Source of the DNA: Rhizobium sp. Q54
GTDB taxonomy: Bacteria; Pseudomonadota; Alphaproteobacteria; Micropepsales; Micropepsaceae
Assembly: GCA_945860165.1 (NCBI GenBank)
Contig: CAMAPL010000002.1
Location: 62,001 to 126,000 of the forward strand
DNA length: 64,000 bases
Direction: 5' to 3'
Shown here: positions 1-64,000 of the stretch, piece by piece
How the letters are laid out: each line of letters begins with the position of its first letter
Position numbering within the stretch: position 1 is the first letter of the stretch
Position numbers and translations under genes: made by a program
Notes under the pieces: generated by a model
Database searches by the model: none
What the model saw: only the letters and a program-made list of their open reading frames with translations
Told to the model about the DNA's origin: nothing

Positions 1-218
1 TGCTGCTGTCGCAGCAATACAGCTTCGACGATTCCCAGATCGGCAAGGTGTTGCCGGTGCTGTTCGAGAAGACTGCGCGCGAGCCCGGCCAGCTCATGGG
101 CCGCTCGCAATACTTGCAGCCGGTGCATGTGAATACGGATGCAGCGTGGATCGGGGGGGTTGTCGATGTCAGGATCGAGCGGCGCACCGCCAACAGCCTG
201 CACGGGGTTCTGGCTTGA
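1..218 (+). CDS. miaB: tRNA-2-methylthio-N6-dimethylallyladenosine synthase MiaB, C-terminal end (partial)
   Basis: Only the last 71 or so codons are present; the reading frame enters from the left edge and stops with TGA at 216-218. The translated end (LLSQQYSFDDSQIG, then GQLMGRSQYLQPVHV, then VDVRIERRTANSLHGVLA) matches the linker and TRAM RNA-binding domain at the C-terminus of MiaB, the radical-SAM enzyme that methylthiolates i6A37 in tRNAs reading UNN codons. The radical-SAM core lies outside the window. The stop overlaps the TTG start of phoH, the usual miaB-phoH-ybeY order in Alphaproteobacteria. Confidence 0.85.
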   Translation, partial: LLSQQYSFDDSQIGKVLPVLFEKTAREPGQLMGRSQYLQPVHVNTDAAWIGGVVDVRIERRTANSLHGVLA

Positions 219-1156
219 GCGTCAGGAAGACGCCTGTCACGACCCTGGAATTTCCGGACAACAAGCTGCTGCGCGGCCTTTCCGGCCCGCATGCCAAGCA
301 TTTCGCGCTGCTGGAGCAGAAGCTGAATGTCGGCATCGACATGCGCGGCAATCTGGTGGCGGTTGAAGGCAAGGACCGCGAATGCGCCGGCGCCATCCTG
401 CGCGCGCTGTACCAGCGGCTGGTAGCGGGCGAAAGCGTCACCCTGGCGGAAGTTGATGCGGAAATCCGCTTTACCAACGAGGCCCGCCGCCACGCACCGG
501 GCGCGATCAAGACCGCGTCATCGCGCGCGGTGCGGCCGCGCTCTCCGGTGCAGTCGGCCTATCTGGAGATGATGCGCCAGCATCCGCTGGTGTTCGGCAT
601 CGGCCCTGCCGGTACCGGCAAGACCTATCTCGCCGCTGCCTTCGCCGCCCATATGCTGCATGACAAGTGCGTCGAGCGGATCATCCTGTCGCGTCCCGCC
701 CTGGAAGCGGGCGAACGGCTGGGCTTCCTGCCGGGCGACCTGAAAGAAAAGATCGATCCCTATCTGCGACCGCTTTATGACGCGCTGTTCGATGTGTTGG
801 GTGATGCCGCCGGGCGGTTGATCGAGCAGGGCGTGATCGAAGTGGCGCCGCTGGCCTTCATGCGCGGCCGTACCCTCAGCCGCGCTTTTGTCATCCTGGA
901 CGAGGCGCAGAACACCACCCCGGCGCAGATAAAAATGGCGCTGACGCGGCTGGGCGAAGACAGCCACATGGTCGTGACCGGCGATACCTCGCAAAGCGAC
1001 CTGCCGGGCGGCGCGGCTCTGGGCCTGAATGAGGCGCTGGCCTTCCTGGAAGGGGTCGAAGGCGTCGGCGTGACGCGGTTCACCGAAAAAGACGTGGTGC
1101 GCCATCCCCTCGTCGCGCGCATCGTTGCCGCCTATAATCGCGGCGGCAAATCATGA
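215..1156 (+). CDS. phoH: PhoH family protein (PhoH-like ATPase)
   Basis: The protein of 313 residues has an N-terminal KH-like segment and a PhoH ATPase domain. Walker A is GPAGTGKT at about residues 130-137 and Walker B is the FVILDEAQNTTP stretch. PhoH proteins are cytoplasmic ATPases linked to RNA metabolism, and next to ybeY they are thought to act in ribosome or RNA quality control. I place the start at TTG 215, which overlaps the miaB stop as TTGA; an ATG at 146 lies inside miaB and would add 23 residues of shifted miaB sequence. The end overlaps ybeY by ATGA, so miaB-phoH-ybeY-corC-lnt are probably translationally coupled. Confidence 0.92.
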   Translation: MSVRKTPVTTLEFPDNKLLRGLSGPHAKHFALLEQKLNVGIDMRGNLVAVEGKDRECAGAILRALYQRLVAGESVTLAEVDAEIRFTNEARRHAPGAIKTASSRAVRPRSPVQSAYLEMMRQHPLVFGIGPAGTGKTYLAAAFAAHMLHDKCVERIILSRPALEAGERLGFLPGDLKEKIDPYLRPLYDALFDVLGDAAGRLIEQGVIEVAPLAFMRGRTLSRAFVILDEAQNTTPAQIKMALTRLGEDSHMVVTGDTSQSDLPGGAALGLNEALAFLEGVEGVGVTRFTEKDVVRHPLVARIVAAYNRGGKS

Positions 1157-1596
1157 GCGGGATCACGCTGGTGGTCGAAGACCAGAACTGGCGTTCACAT
1201 CGGGGCCTCCAGGTGAAGCTGCTCAGGGCCGCGGACAGTGCGCGCCAGAGCGCCAGGCTCAAAGGCGGCTTTTCCATCCTGCTGGCGGACAACAAGAAGC
1301 TGCGGGCGCTCAATCGTGACTTCCGTGGCAAGGACAAGGCGACCAATGTCCTGTCCTTCCCCAGTCAGGGCGACTATCGCGGCGACATCGCTATCGCCTA
1401 CGGCGTGACCAAAAAAGAAGCCAAGACCACCGGGAAGACGTTTGCCGACCACGCCACCCATCTGGTGGTGCATGGCGTTCTGCATCTGGCGGGTTATGAT
1501 CATGAACGCCCAAAGGACGCAAAGGCGATGGAGCCGCTGGAAGTGAAGATTCTCAAGCGGCTCGGCATTGCCGATCCCTACGTGACGTCGCCATGA
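1153..1596 (+). CDS. ybeY: Endoribonuclease YbeY (rRNA maturation factor)
   Basis: This is a 147-residue UPF0054 protein. The zinc-binding signature HGVLHLAGYDHE is intact near residue 115, with three metal-ligand histidines, and the family motif NVLSFP is present. YbeY is a single-strand endoribonuclease needed for 16S rRNA 3' end maturation and 70S quality control. The start ATG overlaps the phoH stop and the stop overlaps the corC start, both as ATGA. Length and motifs are normal. Confidence 0.95.
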   Translation: MSGITLVVEDQNWRSHRGLQVKLLRAADSARQSARLKGGFSILLADNKKLRALNRDFRGKDKATNVLSFPSQGDYRGDIAIAYGVTKKEAKTTGKTFADHATHLVVHGVLHLAGYDHERPKDAKAMEPLEVKILKRLGIADPYVTSP

Positions 1597-2459
1597 GCGA
1601 ACCCACCCCGCTTCTCAAACGGCTTATCCACGCCCTCACCGGCCAGAATTCCTCGTCGATGGCGATGCGCGAAAGCCTGGAAGAGGTGATCGAGGAGAGT
1701 GACCGCGAATCGGCCGCTTTATCGGCCCAGGAACGGGTGATGCTGGGCAACCTGCTGCGGTTCGGCGAGCTGCGGCTGAGTGACGTGATGGTGCCGCGCG
1801 CTGAAATCATCGCCGTGGATGAAAGCATGAAGCTCGGCGAGTTGGTGCAGCTGTTCCGAGAGGCGCAGCATTCGCGCCTGCCGGTCTATCGCGGCACGCT
1901 GGATGATCCCACCGGCCTTGTGCATGTGAAAGATGTTCTGGCGCATCTTAACGCGCAGGACGATGAGGCCTACCGCCTGTCGCCCACCACCATCGTCAAG
2001 CTGCGGCGGCCCATCCTTTTCACGCCGCCTTCGATGCGCGCGCTCGATCTCCTGCTGAAGATGCAGGCGACCCATACACATCTGGCGCTGGTGATCGATG
2101 AATATGGTGGCACTGACGGGCTGGTTTCGATTGAAGACATCATCGAGGAAATCGTGGGCGATATTGCCGACGAGCATGACGATGCCGACGTCATCCTCAA
2201 GCCCGATGGCGATGGGATCATCGCCGATGCGCGCATGGACTTGGATGATTTCAAGACCCATACCGGCCACGACTTGGAAGTCGCCGACAGCGAGCAGGAC
2301 ATAGACAGTTTGGGCGGGTTGGTGATGTCGCTGCTGGGGCGCGTGCCCCAGCGCGGCGAGATCGTCGCCCATCCCGGCGGGTATGAATTCCAGATCCTCG
2401 AAGCCGATCCGCGCCGCGTGCGCCGGTTGCGCGTCAAGCTGCCCAAAAAACCGGAATGA
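1593..2459 (+). CDS. corC: CorC/HlyC family protein with paired CBS domains
   Basis: The 288-residue protein lacks the N-terminal DUF21 membrane domain of long hemolysin-C relatives. It has two CBS repeats (about residues 65-125 and 130-190, including LPVYRGTLDDPTGLVHVKD and the conserved VIDEYGGTDGLVSIEDI) and a C-terminal CorC/HlyC transporter-associated domain (about 205-285). Proteins of this type are linked to magnesium and cobalt efflux or to envelope function. It overlaps ybeY upstream and lnt downstream by four bases each, the standard alphaproteobacterial order. Its biochemical function is inferred from the family only. Confidence 0.9.
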   Translation: MSEPTPLLKRLIHALTGQNSSSMAMRESLEEVIEESDRESAALSAQERVMLGNLLRFGELRLSDVMVPRAEIIAVDESMKLGELVQLFREAQHSRLPVYRGTLDDPTGLVHVKDVLAHLNAQDDEAYRLSPTTIVKLRRPILFTPPSMRALDLLLKMQATHTHLALVIDEYGGTDGLVSIEDIIEEIVGDIADEHDDADVILKPDGDGIIADARMDLDDFKTHTGHDLEVADSEQDIDSLGGLVMSLLGRVPQRGEIVAHPGGYEFQILEADPRRVRRLRVKLPKKPE

Positions 2460-4009
2460 GTTTTCTGGCGCGCATGGGAGCGGGGGTGCGGGTCCTCACG
2501 GGATGGCGGCGCCTGTTGCTGGCGTTTGCCATGGGCGCCGTTTCGGCCACCGGCTTCGCGCCGCTGAGTTTCTTTCCTGCGCTGCTGATCGGCTATGGCT
2601 GCTTGGTGCTGCTGATCGATGGCGCCGATGCCAGCCCCAGACCGGTGCACCGCGCCATGTCCGCGGGCTGGGCTTTTTTCTTCGGGCAGTTTCTTGTCGG
2701 CCTGCACTGGATCGGCTTTGCCTTCATGATCGATCCGTCCGCGCATCTCTGGCAGATGCCGTTCGCGCTGGTGTCGCTGCCGGCGGGACTGGCGCTGTTC
2801 GGCGCCCTGGCCTGCGGCCTGGCCGCCTATTTCTGGCAGGACGGTCCGGCGCGCGTTTTTGTATTCGCGGTGATACTGGCCGCCGCCGAATGGCTGCGCG
2901 GCCATATCTTCACGGGCTTTCCGTGGAATCTGTCAGCCTATGGCTGGGGCGCATCGCTGGGCGTGCTGCAGGCGGCCAGCCTGATGGGCGCCTATGGCCT
3001 GTCTTTTCTCACCATCCTGCTGGGCGGTTCGCTGGCGGAGTTGACCGAGAAGCGTTGGCACGTGCCGGCTGCCTGCGCGCTGCTGTTCGCCGCGTTATGG
3101 GGCTTTGGCGCGCATCGGGTGGCATCCACAACAATCACTGACATTCCGGGTGTATCGCTGCGGCTGGTACAACCCAACATCCCTCAGCGGGAGAAATATG
3201 CCCGCCAGTTCACGATGCGCAACTGGCAGCGGCTGATGGAGCTGAGCATCCGCCCTGCCAATGCGGTGACGGGAAGGCCCACCCATATCATCTGGCCGGA
3301 AGCCGCCACCGGCTTTCCCGTGGCGCGGGTGCCTAGCGCCCTGGACCAGATTGCGCTGTTCACGGCGCGCGGCCAGACCCTGATGACCGGGTCGGACCGG
3401 ATCGACCGGGCCGGCGATGGCTTGTTCTTCTACAACAGCCTCTACCTGTTCGGTCCTGGCGGCGCGCTGCCTGTTGTGTATGACAAATTTCATCTGGTGC
3501 CGTTCGGCGAATATGTGCCTTTCGCCAAGCTGCTGGGCAGCCTCGGCGTCACCAAGCTGACCACGGGCGGCGGCTTTTCCAGCGGCGATGGCCCCAAGCT
3601 GCTGGCGGCGGCCGGCGCCCCGCCGATATCGGTGCTGATCTGCTTTGAGGTGATTTTTCCGCATGCGGTCACCGACCCCAAGGCACAAAGGCCGGGCTGG
3701 TTCGTCAATATCACCGATGATTCCTGGTTCGGGCCCTGGGCCGGGCCGCGCCAGCATCTGCTGATCGCCCGCACGCGCGCCATCGAAGAGGGCCTTGCCA
3801 TCGCGCGTGCCGCAAACACCGGCATCAGCGTCTTGATCGATCCCCTGGGGCAGCTGCGTGCGCCTCTGCCGCTCAATCAGGCCGGCATCGTAGACACACG
3901 CCTTCCCGCTGCATTGCCGCAAACACTTTATGCGCGGTTTGGCGATCTCATTTTCTTGTTGCTATTGGTTACCGGCGCGTTTGCCGCATTTATGTTGGCA
4001 CGCAAATAA
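2456..4009 (+). CDS. lnt: Apolipoprotein N-acyltransferase
   Basis: The 517-residue inner-membrane enzyme transfers the third acyl chain to lipoproteins. About six hydrophobic segments occupy the first 210 residues and one closes the C-terminus. Between them lies a nitrilase-like domain with the catalytic triad in the expected contexts: Glu in IIWPEAATGFP, Lys in YDKFHLVPFGEYVP, and Cys in VLICFEVIFP. It is the last gene of the overlapping miaB-lnt series. A free-standing XRE regulator follows after 45 bases. Confidence 0.95.
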   Translation: MSFLARMGAGVRVLTGWRRLLLAFAMGAVSATGFAPLSFFPALLIGYGCLVLLIDGADASPRPVHRAMSAGWAFFFGQFLVGLHWIGFAFMIDPSAHLWQMPFALVSLPAGLALFGALACGLAAYFWQDGPARVFVFAVILAAAEWLRGHIFTGFPWNLSAYGWGASLGVLQAASLMGAYGLSFLTILLGGSLAELTEKRWHVPAACALLFAALWGFGAHRVASTTITDIPGVSLRLVQPNIPQREKYARQFTMRNWQRLMELSIRPANAVTGRPTHIIWPEAATGFPVARVPSALDQIALFTARGQTLMTGSDRIDRAGDGLFFYNSLYLFGPGGALPVVYDKFHLVPFGEYVPFAKLLGSLGVTKLTTGGGFSSGDGPKLLAAAGAPPISVLICFEVIFPHAVTDPKAQRPGWFVNITDDSWFGPWAGPRQHLLIARTRAIEEGLAIARAANTGISVLIDPLGQLRAPLPLNQAGIVDTRLPAALPQTLYARFGDLIFLLLLVTGAFAAFMLARK

Positions 4010-4054
4010 CAATCGCGCTGAGAATGAAAATTAGTTGTTTTCGCCGGACGATAG

Positions 4055-4489
4055 ATGAGGCAAGTTCCCGCGCGAATTGATTTGAGTGGCGGCGTGCTCA
4101 AGAAGCAGACCAACCCCATCGATATCCAGGTCGGCAATCGTGTGCGCATCCGGCGCATGCTAATCGGCATGAGTCAGGAACGGCTGGGCGACCTGCTGGG
4201 CCTGACGTTCCAGCAGGTGCAGAAATACGAAAAGGGCGTCAACCGCATCGGCGCGGGCCGCCTGTATGAAGTGTCACGCATCCTCAATGTGCCGGTGGAT
4301 TTCTTCTATGAAGGCGTCGCCGCATCCGGCCAGGAGCCGGAAGGCACGCCGCCGGTGATGGAATTCGTTTCCAGCGGCGAAGGGCTGCAGCTCGCTTTGG
4401 CCTTCATGAAAATCAAGGATGTTCGCGTGCGCAAGCGCATGCTGGATCTGGTCAAGAGTCTCGCCGAAGAAGAATCCCAAAAAGAGTAG
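4055..4489 (+). CDS. XRE family transcriptional regulator (HTH_3)
   Basis: The 144-residue protein has one Cro/C1-type helix-turn-helix (about residues 25-80, GNRVRIRRMLIGMSQERLGD then LTFQQVQKYEKGVNRIG). This small regulator class, with an SinR-like HTH and the VPVDFFYEG extension, is very common in Alphaproteobacteria. The true start may be a few codons downstream, at the GTG near 4094, since homologues often begin just before KKQTNPIDIQVG. Its targets cannot be read from the sequence. It is separated from lnt by 45 bases and converges with hisE. Confidence 0.9.
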   Translation: MRQVPARIDLSGGVLKKQTNPIDIQVGNRVRIRRMLIGMSQERLGDLLGLTFQQVQKYEKGVNRIGAGRLYEVSRILNVPVDFFYEGVAASGQEPEGTPPVMEFVSSGEGLQLALAFMKIKDVRVRKRMLDLVKSLAEEESQKE

Positions 4490-4497
4490 GCGCGGGC

Positions 4498-4815
4498 TTA
4501 ACCCTTGCGGCTGGCTTTCTCGTACAGTCCCGACTGGCCTTCGCGAGCCCTCAGCACCGCATAGACATCGTCCGGGGTGATGCCGCTGGCCGCCCACAGC
4601 ACCAGCAGGTGATAGAGGGCGTCGGCGGATTCCTTGGCCAGCTCGGCCTTGTCCTGCTGGATGGCGGCAATCACCGTTTCGGTGGCTTCCTCGCCGAACT
4701 TGGCGGCGCATTTCTCCACCCCCGCCGCCAGCAGCTTGGCGGTGTAGGACTGGCTGGCGTCCCCGCCCTTGCGGGCGGCGATGGTGGCGAACAGGCGATC
4801 CAGAACATCGGACAT
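4498..4815 (-). CDS. hisE: Phosphoribosyl-ATP diphosphatase
   Basis: The 105-residue protein is an all-alpha NTP pyrophosphatase of the MazG-like fold. It catalyses the second step of histidine synthesis, PR-ATP to PR-AMP. The metal-binding helix motif KFGEEATETVIAA and the ESADALYHLLVLW segment are conserved. In many alphaproteobacteria hisE follows hisF in the his operon; here hisF lies about 15 kb away on the other strand, so the his genes are scattered. Confidence 0.93.
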   Translation of the reverse strand: MSDVLDRLFATIAARKGGDASQSYTAKLLAAGVEKCAAKFGEEATETVIAAIQQDKAELAKESADALYHLLVLWAASGITPDDVYAVLRAREGQSGLYEKASRKG

Positions 4816-4857
4816 GGCTGCGCAAGTAACACGTCAAATCCGGGGAGGAAAATCCTG

Positions 4858-4886
4858 TTGACATAGATAACTCTGCATGACAGAGT
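4858..4886 (+). promoter_or_regulatory. Candidate promoter with overlapping palindromic operator
   Basis: A consensus -35 box TTGACA (4858-4863) is followed by a perfect inverted repeat ACTCTG-CATGA-CAGAGT (4870-4886) placed where the -10 region should be. The start codon of the membrane protein is 26 bases downstream. The arrangement suggests repression by a dimeric regulator, most simply the winged-helix protein encoded at 5442. The sequence features are visible; the function is inferred. Confidence 0.5.
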
Positions 4887-4912
4887 AGTCTGGAACTTAG
4901 GGGGGGCAGACC

Positions 4913-5440
4913 ATGATCAGCGCCGAACAAGCCGCTCAAGCCTTGAAAGAGGCTGATGCCACCGAGCGCCGCAGTTTCGAGGCTTACAGCTACAGCCAGA
5001 GCGCGCCTTACTGCTTTGTCTGGGGCGTGGTGTGGCTACTGGGCTATGGCGCCGAAGGTCTGTTTCCCATCGACCATCCCGCTTGGATGTGGATGGGCTG
5101 GTGGTGGATGGTCATCAGCATGGCCGGTGCGCTGGCCAGCGTGTTGATCGACCGTAGACAGAATGCGCGCCGGCCCGGCAAGTCCTAGCGGATAGGCGCG
5201 CTGTTCGCGATATGGCATCCCACCGATATTCAGATCGGGGACTATTTCCCGCTGCTGTTCGCGGCGATCTACACCGCCATTGGCCTGTGGCTGGGCCTGC
5301 GCTACATTCTGATCGGCGTCTTCATGGGCGCGTCGACGCAGGTCGCCTATTTCTATCTGCGCGAATATTTCTTCCATTGGATGGCGCTGGTGGGCGGCGG
5401 CTCGCTGTTGCTGACGGGCCTGTGGATGCGGAAGGCCTGA
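4913..5440 (+). pseudogene. Small multi-pass membrane protein interrupted by an in-frame TAG
   Basis: One reading frame runs from ATG 4913 to TGA 5438-5440 but contains a TAG at 5186-5188. The first part (91 codons) carries an N-terminal soluble helix and two hydrophobic segments (PYCFVWGVVWLLGYG and WWMVISMAGALASVL). The second part continues in the same frame with LLFAAIYTAIGLWLGL, YILIGVFMGAS and WMALVGGGSLLLTGLW, giving a protein of about 175 residues with five or so membrane segments. The gene behind it is a winged-helix regulator starting one base after the stop, so they form an operon. The stop could be a nonsense mutation or a base-call error. The protein family is unknown to me. Confidence 0.6.
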
Positions 5441-5441
5441 G

Positions 5442-5738
5442 ATGGACCAGCCCGACAATCTCATCCATCAGCCGGTGCGTCTGAAGATCATGGCGGCGCT
5501 CAAGGCCTTGCCGGCCGACGAGCAAATCGAGTTCGTGCGGTTGCGCAAACTTGTCGATGCCACCGAAGGCAACCTCGGCGGCCATATCCAGACCCTGGAG
5601 GGGGCCGGTTATGTCGCGGTGGAAAAGGACTTCTCCGAAAACCGACCGCGCACCCGTGTCCGGCTGAGCAAGCAGGGCCGCCGCGCCTTTGAGGATTACG
5701 TCGCCTATCTGCGCGACCTGATAGAAGGCGGTTCTTAA
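5442..5738 (+). CDS. Winged-helix transcriptional regulator (ArsR/MarR-like)
   Basis: This 98-residue protein has a single winged helix-turn-helix domain: LIHQPVRLKIMAAL, recognition-helix region VDATEGNLGGHIQTLEGAGY, and a basic wing with ENRPRTRVRLSKQGRRAF. It resembles the short PF13601-type regulators found beside small membrane proteins. It starts one base after the stop of the upstream membrane gene, so it is probably co-transcribed and may act on the palindrome at 4870-4886. Its last four bases overlap convergent gluQRS. Confidence 0.85.
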   Translation: MDQPDNLIHQPVRLKIMAALKALPADEQIEFVRLRKLVDATEGNLGGHIQTLEGAGYVAVEKDFSENRPRTRVRLSKQGRRAFEDYVAYLRDLIEGGS

Positions 5739-6580
5739 ATTCCGATTCGGGCGCGGATGTCGGCGGGGGTCAGGCCCGCTTCCCGTAACGACTGAAGCGT
5801 GACCGCGCAATCGCGCTTGGAGAATTTCTTGCCGGTTTCATCCAGCGCCAGCGGGTGATGGGCATAGGATGGTTCGGGCAGGTGGAGCAGGGCCTGTAGC
5901 AATCGTTGGACATGGGTGGCAGGCAGCAGGTCTTCGCCGCGGGTCACCAGCGATATCTGCTGATGCGCATCGTCCACCACGACGGCAAGATGGTACGAGG
6001 TCGGCATGTCCTTGCGCGCGATCACGATGTCACCGAAGCGCATCGGATCGACGGGATGGCGATGGCCGTGCTCGTTGAATGTCAGCGGCCCGGTCAGGAC
6101 GGCCGCCTTGGCCACATCCAGCCGCAGGGCATAGCTTTCGCTACCACCCATCCGGCGCAAGCCTTCTTCCGGCGACAGCGCGCGGCAGGTGCCGGGATAG
6201 AGAGGACCTTCCGGCCCCGGCCCCGTAGGGGCCACTAGAATAAAGTGCGGCGCCTCGTCGGCGCGGGCGATTTCCTGCGCGATTTCGGCGCGGGTGCAGA
6301 AACACGGATAGACTAGGCCGCGCGCCTTCAGATTCACCAGCGCATCGGCATAGGCGCCCATGCGGGTGGACTGGCGCAGGGACGGCTCGTCCCAACTCAG
6401 GCCCAGCCATTTCAGGTCGAAGAAAATCGACTCGATGAACTTGTCGCGGCTGCGGCCCTTGTCGATATCCTCGATGCGCAGCAGGAAATCGTCACCGCTC
6501 TCATGGGCGGTGATGGCGGCCAGGGCATGGCCCAGATGCAAAAGCCCGGTTGGACTGGGTGCGAACCTTGTGACAATCAT
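5735..6580 (-). CDS. gluQ: Glutamyl-Q tRNA(Asp) synthetase
   Basis: The 281-residue protein is a truncated glutamyl-tRNA synthetase catalytic domain without an anticodon-binding domain. It attaches glutamate to queuosine-34 of tRNA-Asp. Visible motifs are RFAPSPTGLLHLGHA (HIGH class), the zinc site CFCTR with YPGTCR, and the KMSKS equivalent GKKFSKRD. The start at 6580 (MIVTRFAPSPTG) fits the family; the open frame extends upstream to 6967 but that extension is antisense to the esterase and has no family similarity. Confidence 0.93.
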   Translation of the reverse strand: MIVTRFAPSPTGLLHLGHALAAITAHESGDDFLLRIEDIDKGRSRDKFIESIFFDLKWLGLSWDEPSLRQSTRMGAYADALVNLKARGLVYPCFCTRAEIAQEIARADEAPHFILVAPTGPGPEGPLYPGTCRALSPEEGLRRMGGSESYALRLDVAKAAVLTGPLTFNEHGHRHPVDPMRFGDIVIARKDMPTSYHLAVVVDDAHQQISLVTRGEDLLPATHVQRLLQALLHLPEPSYAHHPLALDETGKKFSKRDCAVTLQSLREAGLTPADIRARIGI

Positions 6581-6589
6581 GCTTTTCCT

Positions 6590-6643
6590 ATGGTCGCGCC
6601 GCGAGACCCTCGGCTTTGCCTCGGGTTCGCGGTCGCCTTCGAG
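6590..6643. repeat. Hairpin element, possible diverged relative of the AATGGTCGC repeat
   Basis: The intergenic space between gluQ and the esterase begins ATGGTCGCGCC, the same opening as the repeats near 12.0, 22.5 and 36.9 kb. It continues into a stem (CCGCGAGACCC pairing with GGGTTCGCGG, one bulge) and ends GGTCGCC. Beyond the first 11 bases it does not align with the other copies, so membership is uncertain. Confidence 0.35.
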
Positions 6644-6663
6644 TCTAACGCATAGAAACGCAC

Positions 6664-7347
6664 ATGGCACTTTCCGGTCCCAATTTGCCGCCCGCGCGCG
6701 GTCCCGCCACCCATCTGGTGGTGCTGGTGCATGGCTATGGCGCCGATGGCAACGACCTGATCGGCCTGGCGGCGCACTGGCAGGGGCTGCTGCCGACCGT
6801 GGCCTTTGCCGCGCCCAACGCGCCCTCACGTGTCCCCGGCGCGCCCGGTTTTCAATGGTTTCCCATTTCGCGCATCGATCCGCACGAGATGCAGAAAGGT
6901 GTCGAAGTCGCGGGACCGGTGCTGGAAGAGTATCTCGACGCCGAACTGGCGCGGCTGGGAATCCCACCGGAAAATCTGGCGCTGGCGGGATTTTCGCAAG
7001 GCACCATGCTGTCCTTGCATGTGGGCCTGCGCCGCAAGGTGAAGCCGGCCGCGATCGTGGGTTTTTCCGGGATGCTGCCGGCGCCGCCGCCGGAAGCCTC
7101 CGCGCCTTATCCGCCCATTCTCCTGACCCATGGCGACAGCGACCAGGTGATCCCGCCCCAGGCCTTGTTCATGGCCGCCACGCAGCTGGGGCTTTCCGGC
7201 GCGTCGGTGCAGTGGCATCTGGCGCGCCGCACGGGGCATGGCATCGACCCGGGCGGCCTCAGCCTGGCCGGCCAATTCCTCGATCAGGCCTTCCGCGGGC
7301 TGTTGAAAACATCCGGCGAGACACGCTGTGTCTGCAAACCGTCATAG
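6664..7347 (+). CDS. Alpha/beta hydrolase, phospholipase/carboxylesterase family
   Basis: The 227-residue protein shows the fold of the YpfH/carboxylesterase-2 family: oxyanion region VVLVHGYGADGNDL, nucleophile elbow GFSQG at about residue 115, acid in LTHGDSDQVIPP, and catalytic His in GHGID. No signal peptide is seen, so it is probably cytosolic. The substrate is unknown; relatives hydrolyse short-chain esters or lysophospholipids. The start ATG 6664 is 83 bases from gluQ on the opposite strand, so the two genes are divergent. Confidence 0.88.
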   Translation: MALSGPNLPPARGPATHLVVLVHGYGADGNDLIGLAAHWQGLLPTVAFAAPNAPSRVPGAPGFQWFPISRIDPHEMQKGVEVAGPVLEEYLDAELARLGIPPENLALAGFSQGTMLSLHVGLRRKVKPAAIVGFSGMLPAPPPEASAPYPPILLTHGDSDQVIPPQALFMAATQLGLSGASVQWHLARRTGHGIDPGGLSLAGQFLDQAFRGLLKTSGETRCVCKPS

Positions 7348-7430
7348 CGAATCGGCTAGCCTCTTGAGCAATTCAGGCGCTTGGCACTAAAGTCGAGGCA
7401 AAGGAGAATTGCCTTCAGGGAATTTCTTCC

Positions 7431-7985
7431 GTGTTAGCCGTGACCTCCGGCAATTGCCCGGCGCTGGTGCTCAACGCCGACCACCGGCCCCTGAGCTATT
7501 ATCCCCTCTCACTCTGGTCCTGGCAGGACACCATCAAGGCGGTGTTCCTGGAGCGGGTTACCATTCTTGAGGAATATGACCGGGTGGTGCACTCGGCCCG
7601 CTTCGAGATGAAGCTGCCCTCGGTGGTGTCGCTCAAGACCTATATCCGTCCCGCGCGCCGCCCCGCTTTCACCCGGTTCAATGTTTTCCTGCGCGACCAG
7701 TTCGAATGCCAGTATTGCGGCGATCCCAAGGACCTCACCTTCGATCACGTGATCCCGCGCAGCAAAGGCGGCCGCACCACCTGGGTGAATGTCGTCACCG
7801 CCTGTTCGCCCTGCAATCTGTCCAAGGGCGGGCGCATGCCCAACCAGGCCAAGATGCATCCGCGTATCCGCCCGCATCAGCCCACCGTGATCGAGTTGCG
7901 CGAGCATGGGCGCAAGTTTCCGCCCAATTACCTGCACGAAAGCTGGGCGGACTACTTGTATTGGGACAGCGTGCTGGAGGCGTAG
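7431..7985 (+). CDS. HNH endonuclease family protein
   Basis: The 184-residue protein begins at GTG 7431 (LAVTSGNCPALVLNADHRPL) and carries an HNH domain at about residues 95-150, with a zinc pair CQYCG and CSPCN bracketing TFDHVIPRSKGG. This short single-domain form is conserved in Alphaproteobacteria outside mobile elements, and its cellular role is not established. A GGAG-containing site lies about 25 bases upstream of the chosen start, which is far; an alternative start is possible. Confidence 0.88.
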   Translation: MLAVTSGNCPALVLNADHRPLSYYPLSLWSWQDTIKAVFLERVTILEEYDRVVHSARFEMKLPSVVSLKTYIRPARRPAFTRFNVFLRDQFECQYCGDPKDLTFDHVIPRSKGGRTTWVNVVTACSPCNLSKGGRMPNQAKMHPRIRPHQPTVIELREHGRKFPPNYLHESWADYLYWDSVLEA

Positions 7986-7987
7986 GC

Positions 7988-8548
7988 TCAGATTCGCTCC
8001 GACAGCTTGATGGCGATACGGCAGCCGGCCTTGATGGTTTCGCTGAGCAGCTTGTAGCCCGGCGCCTGCTCGGCGCCTGCCGCCAGCGCGGTGTCGCGAT
8101 GGGCGGCTTCGTCGGCACGAAAATCCTCGACGGCGGATTTCAGGGCGGGGTCCTTGCCGTCTTCCAGGGCCGCGATCTGGGCGGCGTAATGCTCATCGAT
8201 CACTTCCTCGACCGCGGCGGTGCAGGCGAAGGCGGCCTTCTCGCCCATCGCGGCAGTGGCCGCCCCCAGCGCAAACCCGGCGATGCGCCACACCGGCTCC
8301 AGCGCCGTGGGTCGCACCCGGCGCTCATTGATCATCTTGTCGAAGGTCTTCAGATGCCGCTGTTCCTGCTCGGCCATGTGCGCAATGGTTGCGACGCTGC
8401 GTTCGGTGCCCTGGCGCCGTCGCAGCACCGCAAGCTGGCCTTCATAAATGCGCACCGCGCCATATTCCCCGGCATGATCCACCCGGATCATCGCTTCGAT
8501 ATCAGGGGCGCCATTTCCGGGAGAGGGGGGCTTGGGCTTGCGGGTCAT
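7988..8548 (-). CDS. coq7: Demethoxyubiquinone hydroxylase (Coq7 family)
   Basis: The 186-residue protein is a di-iron carboxylate monooxygenase that performs the last ring hydroxylation in ubiquinone synthesis. The iron ligands sit in two EX(n)EXXH-type sets: VDHAGEYGA with EQEQRHL, and VEEVIDEHY with RADEAAHRD. The start at 8548 overlaps the dsbB stop by four bases, so coq7 is the second gene of a dsbB-coq7 pair. Its end lies two bases from the convergent HNH gene. Confidence 0.93.
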   Translation of the reverse strand: MTRKPKPPSPGNGAPDIEAMIRVDHAGEYGAVRIYEGQLAVLRRRQGTERSVATIAHMAEQEQRHLKTFDKMINERRVRPTALEPVWRIAGFALGAATAAMGEKAAFACTAAVEEVIDEHYAAQIAALEDGKDPALKSAVEDFRADEAAHRDTALAAGAEQAPGYKLLSETIKAGCRIAIKLSERI

Positions 8549-9138
8549 GCGCGCTTCCGCAGCAGCAGGACCGTGCCGATTGCCGCTGCGCCCAGCGAGA
8601 AGATGGCATTGTAAGCGGCCAGCGACAGGCCAAAAAGGCTCCAGGTCACCGCGTTGCAACTAATCTGCGGATCGGGATCGCCGCTGCCGACGATATAGGG
8701 CTTGGCCACCGAACAGGCATCCGGCCCGGGCAGCAGTCCGGCCTGCATGCCGGTCTGATAGGCGGCGATCAAACCCGATACCGCCACCAGGACTATCGCC
8801 AGCAGCACGAGCCCGCGCATGTCTTTCTGTGTTGCGGCCAGGCCCGCCAGCAGGGTGGTCACGACTGCGATGTAAGGCCACATCGGCCAGGGCTTGGCGA
8901 TCACAAGGCCCAGCACGGCCACCAGCACAATGACCGGCACCGTCAGGGCGCGCGCGTCCCATTTCCATACAGACGTACCCAGCAATCCGATCACGGCGGC
9001 GGCGATATGCGGCCAGCGTTGCCAATGGCACATCTCGCACGGGGGCAGGTGGCTCAGATACTGAAAGCCCAGCGCGCCCAGCAGCAAGGCCAGCGCCACT
9101 GCGCCCATCAATCGTGCAATTTGTGTATCAAGAATCAT
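8545..9138 (-). CDS. dsbB: Disulfide bond formation protein B
   Basis: This 197-residue inner-membrane protein has hydrophobic segments at about 8-28, 45-60, 66-83, 87-103, 110-130 and near the C-terminus. The quinone-coupled redox pair is CEMC (after SHLPP), and a second pair of periplasmic cysteines sits in PDACSVAKPY and QISCNAV, as in DsbB, which reoxidises DsbA and passes electrons to quinone. Pairing with coq7, a ubiquinone synthesis gene, is functionally suggestive. No dsbA is in the window. Confidence 0.92.
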   Translation of the reverse strand: MILDTQIARLMGAVALALLLGALGFQYLSHLPPCEMCHWQRWPHIAAAVIGLLGTSVWKWDARALTVPVIVLVAVLGLVIAKPWPMWPYIAVVTTLLAGLAATQKDMRGLVLLAIVLVAVSGLIAAYQTGMQAGLLPGPDACSVAKPYIVGSGDPDPQISCNAVTWSLFGLSLAAYNAIFSLGAAAIGTVLLLRKRA

Positions 9139-9210
9139 GACGACGAAACTTCTTCGGTCAGCGAGCGATCCGCGTTACATATAACATATCATCGCGCGAG
9201 GCATCACCCG

Positions 9211-9948
9211 TTGTTGCTTAAGTTGTTCAAGAGAAAAGCCCTGCCCAGCCACGGACTCCTCAAGGTCGCAGGACGGATGCTCGAAGTGCGGGTCCGCCTC
9301 AACCCGCGCGCGCGGCGCATGATCGTCAAGGTCAATCCGGCCACCGGCGAAGTCAGCGTCATCGCGCCGACGCGGCGCGGCCTGGCCGTGGCGCTGGATT
9401 TCGCGCGCGGCGAAACCGACTGGATCTCGGGCCAGCTTGCCAAGGTGCCGGGATCTGTCGCGCTCAAGCCCGGCGAGGTCATTCTCTTTCGCGGACATCC
9501 CCATGAAATCCGCGCCATCGCGCGCGGTCCCGCCCCGGTCTGGCGCGAAGACGGAATCATCTGGGTGCGGGGGCGTGAAGCCCATGCCTCGCGCCGTGTG
9601 CTGGATTTTCTCAAGCGCGAGGCTCGCGCCTTGTTCGAGGAGCGGGCGCTGGCCCATGCCGCGCGGGCGGGCGTCAAGCCATCGCGCATCACGGTGCGTG
9701 ATACTGCCAGCCGCTGGGGCTCCTGTTCTTCGGCGCGGTCGTTGTCCTTTTCCTGGCGGCTGATTCTGGCGCCAGATTTTGTGCTGGATTATGTGGTGGC
9801 GCATGAAGTCGCGCATTTGCGCGAAATGAACCACAGCCCGCGCTTCTGGGCGCATGTGCGCGAATTGGTGCCCAATTTGGACATGCCGCAAAACTGGTTG
9901 AAGCTGAATGGCCGCGAACTTCAGAGATACAAAGCCGTAACGGGCTAG
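9211..9948 (+). CDS. YgjP-like metal-dependent hydrolase (M48/DUF45 family)
   Basis: The roughly 245-residue protein has an N-terminal beta domain ([20 protein letters not shown]) and a C-terminal zinc-peptidase domain with [11 protein letters not shown] and the [13 protein letters not shown] motif (HExxH plus third His). The start is unsure: TTG codons at 9211 and 9214 give the usual LLKLFKR-rich lead, while ATG 9277 would remove 22 residues. It diverges from dsbB across about 70 bases and its stop overlaps the end of pbp1A. Substrate unknown. Confidence 0.85.
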
Positions 9949-11960
9949 CCGCCGAACAACCCGTTGAGGATGCGCTGGAAGGCGTCGGGTTTTTTTGGCG
10001 TATCTTCTGGCTCCAGAGCGTCCTGGACTACGCTCTGCTGAGCCGACGCGACCAGGGTGGTGCCGATCAGCGGCCGCGACGGCATGGCATGCCCGGCATT
10101 CTCCATGAAGGTCTTGAAGATGCGCGCCGGCAAGCCGCCGCCGGTCGCCTTGAGCATCGGGGCATTGTTGTCATTGCCGATCCACACGCCGCAGACCAGA
10201 TCGGCAGTGAAGCCCACGAACCAGGCATCGCGGAAATCCTGGGTGGTGCCGGTCTTGCCAGCAGTATCGCGGCCTTCCAGCCGCGCCGCCTTGCCGGTGC
10301 CGCTGACCAGCGTCTCCATCATCAGCCGCGTCATCTGGATATTGTTATTGGCGCTCATCACCGCATCACTGCCGGGCGGAGTGCGCTGGTACAGGATTTT
10401 TCCGGCCTTGGTACGGATTTTCAGGATGCCGAACGGTTCGACCGCGATGCCGCCATTGGCGAAGGGCGCATAGGCGCCGGTCAGTTCCAGCGGTGTCACG
10501 CCCGAGGTGCCCAGCGCCAGCGACGAGACTTCCATCAGCGGCGACGAGATGCCGAGCCGCCGCGCGGTGCGCGCCACTTCGTGCGGGCCGACTTCGGCGG
10601 TGAGCTGGGCGGCGACCGAGTTGGAGGATTGCGCAAAGGCCTGTATCAACGGCATCTCGCCCTTGAAGCGGCCTTCGTAATCCTGCGGCTTCCAGCCATT
10701 GATATTCACCGGCGCGGCATTGACGGTTTCTTCCGGCACATGGCCATGCTCCAGCGCCGCCAGATAAACGAAGGGCTTGAAGGCGCTGCCCGGCTGGCGC
10801 ACCGCATCGGTGGTGCGGTTGAAGGTCGAAGCGGAATAACTGCGGCCGCCCACCATGGCGCGCACCGCGCCATCCGGCGTTATCGCCACCAGCGCTGCCT
10901 GGCCGGCATTCAGGGCTTCACCATCGCCGGCCAGCCCGCGCGTGACGGCGAGTTCCGCCATAGTCTGGGTTGCCAGATCGAAACTGGTTTCGACAAAGAT
11001 CGGCTCGGCGGACGCGCCGATATAGTTGGACAGGCGCGACACGATCCAGTCCGCGAACCAGCCAGCGCCCGGCGTGCCGGTGACATGGACGATGCGCGGC
11101 CGCGTCGCCTGCGCCATGGTGCGGGTATCGTCGTCGATGTATCCGACATCCTGCATGGCGCGCAGCACGATGCGGGCGCGGGTCAGCGAGGCGTCAGTGT
11201 CGGCAATCGGATTGTAGCGGGCGGGCGCCTTGACGCTGCCCGCGATCATGGCGGCTTCGGTCAGGCCCAGTTCGCTCGCGTTCTTGCCGAAGAATTTCTG
11301 CGCCGCCGCTTCGATGCCATAGACGCCGGCGCCGAAATAAACCCGGTTGAGATACAGGGTCAGCAGTTGGTTCTTGGAATATCGCGACTCCAGATACACC
11401 GCCAGCATGGCTTCCTGCACCTTGCGCTCATAGGTGCGCCCCGGACTGAGGAACAGGTTCTTCGCCAGCTGCTGGGTAAGGGTCGAGCCGCCTTGCACCA
11501 CGCGGCCCGCCGCCATGTTGGTGATCGCGGCGCGCACCAGGCCGATGGGATCGATGCCCAGATGACTGCGGAAGCGGCGATCCTCGACGGCGATGAAAGC
11601 ATTGGAGACGTAATCGGGCAGGTCTTCGGCCTTCACCATCTGGCCCTGGGTCAGGCCGCGGCGAGCGATCTGGCGGCCACGGTCATCCAGGATGGTGATG
11701 TCCTGCGACGGGCCGCTGACCATCAGGTTGCCGACATCGGGCAGATTGGACAGGAAATGCGAGAAGAACAGTGCGCCAAAAATGAGTGCCCAGGCCCCCA
11801 ACATCACCAGCACATAAGGCCATGTGGCGCGGCGTTTGGACGGGTGGGGCGCGGAATCGGCATGGGCCGAGGTCGGGCGCGAAGTGGGATTGGGCGCGCG
11901 CGTCCGGCGGCGCGGAGTGGGCGCGGGGGGCGGTTCTGATCGGGACGGGGGCCTTGCCAT
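9945..11960 (-). CDS. mrcA: Penicillin-binding protein 1A (bifunctional peptidoglycan synthase)
   Basis: The 671-residue class A PBP has a proline/arginine-rich cytoplasmic tail (1-45), one membrane anchor (about 47-70), and a GT51 glycosyltransferase domain with [12 protein letters not shown] at 126-137 and the [12 protein letters not shown] motif. Its transpeptidase domain has SxxK as SAFK (392-395), SxN as SSN (445-447) and KTGT (569-572). All catalytic motifs are intact. It polymerises glycan strands and cross-links peptides on the periplasmic face. A double-hairpin repeat lies just upstream of its start. Members of this shorter form are often named PBP1A or PbpC; I use the general class A assignment. 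Confidence 0.93.
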
Positions 11961-12037
11961 TCCGCTGTTCTAGAAGCCAGGTGTTAACGCGCGTTAAACA
12001 ATTTCTTAATGGGCCTTGCGGGGGCGACCATTAACCC

Positions 12038-12132
12038 GGAGCGACCAGCAACCCTAGCGGGAGCGAGGGCCCCGCGCGCTTCGCGCGCTATTAATCTGAA
12101 GGGGCGCTCCGCGCCCGTTCGGCGCGACCATT
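12038..12132 (-). repeat. Double-hairpin dispersed repeat, copy A
   Basis: A 95-nt element aligns along its whole length with 22497-22590. On the minus strand it begins AATGGTCGCGCC, then a GGGCGC/GCGCCC hairpin, a short AT-rich spacer (CAGATTAATA) and a second hairpin GCGCGC-GAA-GCGCGC, ending in GCTCC. It starts six bases after the stop of the response-regulator gene. A fragment with the same TTAATGGTCGC opening follows at about 12002-12035, as if a second copy had been truncated. No T-run follows, so it is not a simple intrinsic terminator. Confidence 0.7.
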
Positions 12133-12138
12133 AAAGAA

Positions 12139-12777
12139 TCACGCCGAAAGCCTGTAGCCGCCGCCCTCGGTAAGCAGGATCTGCGCCCGGGCCGGGTCCC
12201 GCTCGATCTTCTTGCGCAGGCGGTAAATGTGGGTTTCCAGGGTATGGGTGGCGACCGCCGGGCCATAACCCCAGACTTCATGCAGCAGGATTTCGCGCGG
12301 TACGGTCCCGGCATTGGCATGGAGAAACTTGAGGATATTGGTTTCCATCTCCGTCAGCCGCACCTTGCGGGCACCGGCCTGCAGCAGTTTGGCGGACGGG
12401 TGGAAGGTATAAGGCCCGATCCTGACCGCCGCGTCGCCGCCGCCGGCATGGTGGGTGGACAAGGCACGCAGCCGCGCCAGCAGCGCGGAAAAGCGGAACG
12501 GTTTTGCTAGGCTTTCCTGCGTGGTCGCGCCTTCGCTATCGCCCAGCAGCAGCACGGGACAGGCCAGGCCGACCGCGCGCAAATCGGTGGCCACGCCGCC
12601 CCCATTTTCCAGGCCGATAATGGCGAAGGCGAATGGGCCACTGTGCACCGCATGGGCGGCGTCTTCGCCACTGCACGCCGCCACCACCGCATAGCCCTCA
12701 TGCTGAAGCTGTTCGGCAAGGCTGTCGCGCAGCACCGTGTCGGCTTCTGCCAGAAGGATGCGAGCGGTATTCGGCAT
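12139..12777 (-). CDS. OmpR-type response regulator with a degenerate receiver domain
   Basis: The 212-residue protein has a receiver-like domain (1-110) and a C-terminal winged helix (about 120-212; LTEMETNILKFLHANAG, then VATHTLETHIYRLRKKIE, then LLTEGGGYRLSA). The receiver keeps acidic residues near the start (LLAEADTVLRDSL) and the switch lysine (LAKPF). However, the phospho-acceptor strand reads FAFAIIGLENGGG, with Gly where Asp is expected, so phosphorylation is unlikely. No histidine kinase gene is adjacent. Probably a phosphorylation-independent DNA-binding regulator; targets unknown. The start at 12777 is chosen because the upstream extension has no family match. Confidence 0.85.
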   Translation of the reverse strand: MPNTARILLAEADTVLRDSLAEQLQHEGYAVVAACSGEDAAHAVHSGPFAFAIIGLENGGGVATDLRAVGLACPVLLLGDSEGATTQESLAKPFRFSALLARLRALSTHHAGGGDAAVRIGPYTFHPSAKLLQAGARKVRLTEMETNILKFLHANAGTVPREILLHEVWGYGPAVATHTLETHIYRLRKKIERDPARAQILLTEGGGYRLSA

Positions 12778-12927
12778 GATTCGCTTTATGAGGTTTGGGA
12801 TGACGCAGACTAGCGCGCTCGCGCGTGGGGCGGCAAATCTTGCCGGGATCCATGCGGCGCGCCTGCATAAAATTCCAGCAATAGTGCGGAAAATCTTCTG
12901 GCGTGGCGCTTGCTTCGTGACAGGGGG

Positions 12928-13617
12928 ATGATGATCTACGACCCAGTGCGCAAGACGATGGTGGCGATGCCGCCATACGGCACCCTGCGCGCGCAAACCG
13001 CCAAGCCGGCGGCGGTTGCGGACATCAAGGGCTCTCAGACTGCCGATGTGAAGGGCGTGGCCAAGGAAGAAGATTTCTTCGATCACCTGTTGGACGTGGT
13101 CAATCCGCTGCAGCATCTGCCCATCATCGGTAGCATCTATCGCGCAGCCACCGGAGATCCGCTGGGTGCGGTGGAAAAGATCGCAGGCGATGCCCTGTAT
13201 GGCGGCATGTGGGGCGCGGTCACCGCCGTCGCCGATGTCGCTTTTGAAGCCATTACCGGCAAGAGCGTCAAAAACACAGTGATGGCCTGGTTCGACGATG
13301 GTGACGATACGAACACCAGCTTGGCCAGCATCAAAAACACGGTGACGGGCTGGATCGATGGCAAGGATGCGCCCAGCACCCTGGCGGCAGCGGTTTCCAT
13401 CACGCCCAAACAGTCCCTGCCGTCAGGCGAACTGCCCAGCCTGCCCATTATCGATGTCGCTTCGGCGGCGCCCGATACGCTCGACATCCTGGCGCTGACC
13501 AGCGCCTTGTCGGCCAAGGGCGTCAGCAGCGACATCACCAACCGCGCACTTTATGCCTATCGCCGCAGCATGGCCATGACGGCGCCCTATACCCCGGTTA
13601 TCGCCAGCCTCAACTGA
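12928..13617 (+). CDS. Hypothetical protein, no recognised domain
   Basis: The 229-residue protein starts at ATG 12928 (MMIYDPVRKTMVAMPPYG) behind a purine-rich AGGGGG. It has no signal peptide. Residues 50-100 are glycine/alanine-rich and mildly amphipathic (NPLQHLPIIGSIYRAATGDPLGAVEKIAGDA, broken here into its visible parts, with the GGMWGAVTAVADVAFEA helix next). Two similar short stretches follow (IKNTVTGWIDGKD and VKNTVMAWFDDGDD), an internal repeat of about 14 residues. It diverges from the response regulator over 150 bases, and the L,D-transpeptidase gene follows after 15 bases. Function unknown. Confidence 0.75.
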   Translation: MMIYDPVRKTMVAMPPYGTLRAQTAKPAAVADIKGSQTADVKGVAKEEDFFDHLLDVVNPLQHLPIIGSIYRAATGDPLGAVEKIAGDALYGGMWGAVTAVADVAFEAITGKSVKNTVMAWFDDGDDTNTSLASIKNTVTGWIDGKDAPSTLAAAVSITPKQSLPSGELPSLPIIDVASAAPDTLDILALTSALSAKGVSSDITNRALYAYRRSMAMTAPYTPVIASLN

Positions 13618-13632
13618 GGCTATCATCCTAAC

Positions 13633-14136
13633 ATGAAACTGACTGTCATCTCCGCCGCTGACGGCGCATGGCTGGATTGGGGCGCAGGCCAGCGCGCTTG
13701 CGCCATCGGTCCTGGCGGCATTGCCGTCAAGGGCGGCGAAGGCGACGGCATTACGCCGCGCGGGACCTTTGCCTTGCGCGAGATTTTCTATCGCGCCGAC
13801 CGAATCGCAAAACCCGATACCGTCTTGCCGACGCGCGCGATTGAAAAGGACGATGGCTGGTGCGATACGCCGGGTGATCCCAACTACAACCGGCTGGTGA
13901 AGCTGCCTTATCCCGCCAGTGCCGAGACTATGTGGCGAGACGATCATCTTTATGACCTGGTTCTGGTGCTGGGCTATAACGACGATCCGGTGGTGGTCGG
14001 CAAGGGCAGTGCCATCTTTCTGCACCTGGCGCGCAGCGATTATTCCCACACCCATGGTTGCGTGGCGCTCCAATATCAGGACGCGCTGGCGGCGCTGGAG
14101 CAGCTCCAGCCCGGTGATACGATTCAGATCGTCTGA
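13633..14136 (+). CDS. L,D-transpeptidase family protein (YkuD domain)
   Basis: The 167-residue protein is essentially one YkuD domain. The catalytic signature is complete in IFLHLARSDYSHTHGCVAL: an upstream His, then HGC with the nucleophilic Cys. The family either makes 3-3 peptidoglycan cross-links or attaches proteins to peptidoglycan. No signal peptide is visible, which is common in this short alphaproteobacterial subgroup and leaves its location open. It overlaps the end of convergent yggS by 13 bases. Confidence 0.88.
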   Translation: MKLTVISAADGAWLDWGAGQRACAIGPGGIAVKGGEGDGITPRGTFALREIFYRADRIAKPDTVLPTRAIEKDDGWCDTPGDPNYNRLVKLPYPASAETMWRDDHLYDLVLVLGYNDDPVVVGKGSAIFLHLARSDYSHTHGCVALQYQDALAALEQLQPGDTIQIV

Positions 14137-14801
14137 TCGTCTACCGCGCGCGTACCGAAGATGGCTGTCCCGACGCGCACATGAGTCGCGCCGAATTTTA
14201 CCGCCAGTTCGAAATCCCCGCTCATGCCCATGCTGAGATTCTGCAACCCATTGTCGCGTGCCAGCTTGGCGAGTAAGGCAAAATGCGGTGCGGCATCGTC
14301 GGCGGCGGGCGGAATGCACATCAGGCCTTCCACCGGCAGATTCTTTTCGCGCGCGGCGGAAATCAACGATGCCACCTGGCGCGGCAGCACGCCTGCCTTT
14401 TGCGGCTCCTCGCCGGTATTGACCTGTACCAGCAGGCGCGGGCATTTGCCGGTTTTGTCACGTTCGGCGGCCATTGCGTCGGCCAGCTTTTCGCGATCCA
14501 GGGTCTGGATCACATCGAACAGCGCCACCGCCTCGCGCACCTTGTTGCTCTGCAGCGGCCCGACCAGATGCAATTCCAGATCGGGAAAATCCGTTTTCAA
14601 CGCCGGATATTTCTTCTGCGCCTCCTGCACACGGTTTTCACCGAAAAGGCGTTGACCTGCCCCCAGCGCTTCGCGGATGCCGTCTTCCGGTATCGTCTTG
14701 GCGATGGCCACCAGCCTTGTTGCGGGGGCGGGTGCGGCCGCGGCCTTTCGCGCGAGCGCGATGCGGGCCAATATGGCCGCCAGATTTTCCGGAATGTTCA
14801 T
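14124..14801 (-). CDS. yggS: YggS/PROSC family pyridoxal-phosphate homeostasis protein
   Basis: The 225-residue protein has the fold-III PLP-barrel of the YggS family. The PLP lysine sits in RLVAIAKTIPED, and the conserved FGENRVQEA, HLVGPLQSNK and SMGMSGDFELAV(K)FGATHVRVGTAIFG segments are present. It carries no known catalytic activity and buffers PLP. The start codon at 14801 overlaps that of the divergent thiE-like gene (14800), so the two promoters must lie inside each other's coding region or be shared. Confidence 0.93.
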   Translation of the reverse strand: MNIPENLAAILARIALARKAAAAPAPATRLVAIAKTIPEDGIREALGAGQRLFGENRVQEAQKKYPALKTDFPDLELHLVGPLQSNKVREAVALFDVIQTLDREKLADAMAAERDKTGKCPRLLVQVNTGEEPQKAGVLPRQVASLISAAREKNLPVEGLMCIPPAADDAAPHFALLAKLARDNGLQNLSMGMSGDFELAVKFGATHVRVGTAIFGTRAVDDQTI

Positions 14802-15354
14802 GGCCGCGAACCTAGCAAGGCGTCAGGCGGGTCTCAATGACGAGATGCCGCTGGTGCTGATGACCGATGACCGCAAGGCCGATTGGGCCAGTGCGGCGGC
14901 GCGCCTGCCGCGCGGCGGTCTGGTGGTGGTGCGCAGCCGCGATGCCAGGAAGCGCGCCGCGCTGGCGTACCGTCTGCAGGGTATCGCGCCGCTGCTGATT
15001 GCCGACGATCCTGAACTGGCGGCAGATATTGGCGCGGCGGGCCTGCATCTGCCCGAGGTGCGTATCCGCGAGGCGATGCACTGGCGTGTGCGTCATCCCG
15101 ACTGGATCATCACCGCGTCGGCACATTCGCTGCGCCCGCTGATGCATGTACGCGAACTGGACGCGGTTTTTCTGTCACCGGTCTTTGTCACCACCAGCCA
15201 TAAGGGCGCGGCCATCCTGACGCCGGTGCGGGCCGCCTTCATCGCGCAGCATGGGATGGTGCCGGTCTATGCTCTGGGCGGCGTCACGCCGCGCAATGCC
15301 GCCTTACTCGCCCCCGCCTTCAGCGGCATCGCGGCGATCTCGCTATTGGTCTGA
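14800..15354 (+). CDS. Thiamine phosphate synthase-like protein (TMP-TENI domain)
   Basis: The 184-residue TIM-barrel protein of the ThiE/TenI superfamily has PLVLMTDDRKADW near the start, GLHLPE, ITASAHS, LSPVFVTTSHKG and the phosphate-binding end VYALGGVTPRNAALL. It is shorter than E. coli ThiE (211 residues). The role as true thiamine phosphate synthase is inferred; no other thi gene or TPP riboswitch is near. ATG 14800 fits homologues that begin with a basic LARR lead; ATG 14845 is an alternative. Confidence 0.8.
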   Translation: MAANLARRQAGLNDEMPLVLMTDDRKADWASAAARLPRGGLVVVRSRDARKRAALAYRLQGIAPLLIADDPELAADIGAAGLHLPEVRIREAMHWRVRHPDWIITASAHSLRPLMHVRELDAVFLSPVFVTTSHKGAAILTPVRAAFIAQHGMVPVYALGGVTPRNAALLAPAFSGIAAISLLV

Positions 15355-15554
15355 ACGGGCCGCTGGCAGCAAGGCCTACCGTCAGTGCTCCCGTCCCGCA
15401 ATCGTCCTGTCTTACGAAAATGCAATGAGCCCCGGCTCTAAGTCATTCCAGCATAAGCAAAAATTGCCGCTTGCGGGCAAGCCGCAATACGTTGCGCCAA
15501 TTCGGCCCCGCCGCTATAAGCCCTTTCGGCCCTGTGCCTTTAGACCCTGGGAAA

Positions 15555-16010
15555 ATGACATCTATGCGAGTTCTGCCTGCCCTGTTGTGTGCGCTGGTTC
15601 TGGCCGGCTGCGGCTCTTCCAATGACGGTACCCGGGAGATGGACACCGGTACCGGCGGCATCGTCAGCGCCTCGACCCGCATGACCCTGGGGGTCAACTC
15701 TTTCCTCTGGCATGCCTCGCTGGACACATTGCTCTTCCTGCCGCTGGTCTCGGCCGATCCGTTCGGCGGCGTCATCATTTCCGAATGGTATGTCGCGCCA
15801 GCCAGCCCGGATGAGCGGCTAAAGGTAACCGTCTACATCATGGACCGCACCCTGCGCGCCGACGGGCTCAAGGTTGTGGTGTTCCGCCAGATCCGCAACG
15901 GTGCCACCTGGGCCGAGGCCCAACCCAGCCCGGATACCGCGCACAAGCTGGAAGATGCCATCCTGACCCGGGCCCGCGAACTGCGTCTCGCCAGCGTCAC
16001 CGTCAACTAG
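15555..16010 (+). CDS. DUF3576 domain-containing lipoprotein
   Basis: The 151-residue (or 148-residue if ATG 15564 is used) precursor has a lipoprotein signal peptide ending in LVLAGC, so the mature protein is acylated at that cysteine. The rest ([21 protein letters not shown], then [12 protein letters not shown], then [11 protein letters not shown]) matches DUF3576. In Alphaproteobacteria this family is regularly encoded directly before leuS and lptE, suggesting a role in outer-membrane or LPS assembly, but its function is not known. leuS starts 10 bases downstream. Confidence 0.88.
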
Positions 16011-16020
16011 GGCCCGAGGC

Positions 16021-18564
16021 ATGGCGCGTTACAACGCCAAGGAATCGGAAAAACACTGGCAGCAGGAATGGGATGCCCGCGCGCTTTTTGCGACGCCCTT
16101 CCAATCCGACAAGCCCAAATATTATGTGCTGGAGATGTTCCCCTATCCGTCGGGGCGCATCCATATGGGCCATACCCGCAACTACACGATGGGCGACGTC
16201 ATCGCCCGGTTCCGCCGCGCCCAGGGCTATAACGTGCTGCACCCCATGGGCTGGGATGCGTTCGGGCTGCCGGCGGAAAATGCGGCGCGCGACAAGGGTG
16301 TGTCCCCGCGCGACTGGACCTACGAAAATATCGCGGCGATGCGCGAACAGCTCAAGATGATGGGGCTGTCTATCGACTGGAGCCGCGAATTCGCCACCTG
16401 CGATCCGGAATATTATCATCAGCAGCAAAAGCTGTTTCTGGATTTCTACAAGGCCGGGTTCGTCTATCGCAGCGAAGCCGATGTGAACTGGGATCCGGTG
16501 GATATGACCGTGCTCGCCAACGAGCAGGTGATTGACGGGCGCGGCTGGCGCAGCGGCGCCATCGTCGAGCGCCGCAAGCTGTCGCAATGGTTTTTCAAGA
16601 TCACCGGTTTTGCCGACGAGTTGTTGGCGGGCCTCGACACGCTGGACCGCTGGCCGGAAAAAGTCCGCACCATGCAGAAGAACTGGATTGGTCGCAGCGA
16701 AGGCCTGCGCTTCCAGTTCAAACTGTCGAACAACACCGGGCTCGACGTCTTCACCACGCGCCCCGACACCTTGTTCGGCGCGTCTTTCGTGGCCCTGTCG
16801 CCCGATCATCCGCTGGCCCAGGAGCTGGCGGCCCAGGACAAGAAACTGGAAGCCTTCATCGCCGAATGCCGTATGACCGGCACGGCGGAAGCGGAAATCG
16901 AAAAGGCCGAGAAGCTGGGCTTTGATACCGGCCTCACCGCGGCGCATCCGTTCGATCCGAACTGGAAGCTGCCGGTGATGGTGGCCAACTTTGTGCTGAT
17001 GGGCTACGGCACCGGCGCCATCTTCGGCTGCCCGGCGCATGACCAGCGCGACCTGGATTTCGCCCGCAAATACAAACTCAACGTGACGCCGGTGGTGGTG
17101 CCGTCGGACGCTGATCCCAAGAGCTTTGATGTCGGCACCGAAGCCTATGTCGGCCCGGGAAAGCTGGCAAATTCGCGTTTCCTGGACGGCATGACGGTGG
17201 AACAGGCCAAGGCGGAAGTCGCCGCGCGTCTGGAAAAAGACGGCATCGGTAAACGCACGGTGAATTACCGCCTACGCGACTGGCTGGTGTCGCGCCAGCG
17301 GCCCTGGGGCTGTCCCATCCCGATGGTCCATTGCGAAAAATGCGGCGTGTTGCCGGTATCGCTGGACCAGTTGCCGGTCAAGCTGCCCGAGATCATCAAC
17401 TTCAACGTCAAGGGGAATCCGCTCGACGCTGACATCGCCTGGAAGACCACCGCTTGTCCGGCCTGCAAGGGCGCGGCGGTGCGCGACACCGATACGCTGG
17501 ATACGTTTGCGGATTCGTCCTGGTATTTTATCCGCTTCACCAATTCCTATGCCGACACGCCGGTGGACAAACAGGCCGCTGATTATTGGATGCCGGTGGA
17601 CCAGTATATCGGCGGCATCGAGCACGCCATCCTGCATCTTCTTTATGCGCGCTATTTCACCCGCGCCATGTCCAAGCTGGGCCTGGTGCGCGAGCCCGAA
17701 CCTTTCGCCGGCCTGTTCACGCAAGGCATGGTCTGCCACGAGACCTACAAGGATGCGAATGGCAGCTGGGTGACGCCGGATGAAATCGAGAAGTGCGATG
17801 GCAAGGCGTTTTTCCTGGGCACGGACACGGAAGTCGCGATTGGCGCATCCGAAAAGATGTCCAAGTCGAAAAAGAACGTGATTGCGCCGGAAACCATCAT
17901 CGCCGATTACGGCGCCGACACGATCCGCTGGTTCATGCTGTCGGACACTCCACCGGAACGCGACATCGAATGGACCGATGCCGGCGCCGAAGGCTGCTGG
18001 CGCTTCGTGCAGCGCATCTATCGGCTAGCCACCGAAAGCGAAGGATTGCCGTCGGTCGGTGCGCCGGTCACCGCTAACGATGAAGCGTCGAAAACCTTGC
18101 GCCAGGCGACCCACAGGGCTATCGCCGCCGTCACCGGCGATCTGGAAAATCTGCGTTTCAACCGCGCTGTGGCGCAGCTCTACACTTTGGCAAATGCCAT
18201 CGGGGCCGCCGACAAGGCCGATGCCTCCGCCCGGCGCGAGGCGCTGGAAACCATTGTGTTGCTGGCGGCCCCGATGATGCCGCATCTCGCGGAAAGCTGC
18301 TGGCAGGCGCTGGGCCATGCCGAACTGGTGGTGCAAACGCCCTGGCCCAAATATGATCCGGCCCTGACGGCATCGGATTCTGTCACCATCGCCATTCAGG
18401 TCAATGGCAAGCGGCGCGGCGAGATCAGTATGGCCAAGGATGCCGACAGCAAGGCAGTGGAAGCCGCCGCCCTGGCGGACGAAGGCGTGATCCGGTCGCT
18501 GGAAGGCAAGGCGCCCAAAAAAGTGATTGTCGTTCCCAATCGTATCGTCAATATCGTCGCATGA
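16021..18564 (+). CDS. leuS: Leucine--tRNA ligase
   Basis: The 847-residue class I aminoacyl-tRNA synthetase has the HIGH motif in [15 protein letters not shown] (about residue 40) and the KMSKS motif in [10 protein letters not shown] (about 620). It has a CP1 editing domain with [11 protein letters not shown] and [16 protein letters not shown], the zinc-like HCEKCG...CPAC pair, and the C-terminal anticodon-binding domain. Length and motifs are normal. The stop overlaps the lptE start (ATGA), so translation of leuS, lptE and holA is coupled. Confidence 0.97.
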
Positions 18565-19040
18565 TCCGGATCGCGGCTCTTGCTGCGCTTGGCATCCTGC
18601 TTTCGGGTTGCGGTTTCCAGCCTATGTATGGCGGCAACCTGGCGCCGGAACTGTCCTCCATTTATGTCGAGGACATCGCGGAACGGAACGGCTTTGAGCT
18701 GCGCACCCGCCTGATTGATGTCCTGAACTCCGATGGCGTGGTGACGGGAAAGCGCTATCGCCTCAAGATCAACCTGAGCGAATCCAGCCAAGGCATTGCG
18801 CTGCAGAACGACGCCGCCATCACCCGCTACAACAACTGGCTGGAAGCCCGCTATGTCCTGAGCGATGCGGGCGGCACGGTGCTCCACCAGGGCAGACAGA
18901 GCGAGCTGTCTTCCTACAATGTGGTGCAATCACCCTATGCCACCGTGGTTGCCGAACAGGATTCCGGCAAGCGCGCGGCGCAGGATCTGGCCGAACGCAT
19001 CCGGCTGGAACTTGGTGCCTGGTTCCGGCGACGCAGATGA
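18561..19040 (+). CDS. lptE: LPS assembly lipoprotein LptE
   Basis: The 159-residue precursor carries a lipoprotein signal ([17 protein letters not shown]; acylated Cys at residue 17). GFQPMYGG is the hallmark at the start of alphaproteobacterial LptE. LptE plugs the LptD barrel that inserts lipopolysaccharide into the outer membrane. It lies between leuS and holA with four-base overlaps on both sides, the order also seen in enterobacteria. Confidence 0.92.
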
Positions 19041-20062
19041 TCGTCAAGAATCACGAAGCCGATCGCTATGTCACCGCGCCCCCCAAGGGGCTGATGCTGG
19101 CGCTGGTTTATGGTCCCGATGCGGGCTTGGTGCAGGAACGCGCCGAAAAGCTGCTCAAGACCGTGGCGCCCGATTTGACCGATCCCTTCAATGTCGCGGA
19201 CTTGAACGAAGCCGCCCTGCTGGGCGACCCCGCGCGGCTGGCCGATGAAGCCGCCGCCATTTCAATGATGGGCGGCCGGCGGGTGGTCAGGATACGCGGC
19301 GCGGGCAACGACCTGGCCGAGCTGTTTGAATCCTTCATGGACCACCATAAGGGCGATGCCCTAGTGGTGATCGAGGCGGGCGATCTGGCAAAGACCAGCG
19401 CCTTGCGCAAGATTTTCGACGGCCACAAGAGCGCCGCCGCCATTCAATGCTATCCGGACTCGGCGCGGGATTTGGGCGATGTGGTGCGTGATGCACTGCG
19501 CGCCGAAGGCCTGTCCATCGCGCCCGATGCGCTAGAAGATGCGGTGTCGCGGCTGGGCTCGGATCGCGGCGTGACGCGGCGGGAGATTGAAAAGCTGCTG
19601 CTCTACATGCATGGCAAGAAGCAGGTCGGGATCGAGGATGTCCGCGCCGTGATGGGCGACGAGGCGGAAGCGCGCAGCGAAAGCGCCTGCGACGCAGCGG
19701 CGGGCGGCGACCTCGCAAAGCTGGACCGCGAACTGGAACGGCTCTGGGTTTCAGATACCCAGCCGGCCCAGGTGATCCGCAGCGCCATGGGGCATTTCCA
19801 GAAACTGCTGCAGGCGCGCGAAAGCACCAGTCGCGGCGAGGCATTGGACACGGTGATGAAGCGTCTGCGCCCACCGGTACATTTTTCGCGGCAAGCAGGC
19901 TTCAAGGCCCAGGCCCAGCGCTGGAACAGCGACAAATTGGGCGAGGCGCTGGACATGCTGCTGGAAGCGGAAGTATTGACCCGCACCACCGGCGTTCCCG
20001 CGGAAGCGGTGACAGGCCGCACCCTGATGAACATCGCCGCCATAGCAAAGGGCAGAATGTAA
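19037..20062 (+). CDS. holA: DNA polymerase III subunit delta
   Basis: The 341-residue clamp-loader subunit delta has the AAA+-like N-terminal domain ([19 protein letters not shown]; the degenerate P-loop is typical), [15 protein letters not shown], the middle lid region with [16 protein letters not shown], and a C-terminal helical collar domain. It opens the beta clamp for loading. It overlaps lptE by ATGA; hisF follows after 16 bases. Confidence 0.94.
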
Positions 20063-20078
20063 TGCTCCTAGTATCCCC

Positions 20079-20840
20079 ATGCTAAAGATCCGCATCATCC
20101 CCTGCCTAGACGTCAAGGATGGCCGTGTGGTCAAGGGCGTGAATTTCGAGGGGTTATGCGATGCCGGCGATCCGGTGGAGCAGGCGATCCTGTACGACAA
20201 GGCGGGCGCCGACGAGCTCTGCTTCCTGGACATCACCGCATCCCACGAAAATCGCGGCACGATCTTGGATGTGGTGCGTCGCACGGCGGAAGTCTCTTTC
20301 ATGCCGCTGACGGTGGGCGGCGGGGTGCGCACCCTGGACGACATCCGCGCGCTGCTGCTGGCGGGGGCCGACAAGGTTTCGATCAACACCGCCGCCGTCT
20401 CGCGCCCTGAATTCGTCAAGGAGGCGGCGGAGAAATTCGGCAGCCAGTGCATCGTCGCCGCGATTGATGCCAAGAAGGGCGAAAAGGGCAACTATGCAAT
20501 CTTCACCCATGGCGGCCGCAAGCCCACCGGCATCGATGCGGTGGAACATGCCAAAAGGCTGGTCGGCTATGGTGCGGGCGAAATCCTGCTCACCTCCATG
20601 GACCGCGATGGGGTGAAATCGGGCTATGACCTGGAACTGACCCGTGCCGTGGCGGATGCGGTTGTCGTGCCGGTGATCGCCTCGGGCGGCGTGGGCAATG
20701 TCCAGGATCTGGTGGACGGTGTGGTACGCGGCCATGCCAGCGCCGTGCTGGCGGCGTCCATTTTCCATTTCGGCGAAGTCAGCATTGCGCAGGCAAAGGC
20801 GGCGCTGGCGGCAGCTGGCCTGCCCACGCGGCCGATCTGA
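20079..20840 (+). CDS. hisF: Imidazole glycerol phosphate synthase cyclase subunit
   Basis: The 253-residue (beta-alpha)8 barrel has the catalytic Asp in [14 protein letters not shown] (residue 11) and the second Asp in IDAKKG (about 130). The phosphate-binding loops [12 protein letters not shown] and IASGGVGN are intact. With HisH it makes IGP and AICAR in histidine synthesis. No other his gene is adjacent; hisE is 15 kb upstream on the other strand. A CHAD gene follows after three bases. Confidence 0.96.
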
Positions 20841-20843
20841 ATC

Positions 20844-21812
20844 ATGGACGATCCCCGCGTCACCATTCATTCCCTCGCTCGCCGCAATCTCGGCCCGGCC
20901 CAGCCGGTCAAGGCGCTGCCCGCCTATGTCGCCGCCGCGATGCGGCCCGAGGAAGCCTTTCGCGCCGCCTTGTCCGATTGCCTCGCCCAGATCACCGCCA
21001 ATGCCGCGATTCTGAGGGTGGGACGATCGGCGGAAGGCCTGCATCAATTGCGGGTGGCCTTCCGCCGGCTGGAAGTGGCGCTGGGCGCCTTCGGGCGGGA
21101 GTTCGGCCAGGAATGGCTGGAGGAATTGCGCGGCCGCGCCAAGATCCTGTCCGGGCGGCTGGCGCTGGCGCGCGACCTGGATGTGTTTGTCGGAAAGTTT
21201 CTCGAAACGCCACCTCATGAGAAAGACGCCGAAGGTTTCGCGCAATTGCGCGCGCGGGTGGAACGGGCGCGCGACGGGGCCTGGGCTGACACCGCCGCCT
21301 GCATCAAGTCGCCCGCCTTTGAGCTTTTCACCGACGATGTCGCGGGCCTGGCCCAGTCGCAATTGCCGCTGACCCGCCAGCGCCGCCTGCCCAGGACGGC
21401 CTCGCGGATGCTGGATCGCCAGATTGCGCGGGTGAAGAAGCGCGGCCGTACCGCCCGGTCGCGGGACGAAGGCGATTTGCACCGGCTGCGCATCGCGCTC
21501 AAGACGCTGCGCTACACCGCCGAATTCTTTGCTCCGCTCTATCCCAAGCGCGATGTGCAACGCTATCTCAAGCAAGTGCGGGGGTTGCAGGCCGATCTGG
21601 GCGATCTCAACGATGCCGCCAATGTCCGTGCCGTGATCGGCCAGCTGCTGCGCCCCGAAGACAATAAGAGCGTGAAAAAGGAAAATGACTCCGCCCTGCG
21701 TTTTGCCGCCGGCGCCCTGGTGGGCTGGTATGGGGCACAGACGCCGCGCGTCATCCACAAGGCTTTGAAGCGTTATCGCAAGTTCCGCAAACTCACACCG
21801 TTCTGGCGTTAG
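20844..21812 (+). CDS. CHAD domain-containing protein
   Basis: The 322-residue protein consists of two CHAD four-helix units (about 35-165 and 195-310) with the conserved histidine/arginine contexts GLHQLRVAFRRLEVAL, RDLDVF, DLHRLRIALKTLRYTAEFF and LGDLNDAANVRAV. CHAD domains bind inorganic polyphosphate through these basic residues. There is no CYTH triphosphatase domain attached, unlike many relatives. It sits directly behind hisF and is probably co-transcribed; the functional link is not obvious. Confidence 0.9.
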   Translation: MDDPRVTIHSLARRNLGPAQPVKALPAYVAAAMRPEEAFRAALSDCLAQITANAAILRVGRSAEGLHQLRVAFRRLEVALGAFGREFGQEWLEELRGRAKILSGRLALARDLDVFVGKFLETPPHEKDAEGFAQLRARVERARDGAWADTAACIKSPAFELFTDDVAGLAQSQLPLTRQRRLPRTASRMLDRQIARVKKRGRTARSRDEGDLHRLRIALKTLRYTAEFFAPLYPKRDVQRYLKQVRGLQADLGDLNDAANVRAVIGQLLRPEDNKSVKKENDSALRFAAGALVGWYGAQTPRVIHKALKRYRKFRKLTPFWR

Positions 21813-21825
21813 TCCTCATTTCTTC

Positions 21826-21903
21826 ATGGCCGGCCTTGAGCCGGCCATCCAGAGATTCCCGGGTGCGCTTGTTGCACTGGATGGGCGGGTCAAGCCCGAC
21901 CAT
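21826..21903. repeat. Paired palindromic intergenic repeat (BIME-like)
   Basis: The left unit ATGGCCGGC-CTTGA-GCCGGCCAT is a perfect 9-bp-stem hairpin. The right unit ATGGGCGGG-TCAAG-CCCGACCAT has one mismatch. Each is joined to CCAG or CTGG, so the two units form a larger inverted repeat around a 33-nt centre. This resembles the GGCCGGGTCAAGCCCGGCC-type repeats common between convergent genes in Alphaproteobacteria. It lies between the ends of CHAD (+) and the phosphatase (-) and may act as a bidirectional terminator. Confidence 0.7.
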
Positions 21904-21908
21904 GGAGA

Positions 21909-22496
21909 CTAAAAGGACACAAATTCCAGATTGAGCGCTTCGATCTTCGGCGTTCCGTTTGCGCCCAGCGACAGGACCAGAATCTTCGACACATCCAGAT
22001 CGGCTGGCATCGCCGCGCCCATGTTCCAGCCGGTCGCCAGGGTATAAGCGGCGCGCAGCACGCCCAGATGCGCCACCGCCACGGCATCGCCGTCGCTGCT
22101 TGCGGCATCTTTCAGAAAGGCGCCAACCCGGGCATGCAGCTCGCCGGTGGATTCCCCGCCCAGTGGACGAAAGGCTTCGCCCCGCTGCGAACCGGCTTTC
22201 ACAAAGGCGTCCTCGCCATGCTGGGCGAAAATCTGCTCGCGGGTCAGGCCTTCCCACCGGCCCCAATATTGCTCCATCAGCCGCGCGTCCAGAACCGCTT
22301 CGCCCAGCGCCAAGGCCTGGATGGTCTGCCGGACGCGCAGCAGCGGGCTGGAATAGACGCGGCTGACCGCGAAGGGCAGGCGCAGCGCCGCCATTTTGGC
22401 CAGACCCGCGTCACTGAGCGGAATGTCGGTATGACCCTGTATCTTTCCCGCAGCGTTCCATTCTGTGGGGCCGTGCCGGAGTAGTGCTAGTTTCAC
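21909..22496 (-). CDS. Histidine phosphatase family protein
   Basis: The 195-residue phosphoglycerate-mutase-like fold has the RHG catalytic motif at the start (ALLRHGPTEWN), the SSPLLRVRQT arginine site, the YWGRWEGLT proton-donor region and the second His in VAVAHLGVLRAA. Substrates of this branch range from alpha-ribazole phosphate to sugar phosphates; none can be assigned. The start is a GTG at 22496. The whole 94-base space back to the xth stop is a dispersed repeat, and no Shine-Dalgarno motif is visible within it. Confidence 0.87.
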   Translation of the reverse strand: MKLALLRHGPTEWNAAGKIQGHTDIPLSDAGLAKMAALRLPFAVSRVYSSPLLRVRQTIQALALGEAVLDARLMEQYWGRWEGLTREQIFAQHGEDAFVKAGSQRGEAFRPLGGESTGELHARVGAFLKDAASSDGDAVAVAHLGVLRAAYTLATGWNMGAAMPADLDVSKILVLSLGANGTPKIEALNLEFVSF

Positions 22497-22590
22497 GGAG
22501 CGACGAGCCGGCGAAGCGTCAGCGAAGTCGCCCGGCGCCGGAGGCGCCTATTTATCAATGGGCGCATTCGCGCCCGTGCGCGCGACCATT
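22497..22590 (-). repeat. Double-hairpin dispersed repeat, copy B
   Basis: The 94-nt element aligns end to end with copy A (12038-12132). Read on the minus strand it starts AATGGTCGCGCG, then a GGGCGC-GAAT-GCGCCC hairpin, spacer TTGATAAATA, a second hairpin GGCGCC-TCC-GGCGCC, and ends GCTCC. It begins directly after the xth TGA and ends directly before the GTG of the phosphatase gene, filling the intergenic space exactly. Stem bases differ from copy A in compensating ways, so the folded shape is conserved more than the sequence. Confidence 0.75.
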
Positions 22591-23403
22591 TCATATGTCG
22601 ATCTCCACGATCACGGGCACATGATCGCTGGCCTTCTGCCAGCCGCGCATCTTCTTCAAAATCCTCTGTGACTTCAGCGCGCCCTTCAGGCCCGGACTGG
22701 TCCAGACATGGTCCAGCCTGCGCCCGCGATCTGAGGCCTCCCAATCGGCGGCGCGATAACTCCACCAGGAATAGATTTTCTCTTCCGCCGGAATGAAGTG
22801 GCGGGTGGCATCGATCCAGTCGAGCGCGGCCTGCACCTCGCCCAGCAATTTGGTCTCCACCGGCGTGTGGCTGACGATGTTCAGAAGCTGCTTGTGGCTC
22901 CACACATCATGCTCCTGCGGCGCGACATTGAGATCGCCGAGCAGAAGGACGGGATGGGTTTTTTTCGCTTTGCGCGCCGCGAAGAATTTTTCCATGCCCT
23001 GGAGAAAATGCAGCTTGTGGGCGAACTTCGGATTCGCCTTGGGATCGGGAATATCGCCGCCCGCCGGCACATAGAAATTATGCAGTTCCAAGCCATTGGC
23101 CAGGGTCACGCCCATGTGTCGGGCATGGCCCTCGCGGCAGAAATCCTGGACGCCGGCTTCGCGGAACGGGGTTTTCGAAAGGATCGCCACGCCGTGATAG
23201 GCCTTCTGGCCAGCAATGGCCTGGTGCGTGTAGCCCAGCTTGTGAAAGGGGAGCTTGGGAAACAGCTCGTCCATCACCTTGGTTTCCTGCAGGCAGAGCA
23301 CGTCGGGCCGCTCATCGCGCAGGAAGCGGGCCACCAGCTGGATGCGGTGGCGCACCGAATTGACGTTCCAGGTGGCGATTTTCAAACTTTGCACCCCTTC
23401 CAT
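22591..23403 (-). CDS. xth: Exodeoxyribonuclease III
   Basis: The roughly 270-residue AP endonuclease/exonuclease III has the catalytic motifs IATWNVNSVRHR, LCLQETKV, the LLLGDLNVAP pair of acidic/Asn residues, and a C-terminal SDHVPVIVEIDI with the catalytic His. It incises abasic sites in base-excision repair. The start is set at ATG 23403 (MEGVQSLKIATWN); a TTG at 23385 directly before KIATWN is equally plausible because many homologues begin there. Confidence 0.93.
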   Translation of the reverse strand: MEGVQSLKIATWNVNSVRHRIQLVARFLRDERPDVLCLQETKVMDELFPKLPFHKLGYTHQAIAGQKAYHGVAILSKTPFREAGVQDFCREGHARHMGVTLANGLELHNFYVPAGGDIPDPKANPKFAHKLHFLQGMEKFFAARKAKKTHPVLLLGDLNVAPQEHDVWSHKQLLNIVSHTPVETKLLGEVQAALDWIDATRHFIPAEEKIYSWWSYRAADWEASDRGRRLDHVWTSPGLKGALKSQRILKKMRGWQKASDHVPVIVEIDI

Positions 23404-23546
23404 GCTGCAACTGCACAGCAGATACATGTTTGAACGCAATTTAATTGCGAATTCAATGACTTCAATATGTTAACGACTATTTTCGCCACATGATAGTCAT
23501 AAAATGCATGTCTTGGCTTCATTGAATAGCAACCATCAGCAGTATA

Positions 23547-23561
23547 TATTGCAGTGCAATA
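23547..23561. promoter_or_regulatory. 15-nt perfect palindrome upstream of the small membrane peptide
   Basis: The sequence TATTGCA-G-TGCAATA is a perfect inverted repeat 50 bases before the start of the 44-codon gene. It sits in an AT-rich stretch (23440-23610) that contrasts with the GC-rich surroundings. A second inverted repeat, GACTAT-N12-ATAGTC, lies near 23476-23499. The shape fits a dimeric repressor or activator site. The protein that binds it is unknown. Confidence 0.5.
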
Positions 23562-23610
23562 AGAAATTTCGAACCAGTCGTATCAGACTTGACTTTCAAA
23601 GGAGCACGAC

Positions 23611-23745
23611 ATGACCAAAAACTTTCGTAGCCAGACTTCGCAGCAAGACGAGACGGTGAACAATACCATCGCCGATATCTTCAATGTTGCCGCCATCGCG
23701 CTGACCGGCGTGCTGGGCCTTCTGACCATCGCCGCCACCATCTAA
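23611..23745 (+). CDS. Small membrane peptide (44 residues), hypothetical
   Basis: ATG 23611 to TAA 23743-23745 encodes 44 residues: a polar, Gln/Asn/Thr-rich N-terminal half ([13 protein letters not shown]) and a hydrophobic C-terminal helix ([20 protein letters not shown]) ending at the stop. A consensus ribosome site AAAGGAG lies six bases before the ATG, stronger than most in this window. The upstream 170 bases are AT-rich with palindromes, as expected of a real promoter region. The stop overlaps the end of convergent tsaD by four bases. I do not recognise the family; likely a single-pass inner-membrane peptide. Confidence 0.6.
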
Positions 23746-24794
23746 CGGACGGCGAGCGGCCAACGTGCCCTGGGCGAGATCGAGAGATCGTCACCGTTCG
23801 CGCCGGCCGCAAGACGTTCCGCGCCCGCCCAGGCGATCATGGCCGCATTGTCGGTACAGAGTTTGGGCGGCGGGGCGCGGAGGATGAAATCCTCGCTTCC
23901 GCACAATTGGGCCAGCGCCGCGCCGATCGCCTGATTGGCCGCCACGCCTCCCGCGACCACCATCGTATTGGCGTCCGGGAAATCGGCCCGAAACAGGCCC
24001 ATGGCGAAGCGGCTGCGGTCGCGCAGGATATCGATCACAGCGGCCTGGAAAGAGGCGCTGGCGTCCGCTACCGAAACGCGTCGGTCCTGCGCCAGCTGGC
24101 GCAACGCTGTCTTCAAACCGGAAAAAGAAAAATCCGCCCCGGCCCGGTCCTGCTTGTTCTTGAACAGCAGCGGGCGCGGCAGATCATAGGCTTTGGGATT
24201 GCCGCTGCGCGCCGCTTCTTCCACTGCCGGACCGCCGGGATAGGGCAGGCCAAGAATCTTGGCGGTCTTGTCGAAGGCCTCGCCCACTGCATCGTCAATC
24301 GTGCTGCCATAGAGGCGAAAATCATCGACGCCGCCGACACCGAGAAGCTGACAATGCCCGCCCGAAACCAGCAACAGCAAAAAGGGAAATTCCACGCCAT
24401 GGGTCAGCCGAGCGGTGAGGGCGTGGCCCATCAGGTGATTGACGGCCAGCAGCGGTTTTCCCGCGCATAGGGCCAGGGCCTTGGCGGTGGTCAGTCCCAC
24501 CATCACCCCGCCGATCAACCCGGGGCCGGCGGTGGCGGCGATGCCGTCCAGCTCCTGCAGGGTGATTTTCGCCTCGTCCAGCGCGCGCTCGATCACGCCA
24601 TCCAGTATTTCCAGATGGGCGCGGCTGGCGATTTCCGGCACCACCCCGCCATAGGGCGCATGGGCCTCGGTCTGGCTGAACACGATATTGGAGAGAATTT
24701 CGCCGGGGCCGGGAATGCGTCCGCGCACCACCGACGCCGCGGTTTCGTCGCAGCTGGTCTCGATGCCCAGAATGGTGAAAGGCTTGTCACGCAT
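23742..24794 (-). CDS. tsaD: tRNA N6-adenosine threonylcarbamoyltransferase
   Basis: The 350-residue Kae1/TsaD protein transfers the threonylcarbamoyl group to A37 of ANN-decoding tRNAs, with TsaB and TsaE. Seen: [16 protein letters not shown], the iron-binding HxxxH in [21 protein letters not shown] and the C-terminal [12 protein letters not shown] and [12 protein letters not shown]. The start at 24794 ([16 protein letters not shown]) fits the family; the longer frame to 24953 is antisense to hemD. It diverges from hemD over 48 bases. Confidence 0.96.
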
Positions 24795-24842
24795 GGGCCG
24801 CTGCTTTACGCCCAAATGGCCATGCGTCAAAGGCGCTGATAC

Positions 24843-25529
24843 ATGCACGTCCTGGTGACCAGACCTGTGGAAGACGGAGAAGAAATCGCCGCGCGTCTGG
24901 CCGAGATGGGCCATACCGCGCTGCTTGCGCCGTTGCTCAGCACGCAATTCCATGACGGCCCGGAACCCGATCTGAAAAATGTCCAGGCGATACTAGCGAC
25001 TAGCGCCAACGGCATCCGGGCTTTGATCCGGCGAACAGCGCGGCGCGACCTGCCGATTTTCGCCGTGGGGCCGCAAACAACCGAAGAAGCGCGCAGGGGC
25101 GGATTTATCGACATCAGAAATGCTGATGGCGATGCCCGTGCTTTGGCCGGGGCAACGGCGGGCTGGATCACGCCGCAAAAAGGCGTACTGCTGCATGTTT
25201 GCAGCGAGGACGCGCCGGGGACTTTGGCGGAAAATCTCAGCCAGCTAGGTTTTTCAGTGCGCCGCGCCGCGCTCTATCGTGTGGACGCCGCGCCCGTCCT
25301 GCCGCCCGCGGCACGCGCCGGGCTGAGCCAGGGCGCGCTGGATGCGGCGCTTTTTTTCTCGCCGCGCAGCGCGCGGATTTTCTGCAAGCTGGCGCAAGGT
25401 CTGCCGACACAAAAGCTGATCGCGCTGTGCATCAGCCCCGTCACCGCCAATGCCCTGCCACTTCCTTTCCGGGAGGTGCGCATCGCGGCGGCGCCAAACC
25501 AGGCTTCGCTCCTGGCGCGTATTCAATAA
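24843..25529 (+). CDS. hemD: Uroporphyrinogen-III synthase
   Basis: The 228-residue protein matches the two-domain HemD fold: [17 protein letters not shown] at the N-terminus, [13 protein letters not shown], the hinge, [12 protein letters not shown] and [11 protein letters not shown] near the end. It closes hydroxymethylbilane to uroporphyrinogen III in tetrapyrrole synthesis. It is divergent from tsaD, which is typical for the class. The usual downstream partners (a mitofilin-like COG4223 protein and hemY) are absent; decayed genes follow instead. HemD is poorly conserved, so the assignment leans on context as well. Confidence 0.85.
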
Positions 25530-25760
25530 ACTATTGTATAAGTTACATTATTTACGAATTCGCGCGTGCCGGCGCCTTGGGTCTGGGCCCGTACCATCGA
25601 GCGGCCAATTGGCGCGGCACCGCGCCACAACGCGGCGCTTCTTGCGGCAGGCCGGAAGTCCTGTGAGACTTCGTGGATCCAGAATGAAGCTTTCGCGGAT
25701 ACTGAGGATTTTGGCGCCCTCAATATTATCGCCGGACCAGGCCGGGTTTCGTAGCCGGGG
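25530..25760. other. Non-coding stretch between hemD and a pseudogene
   Basis: About 230 bases hold no convincing gene. Short open frames in all directions lack ribosome sites and recognisable domains. The segment begins AT-rich (TAAACTATTGTATAAGTTACATTA region) and then returns to normal composition. It may be the remains of the 5' part of the ATP-grasp gene that follows or of a lost gene. Confidence 0.5.
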
Positions 25761-26330
25761 GTGGATGCGCCCTATGCCGGTTACGAGCTGGGCCGGCTCT
25801 ATGACGAGATGTTCACCCATGAGGGCTAGGCACGGTCGCCCTATGCCGCGCTGGATACGCGGCTCTCCACCCTGTCGCTGGAAGATCTGAACCGCCGCCA
25901 ACAGGCCTGCGAGCAAAGCTTCCTGTATCAAGGCATCACCTTCACCGTCTATAATGAGGATCGCGCAACCGAGCGGATCATTCTCACCGACCTGCTCCCG
26001 CGCATCGTCACCGCCAAGGAATGGGAGCGTGTCGAACGCGGCCTGACCCAGCGATTCCTCGCCCTCAATCTTTTCCTGCGCGACATTTACGGCGACGGAC
26101 GGGTGCTGAAGGACAGGGTGGTGCCGCGCTCGAGCATCTACGGCTCCAAGCACTATCGCCGCGAGATGCGCGGAATGCCTGTGCCGCACGGCGCATATGT
26201 GAATATATGCGGCAGCGATCTGGTGCGCAACGAGGCCGGCGATTTCGCGGTGCTGTAAGATAACCTGCGCGTGCCGTCGGGCGCATCCGACATGCTGGCC
26301 AACCGCGAGTGGTGCGCCGCGATTACGCCG
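25761..26330 (+). pseudogene. Circularly permuted type 2 ATP-grasp protein (COG2308), 5' remnant
   Basis: The translated frame reads LGRLYDEMFTHEG-stop, then SFLYQGITFTVYNED, IILTDLLPRIVTAKEWE, ALNLFLRDIYGDGRVL, SKHYRREMRGMPVPHGAYV and VRNEAGDFAVL-stop-DNLRVPSGASDML. This matches the N-terminal part of the DUF404/DUF407 (CP_ATPgrasp) family, usually about 470 residues and encoded beside alpha-E and transglutaminase genes. There are two internal stops (TAG 25827-25829; TAA 26256-26258, where the family has Glu in LEDNLRVPSG). Similarity ends near 26330, so about 60 percent of the gene is gone. The sequence up to 26560 has no recognisable gene. Confidence 0.8.
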
Positions 26331-26560
26331 ATGTGCCGCCGCCGCGCGGCACCTACAAGGGTGGGGCGGACAGCGAGCTTTCCATCGCCGTATCGCTGGA
26401 ACCAACCCAGGCGCCGGTGCGGTATGAGGATTTCCTGAAAGTGGCGCGGCCCATGACCTTGGCCACGCCGACGCCGTCCATGCCGGAACGCCTGTGCCAC
26501 CAGCAAGAGCAGGAATAGTCGCACTTGCGCTCTGAGTCCGTGCCTGTGATATGAACGCGC

Positions 26561-26872
26561 ATGACCCAACGCCGAAAAAGGGACTTGAGCGGTTCACTGG
26601 AAGTGGATGGCTGGCTGCTGCACTGGATCCTGAAAAGCGAGCAGATGTGGAGCGCCAAAGGTGACCATGTCGGGCTGCGCCTGTCGGTCGAGCGCAGCGA
26701 CGAAACTCGCCGTGAGCTGATCCTGGAATATCCGTTCCGCGAGTTGCCGGGTGGCCGCACGGCGCGGCCCGACATTGATCCCTACCGGCTGGCGGACGAC
26801 ATACGCGCCGCCATCGCGGCGGGCTGGAAGCCCAAATCGCGGGGCCGGCCTTTTACACTGATATGTGACTAA
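26561..26872 (+). CDS. Conserved hypothetical protein (103 residues)
   Basis: The protein is intact, basic and without signal peptide or membrane segment. It has alternating strand-like segments (SGSLEVDGWLLHWIL, then GLRLSVERSD, then ELILEYPF) followed by a helix (ADDIRAAIAAGWKP) ending in SRGRPFTL. The pattern of a small beta-sheet followed by PRLV-type helix and GW-P-SRG is one I associate with short alphaproteobacterial hypotheticals, but I cannot give it a function. It lies among decayed genes yet keeps a full frame, and its stop overlaps the end of the next remnant on the opposite strand. Confidence 0.65.
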   Translation: MTQRRKRDLSGSLEVDGWLLHWILKSEQMWSAKGDHVGLRLSVERSDETRRELILEYPFRELPGGRTARPDIDPYRLADDIRAAIAAGWKPKSRGRPFTLICD

Positions 26873-27368
26873 ACCAGCGGCTTGCATTCAGCGCCGGACG
26901 CCAAGACTTCCAGCTCATCCGCGACATCGGGCATTCGCGTCGCCCAGTCGCCGAACTTCTTCGGCGACAATACGTGCGAGTTGGCATACCAGGGATATTC
27001 GCAGTTCCCCAGCTGCGGCCATGTTCGGCCTGCGGTCAGGAACCAGACGGTCGTGCCCACGCTGGCGGCGGTCGGGGCGGACAATACCAGGGCCAGCGCC
27101 CGGGAGAGTGCCGCCGAACCGTCGATATCGTCCTTCAGGTCTAGACCTTCGATCTGGTGAATCTTGATGCCGAACTTTTCCTCGGCGCGGGCAATCTCGG
27201 CGGTGCAATCGCCATACTGAAGATTGATTAAGGTGACGCCCAGCGTCTGGAGGATCGGGCCCCATCGCGTCCAGCTGGCGCTTAAAACCGGCCACCCGGC
27301 CGGCATCCGGCAACAGGAAGGCTTCGTGACGGAAGTCCGCCAGGCTGCTCCGATAGACCTGCACCGCC
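26869..27368 (-). pseudogene. TPR/glycosyltransferase protein, C-terminal remnant
   Basis: Two frames together give SSLADFRHEAFLLPDAGRVAGFK, then RWGPILQTLGVTLINLQYGD, EEKFGIKIHQIEGLDLKDDI, GSAALSRALALVLSAPTAAS and VWFLTAGRTWPQLG. This is the C-terminal glycosyltransferase part of tetratricopeptide-repeat GT proteins. A frameshift and a loss of about 20 residues separate the two pieces near 27270, and the entire TPR part is missing. The fragment abuts the 3' end of the truncated MFS gene at about 27370, so the join is probably a deletion end point. Confidence 0.7.
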
Positions 27369-27371
27369 GTT

Positions 27372-28540
27372 GACAGCCCCGGCCAGAAAGGCAGCTGACG
27401 CGGCCCCGATCTGGTGGCTGGCGGAAATCAAGCCAAACAGGATGGGTGCCTTCCTGATGTCAAAGCTTTTGTTGGCGATGGCCAGGGTCGGCGGCACGGT
27501 GGCGATCCAGTCCAGGCCATAGAGCACCGCAAACAGCGACAGGCCAAAAAGGTGAAATCGGCGAAGGGCAGATAGATCAGCGATAGCCCGCGCAGCCCGT
27601 AATAGGCGAAGAGTAGTTTGCGCGGATCATAGCGGTCGGTCAGCGCGCCGGATGCGGTGGTCCCCACCAGGTCGAACAGGCCCATGATGGCCAGCAGGCT
27701 GCCCGCCGTCACTGCCGCCATGCCGTAGTCGTGGCACAGCGCAATCATGTGGGTTCCCACCAGCCCGTTGGTGGTGAAACCGCAGATAAAGAAGGTCGTC
27801 GATAGCAGCCAGAAATCGCGGTTGCGTGCGCCCTCGTCCAAGGCGGTCTTCAGCGGATTGCCGCTTTCGCGGATTTCGGTGGGATGACCCGGAGGAGCGT
27901 CGGCAAGAGCCGGAGCGACCAAAGAGGTGCCGCCGAACGGCGTTTGTCCGACATCGCCGGGCCATTCTGGCAGCAGGAAATAGACCACGGGAATCAGCAC
28001 CACCATGGCCAGCCCCACGCACAGCACCACCGGCTGCCAGCCGCCCGCCTGCGCAATGGCCGACAGGGCAGGAATGAAAACCAGCGTGCCGGTGGAGGTG
28101 GTGGCGGCGAACAGTCCCATCACCAGACCGCGATTGGTGACAAACCAGCGATTAACGATGGTGGCCGACAGGACGTTGGTGATGCAGCCCGAGCCGATGC
28201 CCGACACCAGTGCCCAGGTCACGATCAGGTGCCAGGCCTGGGTCATGAACAGGCTGGCGAAGCTGGACAGGCTCATCATCACCAGCGCCGCGATCACAGT
28301 AGCGCGGATGCCGAAACGCTGCATGGCGGCGGCGGAGAAGGGGCCGGTCAGGCCGAACAGAAAAACGCCGCAGGCCGCGGCGAAGCTGATCGCCCAGCGC
28401 GACCAGCCGAACGCCTGCTCCCATGGTACCATCAGGACGCCGGGGGTGGAGCGAAGGCCGGCCGCAGCCAGCAGCACCACAAAAATCACGGCAACCACAG
28501 CCATGGCGTAATGCCGTCCGAAGATGCTGCGCTGCTGCAT
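27372..28540 (-). pseudogene. MFS transporter, frameshifted and 3'-truncated
   Basis: From the start at 28540 the frame gives eight or nine membrane helices of a monocarboxylate-type (OFA/NarK-like) MFS carrier, including FGWSRWAISFAAACGVFLFG and a central loop of about 40 residues. After LSLIYLPFADFTF near 27550 the frame shifts by one base at a TTTTTGG run; the sequence then continues correctly as VLYGLDWIATVPPTLAIAN and GLISASHQIGAASAAFLAG. Similarity ends at about 27372, before the last helix would normally close, where the TPR/GT fragment begins. One shift could be a base-call error, but the truncation suggests a real pseudogene. Confidence 0.75.
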
Positions 28541-28690
28541 GTGTCCCTCGACATATCAAGCTTACACAATCGCCGCGCCGCGTGCTGCGCGGCCCCTGCA
28601 TGGGGCGCCTGCTTTTCGCAGCTGCACAGGCGCAGGCGCTGCGCCGGGTGCATGGACTAAGGCCAAAGCAGGCCCTACTTTCCTGCTTCC

Positions 28691-29275
28691 ATGGACGAAG
28701 AAACCCGTCTTTCCACTCTGACCTTCACCGCCTGGGCGGATGCTTTCTCGCGCGAAGAGGTCGACCGGATCGTGGCCTATGGTGACGGGCTGACGACGGA
28801 ACGGGCGGTGCCCCATGACATTCCCGCAAGCCGGCGGGCCGCGTTCGACAAGGTCCGCATCACCCACGCCGCCTGGATCGAACAGAAGGCCGAAACCAAA
28901 TGGCTTTTCGAGCGCATGCAGGGCGTGGCGCAGGCCCTGAACGACAGCACCTACCAGTATGACCTGCGCGGTTTTTCTGAGAATTTCCAGTACACCGTTT
29001 ATCACGGCGTGGAAGGCGGCCATTATGACTGGCACGTCGATCACGGGCCGATGCATGTGCAGCGCAAGCTTTCCATGACGGTGCAACTCAGTGATCATTC
29101 GGCGTATGAAGGTTGCAACCTAGAATTCTGCGCCAGCGGCAATATTGAAACCGCGCCGCGCGAGCAGGGCACGGTGATCGCTTTTCCATCCTATGTGCTG
29201 CACCGCGTGACACCCATCGTTTCGGGCACGCGCAGATCGTTGGTGGTCTGGACGACCGGACCGAAGTTCAAGTGA
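28691..29275 (+). CDS. 2OG-Fe(II) oxygenase family protein, paralogue 1
   Basis: The 194-residue protein has a double-stranded beta-helix of the prolyl-4-hydroxylase type. The iron triad is H and D in HYDWHVDHG and the distal His in SYVLHRVTPIVSG, with the 2-oxoglutarate-binding Arg in TRRSLVVW. FQYTVYHGVEGGHYDWH and LSMTVQLSDHSAYEGC(N)LEF are the most conserved blocks among the tandem copies. The N-terminal half is helical. It is the first of four paralogues on the same strand. Substrate unknown: possibilities are a protein side chain, a peptide or a small molecule. Confidence 0.87.
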   Translation: MDEETRLSTLTFTAWADAFSREEVDRIVAYGDGLTTERAVPHDIPASRRAAFDKVRITHAAWIEQKAETKWLFERMQGVAQALNDSTYQYDLRGFSENFQYTVYHGVEGGHYDWHVDHGPMHVQRKLSMTVQLSDHSAYEGCNLEFCASGNIETAPREQGTVIAFPSYVLHRVTPIVSGTRRSLVVWTTGPKFK

Positions 29276-29315
29276 AGAGCATTTCTGTATTAAAGTAATA
29301 TGCTGAGGGGCATGC

Positions 29316-29915
29316 ATGTCTGTTTTTAATCCCGCGACATCGCCAGTGATAATGAGCGGCGGGCTGATCGTCTGGGTGAATCTGTTCACGCCTGCGGAAC
29401 TGGACGCCATGGAGCAATATGGCGACCGGCTAACGCATGAGAAAGCCGAACTGTCCGCGAAGAATACCGGCCGTGACAGTATCCGCGTCACCAAGGTCGC
29501 CTGGGTGATGCGTAATGCGCAGACGGAAGCATTCTATGCAAAGGTGGAGGATGCGGTCCTGCGCCTGAACGCACAGTTCTTCCACTACGATCTTTCTGGG
29601 GTGGCGACGTTCCAGTACGCCCTTTATGACGGTGCGGAAGGCGGACGGTTCGACTGGCACAAGGATTACGGCAAGGATTACGGCGCCCCGGACCAGGAGC
29701 CTCGCAAATTGTCGCTGAGCATCCAGTTGAGCGATCCTGCAAAGTATGAAGGCTGCGAACTGGAAGTGCGCGCCGGCAATCTGACCGATGTCGCGCCCAG
29801 GACACGCGGCGCCGTCATCGCCTTCCCGTCTTATGTTCTGCACCGCGTGACACCGATAACATCAGGTGTACGAAAATCACTCGTTGTCTGGGCGGTGGGA
29901 CCGGAGTTCAAGTAA
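29316..29915 (+). CDS. 2OG-Fe(II) oxygenase family protein, paralogue 2
   Basis: The 199-residue protein has the same fold as its neighbours, with the triad in FDWHKDYG and SYVLHRVTPITSG and the cofactor Arg in VRKSLVVWAVGPEFK. Directly after the HxD motif the sequence KDYGKDYG is an exact 12-base tandem duplication (29661-29672 and 29673-29684), adding four residues to the loop beside the metal site relative to paralogues 1 and 3. It starts 40 bases after paralogue 1, behind its own AT-rich leader, and ends eight bases before paralogue 3. Confidence 0.87.
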   Translation: MSVFNPATSPVIMSGGLIVWVNLFTPAELDAMEQYGDRLTHEKAELSAKNTGRDSIRVTKVAWVMRNAQTEAFYAKVEDAVLRLNAQFFHYDLSGVATFQYALYDGAEGGRFDWHKDYGKDYGAPDQEPRKLSLSIQLSDPAKYEGCELEVRAGNLTDVAPRTRGAVIAFPSYVLHRVTPITSGVRKSLVVWAVGPEFK

Positions 29916-29923
29916 GCCCTGGA

Positions 29924-30535
29924 ATGACAACGTTAAAAGGCCATCTAATGTTATTATCGCCGCTTGCGACCTCGCCTGTGCCCGTAGGCGAATTTGTCCA
30001 GTGGGAAGATGTTTTCAGCGCCGCCGAACTGGCAGCGATCGGAAAATATGGCGATGGCTTGGCGCAGCAGAAGGCGGACCTGTCAGGCCGCCGTGCCGTT
30101 TACGACACGATCCGCATCACCAATGTCGCATGGATCGAACGCAGGCCGGAGACAGCCTGGCTCACTGCCCGCCTGGAACAGATTGTGCTGCGGCTCAACG
30201 ATCAATTCTTCGGCTATGAATTATACGGGCTGGCGGAAAGTTTTCAGTACACCGTCTATCATGGCGGCGAGGGCGGACATTTCGACTGGCACAAGGATCA
30301 TGGCAATACGCGCGAAGAACCGCGCAAAATCTCCCTGAGCCTGCAATTGTCGGAAAGCGCCGCCTATGAAGGCTGCGAACTGGAATTCCATTCCGGCGAT
30401 ACCGTGCAGGCCGCGCCCAAAAAGCGCGGAACTCTGATCGCCTTTCCTTCTTATGTGTTGCATCGCGTCACCCCCATTGTTTCGGGCATCCGCAAATCAC
30501 TGGTGATCTGGGCGGCGGGTCCGGAGTTTCGATGA
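29924..30535 (+). CDS. 2OG-Fe(II) oxygenase family protein, paralogue 3
   Basis: The 203-residue protein keeps the triad in FDWHKDHG and SYVLHRVTPIVSG with Arg in IRKSLVIWAAGPEFR. Its N-terminus is longer; ATG 29948 (MLLSPLATSPVPVGEF) is an alternative start. It is closest to paralogue 2 in the C-terminal half (PRKISLSLQLSESAAYEGCELEF). Its TGA overlaps the ATG of the decayed paralogue 4, showing that the array was once read as one operon. Confidence 0.87.
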   Translation: MTTLKGHLMLLSPLATSPVPVGEFVQWEDVFSAAELAAIGKYGDGLAQQKADLSGRRAVYDTIRITNVAWIERRPETAWLTARLEQIVLRLNDQFFGYELYGLAESFQYTVYHGGEGGHFDWHKDHGNTREEPRKISLSLQLSESAAYEGCELEFHSGDTVQAAPKKRGTLIAFPSYVLHRVTPIVSGIRKSLVIWAAGPEFR

Positions 30536-31109
30536 ATCTGACTGTTCCCGTCGTACAGGGGCCTTTCCTGGCCTGGGAAGGCGCGCTCAGGCCGGCGGAA
30601 GTGGGCGCCATTATCGCCTATAGCGATGCGCAGATACTTCAATAAGCGCAGAGCGCGGTCTAGCGCGCCGATCTCGAGGTCGTGCACATCATCCATCTCG
30701 CCTGACTTGAGCGCAATGCCGAAACCGAAAAATTCTATGAGCGACTCGCGTAGATCGTGCTGCGTCTCAATACCCAGTTCCACCGCTTTGCGCTGACCGG
30801 GCTCGAGAATCTGCAATGCACGGTCTATGACGGCAAGGAAGGCGGCCATTACGACTGACACATCGATTATGGCCGCAACAGCCACAAGCCGCGCAAGATC
30901 TCGCTGATCGTTCAACTCAGCGATCCATCGCACTATGAAGGCTGTGACCTGCAGTTCCAGATCGGCAGCGGGGTCACCACCGCGCCCAGGGCCGCGCGGC
31001 ACGGTGATCGCCTCCCCGTCCTTCTTCCTGCACCGGGTGACGCCGCTGACGGCGGGGGGGGGGGCGCAAGTCGCTGGTCCTCTGGGCCACGGGGCCGGAA
31101 TTCCGCTAA
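30532..31109 (+). pseudogene. 2OG-Fe(II) oxygenase, paralogue 4 (decayed)
   Basis: The frame opens with MNLTVPVVQGPFLAWEGALRP and follows the family (LERNAETEKFYERLA, LTGLENLQCTVYDGKEGGHYD, HIDYGRNSHKPRKISLIVQ, SDPSHYEGCDLQFQ, then WATGPEFR at the end). It contains stop codons after AQILQ, after AQSAV, after IIHLA, after YERLA and within the iron motif, where the Trp of YDWHID is TGA. Shifts of frame occur near 30985 and at a run of ten G near 31055. This many independent lesions cannot be sequencing error alone; the gene is dead. The downstream gene gpmI is intact. Confidence 0.9.
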
Positions 31110-31158
31110 GCGCCTCAAAGGGATAGACAGAGCAGGCGGGGCTTCCTATTTTGCCTAT

Positions 31159-32697
31159 ATGACTGCGCCGCGACCCGCTCTTTTGTGCATTCTCGACGGC
31201 TGGGGCTGGCGCCCGGAACCAGCGGCTGACAATGCCATCGCCGCGGCCCGCACCCCCCATTACACCAAGCTGCTGGCGGAATGCCCGCACGCGCTTCTGG
31301 CAACCTCGGGAAGCGCGGTCGGCCTTCCCAAAGGCCAGATGGGCAATTCCGAAGTCGGTCACATGAATATCGGGGCGGGACGGGTCGTGGCCCAGGACCT
31401 GCCGCGTATCGATGTCGCCATCGAGGATGGTAGTCTTGCGCGCCTTCCGGTTCTTCTGGCGCTTATAGCGAAAGCCAAAGGCGCAAAACGCGCGGTGCAT
31501 GTGATGGGTTTGCTGTCGCCAGGCGGGGTGCATTCCCATCAGGATCACATCGCCGCGCTGGTGAAAATCGCCAGTGCTGCCGGCGTGCCGGTGTTCGTCC
31601 ACGCCGTCCTGGATGGGCGCGACACCCCGCCCAAAAGCGCGAGCGTGTTTCTCGAAAAATTCCTCAGCGACATTGCCGGCATGGCGGGCGTCCGGCTGGC
31701 GAGCCTGTCGGGCCGCTACTATGCCATGGACCGCGACAAGCGCTGGGACCGGGTGGAGAAATGCCATGACGCGATCATCGATGCGTCAGCCCGCCACTTC
31801 TACGATGCGCAAGCCGCGCTGGACATATCTTACGCCGAAAACATCACCGACGAATTCGTGCTGCCCTGCGTGCTCGGCGACTATGCCGGTGTCGAGGATG
31901 GCGACGTCTTTCTGTTCGCAAATTTCCGCGCCGACCGGGCGCGGGAGATTTGCGCTGCGCTGCTTGATCCGGGATTTGACGGCTTTGCGCGCGGGCGCGT
32001 CGTGACATGGAGCGGCGCAGCGGGACTCACCGAATATTCCGACAAGCTCAAGCCGCTGATGCAGGCGGTGTTTGCGCTGGAAGATGTGCGCGAAACGCTG
32101 GGCGAGGTTGTCGCCAGCCATCACATGAAACAGCTGCGCATCGCCGAGACCGAGAAATACGCCCATGTCACCTTCTTCCTGAATGGCGGGCGCGAGGATG
32201 TGTTTGACGGCGAGGACCGCATCATGGTGCCCAGCCCGCATGTCGCCACCTATGATCACAAGCCGGAAATGAGCGCCTTCGAAGTCACCGAAAAGCTGGA
32301 AGAGGCGATTCTAGGTGGTCAATACGACCTGATCGTCTGCAACTATGCCAATCCCGACATGGTGGGCCATACCGGCATCATGAGCGCCGCCATCAAGGCG
32401 GTGGATACGATCGACATCTGCATCGGTCGCCTGGTCGCGGCGCTGAAGAAGACGGGCGGCGTGATGCTGCTGACCGCCGATCACGGCAATATCGAGATGA
32501 TGCAGAACCCCGACACGGGCGAGCCTTACACCGCCCACACCATACTGGATGTTCCGGTCATCGCCTTTGGCGCGCCTGCGGGCACGAAACTGGAGAATGG
32601 CCGCCTTGCCGATGTCGCGCCCACCTTGCTGGCATTGATGGGATTGGAAAAGCCGCAGGCGATGACAGGCCATTCGTTGATCGCGCCAGCTGCGTGA
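31159..32697 (+). CDS. gpmI: 2,3-bisphosphoglycerate-independent phosphoglycerate mutase
   Basis: The 512-residue two-domain metalloenzyme interconverts 3- and 2-phosphoglycerate. The phosphatase-like domain has LCILDGWGW and the catalytic Ser in GQMGNSEVGHMNIGAGR, plus the metal ligands in NYANPDMVGHTG and LLTADHGNIEMM. The transferase domain holds HVMGLLSPGGVHSHQDH and FVHAVLDGRDTPPKS. Length is standard. Its stop overlaps the GTG start of envC (GTGA), matching the gpmI-envC-ctpA order found in many proteobacteria. Confidence 0.96.
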   Translation: MTAPRPALLCILDGWGWRPEPAADNAIAAARTPHYTKLLAECPHALLATSGSAVGLPKGQMGNSEVGHMNIGAGRVVAQDLPRIDVAIEDGSLARLPVLLALIAKAKGAKRAVHVMGLLSPGGVHSHQDHIAALVKIASAAGVPVFVHAVLDGRDTPPKSASVFLEKFLSDIAGMAGVRLASLSGRYYAMDRDKRWDRVEKCHDAIIDASARHFYDAQAALDISYAENITDEFVLPCVLGDYAGVEDGDVFLFANFRADRAREICAALLDPGFDGFARGRVVTWSGAAGLTEYSDKLKPLMQAVFALEDVRETLGEVVASHHMKQLRIAETEKYAHVTFFLNGGREDVFDGEDRIMVPSPHVATYDHKPEMSAFEVTEKLEEAILGGQYDLIVCNYANPDMVGHTGIMSAAIKAVDTIDICIGRLVAALKKTGGVMLLTADHGNIEMMQNPDTGEPYTAHTILDVPVIAFGAPAGTKLENGRLADVAPTLLALMGLEKPQAMTGHSLIAPAA

Positions 32698-33983
32698 AAC
32701 AGGCGCTATCTTTTCTTCTTGCTGCGACGCTTCTGGTGCTGCCCGCCTTCGCCGCCCCGCCCAAAAAGCCGCAGCGCGTCATGGCGCCGATCCGTCCTAC
32801 GCCGCGCCCCGACCTGCGCGCCCCCGAAGTGGTGATGGATCTGTCGCGCGCCCTTCCCGGCAAGGCGCTGGCCAAGCTTCCGTCCAGCGCCCAGAAGCTT
32901 CGGAGCCTGTCGTCGGAACTGGAGCAGGGCCAGCCGCAGCTGGCCAGCGCCCGGCAGAAGAGCGAGATGCTGGTGGCGGAGGCGATGGAATTGCGCCAAC
33001 GGCTGATCGCCACCGCTGCGCGCATCGAAGGCCTGGAACGCGCCAGGATTTCCACCGACATCGGAATCGAAAAACTGCAGGCGGAAAATAACCGCCTCAG
33101 CGCCGGCTTTGCCAACGACCGGGTGGCGGTAACGCGGCTGCTGGCCGTGCTGCAGAGGTTGCAGCATGACATGCCGCCGGCCCTGGCCATGCACCCCGAC
33201 GATGCGCTAGGCGCGGCGCGCGGCGCCATGCTGATCGGCGCCTCGCTGCCCTCGGTCTATGCCCAGGCCGCCAGCCTGTCGCGGCGCATCGACGCCCTCA
33301 AGCGCAGCCGGGCGGCGCTGGAACAGCAGCGTCACCAGGCGGCCGACACCGGCGCCCGGCTCACCCGCGCCCGCGCCGATCTCGACCAGCTTCTGGTGCA
33401 GAAGGAGCAGGAAGCGGCGGGTGCGGCCCAGACCTATGACAGCCTGAAGGCTCAGCTGGCGGTCATCGCCCGCGAGGCCGCCGACTTCCAGGCGCTGGCG
33501 GCGCGGGTCCGGGCCTTGCGTCAGGGCGGAGCTTCCCAGCAAAGCGTCGTTATCGTCACGGCCCAAAACAGCGGTTCTCTGGCCAGTCTGGCCAAGAACT
33601 CGCTGCTGGAACCGGTGGTGGGAACCGTGGTGGCGGGCGGAGAAAGGGGTAACCCGGGCCTTTCCTATGCAACTCGGGCTTGGGCGCAGGTGATTACGCC
33701 CTCCGACGGCAAGGTTCTTTTCGCCGGCCCTTACCATAAGAGCGGACAAGTCTTGATCCTGGAGATAACCACTGGCTACGATGTGGTACTGGCGGGACTG
33801 GGACGCGTGACGGTAAGGCCAAACGATCAGTTGCTGGCGGGCGAGCCAGTTGGAACCATGCCCGCCGAAGGATCGGACAACAGGCTTTACTTTGAGCTGC
33901 GTCGCGGCGGCCATGGCCAGAATCCTGCGCCATGGTTGAAGTTGAATCAGCGCCCCGCAATTGGAAAGGCGAACGGCACATGA
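32694..33983 (+). CDS. envC: EnvC-like murein hydrolase activator (degenerate LytM domain)
   Basis: The 429-residue protein has a signal peptide (LSFLLAATLLVLPAFAA), a long coiled-coil region (about 65-260, rich in Gln, Arg and Ala) and a C-terminal LytM/M23-like domain (about 330-425: ITPSDGKVLFAGPYHKSGQVLILEI broken at the strand turn, and NRLYFELRRGG). The HxH zinc pair of active M23 peptidases is absent (LYF where HLH is expected), as in EnvC-type activators that switch on amidases at the septum. GTG start overlapping the gpmI stop; stop overlaps ctpA. Confidence 0.88.
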   Translation: MKQALSFLLAATLLVLPAFAAPPKKPQRVMAPIRPTPRPDLRAPEVVMDLSRALPGKALAKLPSSAQKLRSLSSELEQGQPQLASARQKSEMLVAEAMELRQRLIATAARIEGLERARISTDIGIEKLQAENNRLSAGFANDRVAVTRLLAVLQRLQHDMPPALAMHPDDALGAARGAMLIGASLPSVYAQAASLSRRIDALKRSRAALEQQRHQAADTGARLTRARADLDQLLVQKEQEAAGAAQTYDSLKAQLAVIAREAADFQALAARVRALRQGGASQQSVVIVTAQNSGSLASLAKNSLLEPVVGTVVAGGERGNPGLSYATRAWAQVITPSDGKVLFAGPYHKSGQVLILEITTGYDVVLAGLGRVTVRPNDQLLAGEPVGTMPAEGSDNRLYFELRRGGHGQNPAPWLKLNQRPAIGKANGT

Positions 33984-35302
33984 ATAAGTTTGCATTGGTC
34001 AGTCTGGGTCTGGTGGGCGGCTTCGCCGTTGCCATGATCGCGCTGCCGGAAGCCAAGGGCGCCAATGATGCCAGCGCCTATGGACAGCTGGATCTCTTCA
34101 GCGATGCCTTCGAGCGCGTGCGCGCCAACTATGTGCGCCCCGTCAAGGACAGCGAACTGATCGACGCCGCCATCCAAGGCATGGTGTCGAACCTCGATCC
34201 CCATTCCAGCTACATGGACGCCAAGTCGTATGGCGACATGCAGATCACCACCAAGGGACAGTTCGGCGGCGTCGGCATCGAAGTGACGCAGGAAGACGGA
34301 CTGATCAAGGTGATCTCGCCCATCGACGGCACGCCCGCGTCGCGCGCTGGCATCAAGTCCGGCGACCGCATCGCCGGCATAGACGGCGGCTCCATCCAGG
34401 GCCTGCCGCTGAATGAGGCCATCGACAAGATGCGCGGCCCTGCGGGCAGCAAAATCACGCTGACCATCCTGCGCGAAAGCGAAAAGAAGCCGTTCGATGT
34501 GACGTTGGTGCGCGCCATCGTGCGCGTCGATGCCGCCGCGTTCCGCCGCGAAGGCGATATCGGTTACGTCCGCATGCCCGGTTTCAACGAGCAGACCGCC
34601 GATGGCCTGGAAAAGGCCGTGCGCGATCTCAAGAAGCAGGTCGGCCCCGGCATCAAGGGCTATGTGCTGGACCTGCGCAACAATCCCGGCGGCCTGCTCG
34701 ACCAAGCGATCCAGGTGTCGGATGATTTCCTCGGCACGGGCGAAATCGTCTCCACCCGCGGTCGCCGCAACGAAGACACCCAGCGCTATGACGCCAAGGG
34801 CGGTGACATTACCGATGGCAAGCCGATCGTGATTCTGATCAATGCCGGCACGGCGTCCGCGTCGGAAATCGTTGCGGGCGCGCTGCAGGATCACAAGCGC
34901 GCCACTATCGTCGGCCTGACCAGCTTCGGCAAAGGCTCGGTGCAGACCATCATCCCGCTGGGCGAAAACCGTGGCGCGCTGCGCCTGACCACCGCGCGTT
35001 ATTTCACGCCATCGGGTCACTCCATCCAGGCGCAGGGCATCATTCCGGACATTCAGGTGGCGCAGGGCGATGAAGCCAATGTGCCCAAGCTGGCGCGTCC
35101 GTCGGAAGCGGACCTGCGTGGTCATCTGTCGGGTGAACCGGTGCCAACCAAGCGCACCAATGCGCCGGTGATCAAGCCGGCGGCGGGCACGAAGTATGAC
35201 GACTTCCAGCTCGCCTATGCCTTGGACCTGCTGCGCGGCAAGATGACGGTAGCCTCCGCCACCACCCTGCCGCCGGCCAAGGCTCCGTCCAGCCCGCGTT
35301 AA
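33980..35302 (+). CDS. ctpA: C-terminal processing peptidase (S41 family)
   Basis: The 440-residue periplasmic protease has a signal peptide or anchor (LVSLGLVGGFAVAMIAL), a PDZ domain (about 85-165, with GQFGGVGIEV and SPASRAGIKSGDRI-like sequence) and the S41 catalytic domain. The catalytic Ser is in GTASASEIVAGALQDH and the Lys in TSFGKGSVQT. It processes or degrades envelope proteins from their C-termini. The start ATG 33980 overlaps the envC stop as ATGA; the open frame begins earlier but that part duplicates envC sequence in another frame. Confidence 0.94.
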   Translation: MNKFALVSLGLVGGFAVAMIALPEAKGANDASAYGQLDLFSDAFERVRANYVRPVKDSELIDAAIQGMVSNLDPHSSYMDAKSYGDMQITTKGQFGGVGIEVTQEDGLIKVISPIDGTPASRAGIKSGDRIAGIDGGSIQGLPLNEAIDKMRGPAGSKITLTILRESEKKPFDVTLVRAIVRVDAAAFRREGDIGYVRMPGFNEQTADGLEKAVRDLKKQVGPGIKGYVLDLRNNPGGLLDQAIQVSDDFLGTGEIVSTRGRRNEDTQRYDAKGGDITDGKPIVILINAGTASASEIVAGALQDHKRATIVGLTSFGKGSVQTIIPLGENRGALRLTTARYFTPSGHSIQAQGIIPDIQVAQGDEANVPKLARPSEADLRGHLSGEPVPTKRTNAPVIKPAAGTKYDDFQLAYALDLLRGKMTVASATTLPPAKAPSSPR

Positions 35303-35347
35303 GACCTGTTAACCCTCGCGTAACCATGCCCGTCGCATTAACGGGGC

Positions 35348-36406
35348 ATGGCTGCTACCGCCGATTCCGCAGAAGGGTTTGCCGTGTCCAAGGCTGGACG
35401 CGCCCTGGCGTTCGCCAGTTCCTTCACCATCTACCTGCTGGCGGCAGGGTCTCTGGCCATCACCCTGTTCGGGCATCCGGCGGCACCTGCCATCACGCTT
35501 GCGCTGGGCGACGCCCCGGGCGTCAAAAGCCAGGCCGCACTGCTGTTCGCGCCCGTTTTGGAAGAAAGTACCGCTACTGCGCCGGTGACCCAGGCGATTT
35601 ATGGCGGCAAAGCGCTGCTGGCAGACCCGGCGCCGATCGAGAACACGGCCGCCGGCCCCCTGCCGCGCATCGGCGATGATGGGCGGAGGCCCATGCAAGC
35701 CTATGCCGCGCCGGCCGCGATGGGCGCCAAATTCAAGATCGCGATTGTCGTCAGCGGCCTGGGTGTTTCGGCCAGCGCCACAAAGGCCGCGCTGGACAGT
35801 CTGCCGGCCGGCATCACCCTGGGTTTTGCGCCTTACGCGGGCGATGTCGGGCAATGGGTCAGCCAGGCGCGCGGGCGCGGGCACGAAGTGCTTCTGCAAA
35901 TCCCGATGGAGCCGTTCGATTTCCATGACAGCGATCCGGGGCCGCACACCCTGCGCGCCGGACAGGACGAAGCAGCCAATATCCAGCGCCTGACCTGGGC
36001 GCTGACGCGGTTCACCGGCTATGCCGGGGTGACAAACCTGCTCGGCCAGCGCTTTCTGTCCGACAGTTCGGCGCCGTCGCCCGCTTTGACCTATCTCAAT
36101 CGCCGCGGTCTTTATTTCTTCGATAATGGCGCCGCGGCGCAGTCGGTGGCGCCCAGTGTGGCGGCACAGGTCGGCATCCCGGCGATACAGAGCAACACCA
36201 CCGTCGACGGCATCCACACCGCGCTGGAAATAGACCGCCGCCTGTCGGAACTGGAAACCCAGGCCCGCGCCACCGGCAGCGCCGTGGGCGCGGCCTTCCT
36301 GTACCCGGTCAGCATTGCGCGCATCACCGCCTGGGCGAAGGGTCTGGAAGCGCGGGGCTTTGTTCTGGTCCCGGTTTCCGCCATAGTAAATCAACAAAAA
36401 CAATAG
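35348..36406 (+). CDS. Divergent polysaccharide deacetylase family protein (YibQ-like)
   Basis: The 352-residue protein has an N-terminal membrane anchor (FASSFTIYLLAAGSLAITLFG), a variable linker to about 130, then a NodB-like fold: IAIVVSGLGVSASAT (the usual DDLG-type acidic pair is VSGLG here), LLQIPMEPFDFHDSDPGPHT broken at its loop, GVTNLLGQRFLSD, GLYFFDNG and GAAFLYPVSIARI. It follows envC-ctpA as in many Gram-negatives. The loss of the DD pair suggests altered or absent deacetylase activity. The ATG lies in the 3' arm of an imperfect hairpin (CATGCCCGT...ACGGGGCATG). Confidence 0.85.
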   Translation: MAATADSAEGFAVSKAGRALAFASSFTIYLLAAGSLAITLFGHPAAPAITLALGDAPGVKSQAALLFAPVLEESTATAPVTQAIYGGKALLADPAPIENTAAGPLPRIGDDGRRPMQAYAAPAAMGAKFKIAIVVSGLGVSASATKAALDSLPAGITLGFAPYAGDVGQWVSQARGRGHEVLLQIPMEPFDFHDSDPGPHTLRAGQDEAANIQRLTWALTRFTGYAGVTNLLGQRFLSDSSAPSPALTYLNRRGLYFFDNGAAAQSVAPSVAAQVGIPAIQSNTTVDGIHTALEIDRRLSELETQARATGSAVGAAFLYPVSIARITAWAKGLEARGFVLVPVSAIVNQQKQ

Positions 36407-36414
36407 GCGCGGAC

Positions 36415-36435
36415 CTTCGCGCCGATAGCGCGAAG
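36415..36435. repeat. Hairpin upstream of rppH
   Basis: CTTCGCGC-CGATA-GCGCGAAG is a perfect 8-bp stem with a 5-base loop, ending 11 bases before the rppH start. The position could affect ribosome access to rppH or separate it from the upstream gene. No T-run follows, so it is not a standard terminator. Confidence 0.45.
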
Positions 36436-36446
36436 AGTTCCGGGGA

Positions 36447-36911
36447 ATGCCTTCCGATCTGCCATACCGGCCTTGCGTCGGCATCATGCTGTTCAACCAG
36501 GACGGCAAGGTGTTCGTGGGCAAGCGCATCGACCAGACCGTCGAAGGCTGGCAGATGCCGCAGGGCGGCATCGACGAAGGCGAGACTCCAAAACAGGCGG
36601 TCTTGCGCGAGCTGCGCGAAGAAGTCGGCACCGACAAGGCTGAGGTCCTGGGCGAGATGGATGATTGGGTGACATACGATCTGCCCAAGCATCTGATCGG
36701 CGTAGCTTTTCACGGCAAGTACAAAGGCCAGCGCCAGAAATGGTTTGCCCTGCGCTTCACCGGCCAGGAAGGTGACATCGATCTCACTGCGCACGAGCCG
36801 GAATTCTCCAGCTTCCAGTGGGTGAGCCTGGGCGCACTTCCCGGCCTGATCGTTCCCTTCAAGCGCGATATCTACAAAAAGGTGATTGCCGCGCTGGGCC
36901 AATACGCATGA
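36447..36911 (+). CDS. rppH: RNA pyrophosphohydrolase (Nudix)
   Basis: The 154-residue Nudix enzyme converts 5'-triphosphate mRNA ends to monophosphate, starting RNase E-dependent decay. The Nudix box GGIDEGETPKQAVLRELREE is complete at about residues 35-55; YRPCVGIMLFN and WQMPQGG at the front and WVTYDLP and HGKYKGQRQKWF match RppH specifically. It lies in the usual place after the deacetylase gene. The TGA overlaps the ATG of the hydrolase gene, and a dispersed repeat begins about 12 bases later. Confidence 0.94.
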   Translation: MPSDLPYRPCVGIMLFNQDGKVFVGKRIDQTVEGWQMPQGGIDEGETPKQAVLRELREEVGTDKAEVLGEMDDWVTYDLPKHLIGVAFHGKYKGQRQKWFALRFTGQEGDIDLTAHEPEFSSFQWVSLGALPGLIVPFKRDIYKKVIAALGQYA

Positions 36912-37750
36912 AGGCTTCTTGTGATGGTCGCTCTGTCCCGGCGCGCAAAGCGCGCCCATTGGAAAGTAGGGCGCATCGGCGCCCGGGCCAACGATCCCCC
37001 GTTCTGATGATCCATGGTGCTTTCTGCGGCGTCTGGTCCCTGGACGGGCTCAAGCAAAAATTCGAAGCCGCCGGTTACAAGGTCATCGCGCCGAGCTTGC
37101 GCTTTCACGACCATAGCCCGGCGCCCGCGGCGCTGGGCACCACGGGTCTGGCCGACTATGCCGCCGACCTGGAAGAAGAAATTGCAGCGCTGAAGCAGCC
37201 GCCGATTCTGGTGGGCCATTCCATGGGCGGATTGCTGGCGCAAATGCTGGCTGCCCGCACCAAGGTCGCGGCGCTGATCCTGCTGGCGCCATCGGCGCCA
37301 TGGGGCGTGTCGCCCACAACCTTGTTCGAGATCAGCGCCGCCCAGTCGATGTATATGCAGCCGGGCTATTGGAACAATGTGCTGGAGCCTAGCCGCGACG
37401 TTGCCCTGGCCCACTCCCTCGACAAGCTGCCCAAGGATACGCGCGACGCGGTGTATGACCGCTTTGTCCCGGAATCTGGCCGCGCTACCTTCGAGGTGAT
37501 GAACTGGGCTTTGGACATGAACCATGCCAGCGCGGTGGAGGCCGATACAGTCACGGCGCCAATGCTGTTTCTCACCGGTAGTGAGGATCGCATCAACCCA
37601 CCCAGCACTGTGGCCAAGATCGCCGCGCTGTATGGCGCGCGCGCCACGGCGGAAGTCTTGCCCGGCTTCGGCCATTGGCTGATCGGTGAACCGGGCTGGG
37701 AAAAAATGGCGAAGCGGATGCTGCTCTGGCTTGCAGAGAAGAAGATTTAG
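36908..37750 (+). CDS. Alpha/beta hydrolase with a repeat-encoded N-terminus
   Basis: The 280-residue protein has the oxyanion motif MIHGAFCGVWSLDGL, nucleophile elbow GHSMGG, acid in LTGSEDRINPP and His in GFGHWLIGEPGWE. All triad elements are present, so it is probably active; substrate unknown. The start at ATG 36908 overlaps rppH. Residues about 6-28 (GRSVPARKARPLES, RAHRRPGQ) are very basic and are encoded by the double-hairpin repeat, read in frame. Family members normally have only a few residues before the first strand. The first ATG beyond the repeat, at 37008, would delete that strand, so the long form is probably real. Confidence 0.85.
   Translation: MKASCDGRSVPARKARPLESRAHRRPGQRSPVLMIHGAFCGVWSLDGLKQKFEAAGYKVIAPSLRFHDHSPAPAALGTTGLADYAADLEEEIAALKQPPILVGHSMGGLLAQMLAARTKVAALILLAPSAPWGVSPTTLFEISAAQSMYMQPGYWNNVLEPSRDVALAHSLDKLPKDTRDAVYDRFVPESGRATFEVMNWALDMNHASAVEADTVTAPMLFLTGSEDRINPPSTVAKIAALYGARATAEVLPGFGHWLIGEPGWEKMAKRMLLWLAEKKI
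36924..36989 (+). repeat. Double-hairpin dispersed repeat, copy C (inside a coding region)
   Basis: Read on the plus strand the element starts ATGGTCGCTC, then a hairpin GGCGCGC-AAA-GCGCGCC, a spacer (CATTGGAAAGTA), and a second hairpin GGGCGC-ATCG-GCGCCC. It has the same architecture and orientation relative to the upstream gene as copies A and B: it opens with ATGGTCGC shortly after a stop codon, here that of rppH. Unlike A and B it is translated, as the first residues of the hydrolase. It is shorter (about 66 nt), lacking the last third. Confidence 0.6.
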
Positions 37751-38340
37751 CTCTTCACGTCCACGTGGCGCTTGCTGAAGTCCTTCATGAAGACCTGCAA
37801 GGTATCCACCGCCGCAGATCCGGGCGGTTGCTTCGCGGAAGGCCAGGCCATGGTCATATATGCTGGCTGACAGGACTGCGAACAGGTTGGCATCGGGGGC
37901 GGTCTTCATCTTGGGGGCAAAATGGGTGTAGATACGCTCCAGCCCGGCCTGGTAATTGGCCAGCGAATAGGACACGGCGGCGCGCAGCACATGGGCGCGG
38001 TCGGCAACCGATAGCGGGGCGGCGTCGGCCCAGCGCGGCTCGACCATTTCTTCCGCTTTTTGTCCGGGGATGGCCAGGACACCACCGGTCGTGGTGGCGC
38101 TGACTTTGGTCGTGGCGCGAACCGAAAAACTCAGGCGGCCATAGCCGTTCTGAATGGTGCCGCTGACGCTGTCGGCCCATGCCGTCGCGCTGACGCCAAG
38201 CGCCTTCACCACTTCGCGCAGCCGCACCAACAGTGACAATGCCAGCCAGGACAATACCGTCAACCTGTCCCAGATCGCCGAAGCCCGCATCTTGTATGGT
38301 GGCCGGGGCCTGGTCAGAGATGTGCAGCAGCCGCGTTATG
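37747..38340 (-). pseudogene. Unrecognised gene, frameshifted
   Basis: On the minus strand one frame reads [79 protein letters not shown] and ASIYDHGLAFREATARI, a coherent mixed alpha/beta protein. At about 37800-37815, near a GGGCGG run, the frame must shift for a plausible end AVDTLQVFMKDFSKRHVDVKS with TAA at 37747-37749. The 5' part also needs a shift near 38290. A clean start is not found; AT-rich DNA up to 38460 may hold the old promoter. The family is unknown to me. The end overlaps convergent hydrolase by two bases. Confidence 0.55.
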
Positions 38341-38460
38341 GTTCGTAGTTGTTCGACAACATCACGCTCTGGTAAGCGCAGACACACCAGACAAAGCGCT
38401 GGAGAAAAAAATGGCCAGATCGAAAGATCCAGCCCTTTATCTTTTTGAATCGGAAACCGA

Positions 38461-38877
38461 CTAGTCGTCGCGATAAGCTTTCTCGCGCCGCTCATGGCGC
38501 TCCTGCGCTTCAATCGACAAAGTGGCAATGGGGCGCGCATCCAGGCGCTTGAGCGAGATCGGCTCGCCGGCCTCTTCACAGAATCCGTAGGAGCCGTCGT
38601 CGATCCGGCGCAGCGCAGAATCGATCTTGGCGATCAGCTTGCGCTGGCGGTCGCGGGTGCGCAGTTCCAGCTGGCGTTCGGCCTCGGTGGACGCGCGGTC
38701 GGCCAGATCGGCATGCTGCACGGTCTCGGTCTGCAGATTTTGGATGGTCTCGCGGCTTTCCTTGAGAATATCGTCCTTCCAGAGATTGAGCTTGCGGCGG
38801 AAATATTCCCGCTGGCGCTCATTCATAAAGGGCTCGGTTTCCGACGGCCGGTAGTCGGCGGGGATTTTGGTTCCCAT
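38461..38877 (-). CDS. dksA: RNA polymerase-binding transcription factor DksA
   Basis: The 138-residue protein has the DksA coiled coil (about 20-90, FRRKLNLWKDDILKESRETI and onward) and a C-terminal zinc-finger-like domain in which only the first Cys remains (GFCEEAGEPISLKRLDARPIA), the normal state in Alphaproteobacteria. It binds the RNA polymerase secondary channel and works with ppGpp on rRNA and stress promoters. Start at ATG 38877 (MGTKIPADYRPSE) as in homologues. The pseudogene behind it is separated by about 120 bases. Confidence 0.94.
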   Translation of the reverse strand: MGTKIPADYRPSETEPFMNERQREYFRRKLNLWKDDILKESRETIQNLQTETVQHADLADRASTEAERQLELRTRDRQRKLIAKIDSALRRIDDGSYGFCEEAGEPISLKRLDARPIATLSIEAQERHERREKAYRDD

Positions 38878-39065
38878 GCACACTCCCTTCAACACATAGA
38901 GCGATAAAGACTGAGCAAAATCCGCCCTCAGGGCCGGCGTTATAGCGGCGCCCCCCCCACCCCGCAATTAGGATCGCTGGGCCCGATTAAGATTGCACAG
39001 AGATTTGGCGAAAGGACCTTCGCGGTTGCAAGAATCCCCAACAATCGGGCCTTTCGGTAGGCATC

Positions 39066-39099
39066 AAAAAAGCCCGGCTGATCCGGCCGGGCTTTTTAT
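39066..39099 (-). terminator. Intrinsic terminator of the initiator tRNA gene
   Basis: On the minus strand AAAAAGCCCGGCC, a short loop, and GGCCGGGCT-type pairing (AAGCCCGGCCGGATCAGCC core) are followed by CTTTTTTG. The stem of about 8 GC-rich base pairs plus six T starts four bases after the tRNA CCA end. It is a textbook rho-independent terminator. Confidence 0.85.
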
Positions 39100-39102
39100 T
39101 GA

Positions 39103-39179
<77 letters not shown>

Positions 39180-39335
39180 TCACCGAAGGTGGGGGGATAT
39201 AGGCCATGGGCCTAACCCTGTCCACCCCCGCCCTTTTGGCCGTTTTGGGCGTTCGGCGGCGGGCTCCCGGCTAGTTTATGCCGCTTTAACTTTGCGCGGC
39301 TTAGAGATGGTTTCTCGCGAATTTAAGGATCGCCG

Positions 39336-39563
39336 ATGCGTCTTGTTGCGTCCTGCCTGGCCCTAGTGGCAGGGTTTGCTTGCCTGGCCGGGTGCGGCCT
39401 TCTCCGAACCTTGGGCCGAACCCTGGAATATGCTGGATGGCGGCAAGCTGCTGGTCACTGGCGGTGTTAGCCAGATCGAGGGCGCCGGCGGCGGGGGACT
39501 TGCCAACTGGGCCATGTGAACTTCCCGCGCGCCGATGCGTAGGCCTTGCTGAAAGTCGTCTAA
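39336..39563 (+). pseudogene. DUF3034 family protein remnant
   Basis: ATG 39336 opens a signal peptide (MRLVASCLALVAGFACLAG). A one-base shift near 39395 then leads to FSEPWAEPWNMLDGGKLLVT and GGVSQIEGAGGGGLANWA, the conserved start of the DUF3034 outer-membrane-protein family (normally about 280 residues). After some 75 codons a stop (TGA 39518-39520) appears and the remaining bases to TAA 39561-39563 (NFPRADA, ALLKVV) may be the far C-terminus. The centre has been deleted and the frame broken twice. Confidence 0.65.
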
Positions 39564-40057
39564 AGCGCGGCGAGGTGCTCTTTTGCGGTCTGGATAGCGC
39601 GGACAAAGCCAACCGGATCGGCGATATGCGGTGTGATGACCCGGTCCACGCCCGTGCCTTCGATCTGCACCGTGCCGAAGCCAAAGATGCGGCCCAGGAA
39701 GGACAGCTGCACCTTAACGCCTTCGATGTTGGGCAGGGCGATCTCATTGGTGCGCATGGTGAAGAGGCCGTAGCGCTCGACAAAACGGTGACTGTTGATG
39801 CCGATCTGCGGTGGTCCATTTGCGGACCATCAGCCGGACAAAAGTGATGCAGCCCCAGATGGCCCAGATCGCAACCAGCAGCAGGGCCCAGCTGACGGCA
39901 CTGCTGGTGTCGCGCCGAGATGGATCTACAGCCCCAACAGTAGAGTCTGCGGCAGCAGCAGCGCCCCCCAAGCATAGCCCACATAAAGCCAGTGAAACTG
40001 CGCCCTGAGGATGACGGTCTCGCCGGCGCCCAGTGATTGGTCGATATAGGACGACAT
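39560..40057 (-). pseudogene. PH domain-containing membrane protein, two frameshifts
   Basis: Three frames in succession give MSSYIDQSLGAGETVILRAQ, FHWLYVGYAWGALLLPQTLL, then SWALLLVAIWAIWGCITFVR, then INSHRFVERYGLFTMRTNE and IALPNIEGVKVQLSFLGRIF, GTGVDRVITPHIADPVGFVR. This is a bacterial PH-domain (bPH2/YdbS-like) protein with two N-terminal membrane helices. Shifts are needed near 39920-39930 and near 39815. The body is otherwise complete from ATG (40055-40057) to TAG, so either the gene has very recently decayed or the sequence has two base-call errors. Its last codons overlap the DUF3034 remnant. Confidence 0.7.
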
Positions 40058-40143
40058 TGCATTCCCCTGCTGACTTTCTGCCATTTTTACGCCATATTTC
40101 GGCACGGTGATACAGGCGGTAAAATTTTCCAGGGAGGAATTTC

Positions 40144-40818
40144 ATGAAAGACGCACTTTTAGGTTCGCTGCTTTTCGCAGGGGCCACCGTCTGCATTGCC
40201 GGCGCAGAGACCGTGCAGGCGCAGGGCAATATGAGCTTTTTTATCACCAGCATGGGCAAGGGCGACGGCGCAAATCTCGGTGGTCTGGCCGGCGCGGACG
40301 CGCATTGCGCGGTGCTGGCTAAGGCGGCAGGCTCGACCAAGGCCAACTGGCGCGCCTATCTCAGCGCCACCCAGGTGCCGAACGGTGCTGGTCCGGTGGA
40401 TGCGCGCGACCGCATTGGCAAGGGTCCGTGGGTCAATGCCAAGGGCGTCACCATCGCCCGCAGCGTCGATGACCTGCACGACACCGCCAACACCAACCTG
40501 ACCAAGGCGAACCTGCTGACGGAAAAGGGTACCACCGTGAACGGCCGCGGCGACACGCCCAACACCCATGACATGCTGACGGGTTCGGATTCCGCCGGCC
40601 GCTATCTGCCGGCGGGCGTCGGCACCGACACCACCTGCGGCAACTGGACCAAGAATGCCGAAGGTTCGGCGGTTCTGGGCCATCACGACCGCAATGGTCC
40701 CAACAGCAATCGCAACTTCACCTCCTGGAACGCCAGCCATGGTTCACAGGGCTGCAGCCATGAAGCCCTGGTCAAGACCGGCGGTGCGGGGCAGTTCTAC
40801 TGCTTCGCTGCTGACTAG
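40144..40818 (+). CDS. Secreted lectin-like hypothetical protein
   Basis: The 224-residue precursor has a signal peptide (LLGSLLFAGATVCIAGAETVQAQ, cleavage probably after AQA). The mature part begins MSFFITSMGKGDGANLGGLA and has conserved-looking blocks GADAHCAVLAKAAG, WRAYLSATQVPNGAGPVDARD, GRYLPAGVGTDTTCGNW and SHGSQGCSHEALVKTGGAG (four to five Cys, many Asn/Gly). The pattern is that of the endostatin/lectin-like proteins annotated in Alphaproteobacteria and Planctomycetes. It has a good ribosome site (AGGGAGG) and its own terminator, so it is a single-gene unit. Ligand unknown. Confidence 0.75.
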   Translation: MKDALLGSLLFAGATVCIAGAETVQAQGNMSFFITSMGKGDGANLGGLAGADAHCAVLAKAAGSTKANWRAYLSATQVPNGAGPVDARDRIGKGPWVNAKGVTIARSVDDLHDTANTNLTKANLLTEKGTTVNGRGDTPNTHDMLTGSDSAGRYLPAGVGTDTTCGNWTKNAEGSAVLGHHDRNGPNSNRNFTSWNASHGSQGCSHEALVKTGGAGQFYCFAAD

Positions 40819-40841
40819 GCATCGCTGACATTGAAAAGAAA

Positions 40842-40871
40842 AAGCCCAGCTTTTGTGAGCCGGGCTTTTTT
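40842..40871 (+). terminator. Intrinsic terminator after the lectin-like gene
   Basis: AAGCCCAGCT, a TTTGTG loop and AGCCGGGCTT form a stem with one A-C mismatch, followed by a T6 run. It lies 23 bases after the stop codon. Confidence 0.8.
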
Positions 40872-40944
40872 GTTTGCCCCGTGTGCTGATGCGCACAGTT
40901 AAAAAGAGGGCGCGGAGAGGCTAAAATAAAAAGTAGCGAAATCG

Positions 40945-43386
40945 TCAGCGGTCGTCGTGGTCCGGTAGCAAGACTTCGCGCACGCCCTTATGATTGGGGC
41001 TTGAGACCACGCCGTCCTGCTCCATCCGTTCGATCAGGCTAGCGGCGCGGTTGTAGCCGATCTGCAGCCGCCGCTGGATGTAAGAGGTCGACGCCTTTTT
41101 GTCACGCGCCACCACGGCCAACGCCTTGTCGTAAAGATCGTCGCCCGGCTGGCTGTTGCCGCCACCCAGTAGCGCATAGGGATCGTCGCTGTCTTCGTCC
41201 GACTCTTCGGTGACGGCGTCGAGATATTCCGGCGCGCCCTGCGCCTTGAGGAAACGCACCACGTCTTCGACTTCGTGATCCGACACAAAGGGACCGTGGA
41301 TGCGCTTTATGCGACCGCCCGCCGCCATATAGAGCATGTCGCCTTGGCCGAGCAGCTGTTCGGCGCCCTGTTCGCCCAGGATAGTGCGGCTGTCGATCTT
41401 GCTTGTCACCTGGAAGGAAATGCGGGTGGGGAAGTTGGCCTTGATGGTGCCGGTGATCACGTCCACTGATGGACGCTGGGTCGCGGCGATCAAATGGATG
41501 CCGGCGGCGCGCGCCATCTGCGCCAAGCGCTGCACCGCGCCTTCGATCTCCTTGCCGGAAACCATCATCAGGTCGGCTACTTCATCTACCACCACCACGA
41601 TATAGGGCAGCGCCTCGAATTCCAGATTCTCGTCCTCATAGAGCGGCTTGCCGGTTTCGCGGTCGAATCCGGTCTGCACCGTGCGCTTGAGGACTTCGCC
41701 CTTGTCCTTGGCCGTCTTGACGCGTTCGTTAAAGGCTTCGACGCCGCGCACGCCCATCTTGGACATCTTGCGATAGCGGTCTTCCATTTCGCGCACCGCC
41801 CATTTCAGGGCGACGATGGCCTTGCGCGGATCGGTGACCACGGGCGAGAGAAGATGCGGGATGCCGTCATAGACCGACAATTCCAGCATCTTGGGGTCGA
41901 TCATGATCAATCGACACTGCTGCGGCGACATCCTGTACAGCAGCGACAGGATCATGGTGTTCAGGCCCACCGACTTGCCCGAGCCGGTGGTGCCGGCCAC
42001 CAGAAGATGCGGCATCTTGGCGAGATCGGCGATCACCGGCTCGCCGCCAATGGTCTTGCCCAGCGCCAGCGACAGCGGCGCGCGGGCCTTTTCATAATCG
42101 GCCGAAGCGAACATCTCGCGCAGGTAAACCGTTTCGCGGAACTGGTTGGGCAGTTCTATGCCGATCACGTTGCGTCCCGAAATGGTGGCGATGCGCGCCG
42201 CCACGGCGCTCATGGAACGCGCCACGTCGTCGGACAGCGAAATGACGCGACTGGATTTCACGCCCGCAGCGGGTTCGAATTCATAAAGCGTGACGACGGG
42301 TCCAGGACGCACGGCAGTGATGCGGCCCTTGACGCCGAAATCGGCCAGCACCGCTTCCAGCATGCGGGCATTTTCCTCCAGCGCCTCGTCGGAAAGCGTG
42401 TGGGTATTCTTGACGGTGATGGGCTCGGCGAGCAGACCGAGCGCCGGAAGCTGGTAGTCGCCCGAGGCCAGGTTGAGCGCGGGCTGCTTGTCGGCGCGCT
42501 TGGCGCCATTGGCAGGGGCGCGCATGTCGCGCTGGACGCGGGTCTTCTGGCGTTCGGCCAGGCGGGCGGCGGCGATGGGCTCAGGCCTTATTGAGCCGGG
42601 ACTGGTCGAACCGGGGCTTTGCGCCTCGTCTAGGTGATAGGCGCCTTCATCGTCATCGTCATACTCGTGGACATTGTCTTCATCATCCTGATGATGATGA
42701 AAGCCGAAATTGGGCTTCTTGATCAGGCCAACCAGCCATATCGCGCCGGCGGGAATCGCCATCACCCCGCGCACCATGGGCATCAGACGCAGGCCGGTGG
42801 CGAGGAAGGCCAGCGGCAGGCCCGCCAGCAACAAAAGCAGCGGCAGCGCCCAGCTCAGCATCGGCAGCTGCCAGATCTGCGCCGCATGGACGGAAAGTCC
42901 GCTGGCGGCAATGCCGATCATCCCGCCGGCACCGGCGGGCAGGGTGGCGGGCTGCGGAAACAGTCCCAGGCCCGCCGCCACGGTCGCGGTGCCCAGCGGC
43001 CAGGCGACAAGCCGCCACATGGCATATTTCAGCGATTTGCCGCGCAGGGCGCGGGCGCCCCAGACAAACAGCGGCGCCAAGAAGGCCGTAGCGGCCAGGC
43101 CGAAAATCTGCAGCATCAGATCGGCCGCCACCGCGCCCAGCGGGCCCAGCCAGTTGGCGACATCGCGCACATTGGCGTTGTTCAGGCTGGCATCGTCCGA
43201 GGCATAGGTGACAAGGGCGATCAGCGCCGCCGCTGCCGCCAGAAACAGTGTCAGGCCCGCACCGCGCAGCGCCACCATGCGGGTCAGCCGGTTCACGGCC
43301 CGCTTGGCATCGGCCAGGGCATCGCTCATGGCGCCGCCCTTGGCGCGCGGGTGATAGACCCCACCGATCATTCTGGACTGCGCCAT
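40945..43386 (-). CDS. ftsK: DNA translocase FtsK
   Basis: The 813-residue protein has four N-terminal membrane helices (about 35-215), an acidic linker (DDEDNVHEYDDDDEGAYHLD), and the FtsK motor with Walker A GTTGSGKS and Walker B in YIVVVVDEVADLMM. The C-terminal gamma winged helix (ARDKKASTSYIQRRLQIGYN) reads KOPS sites. It couples septation to chromosome dimer resolution at dif. The start at 43386 (MAQSRMIGG) is likely; an internal ATG before SDALADAKRAV is an alternative. Standard length for short FtsK. Confidence 0.96.
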   Translation of the reverse strand: MAQSRMIGGVYHPRAKGGAMSDALADAKRAVNRLTRMVALRGAGLTLFLAAAAALIALVTYASDDASLNNANVRDVANWLGPLGAVAADLMLQIFGLAATAFLAPLFVWGARALRGKSLKYAMWRLVAWPLGTATVAAGLGLFPQPATLPAGAGGMIGIAASGLSVHAAQIWQLPMLSWALPLLLLLAGLPLAFLATGLRLMPMVRGVMAIPAGAIWLVGLIKKPNFGFHHHQDDEDNVHEYDDDDEGAYHLDEAQSPGSTSPGSIRPEPIAAARLAERQKTRVQRDMRAPANGAKRADKQPALNLASGDYQLPALGLLAEPITVKNTHTLSDEALEENARMLEAVLADFGVKGRITAVRPGPVVTLYEFEPAAGVKSSRVISLSDDVARSMSAVAARIATISGRNVIGIELPNQFRETVYLREMFASADYEKARAPLSLALGKTIGGEPVIADLAKMPHLLVAGTTGSGKSVGLNTMILSLLYRMSPQQCRLIMIDPKMLELSVYDGIPHLLSPVVTDPRKAIVALKWAVREMEDRYRKMSKMGVRGVEAFNERVKTAKDKGEVLKRTVQTGFDRETGKPLYEDENLEFEALPYIVVVVDEVADLMMVSGKEIEGAVQRLAQMARAAGIHLIAATQRPSVDVITGTIKANFPTRISFQVTSKIDSRTILGEQGAEQLLGQGDMLYMAAGGRIKRIHGPFVSDHEVEDVVRFLKAQGAPEYLDAVTEESDEDSDDPYALLGGGNSQPGDDLYDKALAVVARDKKASTSYIQRRLQIGYNRAASLIERMEQDGVVSSPNHKGVREVLLPDHDDR

Positions 43387-43432
43387 TTTTACTCCCCCTC
43401 CGCCCTACGCATCGCAAGCGCTGCTACGGGCA

Positions 43433-43467
43433 CCTCCCCCATCCGGCGCTTTGCGCCATGGGGGAGG
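43433..43467. repeat. CCTCCCCCAT palindromic intergenic repeat
   Basis: CCTCCCCCAT and ATGGGGGAGG are perfect complementary arms around CCGGCGC-TTT-GCGCC, which is itself a hairpin. The 35-nt element lies in the 108-base gap between the aminotransferase stop and the ftsK start (both minus strand). Elements of this form are widespread in alphaproteobacterial intergenic regions. It might terminate or attenuate read-through into ftsK. Confidence 0.7.
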
Positions 43468-43494
43468 CTGGCCTGCGCTTGCCTTGCGGTCCTA

Positions 43495-44688
43495 CTAGAG
43501 AATTTCTCTCAATCTTTCGAGTGCGGTCATAATGGTTGACAAATCACTAACGAGGGCCACCCGGACATAAGAAAATCCAGGATTTGACTGGGTTTTTCCG
43601 ATAATAATTTCGCGGCCCATATAGGCGCCGGGCAGCAGCCGCACCCCCTGGTCACGCCACGCCCGCAGGGCGAAATCTTCGCCATTGCCGACATCCAGCC
43701 AAAGGAAAAAGCCTCCGCCTGGGCGGGTCATGCGGTCACCCAAAATACGTTCGGCTGCCGCCATCTTTTCGGCATAGGCCAGCCGGTTGGCGGTGACATG
43801 GCCCTCGTCGCACCAGGCGGCGGCGGAGGCCGCCTGCACCGGCCCCGGCACCGTCGGCCCCGCCACATTGCGGAAGGCACGGAATTTCTCGATCAGGCCG
43901 GGACAGCCTGCCACGATGCCGGAGCGCAGGCCGGGCAGGCCCGAGCGCTTGGACAAGGAATGAAAGCTCAGCAGGTTTTTAAAGCCGCCGCTTTGAGCCA
44001 GCCGTGTCGGCAGCGCGCAGGCGGGTGGGTGGTCGAACCAGATATCGGCATAGCACTCGTCCGCCAGCACGAAAAAGTCATGGCTCTCGGCCAAGCGAAA
44101 AAGCGTGTTCCAATAGGCTTCGTCCGCCGCCGCGCCTTCGGGATTGGAGGGGCTGCAGATGTAAACTGCGGACAGCAGGTCCAGCGTTGCCTTGGGCAGG
44201 CCGGCGAAGTCGGGCAGGAAACCATTGTCCCTAAGCGCGGGCACGTAGAGCGGCTCAGCGCCGCTGGCGAGCACGGCGGCCGCATAACACTGATAGAAGG
44301 GATTGGGCATCGCCACGACAGGCCGCCCGCCGCCTTTGCTGTCCGGCATGAAGGGAAATAGCACCGAGAACAGGCCTTCGCGGGTGCCGTTCAGCGGCAG
44401 CAGATGTTTCTCTGGGTCTATCGCGCCGTTGAGGGCGAAGCGGCGGTTCAGCCATCCGGCTGCGGCATCGCGCCAGTCCTGCGTGCCGGCGATGGCGGGA
44501 TAATTGCCGAAGCTGGCGGCGTTCTGGGCCAGCGCGGTGCGGACGAATTCCGGCACCACACCGCTGGGATCGCCTATCGCCAGGGTGATGGGTTCCTTGC
44601 CTGGCTTCACATCGCCCAGCAGCGTCGCCAGGCGGGCGAAAGGCCCGGGCGGCAGGTCGGCAAGGCGGCCGTTGAAGGACAAGGACAC
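43495..44688 (-). CDS. Class I/II aminotransferase, probable N-succinyldiaminopimelate aminotransferase
   Basis: The protein of about 397 residues is a fold-I PLP aminotransferase. It has FGNYPAIAGTQDWRDA (substrate loop), PNPFYQCYAAA, CSPSNPEG and DECYADIWF, with the PLP lysine in SFHSLSKRSGLPGLRSG. The opening NGRLADLPPGPFARLATLL and the GDPSGVVPEFV pattern are those of the alphaproteobacterial DapC-like group in lysine and peptidoglycan precursor synthesis; substrate remains inferred. The start is uncertain: GTG 44688, TTG 44682 (best placed after GGGAG) or TTG 44724. No dap gene is adjacent. Confidence 0.87.
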   Translation of the reverse strand: MSLSFNGRLADLPPGPFARLATLLGDVKPGKEPITLAIGDPSGVVPEFVRTALAQNAASFGNYPAIAGTQDWRDAAAGWLNRRFALNGAIDPEKHLLPLNGTREGLFSVLFPFMPDSKGGGRPVVAMPNPFYQCYAAAVLASGAEPLYVPALRDNGFLPDFAGLPKATLDLLSAVYICSPSNPEGAAADEAYWNTLFRLAESHDFFVLADECYADIWFDHPPACALPTRLAQSGGFKNLLSFHSLSKRSGLPGLRSGIVAGCPGLIEKFRAFRNVAGPTVPGPVQAASAAAWCDEGHVTANRLAYAEKMAAAERILGDRMTRPGGGFFLWLDVGNGEDFALRAWRDQGVRLLPGAYMGREIIIGKTQSNPGFSYVRVALVSDLSTIMTALERLREIL

Positions 44689-44778
44689 TCCCGAAAACAA
44701 AGCGGTGCGGGAATGTAGAGACAAATAAAAACGGGCGCCACCCTAGCGGATGGCGCCCAAGTCTTCGGGGACGAACGC

Positions 44779-45932
44779 TTAGTCGTGGACGGTTTCGCCG
44801 CGCAGGTTGATGTCCAGGCCATCGACCCCGACTTCGGGCGAGACGCGCATGCCGATGATCATGTCGATCAGCTTGAGGATGATGAAGGTGCCAACCGCGC
44901 AATAGGCGAAGGTGATGCCAACGTCATAAAGCTGGATCAGCATCTGTCCGATATTGCCGTCATTCAGCCAGCCTTTGCCGGCGGGGTTGATGGCGCTGCT
45001 GGCGAAGGCGCCGGTGAGCACCGCGCCCAGCGCGCCGCCCACGTCATGCACGCCCCAGGCATCCAGGCTGTCGTCATAGCGCAGCGCCTTCTTCTTCCAC
45101 ACGGCAGCGACATAAAAAACCACACCGGCGGTTACGCTGATGATCAGCGCGCCGACCGGATCGACAAAGCCAGACGCCGGGGTGATCGGCACCAAGCCGG
45201 CAACCGCGCCTGAGATCATGCCCAGCACAGAAGGTTTCTTGGCGATGGCCCATGCGGAGCCTGCATTGAAGCCGAACCAGCCGACCCACAGCAGCGATGC
45301 GCGGATCACCGACAACACCAGATTTTGCGGCAACATGTTCTCGCGGCCGTAGCCGATGCGCTTGCCCAGGCCGGGCAAGTCACCAGCGCGGCGGTGCCGG
45401 CGTTCAGATGAACCACCGAGCCGCCGGCATAGTCCAGCGCGCCCATGGTGAGAGGATGCCGCCACCCCAGACCATGTGGGCGATCGGGCAATAGAAGAAG
45501 ATCAGCCACAGGCCCATGAACTTCAGGAAGGCACTGAACTTCATGCGGTCGGCGAAGGCGCCGGCGATCAGCGCCGGGGTAATGATCGCGAAGGTCATCT
45601 GGAACAGTATGAACAACGATTCTGGGATGGTGTCGGACAGCGAGACCACCTTCATCGGCCGCAGAAAGAGATAGCTGAAATCCCCGATAAACTGGTTCAG
45701 CGCCAGGTTGCGCCAGCACGTTCTTCTTGCGCACCATGCCGTCATAAAACAGGCCAAGGCCCGGAATGGTCATCATCAACACCAGCGCCGCCGATGTCAG
45801 TAGCCAGGCGGCGTCGCCGCTGTTCAGGGTAGGCGTGGGGGTTTGTGCGAATGCCGGCGTGGCCAGGAAGGCTGCCGCCAGCAGGCCCAGCAAGGGACCT
45901 TTAAGCGTGAGGGGGTTGGATTTTGCAGACAC
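44779..45932 (-). pseudogene. amt: Ammonium transporter, multiply frameshifted
   Basis: The sequence begins with a signal peptide and [36 protein letters not shown]. It then changes frame near 45710 and loses about 45 residues before resuming as [37 protein letters not shown] and [17 protein letters not shown]. It changes frame again near 45455 ([20 protein letters not shown]) and once more near 45370 (GKRIGYGRENMLPQNLVLSV, ASLLWVGWFGFNAGSAW and an intact C-terminal half). The three shifts plus an internal deletion make a working Amt channel impossible as read. An intact amtB paralogue lies 83 bases upstream on the same strand. Confidence 0.8.
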
Positions 45933-46014
45933 CGTTTTTCCCGATTTTTGTTGGCTATAAAAAGCAAAAGGGGTGCGGTGTTACCCGCGCCCCCAAAGCT
46001 TGAACAAGGCTGGC

Positions 46015-47442
46015 TTACATATTGTAAGCGCGTTCGCCATGCTCGGCGATGTCGAGGCCTTCGCGCTCGACTTCTTCCTTCACGCGCAGACCGATGGTCA
46101 GCTTGATCAGGCCGAACACGATCAGGCTGCCTATGCCGGACCAGCAGATCGTGGTCAGCACGGCCTTGGCTTGCGCGATCACCTGCGGGACCAGACCGGG
46201 ATAGACGGCCGCGCCGCCTGCCGTGTAGTCCACGATGCCCGCGCCGCCCAGCGCTGGATCCACTAGGATGCCGGTGGCGATGGCGCCTATGATTCCGCCG
46301 ATGCAGTGCACACCGAAGACATCCAGGCTGTCGTCATACTTGAACATGCTCTTCACCACGCTGACGAAGAACAGGCAGGCCGGGCTGACCACAAGGCCCA
46401 GCACGATGGCGCCCATCGGACCTGCAAAGCCGGCCGCAGGCGTAATCGCAACAAGACCTGCAACCACACCTGAAGCCGCGCCCAACAGGCTCGGCTTGCC
46501 CTTGAGCAGCCATTCGAAGGCTGGCCAGGCAATGCCCGCCGCCGCGGTGCAGAGGAAGGTGTTGAGCATGGCCAGGCCCGCATAGCCGTTGGCTTCCAGG
46601 TTGGAACCGGCATTGAAGCCGAACCAGCCGACCCAAAGAAGCGAGGCGCCGACCATGGTCAGCGTCAGCGAGTGGGGCGCCATGGCCTCGGTCTTGTAGC
46701 CGATGCGCTTGCCGCACAGGATCGCGCCGACCAGCGCTGCGATGCCCGCATTGATGTGCACAACGGTGCCGCCGGCAAAATCAAGCGCGCCGAAGCCCCA
46801 GATCATACCCGCGCCGGCAACCGTTGCATCGGCCGGATTGGTCGAGGCAAATTCCGGTCCGGGCCACCACCATACCATGTGGGCGATGGGGAAGTAGACA
46901 AGGGTCGGCCACAGGACGGAGAAAACACAGATGGCGCTGAACTTCATGCGCTCCGCGAAGCCGCCGATGACCAGCGCCGTGGTGATTGCCGCGAAGGTCA
47001 TCTGGAACGCCACGAAGACGATTTCCGGAATGACCACGCCACGCGAGAAGGTCTCGACGATGGTGGCGGTATCCACACCCTTGAGCAGCGCCTTGGAGAA
47101 GCCGCCGACATAGGCGTTGAGCGTGCCGCCGTCCGTGAAGGCCATCGAATAGCCCCACAAGGCCCAAACCACCATGACGATGCAGGTTATGACCAAAGAC
47201 TGGGTCAGCACCGACAGCATGTTCTTGGAGCGGACCAGGCCGCCATAGAACAATGCCAGACCCGGCAGGATCATCAGCAACACTAGGATGGTGGAGACGA
47301 GCATCCACGCCGTATCCCCCTTGTCCGGCGTCGGCGGCGCGGCCGCTACAGCCTCCGCGTAGGCTGCGCCAGCGGTCAGCGCGAGCGTGCCAAGGTTGGC
47401 AAGCACCGCAAGACCCGCTTTCTTCAAACTTTCAGTTCTCAT
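46015..47442 (-). CDS. amtB: Ammonium transporter AmtB
   Basis: The 475-residue protein has an N-terminal signal peptide (VLANLGTLALTAGAAYAEA) and eleven membrane helices. The Amt signatures are LFYGGLVRSKNMLSVL, MTFAAITTALVIGGFAERMK, DFAGGTVVHINAGIAALVGA (first pore His) and DSLDVFGVHCIGGIIGAIAT (second pore His). It carries ammonium across the inner membrane and is gated by GlnK binding. It is 39 bases behind glnK, the conserved glnK-amtB operon. Confidence 0.96.
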   Translation of the reverse strand: MRTESLKKAGLAVLANLGTLALTAGAAYAEAVAAAPPTPDKGDTAWMLVSTILVLLMILPGLALFYGGLVRSKNMLSVLTQSLVITCIVMVVWALWGYSMAFTDGGTLNAYVGGFSKALLKGVDTATIVETFSRGVVIPEIVFVAFQMTFAAITTALVIGGFAERMKFSAICVFSVLWPTLVYFPIAHMVWWWPGPEFASTNPADATVAGAGMIWGFGALDFAGGTVVHINAGIAALVGAILCGKRIGYKTEAMAPHSLTLTMVGASLLWVGWFGFNAGSNLEANGYAGLAMLNTFLCTAAAGIAWPAFEWLLKGKPSLLGAASGVVAGLVAITPAAGFAGPMGAIVLGLVVSPACLFFVSVVKSMFKYDDSLDVFGVHCIGGIIGAIATGILVDPALGGAGIVDYTAGGAAVYPGLVPQVIAQAKAVLTTICWSGIGSLIVFGLIKLTIGLRVKEEVEREGLDIAEHGERAYNM

Positions 47443-47481
47443 GTTTCAGTCCCCTTTATGGACGCGTGAAGCCTTTTGGGC

Positions 47482-47868
<387 letters not shown>

Positions 47869-47967
47869 TTAACGATTTATCAAGAAGCGGGCCAGTTCTT
47901 CGGAGAATGACTAAAGCTCTGGTAAAAATGGATTTTTTGCGGAAAAACGTACCTCGGTGACTCTAAA

Positions 47968-47989
47968 ACAGGCAGGGTATTTTGCCTGT
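47968..47989. promoter_or_regulatory. Inverted repeat in the glnK / monooxygenase divergent region
   Basis: ACAGGCA-N8-TGCCTGT is a perfect 7-bp inverted repeat spanning two helical turns, located 148 bases upstream of glnK and 56 bases upstream of the divergent monooxygenase start. It looks like an operator for a dimeric regulator serving one or both genes. It is not an NtrC half-site pair (TGCACC-type), so the regulator is unknown. The rest of the 224-base gap is AT-rich without clear sigma-70 boxes. Confidence 0.45.
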
Positions 47990-48044
47990 AAAATAAGCTA
48001 AATGCCGTTTTTGCCTAAATACTAGGCGTGATTGGAGCGCAAGT

Positions 48045-49268
48045 TTGAAGCAGGCGGATGTGGTGATTTCCGGGGGCGGCATGGTCGGCCTGACCCTTGG
48101 CCTTGCGCTGGCCCAGGGTGGATTCAAGGCCGTGATCGCCGATGCGGTCCCGGCCGCGGCGATACTCGACCCCAAATTCGATGGCCGGGTGTCGGCGCTG
48201 GCCTATGCCAGTGTGCGGATGCTGACTGTGCTGGGCGTGTGGGAAGGCCTGGCGCCGTACGCCCAGCCGATTCGCGAAATACTGGTCACGGATGGCGTCG
48301 CTGGACGGACAGCCTCGCCTTTTTCGCTGCATTTCGATGCCCAGGAAGTCGGCGCCGAGGCATTGGGCCATATTGCCGAGAACCGGCACATCCGCGCCGC
48401 GCTGTATGGCGCGGTGGCGGCCAGCAAAAACCTGGAACTGATCGCGCCCGCGACGGTGAAAAGCATAAAGTCCGATGGCGGCGGCGCGGTTGTGTTGCTG
48501 GAGGATGGCTCCGAAATTGCCGCGCCGCTGGTGGTTGCCGCCGATGGGCGCGAATCGCGGCTGCGCAATGAAATGGGCATCAATTTGGTCGGCTGGTCCT
48601 ACCCGCAAGTAGGCATCGTCGCCACGGTGGAGCATGAGAAGCCGCACAATGGCGTGGCCTATGAGCATTTCCTGCCGTCAGGTCCTTTCGCCATTTTGCC
48701 GATGACGGGAAACCGTTCCTCACTGGTATGGACGGAAGACAAAAAGAAAGCACCTGCGCTGCTGGCTTTGGACGAAGCGGGCTTCAATGAAGAACTGTCG
48801 CGCCGCTTTGGCAGTCATCTTGGCAAGACCACAGCCACCGGTCCCCCCTGGTCCTATCCGCTCAGCTTCCATCTGGCGCGCGACTTTGTGCGACCACGCT
48901 TTGCGCTGGCGGGTGATTGCGCCCATGGCATTCATCCCATCGCGGGGCAGGGCCTGAATCTGGGCCTGAAAGACGCTGCGGCGCTGGCCGAAGTGCTGCT
49001 GGATGCCGCCCGGCTGGGCCGTGACATTGGCGTCCTGGACACACTCAAGCGGTACGAACGCTGGCGGCGCTTCGATTCTTTTGCCTTGGCCGCGTCCACC
49101 GATGCCCTCAACCGGCTTTTCTCCAACGACATCGCGCCGTTGCGCCATCTGCGCGACCTGGGACTGGGGATCGTGGACGCCATTGGCCCGGCACGGCGCT
49201 TCTTCATGCGCCACGCTGGCGGCGATATGGGCAAGTTGCCGAGGCTTATGAAGGGTGAAGCAGCCTAA
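48045..49268 (+). CDS. UbiH/UbiF/Coq6 family FAD-dependent monooxygenase
   Basis: The 407-residue flavoprotein has the Rossmann FAD motif VVISGGGMVGLTLGLALAQ, the second FAD motif VVAADGRESRLRN (DG fingerprint) and RFALAGDCAHGIHPIAGQGL (GD motif). This family hydroxylates the benzoquinone ring in ubiquinone synthesis; which position cannot be told from sequence. The start is TTG 48045 (MKQADVVISGGG) by family alignment. Together with coq7 at 8 kb it covers two hydroxylation steps. A common repeat and a hypothetical gene follow. Confidence 0.9.
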   Translation: MKQADVVISGGGMVGLTLGLALAQGGFKAVIADAVPAAAILDPKFDGRVSALAYASVRMLTVLGVWEGLAPYAQPIREILVTDGVAGRTASPFSLHFDAQEVGAEALGHIAENRHIRAALYGAVAASKNLELIAPATVKSIKSDGGGAVVLLEDGSEIAAPLVVAADGRESRLRNEMGINLVGWSYPQVGIVATVEHEKPHNGVAYEHFLPSGPFAILPMTGNRSSLVWTEDKKKAPALLALDEAGFNEELSRRFGSHLGKTTATGPPWSYPLSFHLARDFVRPRFALAGDCAHGIHPIAGQGLNLGLKDAAALAEVLLDAARLGRDIGVLDTLKRYERWRRFDSFALAASTDALNRLFSNDIAPLRHLRDLGLGIVDAIGPARRFFMRHAGGDMGKLPRLMKGEAA

Positions 49269-49274
49269 CTCCAA

Positions 49275-49312
49275 TGTCATCCCCGGCGAGCGCGAAGCGC
49301 GAGGGAAGGGGG
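49275..49312. repeat. Short intergenic repeat of the GTCATCCCCGGCGAG type
   Basis: The stretch TGTCATCCCCGGCGAGCGCG-AAGC-GCGAGGGAAGGGGG is a partly palindromic sequence (GCGC-GAA-GCGC core) that resembles a repeat common after convergent genes in Alphaproteobacteria. The remaining bases up to 49397 show no gene; GC-rich stems continue into the end of the neighbouring minus-strand gene. Confidence 0.55.
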
Positions 49313-49397
49313 CCCAGGTGGAGAGGCTTTCGCGGGCGTTGGCAGCTGGTTTCCCTTCGCCTCAGGCCGGAAAGCGGCGTTCGGCTGGAAATAACAG

Positions 49398-49808
49398 TCA
49401 GTGAATTGTCTTTTTCCAGCGCGCGCTGGCGCGTTCGCGCGCTGAGAGCGGCGCGCGAGCTTCGCTGCGCGAGGTCAGGGCGGTGGGAAGTTCTTCGTAA
49501 AACCGCCGCGCCACCAGGCCGATGTGCTGGGCGCGCATTTCTTCCGCCTCGTCTCGGCTGTTGAATATCTGCGCCTCGAACAGATAGTGGATCGCGGTGC
49601 CCTTCTTGATTTCCTGTATCTCTTCCACCTGCTCTTCGGCCACTTCCAGGGCATGGCGAAAATGGGCGTTGGCATCGGATTTGTCGCGGTCCTGCTGGTT
49701 GATGCGCGCGACATTGGCCTGGTCAAACCGTTTCAGGGCCGGCAAGGCGAAGTGATAAAAGCCCATGCAGGCGAGTACAAAAGCGCATGCCCACAATACA
49801 TTTTCCAT
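49398..49808 (-). CDS. Hypothetical membrane-anchored protein
   Basis: The 136-residue protein has one N-terminal membrane helix (VLWACAFVLACMGFYHFAL) followed by a charged, probably coiled-coil region (ARINQQDRDKSDANAHFRHA, EVAEEQVEEIQEIKKG) and a C-terminal helix (FNSRDEAEEMRAQHIGLVAR). The final 27 residues (TSRSEARAPLSARERASARW) are Arg/Ala-rich and are encoded by GC-rich palindromes (AGCGCGCG with CGCGCGCT at 49419-49444), so the gene may have grown into a repeat. The start overlaps the zapE stop. Function unknown. Confidence 0.7.
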   Translation of the reverse strand: MENVLWACAFVLACMGFYHFALPALKRFDQANVARINQQDRDKSDANAHFRHALEVAEEQVEEIQEIKKGTAIHYLFEAQIFNSRDEAEEMRAQHIGLVARRFYEELPTALTSRSEARAPLSARERASARWKKTIH

Positions 49809-50929
49809 CAGGACGCCAATCCGTGAATGCCGTGGCCCCGCCGTAGATAATCCTCCGACTGCATTTCGGCAAGGCGCGAGGCGGTGCGGCGGAAGGAGTC
49901 CGAAGCGATGCCGGCGGGATACAGCTGATCGGGGGGCGTGGCGGCGGAGCAGATCAGCTTCACACCCTCGTCATACAGCGTGTCGATCAGCAGGGTGAAA
50001 CGCCGTGCCACATTGTGCATATTATCGGTCATCGTCGGAATATGGTCGATTAGCACGGTGTGGAATTCCTGCGCCACCGCCAGGTAATCGGCTGCCGCCA
50101 GTGGCCGGTCGCACAGTTCGTCGAACGAAAAGCGCGCCACGCCGCGCGCCGCTTGTGGCACCACCAGGGTGCGCCCCAGCACGGTGAGGCTTGCGGGTTT
50201 TCCACGCGCGTAGGCGCGAGCCGGGGCGCCATTCAAAAAGTTGCTGTCGGTCAGCCGCTGCCATGCCGCATCCATCTCCGCGTCAGCCTGGGTCGAAAGC
50301 GGCATGAGATAGACATTCAGGCCGGAGATGCGCTGCAGGCGGTAATCGGTGGGTCCGTTCAGCTCTACCACGTCCAGCCGGTGTTTGATCTCTTCTATAA
50401 AGGGTAGGAAGAGCTGGCGGTTCAATCCGCCTGCATAAAGACGGTCCGGCGGGGTGTTGCTGGTGACGACGATGACCACGCCATCAGCGAACAGCTGGTC
50501 GAACAAACGCCCCAGGATCATGGCGTCGACGACGTCTGTGACCTGAAATTCGTCAAAGCACAGCAGGCGCGCTTCATCTGCGATGCTTTTTGCCACCGGC
50601 GGGACGGGATCGTCGCTGCCTGCCTTCTGGCGCTGGGCGTGAAGGCGGGCATGCACATCCACCATGAAACTGTTGAAATGGGCCCGGCGCTTCTTCGCCA
50701 CGGGCGCTTCCTCGAAGAAGAAGTCCAACAGCAGGGTTTTTCCGCGCCCGACATCGCCCCAGATATAAAGGCCTTTAGAGGAGGCGGGAGCCTTGCGGAA
50801 CAGCCAAAAGCCACGCTTTTCGCCAAGACATTTTGCCAGCGCGTCCAGTCGGCGCACGGCGTTTTCCTGCGCCGGATCGGGCTTGAGTTCGCCGTTGAAC
50901 ATCGCGGCGCGATACTGGTTCAACAGCAT
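49808..50929 (-). CDS. zapE: Cell division protein ZapE (AFG1-like ATPase)
   Basis: The 373-residue AAA+ protein of the AFG1 family has Walker A in YIWGDVGRGKTLLLD, Walker B in LLCFDEFQVTDVVDA, and the VVVTSNTPPDRLYAGGLNR and RFSFDELCDRPL sensor blocks. In E. coli ZapE associates with the Z-ring under low oxygen; mitochondrial Lace1/Afg1 relatives help clear respiratory-chain subunits. It overlaps its neighbours by a base or more on both sides, forming a run from asd to the hypothetical gene. Confidence 0.93.
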   Translation of the reverse strand: MLLNQYRAAMFNGELKPDPAQENAVRRLDALAKCLGEKRGFWLFRKAPASSKGLYIWGDVGRGKTLLLDFFFEEAPVAKKRRAHFNSFMVDVHARLHAQRQKAGSDDPVPPVAKSIADEARLLCFDEFQVTDVVDAMILGRLFDQLFADGVVIVVTSNTPPDRLYAGGLNRQLFLPFIEEIKHRLDVVELNGPTDYRLQRISGLNVYLMPLSTQADAEMDAAWQRLTDSNFLNGAPARAYARGKPASLTVLGRTLVVPQAARGVARFSFDELCDRPLAAADYLAVAQEFHTVLIDHIPTMTDNMHNVARRFTLLIDTLYDEGVKLICSAATPPDQLYPAGIASDSFRRTASRLAEMQSEDYLRRGHGIHGLAS

Positions 50930-51747
50930 CAGGTCGCCCGCGACAGTGTGCGTACGGCGATCTTCAGGTCCAGTCGCTCGACCATGCGCCCCTCCAGCAT
51001 CAGGACACCGGCCTGCGGGTTGGCGGCAAAGGCCTCCACCACCCGCCGCGCCGCCGCGATTTCCTCTGGCGAGGGCGTGAAGGCGGCGTTGCAGAGTGCG
51101 ATCTGGCCGGGATGAATCAGGGTCTTGCCGTCAAAGCCGAAATCGCGCGCCTGCCGGCAGGCGACGGCCAAAGCGTCCATGTCATTCAGATCGTTGTGCA
51201 CGCCATCCAGCACTGCGATGCCGGCGGCGCGCGCTGCCATCACGCACAGCGACATGGCGGCCTGAAGATTGACGCGGTCCGGCATGTGCCGCGCCCCCAT
51301 GTCTTTCAGAAGATCGTTGCTGCCCAGCACCAGCGCGGCCACGCCGGCGCCGGCGATCTCGGCGGCATTCAACACCGAGCGGGGCGTTTCGATCATCGCC
51401 CAGAGCGCAATGCCGTCCGTCAGGGCGCGGGCGGCGATCACGTCTTCGGCGTCTTTCAGCTTGGGCAACGCGATGGCGTCCGGCCGCGCGGCTTTGACCG
51501 CCGCCAGATCTTTCCGCCCCCAGGGGCTGGACAAGGCATTGATCCGCACGATCACTTCACGCGGCGAAAAATCTCCCACCGCGGCGCAGGCAGCAGTACG
51601 CGCCAGCGCCTTGGCCTCCGGCGCCACCGCGTCTTCCAGGTCCAGGATAATGCAATCGGCGTCCAGGCCGCGCGCCTTTTCTAGGGCGCGCGGCTTGTCC
51701 GCGGGGACATACAGGATACTGCGGCGGGATTTAAACGCCTTCGACAA
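50929..51747 (-). CDS. CoA ester lyase (HpcH/HpaI aldolase/citrate lyase family)
   Basis: The 272-residue TIM barrel has SILYVPADKPRALEKARGLD, IILDLEDAVAPEAK (metal Glu/Asp), VIVRINAL, WAMIETPRSVLNA, LVLGSNDLLKDMG and FGFDGKTLIHPGQI. It is related to the CitE-like beta-methylmalyl-CoA/malyl-CoA lyases and (S)-citramalyl-CoA lyases; the specific CoA ester is not predictable. It shares 17 bases with the DUF1330 gene before it and one base with zapE after it. Confidence 0.88.
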   Translation of the reverse strand: MSKAFKSRRSILYVPADKPRALEKARGLDADCIILDLEDAVAPEAKALARTAACAAVGDFSPREVIVRINALSSPWGRKDLAAVKAARPDAIALPKLKDAEDVIAARALTDGIALWAMIETPRSVLNAAEIAGAGVAALVLGSNDLLKDMGARHMPDRVNLQAAMSLCVMAARAAGIAVLDGVHNDLNDMDALAVACRQARDFGFDGKTLIHPGQIALCNAAFTPSPEEIAAARRVVEAFAANPQAGVLMLEGRMVERLDLKIAVRTLSRAT

Positions 51748-52018
51748 GAAGAAATTCGCCCTGGCCGGCCTTGTCGCGATATTCCCGCGCCTTGGTGTAT
51801 TCCGGCGAATGGTAGCAGTCGTGTGCGTCCTGGAGGGATGCGAATTCGATTACCACGTTGCGCGCCCGCGCCACGCCTTCCAGCACTTCGGTCTTGCCGC
51901 CGCGGCACAGGAATTTGGCGTTGTAACGCGCAAAGGCGGGTTTGGCGGTTTCGACATAGGATTTGTAGGTTTCGGGATCATGAACATCTACGCGTGCGAT
52001 CCAGTAGGCTTTCGGCAT
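51731..52018 (-). CDS. DUF1330 domain-containing protein
   Basis: The 95-residue protein is a ferredoxin-like (dimeric alpha-beta barrel) DUF1330 member: AYWIARVDVHDPETYKSYVE, KFLCRGGKTEVLEG, VVIEFASLQDAHDCYHSPEY and a C-terminal FLLVEGV strand. The function of the family is unknown. It starts one base from the asd stop and overlaps the CoA lyase start, so it belongs to the asd-zapE transcription unit. Confidence 0.9.
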   Translation of the reverse strand: MPKAYWIARVDVHDPETYKSYVETAKPAFARYNAKFLCRGGKTEVLEGVARARNVVIEFASLQDAHDCYHSPEYTKAREYRDKAGQGEFLLVEGV

Positions 52019-53037
52019 TATGCGGCCCTCAGCAGGTTGCGTTTAATAAGAACTTCGGCGATCTGCACCGCGTTCAGGGCGGCGCCCTTGCGCAGGTTGT
52101 CGGAGACGATCCAGAGATTGAGGCCGCTCTCCACCGTCGGGTCCTTGCGGATCCGGCTGACAAAGGTTGCGTCTTCCCCGGCACATTCGATCGGCGTGAC
52201 GTAACCGCCATCCTCGCGCTTATCCACCACCAGGATTCCCGGCGCAGCGCGTAGGGCGGCGCGGGCCTTCTCGGCCGTCACCGGCTTTTCGAATTCGATG
52301 TTCACCGATTCGCTGTGGCCCACGAACACCGGCACCCGCACGCAGGTGGCGGTGACCTGAATGTCGGGATCCAGGATCTTCTGCGTCTCCACTGCCATCT
52401 TCCATTCTTCCTTGGTGATGCCGGAATCCAGGAAGACGTCGATATGGGGAATCACGTTGAAGGCGATCTGCTTGGTGAATTTTCCCACTTCCACCGGATC
52501 GGCGACAAACACGGCACGGGTCTGGCGGAACAGCTCGTCCATCCCCTCCTTGCCCGCGCCCGACACCGACTGATAGGTCGAAACGACCACCCGCTTGATG
52601 GTGAACAGGTCGTGCAGCGGTTTCAGCGCCACCACCAGCTGGGCGGTGGAACAGTTGGGATTAGCGATGATGCCCTTGGGAATATCGTTCAGCGCGTCGG
52701 CATTTACTTCCGGCACCACCAGCGGCACCTGCCGGTCCATCCGCCAGGCGCTGGAATTGTCGATCACCAGGCAGCCCTGGGCGGCGATTTTGGGCGCCCA
52801 TTCCTTGGCGATGGCGCCGCCCGCGCTCATCAGGGCGATGTCGGTGCCCTTGAAGTCGTAATAGTCCAGCGCCTTCACTTTGAGGGTGCCATCTCCGAAC
52901 GAAACCAGGGTGCCGATGGAACGGGGCGAGGCCAGGGCGGCGACCTCGGATATGGGGAATTGGCGCTGGATCAGGGTGTTGAGCATCTCCCGGCCAACAT
53001 TGCCGGTCGCCCCGATTACCGCGATTTTATAAGCCAT
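52018..53037 (-). CDS. asd: Aspartate-semialdehyde dehydrogenase
   Basis: The 339-residue enzyme reduces aspartyl phosphate to the semialdehyde for lysine/DAP, threonine and methionine. Seen: KIAVIGATGNVGREML (NADP), the catalytic Cys in ANPNCSTAQLV, the QSVSGAGKEGMDEL loop, and VPVFVGHSESVNIEF with the active-site His. The start is ATG 53037; the open frame extends 16 codons upstream through a hairpin and is not expected to be translated. Confidence 0.96.
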   Translation of the reverse strand: MAYKIAVIGATGNVGREMLNTLIQRQFPISEVAALASPRSIGTLVSFGDGTLKVKALDYYDFKGTDIALMSAGGAIAKEWAPKIAAQGCLVIDNSSAWRMDRQVPLVVPEVNADALNDIPKGIIANPNCSTAQLVVALKPLHDLFTIKRVVVSTYQSVSGAGKEGMDELFRQTRAVFVADPVEVGKFTKQIAFNVIPHIDVFLDSGITKEEWKMAVETQKILDPDIQVTATCVRVPVFVGHSESVNIEFEKPVTAEKARAALRAAPGILVVDKREDGGYVTPIECAGEDATFVSRIRKDPTVESGLNLWIVSDNLRKGAALNAVQIAEVLIKRNLLRAA

Positions 53038-53048
53038 GCGCCACCTCC

Positions 53049-53068
53049 GGCGCGCTTTTATGCGCGCC
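53049..53068. repeat. Hairpin in the asd leader
   Basis: GGCGCGC-TTTTAT-GCGCGCC forms a perfect 7-bp GC stem ending 12 bases upstream of the asd start (minus strand), with the AAAATAAAAG/AT loop exposed. It could mask the asd ribosome site or be part of a repeat family; no T-run is present. Confidence 0.4.
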
Positions 53069-53146
53069 TGCATGCCGCGAGGCACGCGTTAAAATAAAGC
53101 TGGGCGCACAGATACTAGAATGGGAGGAGTTGAGGAAGCCGGGAGT

Positions 53147-53460
53147 TCAGGGCTGCCATTGCAGCTTGAGCATGGAACCGCTGCTGCCCATGCTGGCATT
53201 CAGGCTGGGCGTCAGGGGGGGGCTTTGACGTGAAGGCTTCCCATTTGCCGTCGCGCACACCTAGGCTCTGCGCCATCTGGTCAGTATAGTTCATGGGATA
53301 GGGCTCAGCCGGGGCCGACTTGCCCTCCTTAGCGTGCTGCAACCGGGTGGGGGGCATTGAAGTCAGGCTTGGCCGCGAAGGCGTGTGCCGGCATCGCCAG
53401 AATAAGGGCAGCAGCGGCGAAACAGGCGGTCCGGACTTGGCGCATAACAAGGAATGCCAT
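53147..53460 (-). pseudogene. Small secreted protein with two frameshifts at C-runs
   Basis: The frames together give a signal peptide (MRQVRTACFAAAALILAMPA, HAFAAKPDFN), then TRLQHAKEGKSAPAEPYPMN, YTDQMAQSLGVRDGKWEAFT, and finally TPSLNASMGSSGSMLKLQWQ with TGA at 53147-53149. Frame changes fall at a run of six C near 53350 and at a run of seven C near 53217. Both being homopolymers, base-call error or slippage is as likely as true decay. The protein would have about 100 residues; family unknown. Confidence 0.55.
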
Positions 53461-53619
53461 TGGGTTCAGACAGGAAGCGCGATGTCGGGCTGGTGTTTCC
53501 ACAAATTCGAGGACGCCACAAAAGTTCTTTATTCCCAATAACTTGGTGGCCCCCCGGTTGTGTTTTAAGGTCCGCACTTGGGTTCATTGGCGCGGGTGCG
53601 CCCGTCGAAGAGGTTTTGC

Positions 53620-54216
53620 ATGAAACGCATGAAGCTGGGCACCAAACTGGGAGCATGTGTCGCCGCCCTTAGCCTGGTGGGAGCCACGGCGGCGCAGGCG
53701 CAGATTCGCAGCAGGTCTAATTGCGCCAGCGCGTCGGAAGTCTCCGCGGTGCAGATTTCGGCGGTACAGCAGGAACTCACCGATGCCGCCCTGGCCTGCG
53801 GGCCGGTGGCGGTGACCAACTTCAACCGTTTCCAGACCGTGTTCGGCAAGGAATTGCGCGCCTCCGATGCGCTGATGCTGCGCATGTTCAAGCGCCTGCA
53901 CGGCAACGCGCGGGGCAACGCCGCGTATGACTCCTACAAGACCCGCGCCATCGCCAATGCCGATCTGCGCCGCACCAAGCCCGGCCAGCACGACAATTTC
54001 TGCCGCAGCGCCAATATCGTATTTGCCGCCGCGCTAGCGCCCGACAAGCCGGTGCTGGAGGACTTTGTCTCCGGCGTCCCCGTCAATGAGGCCAACCCGG
54101 TGAATAGCTGCGAGATTCCGGTCGCGATCACCTTCCAGGGTGTTCAGGCCGATCCCGGCACCATCCCCATTCCCCGCCCGACCTTGGCGGGCGATCCGCC
54201 CAATCCGGTTTACTGA
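53620..54216 (+). CDS. Hypothetical secreted protein
   Basis: The 198-residue precursor starts at ATG 53620 (MKRMKLGTKLGACVAALSLV) with a signal peptide cleaved after AQAQ. The mature protein has four Cys (NCASASE, ALACGPV, FCRSAN, SCEIPVAI) that could form two disulfides, helices in the middle (FGKELRASDALMLRMFKRLH) and a proline-rich end. It has its own strong terminator, so it is a single transcription unit. No family recognised. Confidence 0.75.
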   Translation: MKRMKLGTKLGACVAALSLVGATAAQAQIRSRSNCASASEVSAVQISAVQQELTDAALACGPVAVTNFNRFQTVFGKELRASDALMLRMFKRLHGNARGNAAYDSYKTRAIANADLRRTKPGQHDNFCRSANIVFAAALAPDKPVLEDFVSGVPVNEANPVNSCEIPVAITFQGVQADPGTIPIPRPTLAGDPPNPVY

Positions 54217-54234
54217 GACATAAAGCTTCAACGA

Positions 54235-54270
54235 AAACGGCGCGGGATCATCCCGCGCCGTTTTTATTTT
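54235..54270 (+). terminator. Strong intrinsic terminator
   Basis: CGGCGCGGGA-TCA-TCCCGCGCCG is a perfect 10-bp stem followed by TTTTTATTTTT. It lies 20 bases after the stop of the secreted-protein gene; the A-rich left flank (GAAAA) would also let it work in reverse. Confidence 0.92.
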
Positions 54271-54346
54271 TGCCGATGACACACCGTCCTCGCAGCTTCG
54301 CGTGCTCGGTGTGGGGCAAGGTGCGTAAAGCAAGAAAACCTAAGCC

Positions 54347-54380
54347 AAAGAAAAAGGGCCGACCGTGAGGTTCGCCCTTT
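54347..54380 (-). terminator. Intrinsic terminator of ompA
   Basis: On the minus strand AAAGGGCGAACC-TCAC-GGTCGGCCCTTT pairs with one mismatch and is followed by TTCTTTGG. It begins 20 bases after the OmpA stop codon. Confidence 0.8.
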
Positions 54381-54399
54381 CTCATTTAGTTTGGGCTGA

Positions 54400-55464
54400 T
54401 TAGCCGCCCAAATCGATAACCGCACGGCGGTTCTTTGGTTCGCGAACGCCCGGACCGGTCGGAACCAGCGGATCGTTGAAGCTGCGCCCCTCGACTGCGA
54501 TCGAGTCGGCACCCAGACCCTGGCGCATCATTTCGTCCTTTACGGATGTTGCGCGGTGGATCGAAAGCGCCTGGTTGTAGCGCTGCGAACCAACGGTGTC
54601 GGTGTGGCCGGTGACCATGATCCGGACAGAGCCCAGCGTCTTGGCAGCGGACACAGCCTCGGTGACCGTCGCCTGAGCTTCAGCGGTGAGGTTCGACTTA
54701 TCAAAGTCGAAGAAGACGATGTACGTCTTCGCCGGCGGCGGGGGGGGCGGCGGCGGCGGGGGAGGCGGCGGGGGAGGCGGCGGCGGCGGCGCCGTTCGGA
54801 GCGTGGCCGGCGGCGGGGGGGGCGGTGGGTACATGAACCAACGAAGGCCGAACATCGCCACGTTTTCCGACACGCGGTTCACGTTGATCGGGCTGGTATT
54901 CAGGTACGAACCAGCGAAGTTGGCGTTCGTCTCGTTCGAGCGATAGCGATATTCGCCGAACAGATCGACATCCGGGGAGATCGAAACGGCGAGACCGGCG
55001 ATGGCCTGCCACTGGAAAGCCGGAGTGCGGTCCCTCACATAATCGAAGGCGGTGCCATTGACACCGACGCGGGTACGGTAATTGCCGATACCAACGCCAC
55101 CACCGAGGGTGAATTTCCAAGTATCGCCCAGCGGAATATCATAGTTCAGGTTGACCATGGTCGAGGTCACCTGATCGCCGCCGTTGAAGCCCGCAAGCTT
55201 GATGTCATGCGAGGTAAGCGCGATTTCGTTTTCGAGACGCCAGCCATTGCCCCAGGCATAGCCGACCGAGATCATGCCGATCGCGTTATCGGAGGCCGGA
55301 GAATTCCTGTTGCCAATCACCGGATTGGTAACAGAACGGTACTGGATGCTTTCCTGCTGATCCCAGCCACCGCCAATACCTAGGTACCAGCCTTCGCCGG
55401 CCATTGCGGGTGTGCTTAGAGCTGCGCCGGCCACAGTCGCCATGGCGAGCATTCGAAGTTTCAT
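54400..55464 (-). CDS. OmpA-family outer membrane protein with polyproline linker
   Basis: The 354-residue precursor has a signal peptide (MLAMATVAGAALSTPAMAGE), an eight-strand beta-barrel (about 23-205; AEGWYLGIGGGW start, strands ending in aromatic residues such as GLRWFMY) and a linker of seven prolines, ATLRTA and 19 prolines (about 212-245). The C-terminal OmpA domain (FFDFDKSNLTAEAQATV, VTGHTDTVGSQRYNQALS, RGVREPKNRRAVI-like end) binds peptidoglycan. It tethers the outer membrane to the wall. The 330 bases upstream hold its leader and no other gene. Confidence 0.9.
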   Translation of the reverse strand: MKLRMLAMATVAGAALSTPAMAGEGWYLGIGGGWDQQESIQYRSVTNPVIGNRNSPASDNAIGMISVGYAWGNGWRLENEIALTSHDIKLAGFNGGDQVTSTMVNLNYDIPLGDTWKFTLGGGVGIGNYRTRVGVNGTAFDYVRDRTPAFQWQAIAGLAVSISPDVDLFGEYRYRSNETNANFAGSYLNTSPINVNRVSENVAMFGLRWFMYPPPPPPPATLRTAPPPPPPPPPPPPPPPPPPPAKTYIVFFDFDKSNLTAEAQATVTEAVSAAKTLGSVRIMVTGHTDTVGSQRYNQALSIHRATSVKDEMMRQGLGADSIAVEGRSFNDPLVPTGPGVREPKNRRAVIDLGG

Positions 55465-55796
55465 TATGTCTACCCTATCTTGAAATACCGAGGGGCAGGA
55501 TGCCCCCGCTGTTCGTTGAGCCGGTTTATAGTTGCGTGGATGGAAAATGTCTCCACCGCATTTGTTGCTTTGCGGGAGCTTTAATTCTGCCTATCAGGGC
55601 TTTCCTGGCCCCTGTGACAAGGTAGCAAAAGCAGGAGGGGATCCCCCCAAAATTATATTTACCCTGACAGAAAGTCGCTCAGTTATTTTTGGGAAATGCC
55701 GTTCGCAGCCAGCCGCCAATCAACCGCTGTGTAGAATATTTCTATAATAAAATCAGAGAGATACAATAATATTGGGACGCGTGGTAAGGAGGGGGC

Positions 55797-56651
55797 ATGA
55801 CGTCTACCGCCCTGTCCAGGCTTCTGGCGCTCCTTGACCTGGAAAAGACAGTCGACAACGGCTTTCGCGGCCTGTCCCCGGCCGAGCCGGTCCAGCGTGT
55901 CTTCGGCGGGCAGGTTCTGGCCCAGGCGCTGGTCGCCGCGACCCGGACGGTGGACCCGGAGAGACCCTGCCACTCCTTTCATGCCTATTTTTTGCGTCCG
56001 GGCGATCCCCTCGTGCCCATCGACTATAGTGTGGAGGGTTCGCGCGACGGCGGCAGCTTCAGCGTCCGGCGCGTGGCCGCCAGCCAGCAGGGGCCGCCGA
56101 TTTTCACCCTGGCCTCGTCGTTCCAGCGGACCCAGACTGGTTTTGACCATCAGTCGCAGATGCCGGTGGTACCCGAACCCGAAAGCCTGGAAGACGACCA
56201 GCAGGTACTGCTGCGCGATCCCGCTCTGACGCCCGGCATGCGGGACTGGGTGGCTCGCGAGCGTCCGTTTGAGACCCGCTCGGTGCTCGGGCGCGGGCTG
56301 GGCGACCGGCCAGCGCGGCCGGCGGTGGATCACATCTGGCTGAAAACGCGCGGCAGCCTGCCCGACGATCTGTCCATCCACCGCGCCCTGCTGGCCTTTG
56401 TTTCGGACATGTCTCTGCTGGATACCGCGCTGCTGCCGCACGGCAAAAGCATTTTTTCGTGCGTTCAGGTGGCAAGCCTGGATCATGCGATGTGGTTTCA
56501 CCGCCCGTTCCGCGCCGATACCTGGCTGCTGTATGCGCAGGATTCGCCGTCGGCCTCGGGCGCGCGAGGATTTAATCGTGGCGCGATCTATACGCGGGAC
56601 GGCACTCTGGTCGCCTCTGTCGCGCAGGAAGGACTCATCAGACCTCGATAG
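55797..56651 (+). CDS. tesB: Acyl-CoA thioesterase II
   Basis: The 284-residue double-hotdog enzyme has FRGLSPAEPVQRVFGGQVLA, HSFHAYFLRPGDP, SFSVRRVAASQQG and the C-terminal SLDHAMWFHRPFRADTWLLY with GFNRGAIYTRDG (catalytic Asp/Gln/Ser-Thr set). It hydrolyses medium- and long-chain acyl-CoA. It has a single upstream AT-rich promoter region (55690-55790) and diverges from ompA. Confidence 0.93.
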   Translation: MTSTALSRLLALLDLEKTVDNGFRGLSPAEPVQRVFGGQVLAQALVAATRTVDPERPCHSFHAYFLRPGDPLVPIDYSVEGSRDGGSFSVRRVAASQQGPPIFTLASSFQRTQTGFDHQSQMPVVPEPESLEDDQQVLLRDPALTPGMRDWVARERPFETRSVLGRGLGDRPARPAVDHIWLKTRGSLPDDLSIHRALLAFVSDMSLLDTALLPHGKSIFSCVQVASLDHAMWFHRPFRADTWLLYAQDSPSASGARGFNRGAIYTRDGTLVASVAQEGLIRPR

Positions 56652-56787
56652 CACTCAGGTCGTTGGATTCGCCGAACAGCCATCTGGCATGGGCGCCGCC
56701 GCTGATCGCGGTGCAGCCGAGCAGCTGGACCGCCATTACCCGACTGAGACGGAGTGCGGTACCGAAACGGGAGGTGGAATACGCCAT
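56638..56787 (-). CDS. Small hypothetical ORF (49 residues)
   Basis: On the minus strand ATG (56785-56787) to TGA (56638-56640) encodes MAYSTSRFGTALRLSRVMAV, QLLGCTAISGGAHARWLFGE and SNDLSAIEV. It has an amphipathic start and a Leu/Gly/Cys centre. Only a weak AAGG stands upstream. It overlaps the last 14 bases of tesB on the opposite strand. A chance ORF cannot be excluded. Confidence 0.3.
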   Translation of the reverse strand: MAYSTSRFGTALRLSRVMAVQLLGCTAISGGAHARWLFGESNDLSAIEV

Positions 56788-56850
56788 GGGGGGCAACCTT
56801 CGAAATACGATGCCGAAACCTTTCCAGTACCCCGGTCAAAAAACCCTTAA

Positions 56851-56868
56851 GTATATTGTCTCATATAC
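56851..56868. promoter_or_regulatory. Inverted repeat upstream of the TAXI gene
   Basis: GTATAT-TGTCTC-ATATAC is a perfect 6-bp inverted repeat within an AT-rich patch, 67 bases before the TAXI start. Size and composition fit an operator of a GntR- or similar dimeric regulator, but no regulator gene is adjacent. Confidence 0.4.
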
Positions 56869-56934
56869 AAGCAAGGTTTGGCTGTCCGTTAACAGCCTCA
56901 GTCCTGACGCAATAAAGGGTTAACCATTTCCCGC

Positions 56935-57949
56935 ATGTCTCAGCGCCTTGCCGCCCTGATCGCGCTTGCCGGATTCGTCCTGACGGTGATGGGCGCCCTG
57001 CTGTGGGGCGGCAACCTGGCGGAACCCGGTTCCTCGCGCGTCTCCTTCCAGATCGCCACCGGCTCGACGGACAGCCTTTATTTTCCGGTCGGCCAGGACA
57101 TGGCGGGCCTTATCAGCCATCCCCCGGGGGTCGGCCGCTGCGAAACCGCCACGGTGTGTGGCCCGGCGGGCGCAATCCTGTCGGCCCGCACCAGCGAAGG
57201 CGCCGCCGGCAATCTGCGCAGCGTAAATAAGGGGCTGGTGGATTCCGGCCTGTCGGAAGGCGATGTCATTGCTGCCGCGGTCAAGGGGCAGGGCGCGTTC
57301 CGCCGGCGGGCCACCCATTTGCGGGTTATCGCCTCGCTGTTCAGCGAACAGGCGCATCTGGTGGTGGGAGAAAAATCGAATATTCATGCCGTCGGTGATC
57401 TGCGCGGCAAGCGGGTGATGCTGGGCGGGGCGGAAAATACCGGCGCCATCATGCGCGCGCGCCATCCTGGCGGCGCATCGCGTGCGGGTCAGGCTCGTGC
57501 CGTTTGAAAGCGGCAACAGCGCCCAGCTGCTGCGCGACGGCAAGATCGACGCCTTCTTCAGCATGGCGGGCGCCCCGATGTATTCGGTGCGCGACCTGAT
57601 CGGCCAGAAGCTGGCGCGGCTGGTGCCGATTGACGGCGAGGGGCGCGCGCGGCTGCTCAAATCGGTGCCGCAGCTTCGGCCCATCCTGATTCCCGCCGGC
57701 ATCTATCCCGGCATCGGCGTGGTGGAAACCGTGGGCGTGAATGCCTATTGGGTGACGCGCGACGGCGAACCCGATCCGCTGATCTACCGCAGTACGCGGG
57801 CACTGTTTCATGCCGCCAACCGCGCGCCGCTGGCTGCCAGTCATCCCAGCGCGCGCGAAATAAGCCCTGGCAGTGCCGTGCTGAATCCACCGGCGCCGTT
57901 GCATTCGGGCGCGGCGCGTTTCTATCGCGAAGCAGGAATCATTCCCTAG
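56935..57949 (+). pseudogene. TAXI family TRAP transporter solute-binding protein, one frameshift
   Basis: The first frame (56935-57480) gives a signal peptide, SRVSFQIATGSTDSLYFPVG, TVCGPAGAILSARTSEGAAG, SVNKGLVDSGLSEGDVIAAA and VIASLFSEQAHLVVGEKSNI, the start of a TAXI-type periplasmic binding protein. Near 57460-57470, within a GCGCGCGCGC run, the frame must shift by one base. The second frame (ending 57949) continues with VRVRLVPFESGNSAQLLRDG, KIDAFFSMAGAPMYSVRDLI and IPAGIYPGIGVVETVGVNAY. Full length would be about 337 residues. A dinucleotide-run slip or base-call error is possible. No TRAP membrane subunit is nearby. Confidence 0.75.
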
Positions 57950-57988
57950 GCAGTGCCTTCGGCTACCTCGTCTTCAGCGCCATCAAAA

Positions 57989-58651
57989 TCAGGCAATCCC
58001 CGCCGTCATCTCTGTTTGTGCAGCTTCACGCCAGGCCTGCATCGTGGGCAAGGCGATAATGCGATCCATATACGCCCTGACCGCTGGCGGAACCGCCACA
58101 CCATAGGTGTCGAAGCGCGACACCACCGGCGCATACATGCAATCGGCAATCGAAAAACCACCGCACAGGAAATCACCTTTGTGCCGCGCCAGCGCCTCCG
58201 ACCAGGCGGCGAGGATGCGCGCCATTTGATTTTTCGTGTCTTCGCGCAATTCCGGCAACGGCAGCTTGCGGGCGAACTCCATCGGCAGCTGGTCGCGCAG
58301 ATCTGGAAAGCCCGAATGCATTTCGCTGGCAAGACTGCGCGCCATGGCGCGGAGCTCCGCATCATCCGGCCACAGTTTGGCGGTGGGGTGACGCTCGGCC
58401 AGGGTCTCACAGATGGCCAGGCTGTCCCACACCGTCAGGACGGTTCCATTCTCCGCGATCTTGAGCACCGGCACCTTGCCTGCGGGCGAGTGATTGAGGA
58501 TCTCGTCCTTGGTCGTGACCGGTTCGGGCGGCCTGACCCGAAGGCGGATCACCACCGTCTCGAACGGCACGCCGATGGCGCTCAACGCCAGGAAGGGGCG
58601 AAGGCTCCAGCTCGACCACTGCATTGTGCCCACCACCAGCGTGTACGCCAT
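57989..58651 (-). CDS. Glutathione S-transferase family protein
   Basis: The 220-residue protein has a thioredoxin-like N-terminal domain (YTLVVGTMQWSSWSLRPFLA with Ser in the catalytic position; GKVPVLKIAENGTVLTVWDS with the cis-Pro) and an all-helical C-terminal domain (HSGFPDLRDQLPMEFARKLP, GGFSIADCMYAPVVSRFDTY). The motif FSIADCMYAPVV is typical of the bacterial subgroup that includes maleylacetoacetate isomerase relatives. Substrate unknown. The start at 58651 (MAYTLVVG) is preferred to the longer frame from 58765, which is antisense to the next gene. Confidence 0.9.
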   Translation of the reverse strand: MAYTLVVGTMQWSSWSLRPFLALSAIGVPFETVVIRLRVRPPEPVTTKDEILNHSPAGKVPVLKIAENGTVLTVWDSLAICETLAERHPTAKLWPDDAELRAMARSLASEMHSGFPDLRDQLPMEFARKLPLPELREDTKNQMARILAAWSEALARHKGDFLCGGFSIADCMYAPVVSRFDTYGVAVPPAVRAYMDRIIALPTMQAWREAAQTEMTAGIA

Positions 58652-58717
58652 GTCTGCTCCTTGCGGGAAACCCTCACGATTCATAGAGTCGCGCCCGGTA
58701 AAGCGTAAGGGCCATTC

Positions 58718-60085
58718 ATGCATCCAAGCCTGGCAAACAGCGCCAAGAATGCCATTCCGCTGCATGCGGTGCGGGCCAGGGACGCCAAGGCGTGGCTGGT
58801 CCGGCAGAAGCGCAGCGGATTGGTGATCGCGTCGGGCTTTGCCGGTGCGGCGGGCGCACTGGCGGTCCTGCCCAATACCAAGGGCGGGATCGCTGCCTGG
58901 GTGCTGGGACTGGGCGATAGCCAGGACGGTTTTGCGCTGGCTGCTGCGGCGTCACACCTGCCTGCCGGGACCTACCGGCTGGGCGAAGTGCCCGAATTTT
59001 GCGGCGGCGCCAATGCGGCGCTGGCCTGGCTGATGGGCGGCTATGCCTTCGACCGCTACAAGAAGAAGGTGGCGCGCAAGGCCCGGCTGGCATTGCCGCA
59101 GGGCGTGGACGGCGACGAGATTTCGCGCATCGCCGAGAATTTTTTTCTGGCCCGCGATCTGATCAACACGCCGGCCAACGACATGGGTCCCGCCGAACTG
59201 GAGGCTGCCGCCCGTGCGCTGGCCAAGCGTCATGGTGCGAAAATCAGGATCGTCAGCGGCGCGAATCTCAAAATACATTATCCGCTGATCGCGGCAGTGG
59301 GGCAGGGATCGGACCGCGCCCCCCGCCTGATCGAACTGTTGTGGGGAAAAGAAAATGCGCCTCGCGTCACCTTGGTGGGCAAGGGCGTCTGCTTCGACAG
59401 TGGCGGCTATGACCTCAAGCCGTCCGCTGCCATGCTGACAATGAAAAAGGATATGGGCGGCGCGGCCTGTGTCCTGGCCGTGGCTGGCATGGTGATGGGC
59501 GCGAAATTGAATCTGCGCCTGCGGGTGCTGATCCCGGCGGTGGAGAATTCGGTGTCCGGCAGCGCCATGCGGCCCGGCGACGTCTTTACCAGCCGCAAGG
59601 GCCTGACTGTGGAGATCGGCAATACCGACGCCGAAGGCCGCCTGGTACTGGCCGACGCCCTGTCGGACGCGGACGATGAAACGCCGGACCTGCTGATCGA
59701 CATCGCGACCCTGACCGGCGCGGCACGTGCGGCGACCGGCATGGAGCTGCCGCCTTTCTTTACCGACGATGAGAAACTGGCATCGGATCTCGCCCGGCTG
59801 GGCCAGGCGGTGCAGGACCCGGTGTGGCGGCTGCCGCTGTGGCGTGGCTATGAGGACACGATTTCCAGCCGGGTCGCCGATCTCAACAACAATCCCGCCT
59901 ATAGTTATGCTGGCGCGATCACCGCAGCGTTGTTCCTCAACCGTTTTGTCAGCAAGACAAAGCGTTGGGTGCATCTCGATATTCCCGCCTGGATCGACCG
60001 CCCTCGCGCGGGGCGGCCCGTTGGTGGGGAAGCCAACAGCGCGCGGGCTTTGTATGCGCTGCTGAAAGAACGTTATGGCCGATAA
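58718..60085 (+). CDS. Leucyl aminopeptidase family protein (M17)
   Basis: The 455-residue M17 metallopeptidase has an N-terminal domain (1-160) and a catalytic domain with VGKGVCFDSGGYDLKPSAAM (metal Lys/Asp), MKKDMGGAACVL, the NTDAEGRLVLADAL signature and IDIATLTGAARAATG. It removes N-terminal residues from peptides, two metal ions per active site. It is of the shorter type common in Alphaproteobacteria beside an NlpC/P60 peptidase, whose start overlaps this gene by 11 bases. Confidence 0.94.
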   Translation: MHPSLANSAKNAIPLHAVRARDAKAWLVRQKRSGLVIASGFAGAAGALAVLPNTKGGIAAWVLGLGDSQDGFALAAAASHLPAGTYRLGEVPEFCGGANAALAWLMGGYAFDRYKKKVARKARLALPQGVDGDEISRIAENFFLARDLINTPANDMGPAELEAAARALAKRHGAKIRIVSGANLKIHYPLIAAVGQGSDRAPRLIELLWGKENAPRVTLVGKGVCFDSGGYDLKPSAAMLTMKKDMGGAACVLAVAGMVMGAKLNLRLRVLIPAVENSVSGSAMRPGDVFTSRKGLTVEIGNTDAEGRLVLADALSDADDETPDLLIDIATLTGAARAATGMELPPFFTDDEKLASDLARLGQAVQDPVWRLPLWRGYEDTISSRVADLNNNPAYSYAGAITAALFLNRFVSKTKRWVHLDIPAWIDRPRAGRPVGGEANSARALYALLKERYGR

Positions 60086-60893
60086 GAGATTGATCCCGGT
60101 GCGGGCCGACCTGGCGGCGGCGCATCTAAAGGGCGTGGTCGATGCGCCGCGCTTTGCTGAGGGTGAAAACTTTTCGGTCTGTGTCGGACGCGCGTCTTTA
60201 CGCGTGCGTCCGTTGGGCAACGCGGCGCAGGACAGCGAAATTCTGTATGGCGAAAGCTTCACGGTGTACGACCGTGCCGGCGGCTGGGCCTGGGGGCAGG
60301 CCGCCAGAGACCTGTATGTCGGCTATGTCAAAGAAGAGACGCTCAGCGCGCCTTTTGCGGGTCAGGAAAAAGTCAGCGCCCTGATGGCGCCGTTATTTCC
60401 CGCCGCCGATCTCAAGACATCGGTGCGCGATTTTCTGCCCATGAACGCCGTAGTGCCGGTGCTGAACCAGAGTGGCGATTACGCGAACGTCGGCGCGGGC
60501 TTTGTGCATCAGCGCCATCTTGCGGCTGAAACGGAAAAGGATTTCGTGACGGTGGCGCAGCGCTTTATGGGCGCGCCCTATGTCTGGGGCGGCAAGACCC
60601 TAGCGGGGCTGGACTGTTCGGGCCTGATCCAGACGGCCTTACAGGCGGTGGGCAAGGCTGCGCCGCGCGACACCGACATGATGGAGAAGGCGCTGGGCGA
60701 AGCCGTGACGCTTTCCGATGTCCGGCGCGGCGACCTAGTTTTCTGGAAAGGCCATATGGGCGTGATGCTGGACACAGAAAATTTCCTGCATGCCAACGTT
60801 TTTCACATGGCCGTGGCGATTGAACCGCTGGCTGACGCCATCATCCGTATCGAAAAAATCGCGGGACCGGTGACGGCGATCAAACGGCTTTAA
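60075..60893 (+). CDS. NlpC/P60 family peptidase (C40) with SH3 region
   Basis: The 272-residue protein has two SH3-like regions (about 30-95, SLRVRPLGN, YGESFTVYDRAGGW; and 120-150) and a C-terminal NlpC/P60 domain with catalytic Cys in GLDCSGLIQTAL and His in KGHMGVML, then HANVFHM. The substrate is expected to be cell-wall peptides (gamma-D-Glu-DAP), which pairs logically with the M17 aminopeptidase upstream in peptidoglycan recycling. No signal peptide is seen, again fitting a cytoplasmic recycling role. Convergent with the dehydrogenase gene (four-base overlap). Confidence 0.92.
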   Translation: MADKRLIPVRADLAAAHLKGVVDAPRFAEGENFSVCVGRASLRVRPLGNAAQDSEILYGESFTVYDRAGGWAWGQAARDLYVGYVKEETLSAPFAGQEKVSALMAPLFPAADLKTSVRDFLPMNAVVPVLNQSGDYANVGAGFVHQRHLAAETEKDFVTVAQRFMGAPYVWGGKTLAGLDCSGLIQTALQAVGKAAPRDTDMMEKALGEAVTLSDVRRGDLVFWKGHMGVMLDTENFLHANVFHMAVAIEPLADAIIRIEKIAGPVTAIKRL

Positions 60894-61840
60894 TAGCCCC
60901 GATTCAGGTCCACGACATTGCGGAAGGGCGCGCCGGTTTCGGCGCAGCTGACACAGTCCACCACAAAGGCCGCGGCGTTGCGCGGATCGGTGATGCCGGC
61001 GATATGGGGCGTCACCGTCACCTTGGGATGGCGCCAGAACACATTGTCGGCGGGCAAGGGTTCGGTCTGGAACACGTCCAGCACCGCGCCGCCCAGATGG
61101 CCGCTGTCCAGCGCCGCCAGAAGATCCTGCTCGTTGCAATGACCACCGCGTCCCACATTCATCACCCAGGCGGCCTGCGGCAGGCCGGCGAACAGTTTGG
61201 CGTCCAGGATGTTCTCGGTCTCCGGCGTCAGCGGCAGCATGCACACCATGATGTCGCAACTGGCGAGGAACTGCCGCAGTTCTTCGGGTCCGGCGAAGCT
61301 GGTGACGCCGGGCACGGTCTTGCGCGAACGGCTCCAGCCGAACACCTGGAAGTCGAACATCAACAGGCGCTCCGCCGTCACCGCGCCGATATCGCCCATG
61401 CCCAGAATGCCGATGCGCACATCGCGCGTCGGGCGCGCCAGCATTCGCTGCTTCCAGGATGATTCCGCCTGCGCCGCATCGAAGGCGCGCTGCTGGCGAT
61501 GGATGATCAGCGCATGCAAGGTGACGTATTGCGCCATCTCTCGCTGCAGGGTCTCGTCGACAAAGCGCACCACCGGCAGATGGCGGGGAAATTCCGGATC
61601 GCGCAGGAAACCGTCCACGCCGGCGCCCAGCGAAAAGATCGCTTTCAGGCGCGGCAGGCCTTTGAGGAATCCATGCGGCGGACGGAAGCCGACAAAATAG
61701 TCGATCTGCTGTGGCGCGTAGTGATCCTTGCCATGCAGGAAGCTGTTGAAGGCCTGATGCCCAAACAGCGCCTTGCTCAGCGCATCCCACCCCGGCGGCA
61801 ACAGGAACAGGACGTTGGGCCTGCCCGCTTGTCCTGCCAT
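60890..61840 (-). CDS. ghrA: 2-hydroxyacid dehydrogenase, glyoxylate/hydroxypyruvate reductase A type
   Basis: The 316-residue D-2-hydroxyacid dehydrogenase has a lid substrate domain and a Rossmann domain with RIGILGMGDIGAVTAERLL. The catalytic set is Arg in VMNVGRGGHCNEQDLL, Glu in FQTEPLPADN and His in VTPHIAGITDPR. It is expected to reduce glyoxylate and hydroxypyruvate with NADPH; the A-type assignment rests on short length and the SLGAGVDGFL block. It lies head-to-tail behind the cytochrome gene, nine bases apart. Confidence 0.86.
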   Translation of the reverse strand: MAGQAGRPNVLFLLPPGWDALSKALFGHQAFNSFLHGKDHYAPQQIDYFVGFRPPHGFLKGLPRLKAIFSLGAGVDGFLRDPEFPRHLPVVRFVDETLQREMAQYVTLHALIIHRQQRAFDAAQAESSWKQRMLARPTRDVRIGILGMGDIGAVTAERLLMFDFQVFGWSRSRKTVPGVTSFAGPEELRQFLASCDIMVCMLPLTPETENILDAKLFAGLPQAAWVMNVGRGGHCNEQDLLAALDSGHLGGAVLDVFQTEPLPADNVFWRHPKVTVTPHIAGITDPRNAAAFVVDCVSCAETGAPFRNVVDLNRGY

Positions 61841-61848
61841 TTGTCCTG

Positions 61849-62499
61849 TCAGTGAGCCGGGGGCGCAGGTATCGGCGCGCCGGCCTTGGGAGACGCGGTC
61901 GCGGCGGGTGCGGCTGCTTCAGCCGGCGCAGCAGCCGCTTGCGCGGGCTTGGGCGCGGGAATGGCGGCGGGCGCGTCTGAGTTGGAGCGCAGATAGGCGA
62001 TCAGGTTGACGCGTTCCTTCTCGGCGCGGATGCCGGCGAAGCTCATCTTGGTGCCGGGAATGTAGATCGCCGGCGACTTGAGGAACTTGAACAGTTCGTC
62101 ATAGGTCCAGGCGCCGGGCTTGCCTTTTATGGCGGCGGAATAGGCGTAGCCGGCGTGGCTGGCGCGCGGATGGTCCACGATGCCGAACAGGTTGGGTCCG
62201 ATCTTGTTCGGGCCGCCCTTGGTGAAGTCATGGCAGGTGGCGCATTTGGCGGTCGAGGCCTGGCCCGCGGCCACGTCGGCGCTGGCCAGTACTGTGCCCC
62301 AGTCGGGTATGGCTTCGGCAACCGGCGCAGTGGCCGCAGCCCCGCCGGCCGGAGTCTCGATCACGCCTTCGACGACATAACCGGGCTTTTCAGGATGCTC
62401 GGGCTCGTAAACATGCTCGGCCACGATGCGGACGACGAAGATAAAAACCGCCGTGCCCAGCACCGCGCCGATGATCTTGTTCCACTCGAAGGAATCCAT
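61849..62499 (-). CDS. Membrane-anchored c-type cytochrome
   Basis: The 216-residue protein has an N-terminal anchor (IIGAVLGTAVFIFVVRIVAE) followed by a class I cytochrome c domain (about 80-180) with one heme site CATCHDF and the Met ligand in PGTKMSFAGI. It ends in a Pro/Ala-rich tail. This is the CycM/c552 type that carries electrons from the bc1 complex to the terminal oxidase in Alphaproteobacteria. Start at ATG 62499 (MDSFEWNKIIG). It diverges from kdsB over about 180 bases; the first GC-rich half of this gap has no gene. Confidence 0.92.
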   Translation of the reverse strand: MDSFEWNKIIGAVLGTAVFIFVVRIVAEHVYEPEHPEKPGYVVEGVIETPAGGAAATAPVAEAIPDWGTVLASADVAAGQASTAKCATCHDFTKGGPNKIGPNLFGIVDHPRASHAGYAYSAAIKGKPGAWTYDELFKFLKSPAIYIPGTKMSFAGIRAEKERVNLIAYLRSNSDAPAAIPAPKPAQAAAAPAEAAAPAATASPKAGAPIPAPPAH

Positions 62500-62682
62500 A
62501 CCAGCAAGCTCCCCAAAGCCGGGCGTAGCCGGCAAAATACGGCGCGACATTACCCGTCGCCGCCCCCGCGTCATTGCGGCGAAGCGTCGCATAAATTGTA
62601 AGCGGTATCTGGCCTTAGCGCCAATCCCGGCCTAAACAGGCGGCCCGTGGAACCTCGTAAACGGTGCCACCGCGTGAGGCCC

Positions 62683-63411
62683 ATGAATCCCGTCCTTTTG
62701 ATCCCAGCTCGCATGGCATCGACCCGGCTTCCCGCCAAGCCGCTGGCTGATATCGGCGGTGTTTCGATGATCGTAAGGGTCTGGGCCCGCGCCATGGCCG
62801 CCGGGCTGGGGCCGGTGGTGGTGGCGGCCGGGGAGGCCGAGATCGTGACCGCGATCGAAAATGCCGGGGGACGGGCAATTCTGACCGACCCCGGCCTGCC
62901 GTCGGGCTCCGACCGTATCTGGGCCGCGCTTCAGGTGCTGGACCCGGACGGCAGGCATGACGTGGTGGTCAATCTGCAGGGCGACCTGCCGGCCCTGGAC
63001 CCCGAGCAATTGAAATCCGTGGTTGCTGCGCTCCAGCATTCCGGCGCCGACATCGCCACCCTGGCGGCCCCCATCGACAATGAAGCTGACAAGGCCAATC
63101 CCGCGGTGGTCAAGGCGGTGGTGGCCTGGGACGCCAGCAGTAAGCTGGGTCGTGCGCTGTATTTCACACGAAGCCTAGCGCCCAGCGGCGAGGGCGAGCT
63201 GTTTCACCATGTCGGACTTTACGCCTATCGCCGCGAGGCACTGGAAAGTTTTGTCGCCCTGCCGCCCTCAAAGCTGGAACAGCGCGAGAAGCTGGAACAG
63301 CTGAGGGCGCTGGAAGCGGGCATGAGCATTGCGGTAGCGCGTGTGGACGAGGCGCCCCTGTCTGTTGATACTCAAGCCGATCTCGAACGCGCCCGAAAAT
63401 TACTGTCATGA
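62683..63411 (+). CDS. kdsB: 3-deoxy-manno-octulosonate cytidylyltransferase
   Basis: The 242-residue enzyme activates KDO as CMP-KDO for lipid A core synthesis. PARMASTRLPAKPLADIGG (nucleotide loop), ILTDPGLPSGSDRIW and VVNLQGDLPALDP are clear. Arg and Lys of the CTP loop are in place. The start ATG 62683 (MNPVLLIPARMAS) fits homologues. The stop overlaps the pheA start as ATGA. Confidence 0.94.
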   Translation: MNPVLLIPARMASTRLPAKPLADIGGVSMIVRVWARAMAAGLGPVVVAAGEAEIVTAIENAGGRAILTDPGLPSGSDRIWAALQVLDPDGRHDVVVNLQGDLPALDPEQLKSVVAALQHSGADIATLAAPIDNEADKANPAVVKAVVAWDASSKLGRALYFTRSLAPSGEGELFHHVGLYAYRREALESFVALPPSKLEQREKLEQLRALEAGMSIAVARVDEAPLSVDTQADLERARKLLS

Positions 63412-64000
63412 TAAAAGCCGTCACCCATGCCAAACGCGTCGCCTTTCAGGGCGAACCGGGTGCCTATGCCAATCTGGCGGCGCGCGAAGCGGTGCCCCAT
63501 GCGAGCGCCATCCCCAAGCCAACCTTTGAAGACGCCATCGAGGCGGCGAAATCCGGCGACTGCGATCTGTGCATAATTCCGGTCGAGAATTCGCTCATCG
63601 GCCGCATCGCCGACATTCATCACCTGTTGCCCGATTCCGGCCTGCATATCGTGGGCGAACATTTCCTGCCCATCCGCCACCAATTGCTGGGCCTGAAGAC
63701 AGCCACCCTGAAAGACATCACCAGCGTTTACAGTCAGGCGCCGGCGCTGGCCCAGTGCCGCACGATTTTGCGGGATCGCAAGCTGGCGGCCCACAACTGG
63801 TATGACACGGCCGGTTCGGCCAAGCATGTCGCCGAACTGGGCGACAGACGCGTGGCCGCCATCGCCTCCACCCTGGCGGCGGAATTCTACGGCCTCAAGG
63901 TCCTGAAAGCCGATGTGGAGGATGAGCATCACAACGCCACCCGCTTCTTGATCATGTCGCGGGACGCCGAGCGCGCGCCCGACAGCGGCAAGGTGGTGAC
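63408..64000 (+). CDS. pheA: Prephenate dehydratase (partial, cut by window end)
   Basis: The first 197 codons are present. The prephenate dehydratase domain shows VAFQGEPGAYANLAAREAV, FEDAIEAAKSGDCDLCIIPV then ENSLIGRIADIHHLL, HQLLGLKTATLKDI, and the catalytic Thr-Arg-Phe in HHNATRFLIMSRD. It makes phenylpyruvate for phenylalanine. No chorismate mutase domain precedes it, so it is the monofunctional type; the regulatory ACT domain lies beyond the window. Overlaps kdsB, an arrangement common in the class. Confidence 0.94.
   Translation, partial: MIKAVTHAKRVAFQGEPGAYANLAAREAVPHASAIPKPTFEDAIEAAKSGDCDLCIIPVENSLIGRIADIHHLLPDSGLHIVGEHFLPIRHQLLGLKTATLKDITSVYSQAPALAQCRTILRDRKLAAHNWYDTAGSAKHVAELGDRRVAAIASTLAAEFYGLKVLKADVEDEHHNATRFLIMSRDAERAPDSGKVV

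Follow-up and report, generated by a model that had tools for sequence, protein, structure and literature searches.

What are the three double hairpins that follow stop codons in a 64-kb stretch of an alphaproteobacterial genome (G000; we refer to the whole 64-kb stretch as the window)? The preliminary description of this DNA had proposed either an element for mRNA-end stability or processing, or a mobile palindromic element that favors 3' ends. We searched the window with a structural descriptor (two hairpins with GC stems of 6 bp or more and loops of 3-5 nt, joined by an AT-rich spacer of 8-16 nt). It matched exactly the three places already named, near 12.0, 22.5, and 36.9 kb (copies A, B, and C), and gave zero matches in 40 first-order Markov shuffles of the window. 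These three copies very probably belong to a family of small palindromic DNA elements that are mobile and non-autonomous, mosaic in build, and specific to the genus, comparable in kind to REP, RPE, and RIME.

Copy A (outer frame and double-hairpin module; 12038..12131, reverse strand) lies between a response-regulator gene and a penicillin-binding protein gene. Its T-rich leader, TTCTTTA (12132..12138, reverse strand), is directly 3' of the TGA stop codon. Read in gene orientation, the copy runs ATGGTCGCGCCGAAC-GGGCGCGGAGCGCCC-CTTCAGATTAATA-GCGCGCGAAGCGCGC-GGGGCCCTCGC and onward, a layout common to B and C. The descriptor search places hairpin 1 (GGGCGC-GGA-GCGCCC) at 12102..12116 and hairpin 2 (GCGCGC-GAA-GCGCGC) at 12074..12088, and there is a third hairpin region (CCCTCGCTCCCGCTAGGG) at 12052..12069, all on the reverse strand; the same arm of the third hairpin occurs in L085, L100, and L109. 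An orthologous frame is present in G043/L115, L116, and L114. Copy B (frame and double-hairpin module; 22497..22589, reverse strand), with hairpin 1 at 22560..22575 and hairpin 2 at 22534..22548 on the same strand, fills the gap between xth and a histidine phosphatase gene, and the very next base begins the GTG start codon of the latter. The repeats had been described as beginning 0-13 bases after a stop codon. The ATGGTCGC onset does lie 7 (A), 1 (B), and 12 (C) nt past the stop codons of the response-regulator gene, xth, and rppH, but C falls in the coding region of the next gene.

RNA folding gave energy z-scores of -0.4 for A, -1.0 for B, and -2.1 for C. Since folding energy alone is unexceptional for A and B, it is the repeated layout that constitutes the evidence for these two copies. 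Copy A is the best covariance-model match (77.6 bits). A strict sequence search of its own genome with copy A recovered only short fragments because the stems diverge, and the 10-mer AATGGTCGCG is not over-represented on its own. In L115, L116, and L114, the last response-regulator codons form a terminator-like hairpin and T-tract (CAGGCTTTCAGCCTGATTTTTT) directly before the element; at the copy-A locus of the window, this hairpin and T-tract are degraded (CAGGCTTTCGGCGTGATTCTTT).

Copy C (36924..36996, forward strand) consists of the double hairpin, the start of the frame, and a short outer stem (GGTCG/CGATC). Its hairpin 1 (GGCGCGC-AAA-GCGCGCC) is at 36940..36956 and its hairpin 2 (GGGCGC-ATCG-GCGCCC) at 36969..36984, both located with the descriptor on the forward strand. 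The alpha/beta hydrolase gene that follows rppH (36908..37750, forward strand) starts in the rppH stop codon through an ATGA overlap, so copy C is not intergenic but lies in frame within the stretch encoding the hydrolase N-terminus. In relatives that retain the pair, rppH and the hydrolase gene overlap or are separated by a few dozen bases, often with ATGA. No element was found at this junction in any examined relative that keeps the gene pair, including G047, whose rppH is 90% identical. The hydrolase N-terminus reads MKKSPVLMIHG in G043 and VKPPVLMIHG in G047, and in the window genome it reads MK-ASCDGRSVPARKARPLESRAHRRPGQR-SPVLMIHG, a net in-frame gain of 78 nt relative to G043. The hydrolase domain recognized by Pfam begins just past the insert. 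The extra N-terminal residues are predicted, and a start codon further downstream is possible.

A fourth relative of the family in the window, absent from the preliminary description, was recognized by its pairing rule. This copy D (6590..6637, forward strand) is an outer frame without the double hairpin; it occupies a divergent gap with no preceding stop codon, and its near-identical counterpart in L116 likewise has no double hairpin.

A covariance model built from A, B, and C, the kind of search envisaged earlier, matched 14 of 41 same-genus genomes and revealed a dispersed family with conserved pairing. A second model, built from 24 copies, matched 28 of 69 same-genus genomes; the genus is sampled largely as metagenome assemblies. 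In a 190-genome sample of the class, matches occurred in the window's own genome and in one other only, the latter being weak. The family is apparently restricted to one alphaproteobacterial genus and previously uncatalogued. Matches numbered 18 in G066, 13 in G072, 11 each in G057 and G026, and at least 10 in G000, and many genomes had none; both strands of a single place were sometimes counted in these figures, and the count for G000 is a lower bound. We inspected 81 distinct places in detail, some of them orthologous to one another.

Full copies are about 90-137 nt long. Their first 8-10 nt are a T-rich leader, in which the share of T per position is roughly 50-78% in 63 copies, versus about 19% expected from base composition. 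The leader is followed by GGTCGCRCGGCC, hairpin 1 (type GGGCGC-GGA(C)-GCGCCC), an AT-rich spacer, hairpin 2 (types GGCGCC-TCC-GGCGCC or GCGCGC-GAA-GCGCGC), a third hairpin that is often GGAAAACCG...CACTTTTCC with variable contents, and TGGCCG(A/T)YGCTCC. The outer frame comprises the T-rich leader and GGTCGC...GCTCC, the ends of which pair in a stem of ~8 bp, usually with one bulged base, that encloses the third hairpin. One copy, L141, folds as a four-way junction.

The claim that pairing is kept while stem sequences differ is clear for the outer stem, which alternates at single positions: of the 63 copies compared, 36 have G-C and 21 have A-T at pair 3, and pair 5 is G-C in 41, C-G in 10, A-T in 4, and T-A in 3. 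Overall, 336 of 378 cells pair, compared to 267 +/- 5 after shuffling, the observed figure being inflated since the 3' end and the bulge were picked by pairing. Covariation in hairpins 1 and 2 is weaker; several pairs are invariant, and hairpin 2 comes in alternative types. Part of the stem variation noted there is a difference between two alternative types of stem, not point-by-point covariation.

To place the copies relative to genes, we used calls from a simple home-made codon-usage gene finder, which overlooks a number of genes, among them that of the response regulator next to copy A. The 66 copies comprise 38 in co-directional, 21 in convergent, and 7 in divergent gaps. Expectations by gap length are 32/11/23 (p = 5e-5), with divergent gaps under-used, and by gap number 38/15/13 (p = 0.08). 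Eleven copies are predicted inside genes; comparison with relatives confirms those in the MATE and Smr genes, and one at the N-terminus of CtaA looks real. The distance from the element to a stop codon is much shorter than that to a start codon, and in about ten cases the TAG of a gene shares its G with the element terminus (TA followed by GGAGC).

Proximity to stop codons is what would be expected if the hairpins protected or processed the end of the upstream mRNA, or attenuated read-through into the next gene. Such a role would also suit the strong pairing with compensatory changes and the common orientation of A, B, and C, and REPs of other bacteria are reported to act in this way (PMC3733652). 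However, the common orientation relative to the upstream gene, stressed in the preliminary description, is a small-sample effect, as the family in co-directional gaps divides 21 versus 17 (p = 0.63, no bias). Other copies occupy divergent gaps or are inserted in frame within genes, and orthologous junctions are patchily occupied. Because both orientations are used, copies lie inside genes, and the elements are not terminators, a strand-specific mRNA-end function is unsupported, and as the main reading an mRNA 3'-end element is quite unlikely. More generally, a position just after a stop codon does not by itself make a repeat an mRNA-end element.

The GC hairpins, and the location of 21 of the 66 copies between convergent genes, might instead indicate an intrinsic transcription terminator, possibly a two-way one, between neighbors. 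Yet the T-rich tract comes before the hairpins in frame orientation, and neither strand has a T-run after them, a point that was correctly made at the outset and that disfavors a plain terminator. Moreover, B and C stand between tightly spaced co-directional genes, and C is within the second gene. We regard a terminator as extremely improbable.

Orthologous junctions show the boundaries of the inserted DNA. At hpt, the copy in G047 separates two convergent genes. In G000, G012, G001, G025, and G024, the site is empty and the stop codons of these genes touch or overlap. These empty sites are precise, neither side having lost anything. Since the leader is absent from the empty site together with the element, the T-rich leader belongs to the inserted DNA. 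Some copies do follow terminator-like T-tracts, but this assignment led us to reject the idea that copies are terminators or target terminators. The exact placement between adjoining stop codons suggests that some of the crowding at stop codons may be target choice, but selection alone can give the same picture.

Occupancy of the xth-gpm junction is patchy as well, with copies in G000, G047, G023, and G024 and empty sites in many relatives. Junctions that are occupied in more than one species, as at locus A and xth-gpm, could reflect old inheritance with lineage losses, or conserved function, as opposed to repeated insertion, and some of the sites scored as empty may result from deletion. We saw no within-species insertion polymorphism among the genomes examined, so current movement is putative.

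Short, dispersed, non-coding copies with both filled and empty sites could also be classical MITEs, that is, deletion remnants of an insertion sequence (IS) that have terminal inverted repeats, create a target duplication, and are moved by the IS transposase. This origin is highly unlikely: the ends are not simple inverted repeats (GGTCGC... versus ...GCTCC; the outer arms pair, and the termini differ), flank matches equal those of a shuffled control, leaving target duplication no higher than chance, and a non-exhaustive look revealed no parent IS. There is a 10-bp flank match at L189, but this locus carries a duplicated msrB end. In L184, L189, and L197 (three genomes), part of the msrB 3' end is duplicated on the flanks of elements beside msrB.

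Two palindromic units make up this mosaic family: the outer frame, and a double-hairpin module of 45-51 nt that is either nested in the frame or inserted alone. The module may be absent, single, in tandem, nested at varying frame positions, or alone. At locus A, the module is missing from the frame of L116 and present in that of G000 and G043. The module is within the third hairpin, rather than before it, in L095, L103, and L092, and within a different palindrome in L101, L111, and L214; L194 and L213 carry it in tandem inside a single frame (three and two units, respectively). Some double hairpins in L163, L111, and L101 are enclosed by or adjacent to another type of palindromic repeat (GGGGGAGGTGG... 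/ CACCTCCCC...), which suggests that there are several palindromic families in the genus.

Both units also occur as insertions in genes. The MATE transporter gene of G044 contains a 45-nt in-frame insertion that is the double hairpin alone; it is absent in G001, the MATE protein of which is 97% identical. The Smr gene contains the frame only in G009, the frame and the module in G066, all in frame, and neither in G072 and G056, a pattern that points to nested in-frame insertion in two steps. Selection for translatability of the module was considered and rejected, as its open reading frames (4.07 of 6) show no excess over spacer-shuffled controls (4.20). In MATE, Smr, and the hydrolase, the element would be read in different frames and strands. 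The precise empty sites, the two-step nesting in Smr, the module-only insertion in MATE, and the stop-sharing termini provide exceptionally clear evidence on the assembly and insertion of such repeats, and make the spread of palindromic repeats that have no transposase testable in a defined set of related genomes.

The earlier suggestion of a mobile palindromic element favoring 3' ends is borne out by the further copies in relatives, the covariation of the outer stem, and the closeness of stop codons compared to start codons. Mobile palindromic DNA accounts for the patchiness, the empty sites, the nesting, the in-frame survivors, the absence of strand bias, and the crowding at stop codons. The units would move as DNA, and an enzyme acting in trans would probably recognize them in folded single-stranded form. 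They would survive mainly at harmless places, at stop codons or a few bases away, and other survivors would be insertions that happen to preserve the reading frame. A host benefit need not be assumed, and effects on RNA at gene ends, if any, would be secondary. Single-strand (HUH) transposases recognize bulged hairpins, and the bulged outer stem of the element recalls these. Mobilization by a resident Y1/RAYT gene (PF01797) was rejected, since none is present in G000; the gene is also absent from G001, G007, G009, G024, G032, G043, G044, and G047, and its distribution (13 of 41 genomes) does not match that of the carriers. We tentatively raise, as a rather doubtful extension, a two-tier system in which the 45-51 nt double hairpin would move by itself, with other palindromic elements, stop-codon junctions, and in-frame sites within genes as its targets, and would need neither target duplication nor a resident Y1 transposase. 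If true, this would point to an unrecognized mobilizing enzyme or a replication-based route that recognizes folded DNA and favors gene ends.

Among described repeats, the closest kind is the REP superfamily (PMC3733652), and we classify the element as a new family within a known kind. REPs form GTAG- and CGTC-tagged superfamilies (Di Nocera et al., 2013; PMC3733652). The CGTC-tagged members have a CGTC end, an 8-9 bp stem opening with AT pairs, and a CCA tail, and this superfamily is without a dedicated transposase (PMC3733652). Like REPs, REP dimers, and BIMEs, the elements described here are short GC hairpins, often paired with a spacer; as with REPs, they lie mainly in co-directional or convergent gaps within about 20 bp of gene 3' ends, have termini that supply stop codons, occur as dimers within other palindromes, and include some intragenic copies (PMC3733652). 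In contrast to REPs, they lack a GTAG or CGTC tag with the described stems. They form a bigger composite with a covarying outer stem, a T-rich leader, and a separable double hairpin, and here belong to one genus. No GTAG-type unpaired tetranucleotide beside hairpins 1 or 2 is shared among oriented copies; GTAG precedes hairpin 2 in copy C alone, and the right end of the frame begins with GGAG on the other strand. The CGTC-REP motifs are absent, the hairpins being pure G/C with loops of 3-5 nt.

Rickettsia palindromic elements (RPEs) insert in frame into unrelated genes of an alphaproteobacterium (PMC10969869; PMC3733652), and the insertions in MATE and Smr (internal), the hydrolase, and probably CtaA (N-terminus) resemble them. 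However, RPEs are about 150 bp long, encode a conserved peptide, and are nearly half intragenic, whereas most copies here are intergenic. The frame used also varies by gene and there is no excess of open frames, which gives no sign of a conserved encoded peptide. RIME and Bru-RS of Rhizobiales are mosaic intergenic palindromes in Alphaproteobacteria; their likeness to our family would lie in this mosaic build. The flanks of L103-type copies are weakly and non-significantly similar to Rhizobiales plasmids, and the frame and double hairpin had no significant match in a plasmid collection. CIR elements are about 100 bp long, have an inverted-repeat organization, and owe their name to an association with CcrM (GANTC) sites. 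A CcrM-linked element of this type was rejected because GANTC is depleted in the copies (3 sites in 63 copies; 0.42 per kb versus 1.64 in the loci). With the CIR elements of Caulobacter among the alphaproteobacterial intergenic repeats on record (PMC10969869), our results extend the small palindromic repeats of this class by a family that is apparently undescribed. Rfam 15 recognized only a tRNA in the window and, in seven loci, only a tRNA and one chance-level match outside the elements.

Elsewhere in the window (28691-31066), four paralogues are arranged in tandem, the first three being 2OG-Fe(II) oxygenases (PF13640). The fourth (about 30805-31066) looks like a pseudogene because it is without a long ORF and has TGA where the other copies have TGG.

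Follow-up and report, generated by a model that had tools for sequence, protein, structure and literature searches.

A positionally conserved tandem array of 2OG-Fe(II) oxygenase paralogues upstream of gpmI in an alphaproteobacterial genus

By predicted fold, the closest described relatives of the array analysed here are the P. putida prolyl 4-hydroxylase PPHD (PDB 4j25 and 4iw3) and the PHD2 group. PPHD hydroxylates EF-Tu, with an effect given as unknown in a review (PMC4543633). The bicyclomycin cluster (bcmA-G and bcmT) contains five 2OG dioxygenases and an MFS gene (PMC5930311). Cyanophage genomes carry up to five 2OG-Fe(II) oxygenase genes each, and modulation of 2OG or DNA repair has been offered as a role for them (PMC3037559). 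The PiuC and YbiX enzymes (PDB 9ghl, 9qn0-9qn4 and 3dkq) are the nearest relatives of known structure by sequence, over the catalytic half.

We analysed a stretch of 64,000 nucleotides (the window) from Rhizobium sp. Q54, which contains a tandem array of small 2OG-Fe(II) oxygenase genes. The array copies resemble PPHD and PHD2 in predicted fold and in having a single small catalytic domain, but differ in their low identity (about 22% in the structural alignment) and in occurring as up to five tandem paralogues. The likeness to the bicyclomycin cluster lies in the presence of up to five 2OG oxygenases plus an MFS gene, although here the MFS gene looks like the older neighbour, and the largest arrays have it only in broken form or have lost it. 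The oxygenases of phrog_61, from cyanophages and freshwater phages, are about 29-46% identical to array copies among the matches listed, but unlike the array they are rarely tandem, two family members being found in only 1 of 80 viral loci (loci of up to about 8.6 kb). With PiuC and YbiX the copies share PF13640, but they lack PKHD_C, score below every NCBIfam equivalog cut-off and have no recognised TonB receptor beside them. The array is a known kind of enzyme in an uncharacterised arrangement. No description of such an array was found in the literature searched, mostly outside subscription journals, which is weak evidence of absence.

Genes of the array and their enzyme class

The initial annotation described four consecutive same-strand genes, and these are present on the + strand at 28691-31109. 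Copy 1 (28691-29275, 194 aa, HVD...H and arginine intact), copy 2 (29316-29915, 199 aa, HKD...H and a long loop following HxD) and copy 3 (29948-30535, about 195 aa, HKD...H) occupy array positions 1, 2 and 3. Copy 4 (30532-31109), at position E of the five-gene arrays, is a pseudogene with five in-frame stops and two frame changes, in agreement with the earlier count of three copies with intact catalytic residues. The open frame of copy 3 extends from 29924 to 30535 (203 aa); an alternative ATG at 29948, giving 195 aa, is the likelier start because the copy 3 orthologues begin MLL or MLS. The spacing of 40 bases, 8 bases and then an overlap was also read correctly, except that the 8 bases become 32 with the later copy 3 start; the overlap consists of the copy 4 start at 30532 and the copy 3 stop, as ATGA. 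One of the five stops in copy 4 falls on the conserved W before HxD, and the two frame changes sit near the 3′ end. Despite this decay, copy 4 is alignable over its whole length (tblastn E 1e-35 to 3e-40), and in the tree it groups with intact genes of three congeners (G086, G092 and G012).

The constant downstream flank is gpmI (31159-32697, + strand), encoding a 2,3-bisphosphoglycerate-independent phosphoglycerate mutase with PF01676 and PF06415 domains. Upstream lies a monocarboxylate-transporter-like MFS gene (27360-28540, - strand) that carries a frameshift and lacks its 3′ end; compared with the 419-residue protein of a relative, one open frame spans residues 1-351 and another residues 321-371. 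It had been called decayed, rightly, and convergent, wrongly: it starts at 28540 on the - strand and the array starts at 28691 on the + strand, and so the two are divergent. In the intergenic region between them (28541-28690), a CCTAYTTTC-like stretch just 5′ of copy 1 recurs, by eye, in several relatives. A short open reading frame at 26869-27306 clusters with proteins of 495-583 aa in relatives, of TPR type where scanned; it is a probable remnant, which points to erosion of the DNA that precedes the array. Recent horizontal gain of the array was considered and set aside: GC at the array is 0.60-0.61, as against 0.59-0.65 elsewhere in the window, and the sole tRNA of the window is at 39103.

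All three intact copies exceed the curated PF13640 (2OG-FeII_Oxy_3) cut-off of 27 bits, with 47.3, 44.9 and 49.5 bits for copies 1, 2 and 3, respectively. Identity to copy 1 is 46% for copy 2 and 53% for copy 3, and copies 2 and 3 share 56% identity with each other. Every one of the 27 alignment rows has the HxD...H triad, an arginine ten residues further on and a terminal W; from the superfamily, we take the triad to bind iron and the arginine to bind 2OG.

An AlphaFold model of copy 3 (pLDDT 88.0, pTM 0.85) predicts a prolyl-hydroxylase-like fold. The best fold match was the P. putida prolyl 4-hydroxylase 4j25 (Z 19.9, rmsd 2.5, 171 aligned residues, 22% identity), followed by 4iw3, the same enzyme with EF-Tu (Z 19.8, rmsd 3.1, 183 aligned residues), and then PHD2 entries, where matches within about 1 Z are to be read as tied. 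Small-molecule hydroxylases with related folds exist, and a shared fold shows no function. Model confidence was lowest in the stretch after HxD, with its minimum at residues 127-129, a pattern that would fit a mobile loop. In sequence, the closest proteins of solved structure were PiuC-type PKHD enzymes (E 6e-14 to 1e-12, catalytic half only), and a sequence profile search returned PiuC plus weak EctD and P4H entries, with 4j25 absent.

Distribution, orthology and selection in congeners

The family was sought in congeners with a 27-member profile (A2, E <= 1e-35) and was found in 21 of 69, the window's genome (G000) counted. Among 385 genomes drawn from the class, 25 matched, two of them (G000 and G024) from the array genus. 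A family gene lies directly upstream of gpmI in 17 of the 69 congeners (G000, G001, G006, G008, G012, G015, G016, G017, G035, G036, G067, G077, G085, G086, G088, G090 and G092). There was a gpmI match in 37 congeners, and the locus was read in 33 of these, 17 with the array and 16 without it, leaving out G064, G070, G072 and G087. The number of intact copies per gpmI locus ranges from one (G015 and G006) to five (G086 and G092), on gene calls made in relatives with rough in-house scripts and with the arrays of G016, G012 and G077 cut by contig ends.

In five relatives (G004, G027, G030, G071 and G078), flgI directly adjoins gpmI without an MFS gene or array, and in six others (G009, G028, G069, G079, G081 and G084) it is the MFS gene that directly adjoins gpmI, again without an array at this place. 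The most economical history would be an original flgI-gpmI arrangement, insertion of the MFS gene between the two, and then arrival of the array between the MFS gene and gpmI. It was also observed that flgI and flgJ are kept beside the MFS gene and gpmI in relatives (L036, L044 and L054), and that flagellar genes are absent from the window's locus (26900-31109).

The phylogenetic tree comprised 76 rows, after removal of fragments of less than 140 residues and of the most distant sequences (L111 and L114-L121); some of its long branches make outgroup joins unsafe. The family of the genus stands apart from homologues of other families (support 97/82). The first genes of arrays fall for the most part in a single clade (20 rows, 96/90), and the genes downstream of them for the most part in another (35 rows, 98/98), which indicates that the gene pair is old. 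Solitary family copies in congeners branch at several points, many of them beside position 2. The copies are one subfamily, which contradicts the possibility that unrelated subfamilies had come together by chance.

Within the group of G000, G086, G092 and G035, positions 1, 2, 3 and E each hold one gene per genome where present. The orthologues of position 1 are in G086, G092 and G012, and those of positions 2 and 3 are in G086, G092 and G035. A further position, B, is intact in G086 and G092, missing from the window, and present only as a scar in G035, where 84 bases that match the beginning of position 1 are joined directly to the 3′ part of position B. These groupings show the array positions to be orthologous between species and, on the same comparison, the window's array has lost one position (B) and inactivated another (E).

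Nei-Gojobori dN/dS was calculated on seven chosen groups, giving 22 oxygenase pairs and 12 control pairs. All 22 oxygenase pairs, over five positions, fell within 0.13-0.42, with 0.16-0.42 at position 1, 0.13-0.23 at position 2 and 0.20-0.31 at position 3; these values are rough because dS was 0.5-1.2. The control genes gpmI and ctpA (six pairs each) gave 0.14-0.18 and 0.08-0.14, respectively. By this measure every intact position is shown to be under purifying selection; the array is real and maintained by selection.

The positions also differ in sequence near the active site. In the middle of HxD, positions 1 and B have V, positions 2 and 3 have K or R, and position E has I. The loop after HxD, compared with read-through X letters removed, reaches its greatest length in position 2; it is of intermediate length in positions 3 and E and shortest in positions 1 and B. 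Because dN/dS is 0.13-0.42 everywhere and the loop differs by position, the copies have probably specialised, and the array is probably a set of specialised hydroxylases. The repeated duplication with diversification proposed in the initial annotation is thus borne out by orthologous positions, purifying selection on each and a position-specific loop, whereas its further suggestions of related substrates and of an undescribed enzymatic system are not.

Neighbouring genes and competing explanations

A survey of neighbourhoods, over array loci and solitary copies, was made for a conserved partner gene and yielded no constant one. As had been noted for the window, no obvious substrate gene is adjacent, and none travels with the array in the loci compared; nor does an ordinary known biosynthetic cluster surround the array in the relatives examined. 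The neighbours of solitary congener copies are NAD-glutamate dehydrogenase and MipA (L040), enoyl-CoA hydratase (L041), LigD in the region (L048), glutamine synthetase (L080) and TonB receptors (L035), and those of other alphaproteobacterial relatives are likewise varied. The L035 copy is the fifth family member in the window's own genome (L035:9533-10120, - strand, G000:C3) and lies between two TonB-dependent receptor genes, beside a true PiuC gene.

The MFS gene is a usual neighbour of the array and looks like a bystander, but it bears on the possibility that the array hydroxylases tailor a small molecule in succession, with the divergent MFS protein as its carrier, in the manner of bicyclomycin. 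For this speak the bicyclomycin precedent itself (PMC5930311), the five intact copies in G086 and G092, and the resemblance of the MFS protein to a lactate transporter, its nearest known structure. In 13 of the 17 array loci, the contig with the array also carries, in divergent orientation, the MFS gene or what is left of it; the gene is on another contig in G012, G016 and G077, and there is none in G086. In a first sample of 23 congeners, the same 9 carried both the family and the MFS gene, and over all 69 congeners 17 had both, 4 the family only, 5 the MFS gene only and 43 neither (Fisher p 1.8e-8, a value that ignores kinship).

However, four of the six relatives with the MFS gene beside gpmI and no array there lack the family anywhere in the genome, and the occurrence of these six loci makes the MFS gene probably the older neighbour. 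Moreover, in the three genomes whose arrays have, or once had, the highest copy numbers (G000, G092 and G086), the MFS gene is broken, missing or reduced to a remnant. The annotated loci show no scaffold enzyme next to the array, and a search for cyclodipeptide synthase found none in 8 genomes, although it was equally silent on control genomes. Tailoring of a small molecule is thus somewhat unlikely, and the MFS protein was rejected as a functional partner on the basis of the six array-less MFS-gpmI loci and the five MFS-bearing genomes without the family among the 69 congeners.

A second alternative is that the array is a passive, decaying cluster of paralogues, in which duplicates without distinct roles persist in a small genome through dosage or drift. 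Decay is evident: the window has a dead copy 4 and lacks one position, a deletion has left its scar in G035, family copies with stops occur in G017, G024 and G088, and the flanking MFS gene is decaying too. Against this stand the purifying selection on each intact position and the orthology kept between species, and the divergence to about 50% identity together with position-specific loops speaks against dosage. We consider passive persistence distinctly unlikely.

A role in iron uptake, as for PiuC-like PKHD hydroxylases that occur with TonB-dependent siderophore receptors, is improbable: although PiuC-type enzymes are the nearest solved proteins by sequence and the fifth family copy lies between TonB receptor genes, copies 1-3 score 60.7, 51 and 53 bits with the best NCBIfam equivalog model against its cut-off of 143 (the other three models being further below), PKHD_C (PF18331) was not found in copies 1-3 and is carried by the true PiuC of the same genome, and a TonB receptor gene was recognised beside the array in none of the loci compared. 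Membership of PiuC was therefore rejected on score, domain and genomic context.

Relatives outside the genus and the preferred explanation

Distant relatives of the family were found in 30 of 72,556 plasmid records, 348 of 50,697 phage records and at least 578 viral contigs. On plasmids, a Sulfitobacter relative adjoins osmoregulated glucan genes, and a Sphingobium relative (L226:4263-6540) directly follows a ShlB/FhaC/HecB two-partner secretion gene. A three-copy same-strand array occurs in G446 and G282 (L102 and L103), which belong to another alphaproteobacterial family; its likeness to the present array is that of tandem same-strand copies of the same broad family. Its copies group apart from the array genus with support of 100/100, which indicates a separate expansion. 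It adjoins genes for a glyoxalase, a low-molecular-weight phosphatase and an SBF-family transporter, a trio that we take to be arsenic-operon-like.

Among phage families, the phrog_61 profile matched array copies with E values of 8.2e-29, 1.1e-24 and 1.6e-24, only over about positions 440-631 of its 689. In L138 (391-5716), which we infer to be a freshwater-type phage contig, the gene order is a collagen-repeat tail fibre, phrog_7084, the oxygenase, phrog_9155 and a PF13759 oxygenase, possibly a fibre-modification cassette. The other annotated viral locus, L172, adds a glycosyltransferase, and in phage S-SSM5 the oxygenase is preceded at about 6 kb by a fibre gene and followed at about 2 kb by a leprecan-like gene. 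Strict Gly-X-Y runs of at least 8 triplets, counted without a control set, were present in 13 of 80 viral loci and in 11 of the 33 clusters formed at 90% identity. No such run occurred in the largest viral cluster (36 loci), yet L138, a member by its match row, has a PF01391 match. These few annotated loci, again without a control set, suggest that the phage relatives hydroxylate structural (fibre) proteins. A collagen-like substrate for the host array was rejected, and the phage-fibre clue fails here, since PF01391 collagen repeats were found in 0 of 21 family-bearing congeners versus 10 of 48 others (Fisher p 0.026).

Taken together, the enzyme class and the history of the array are well supported, and we infer catalysis, specialisation and a protein or peptide substrate. 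The explanation that we prefer, and hold with moderate confidence, is a lineage-specific tandem expansion of small Fe(II)/2OG prolyl-hydroxylase-like hydroxylases whose likeliest target is a protein or peptide side chain. At least two copies would already have stood upstream of gpmI, between it and the older MFS gene, before most of the array-bearing species split. In the window's lineage the array would have grown to five positions and also have shrunk as genes were deleted or decayed. We expect every intact copy to bind Fe(II) via HxD...H and 2OG via the arginine, to oxidise 2OG to succinate and CO2, and to hydroxylate a C-H bond of its own substrate, with the position-specific loop after HxD probably setting the target. 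It is conceivable, as a tentative and rather unlikely extension, that the five positions form a cooperating set that hydroxylates different sites on one host protein, or related proteins or peptides. Such a set would be a multi-enzyme hydroxylation system in small-genome alphaproteobacteria that is echoed by the multi-copy oxygenases of aquatic phages.

Tandem paralogues conserved by position constitute a natural specificity series, in which one catalytic core is combined with different loops. Knowledge of their targets would show whether sets of hydroxylases serve bacteria as systems for protein modification, and it may also shed light on why aquatic phages carry many relatives of these enzymes.
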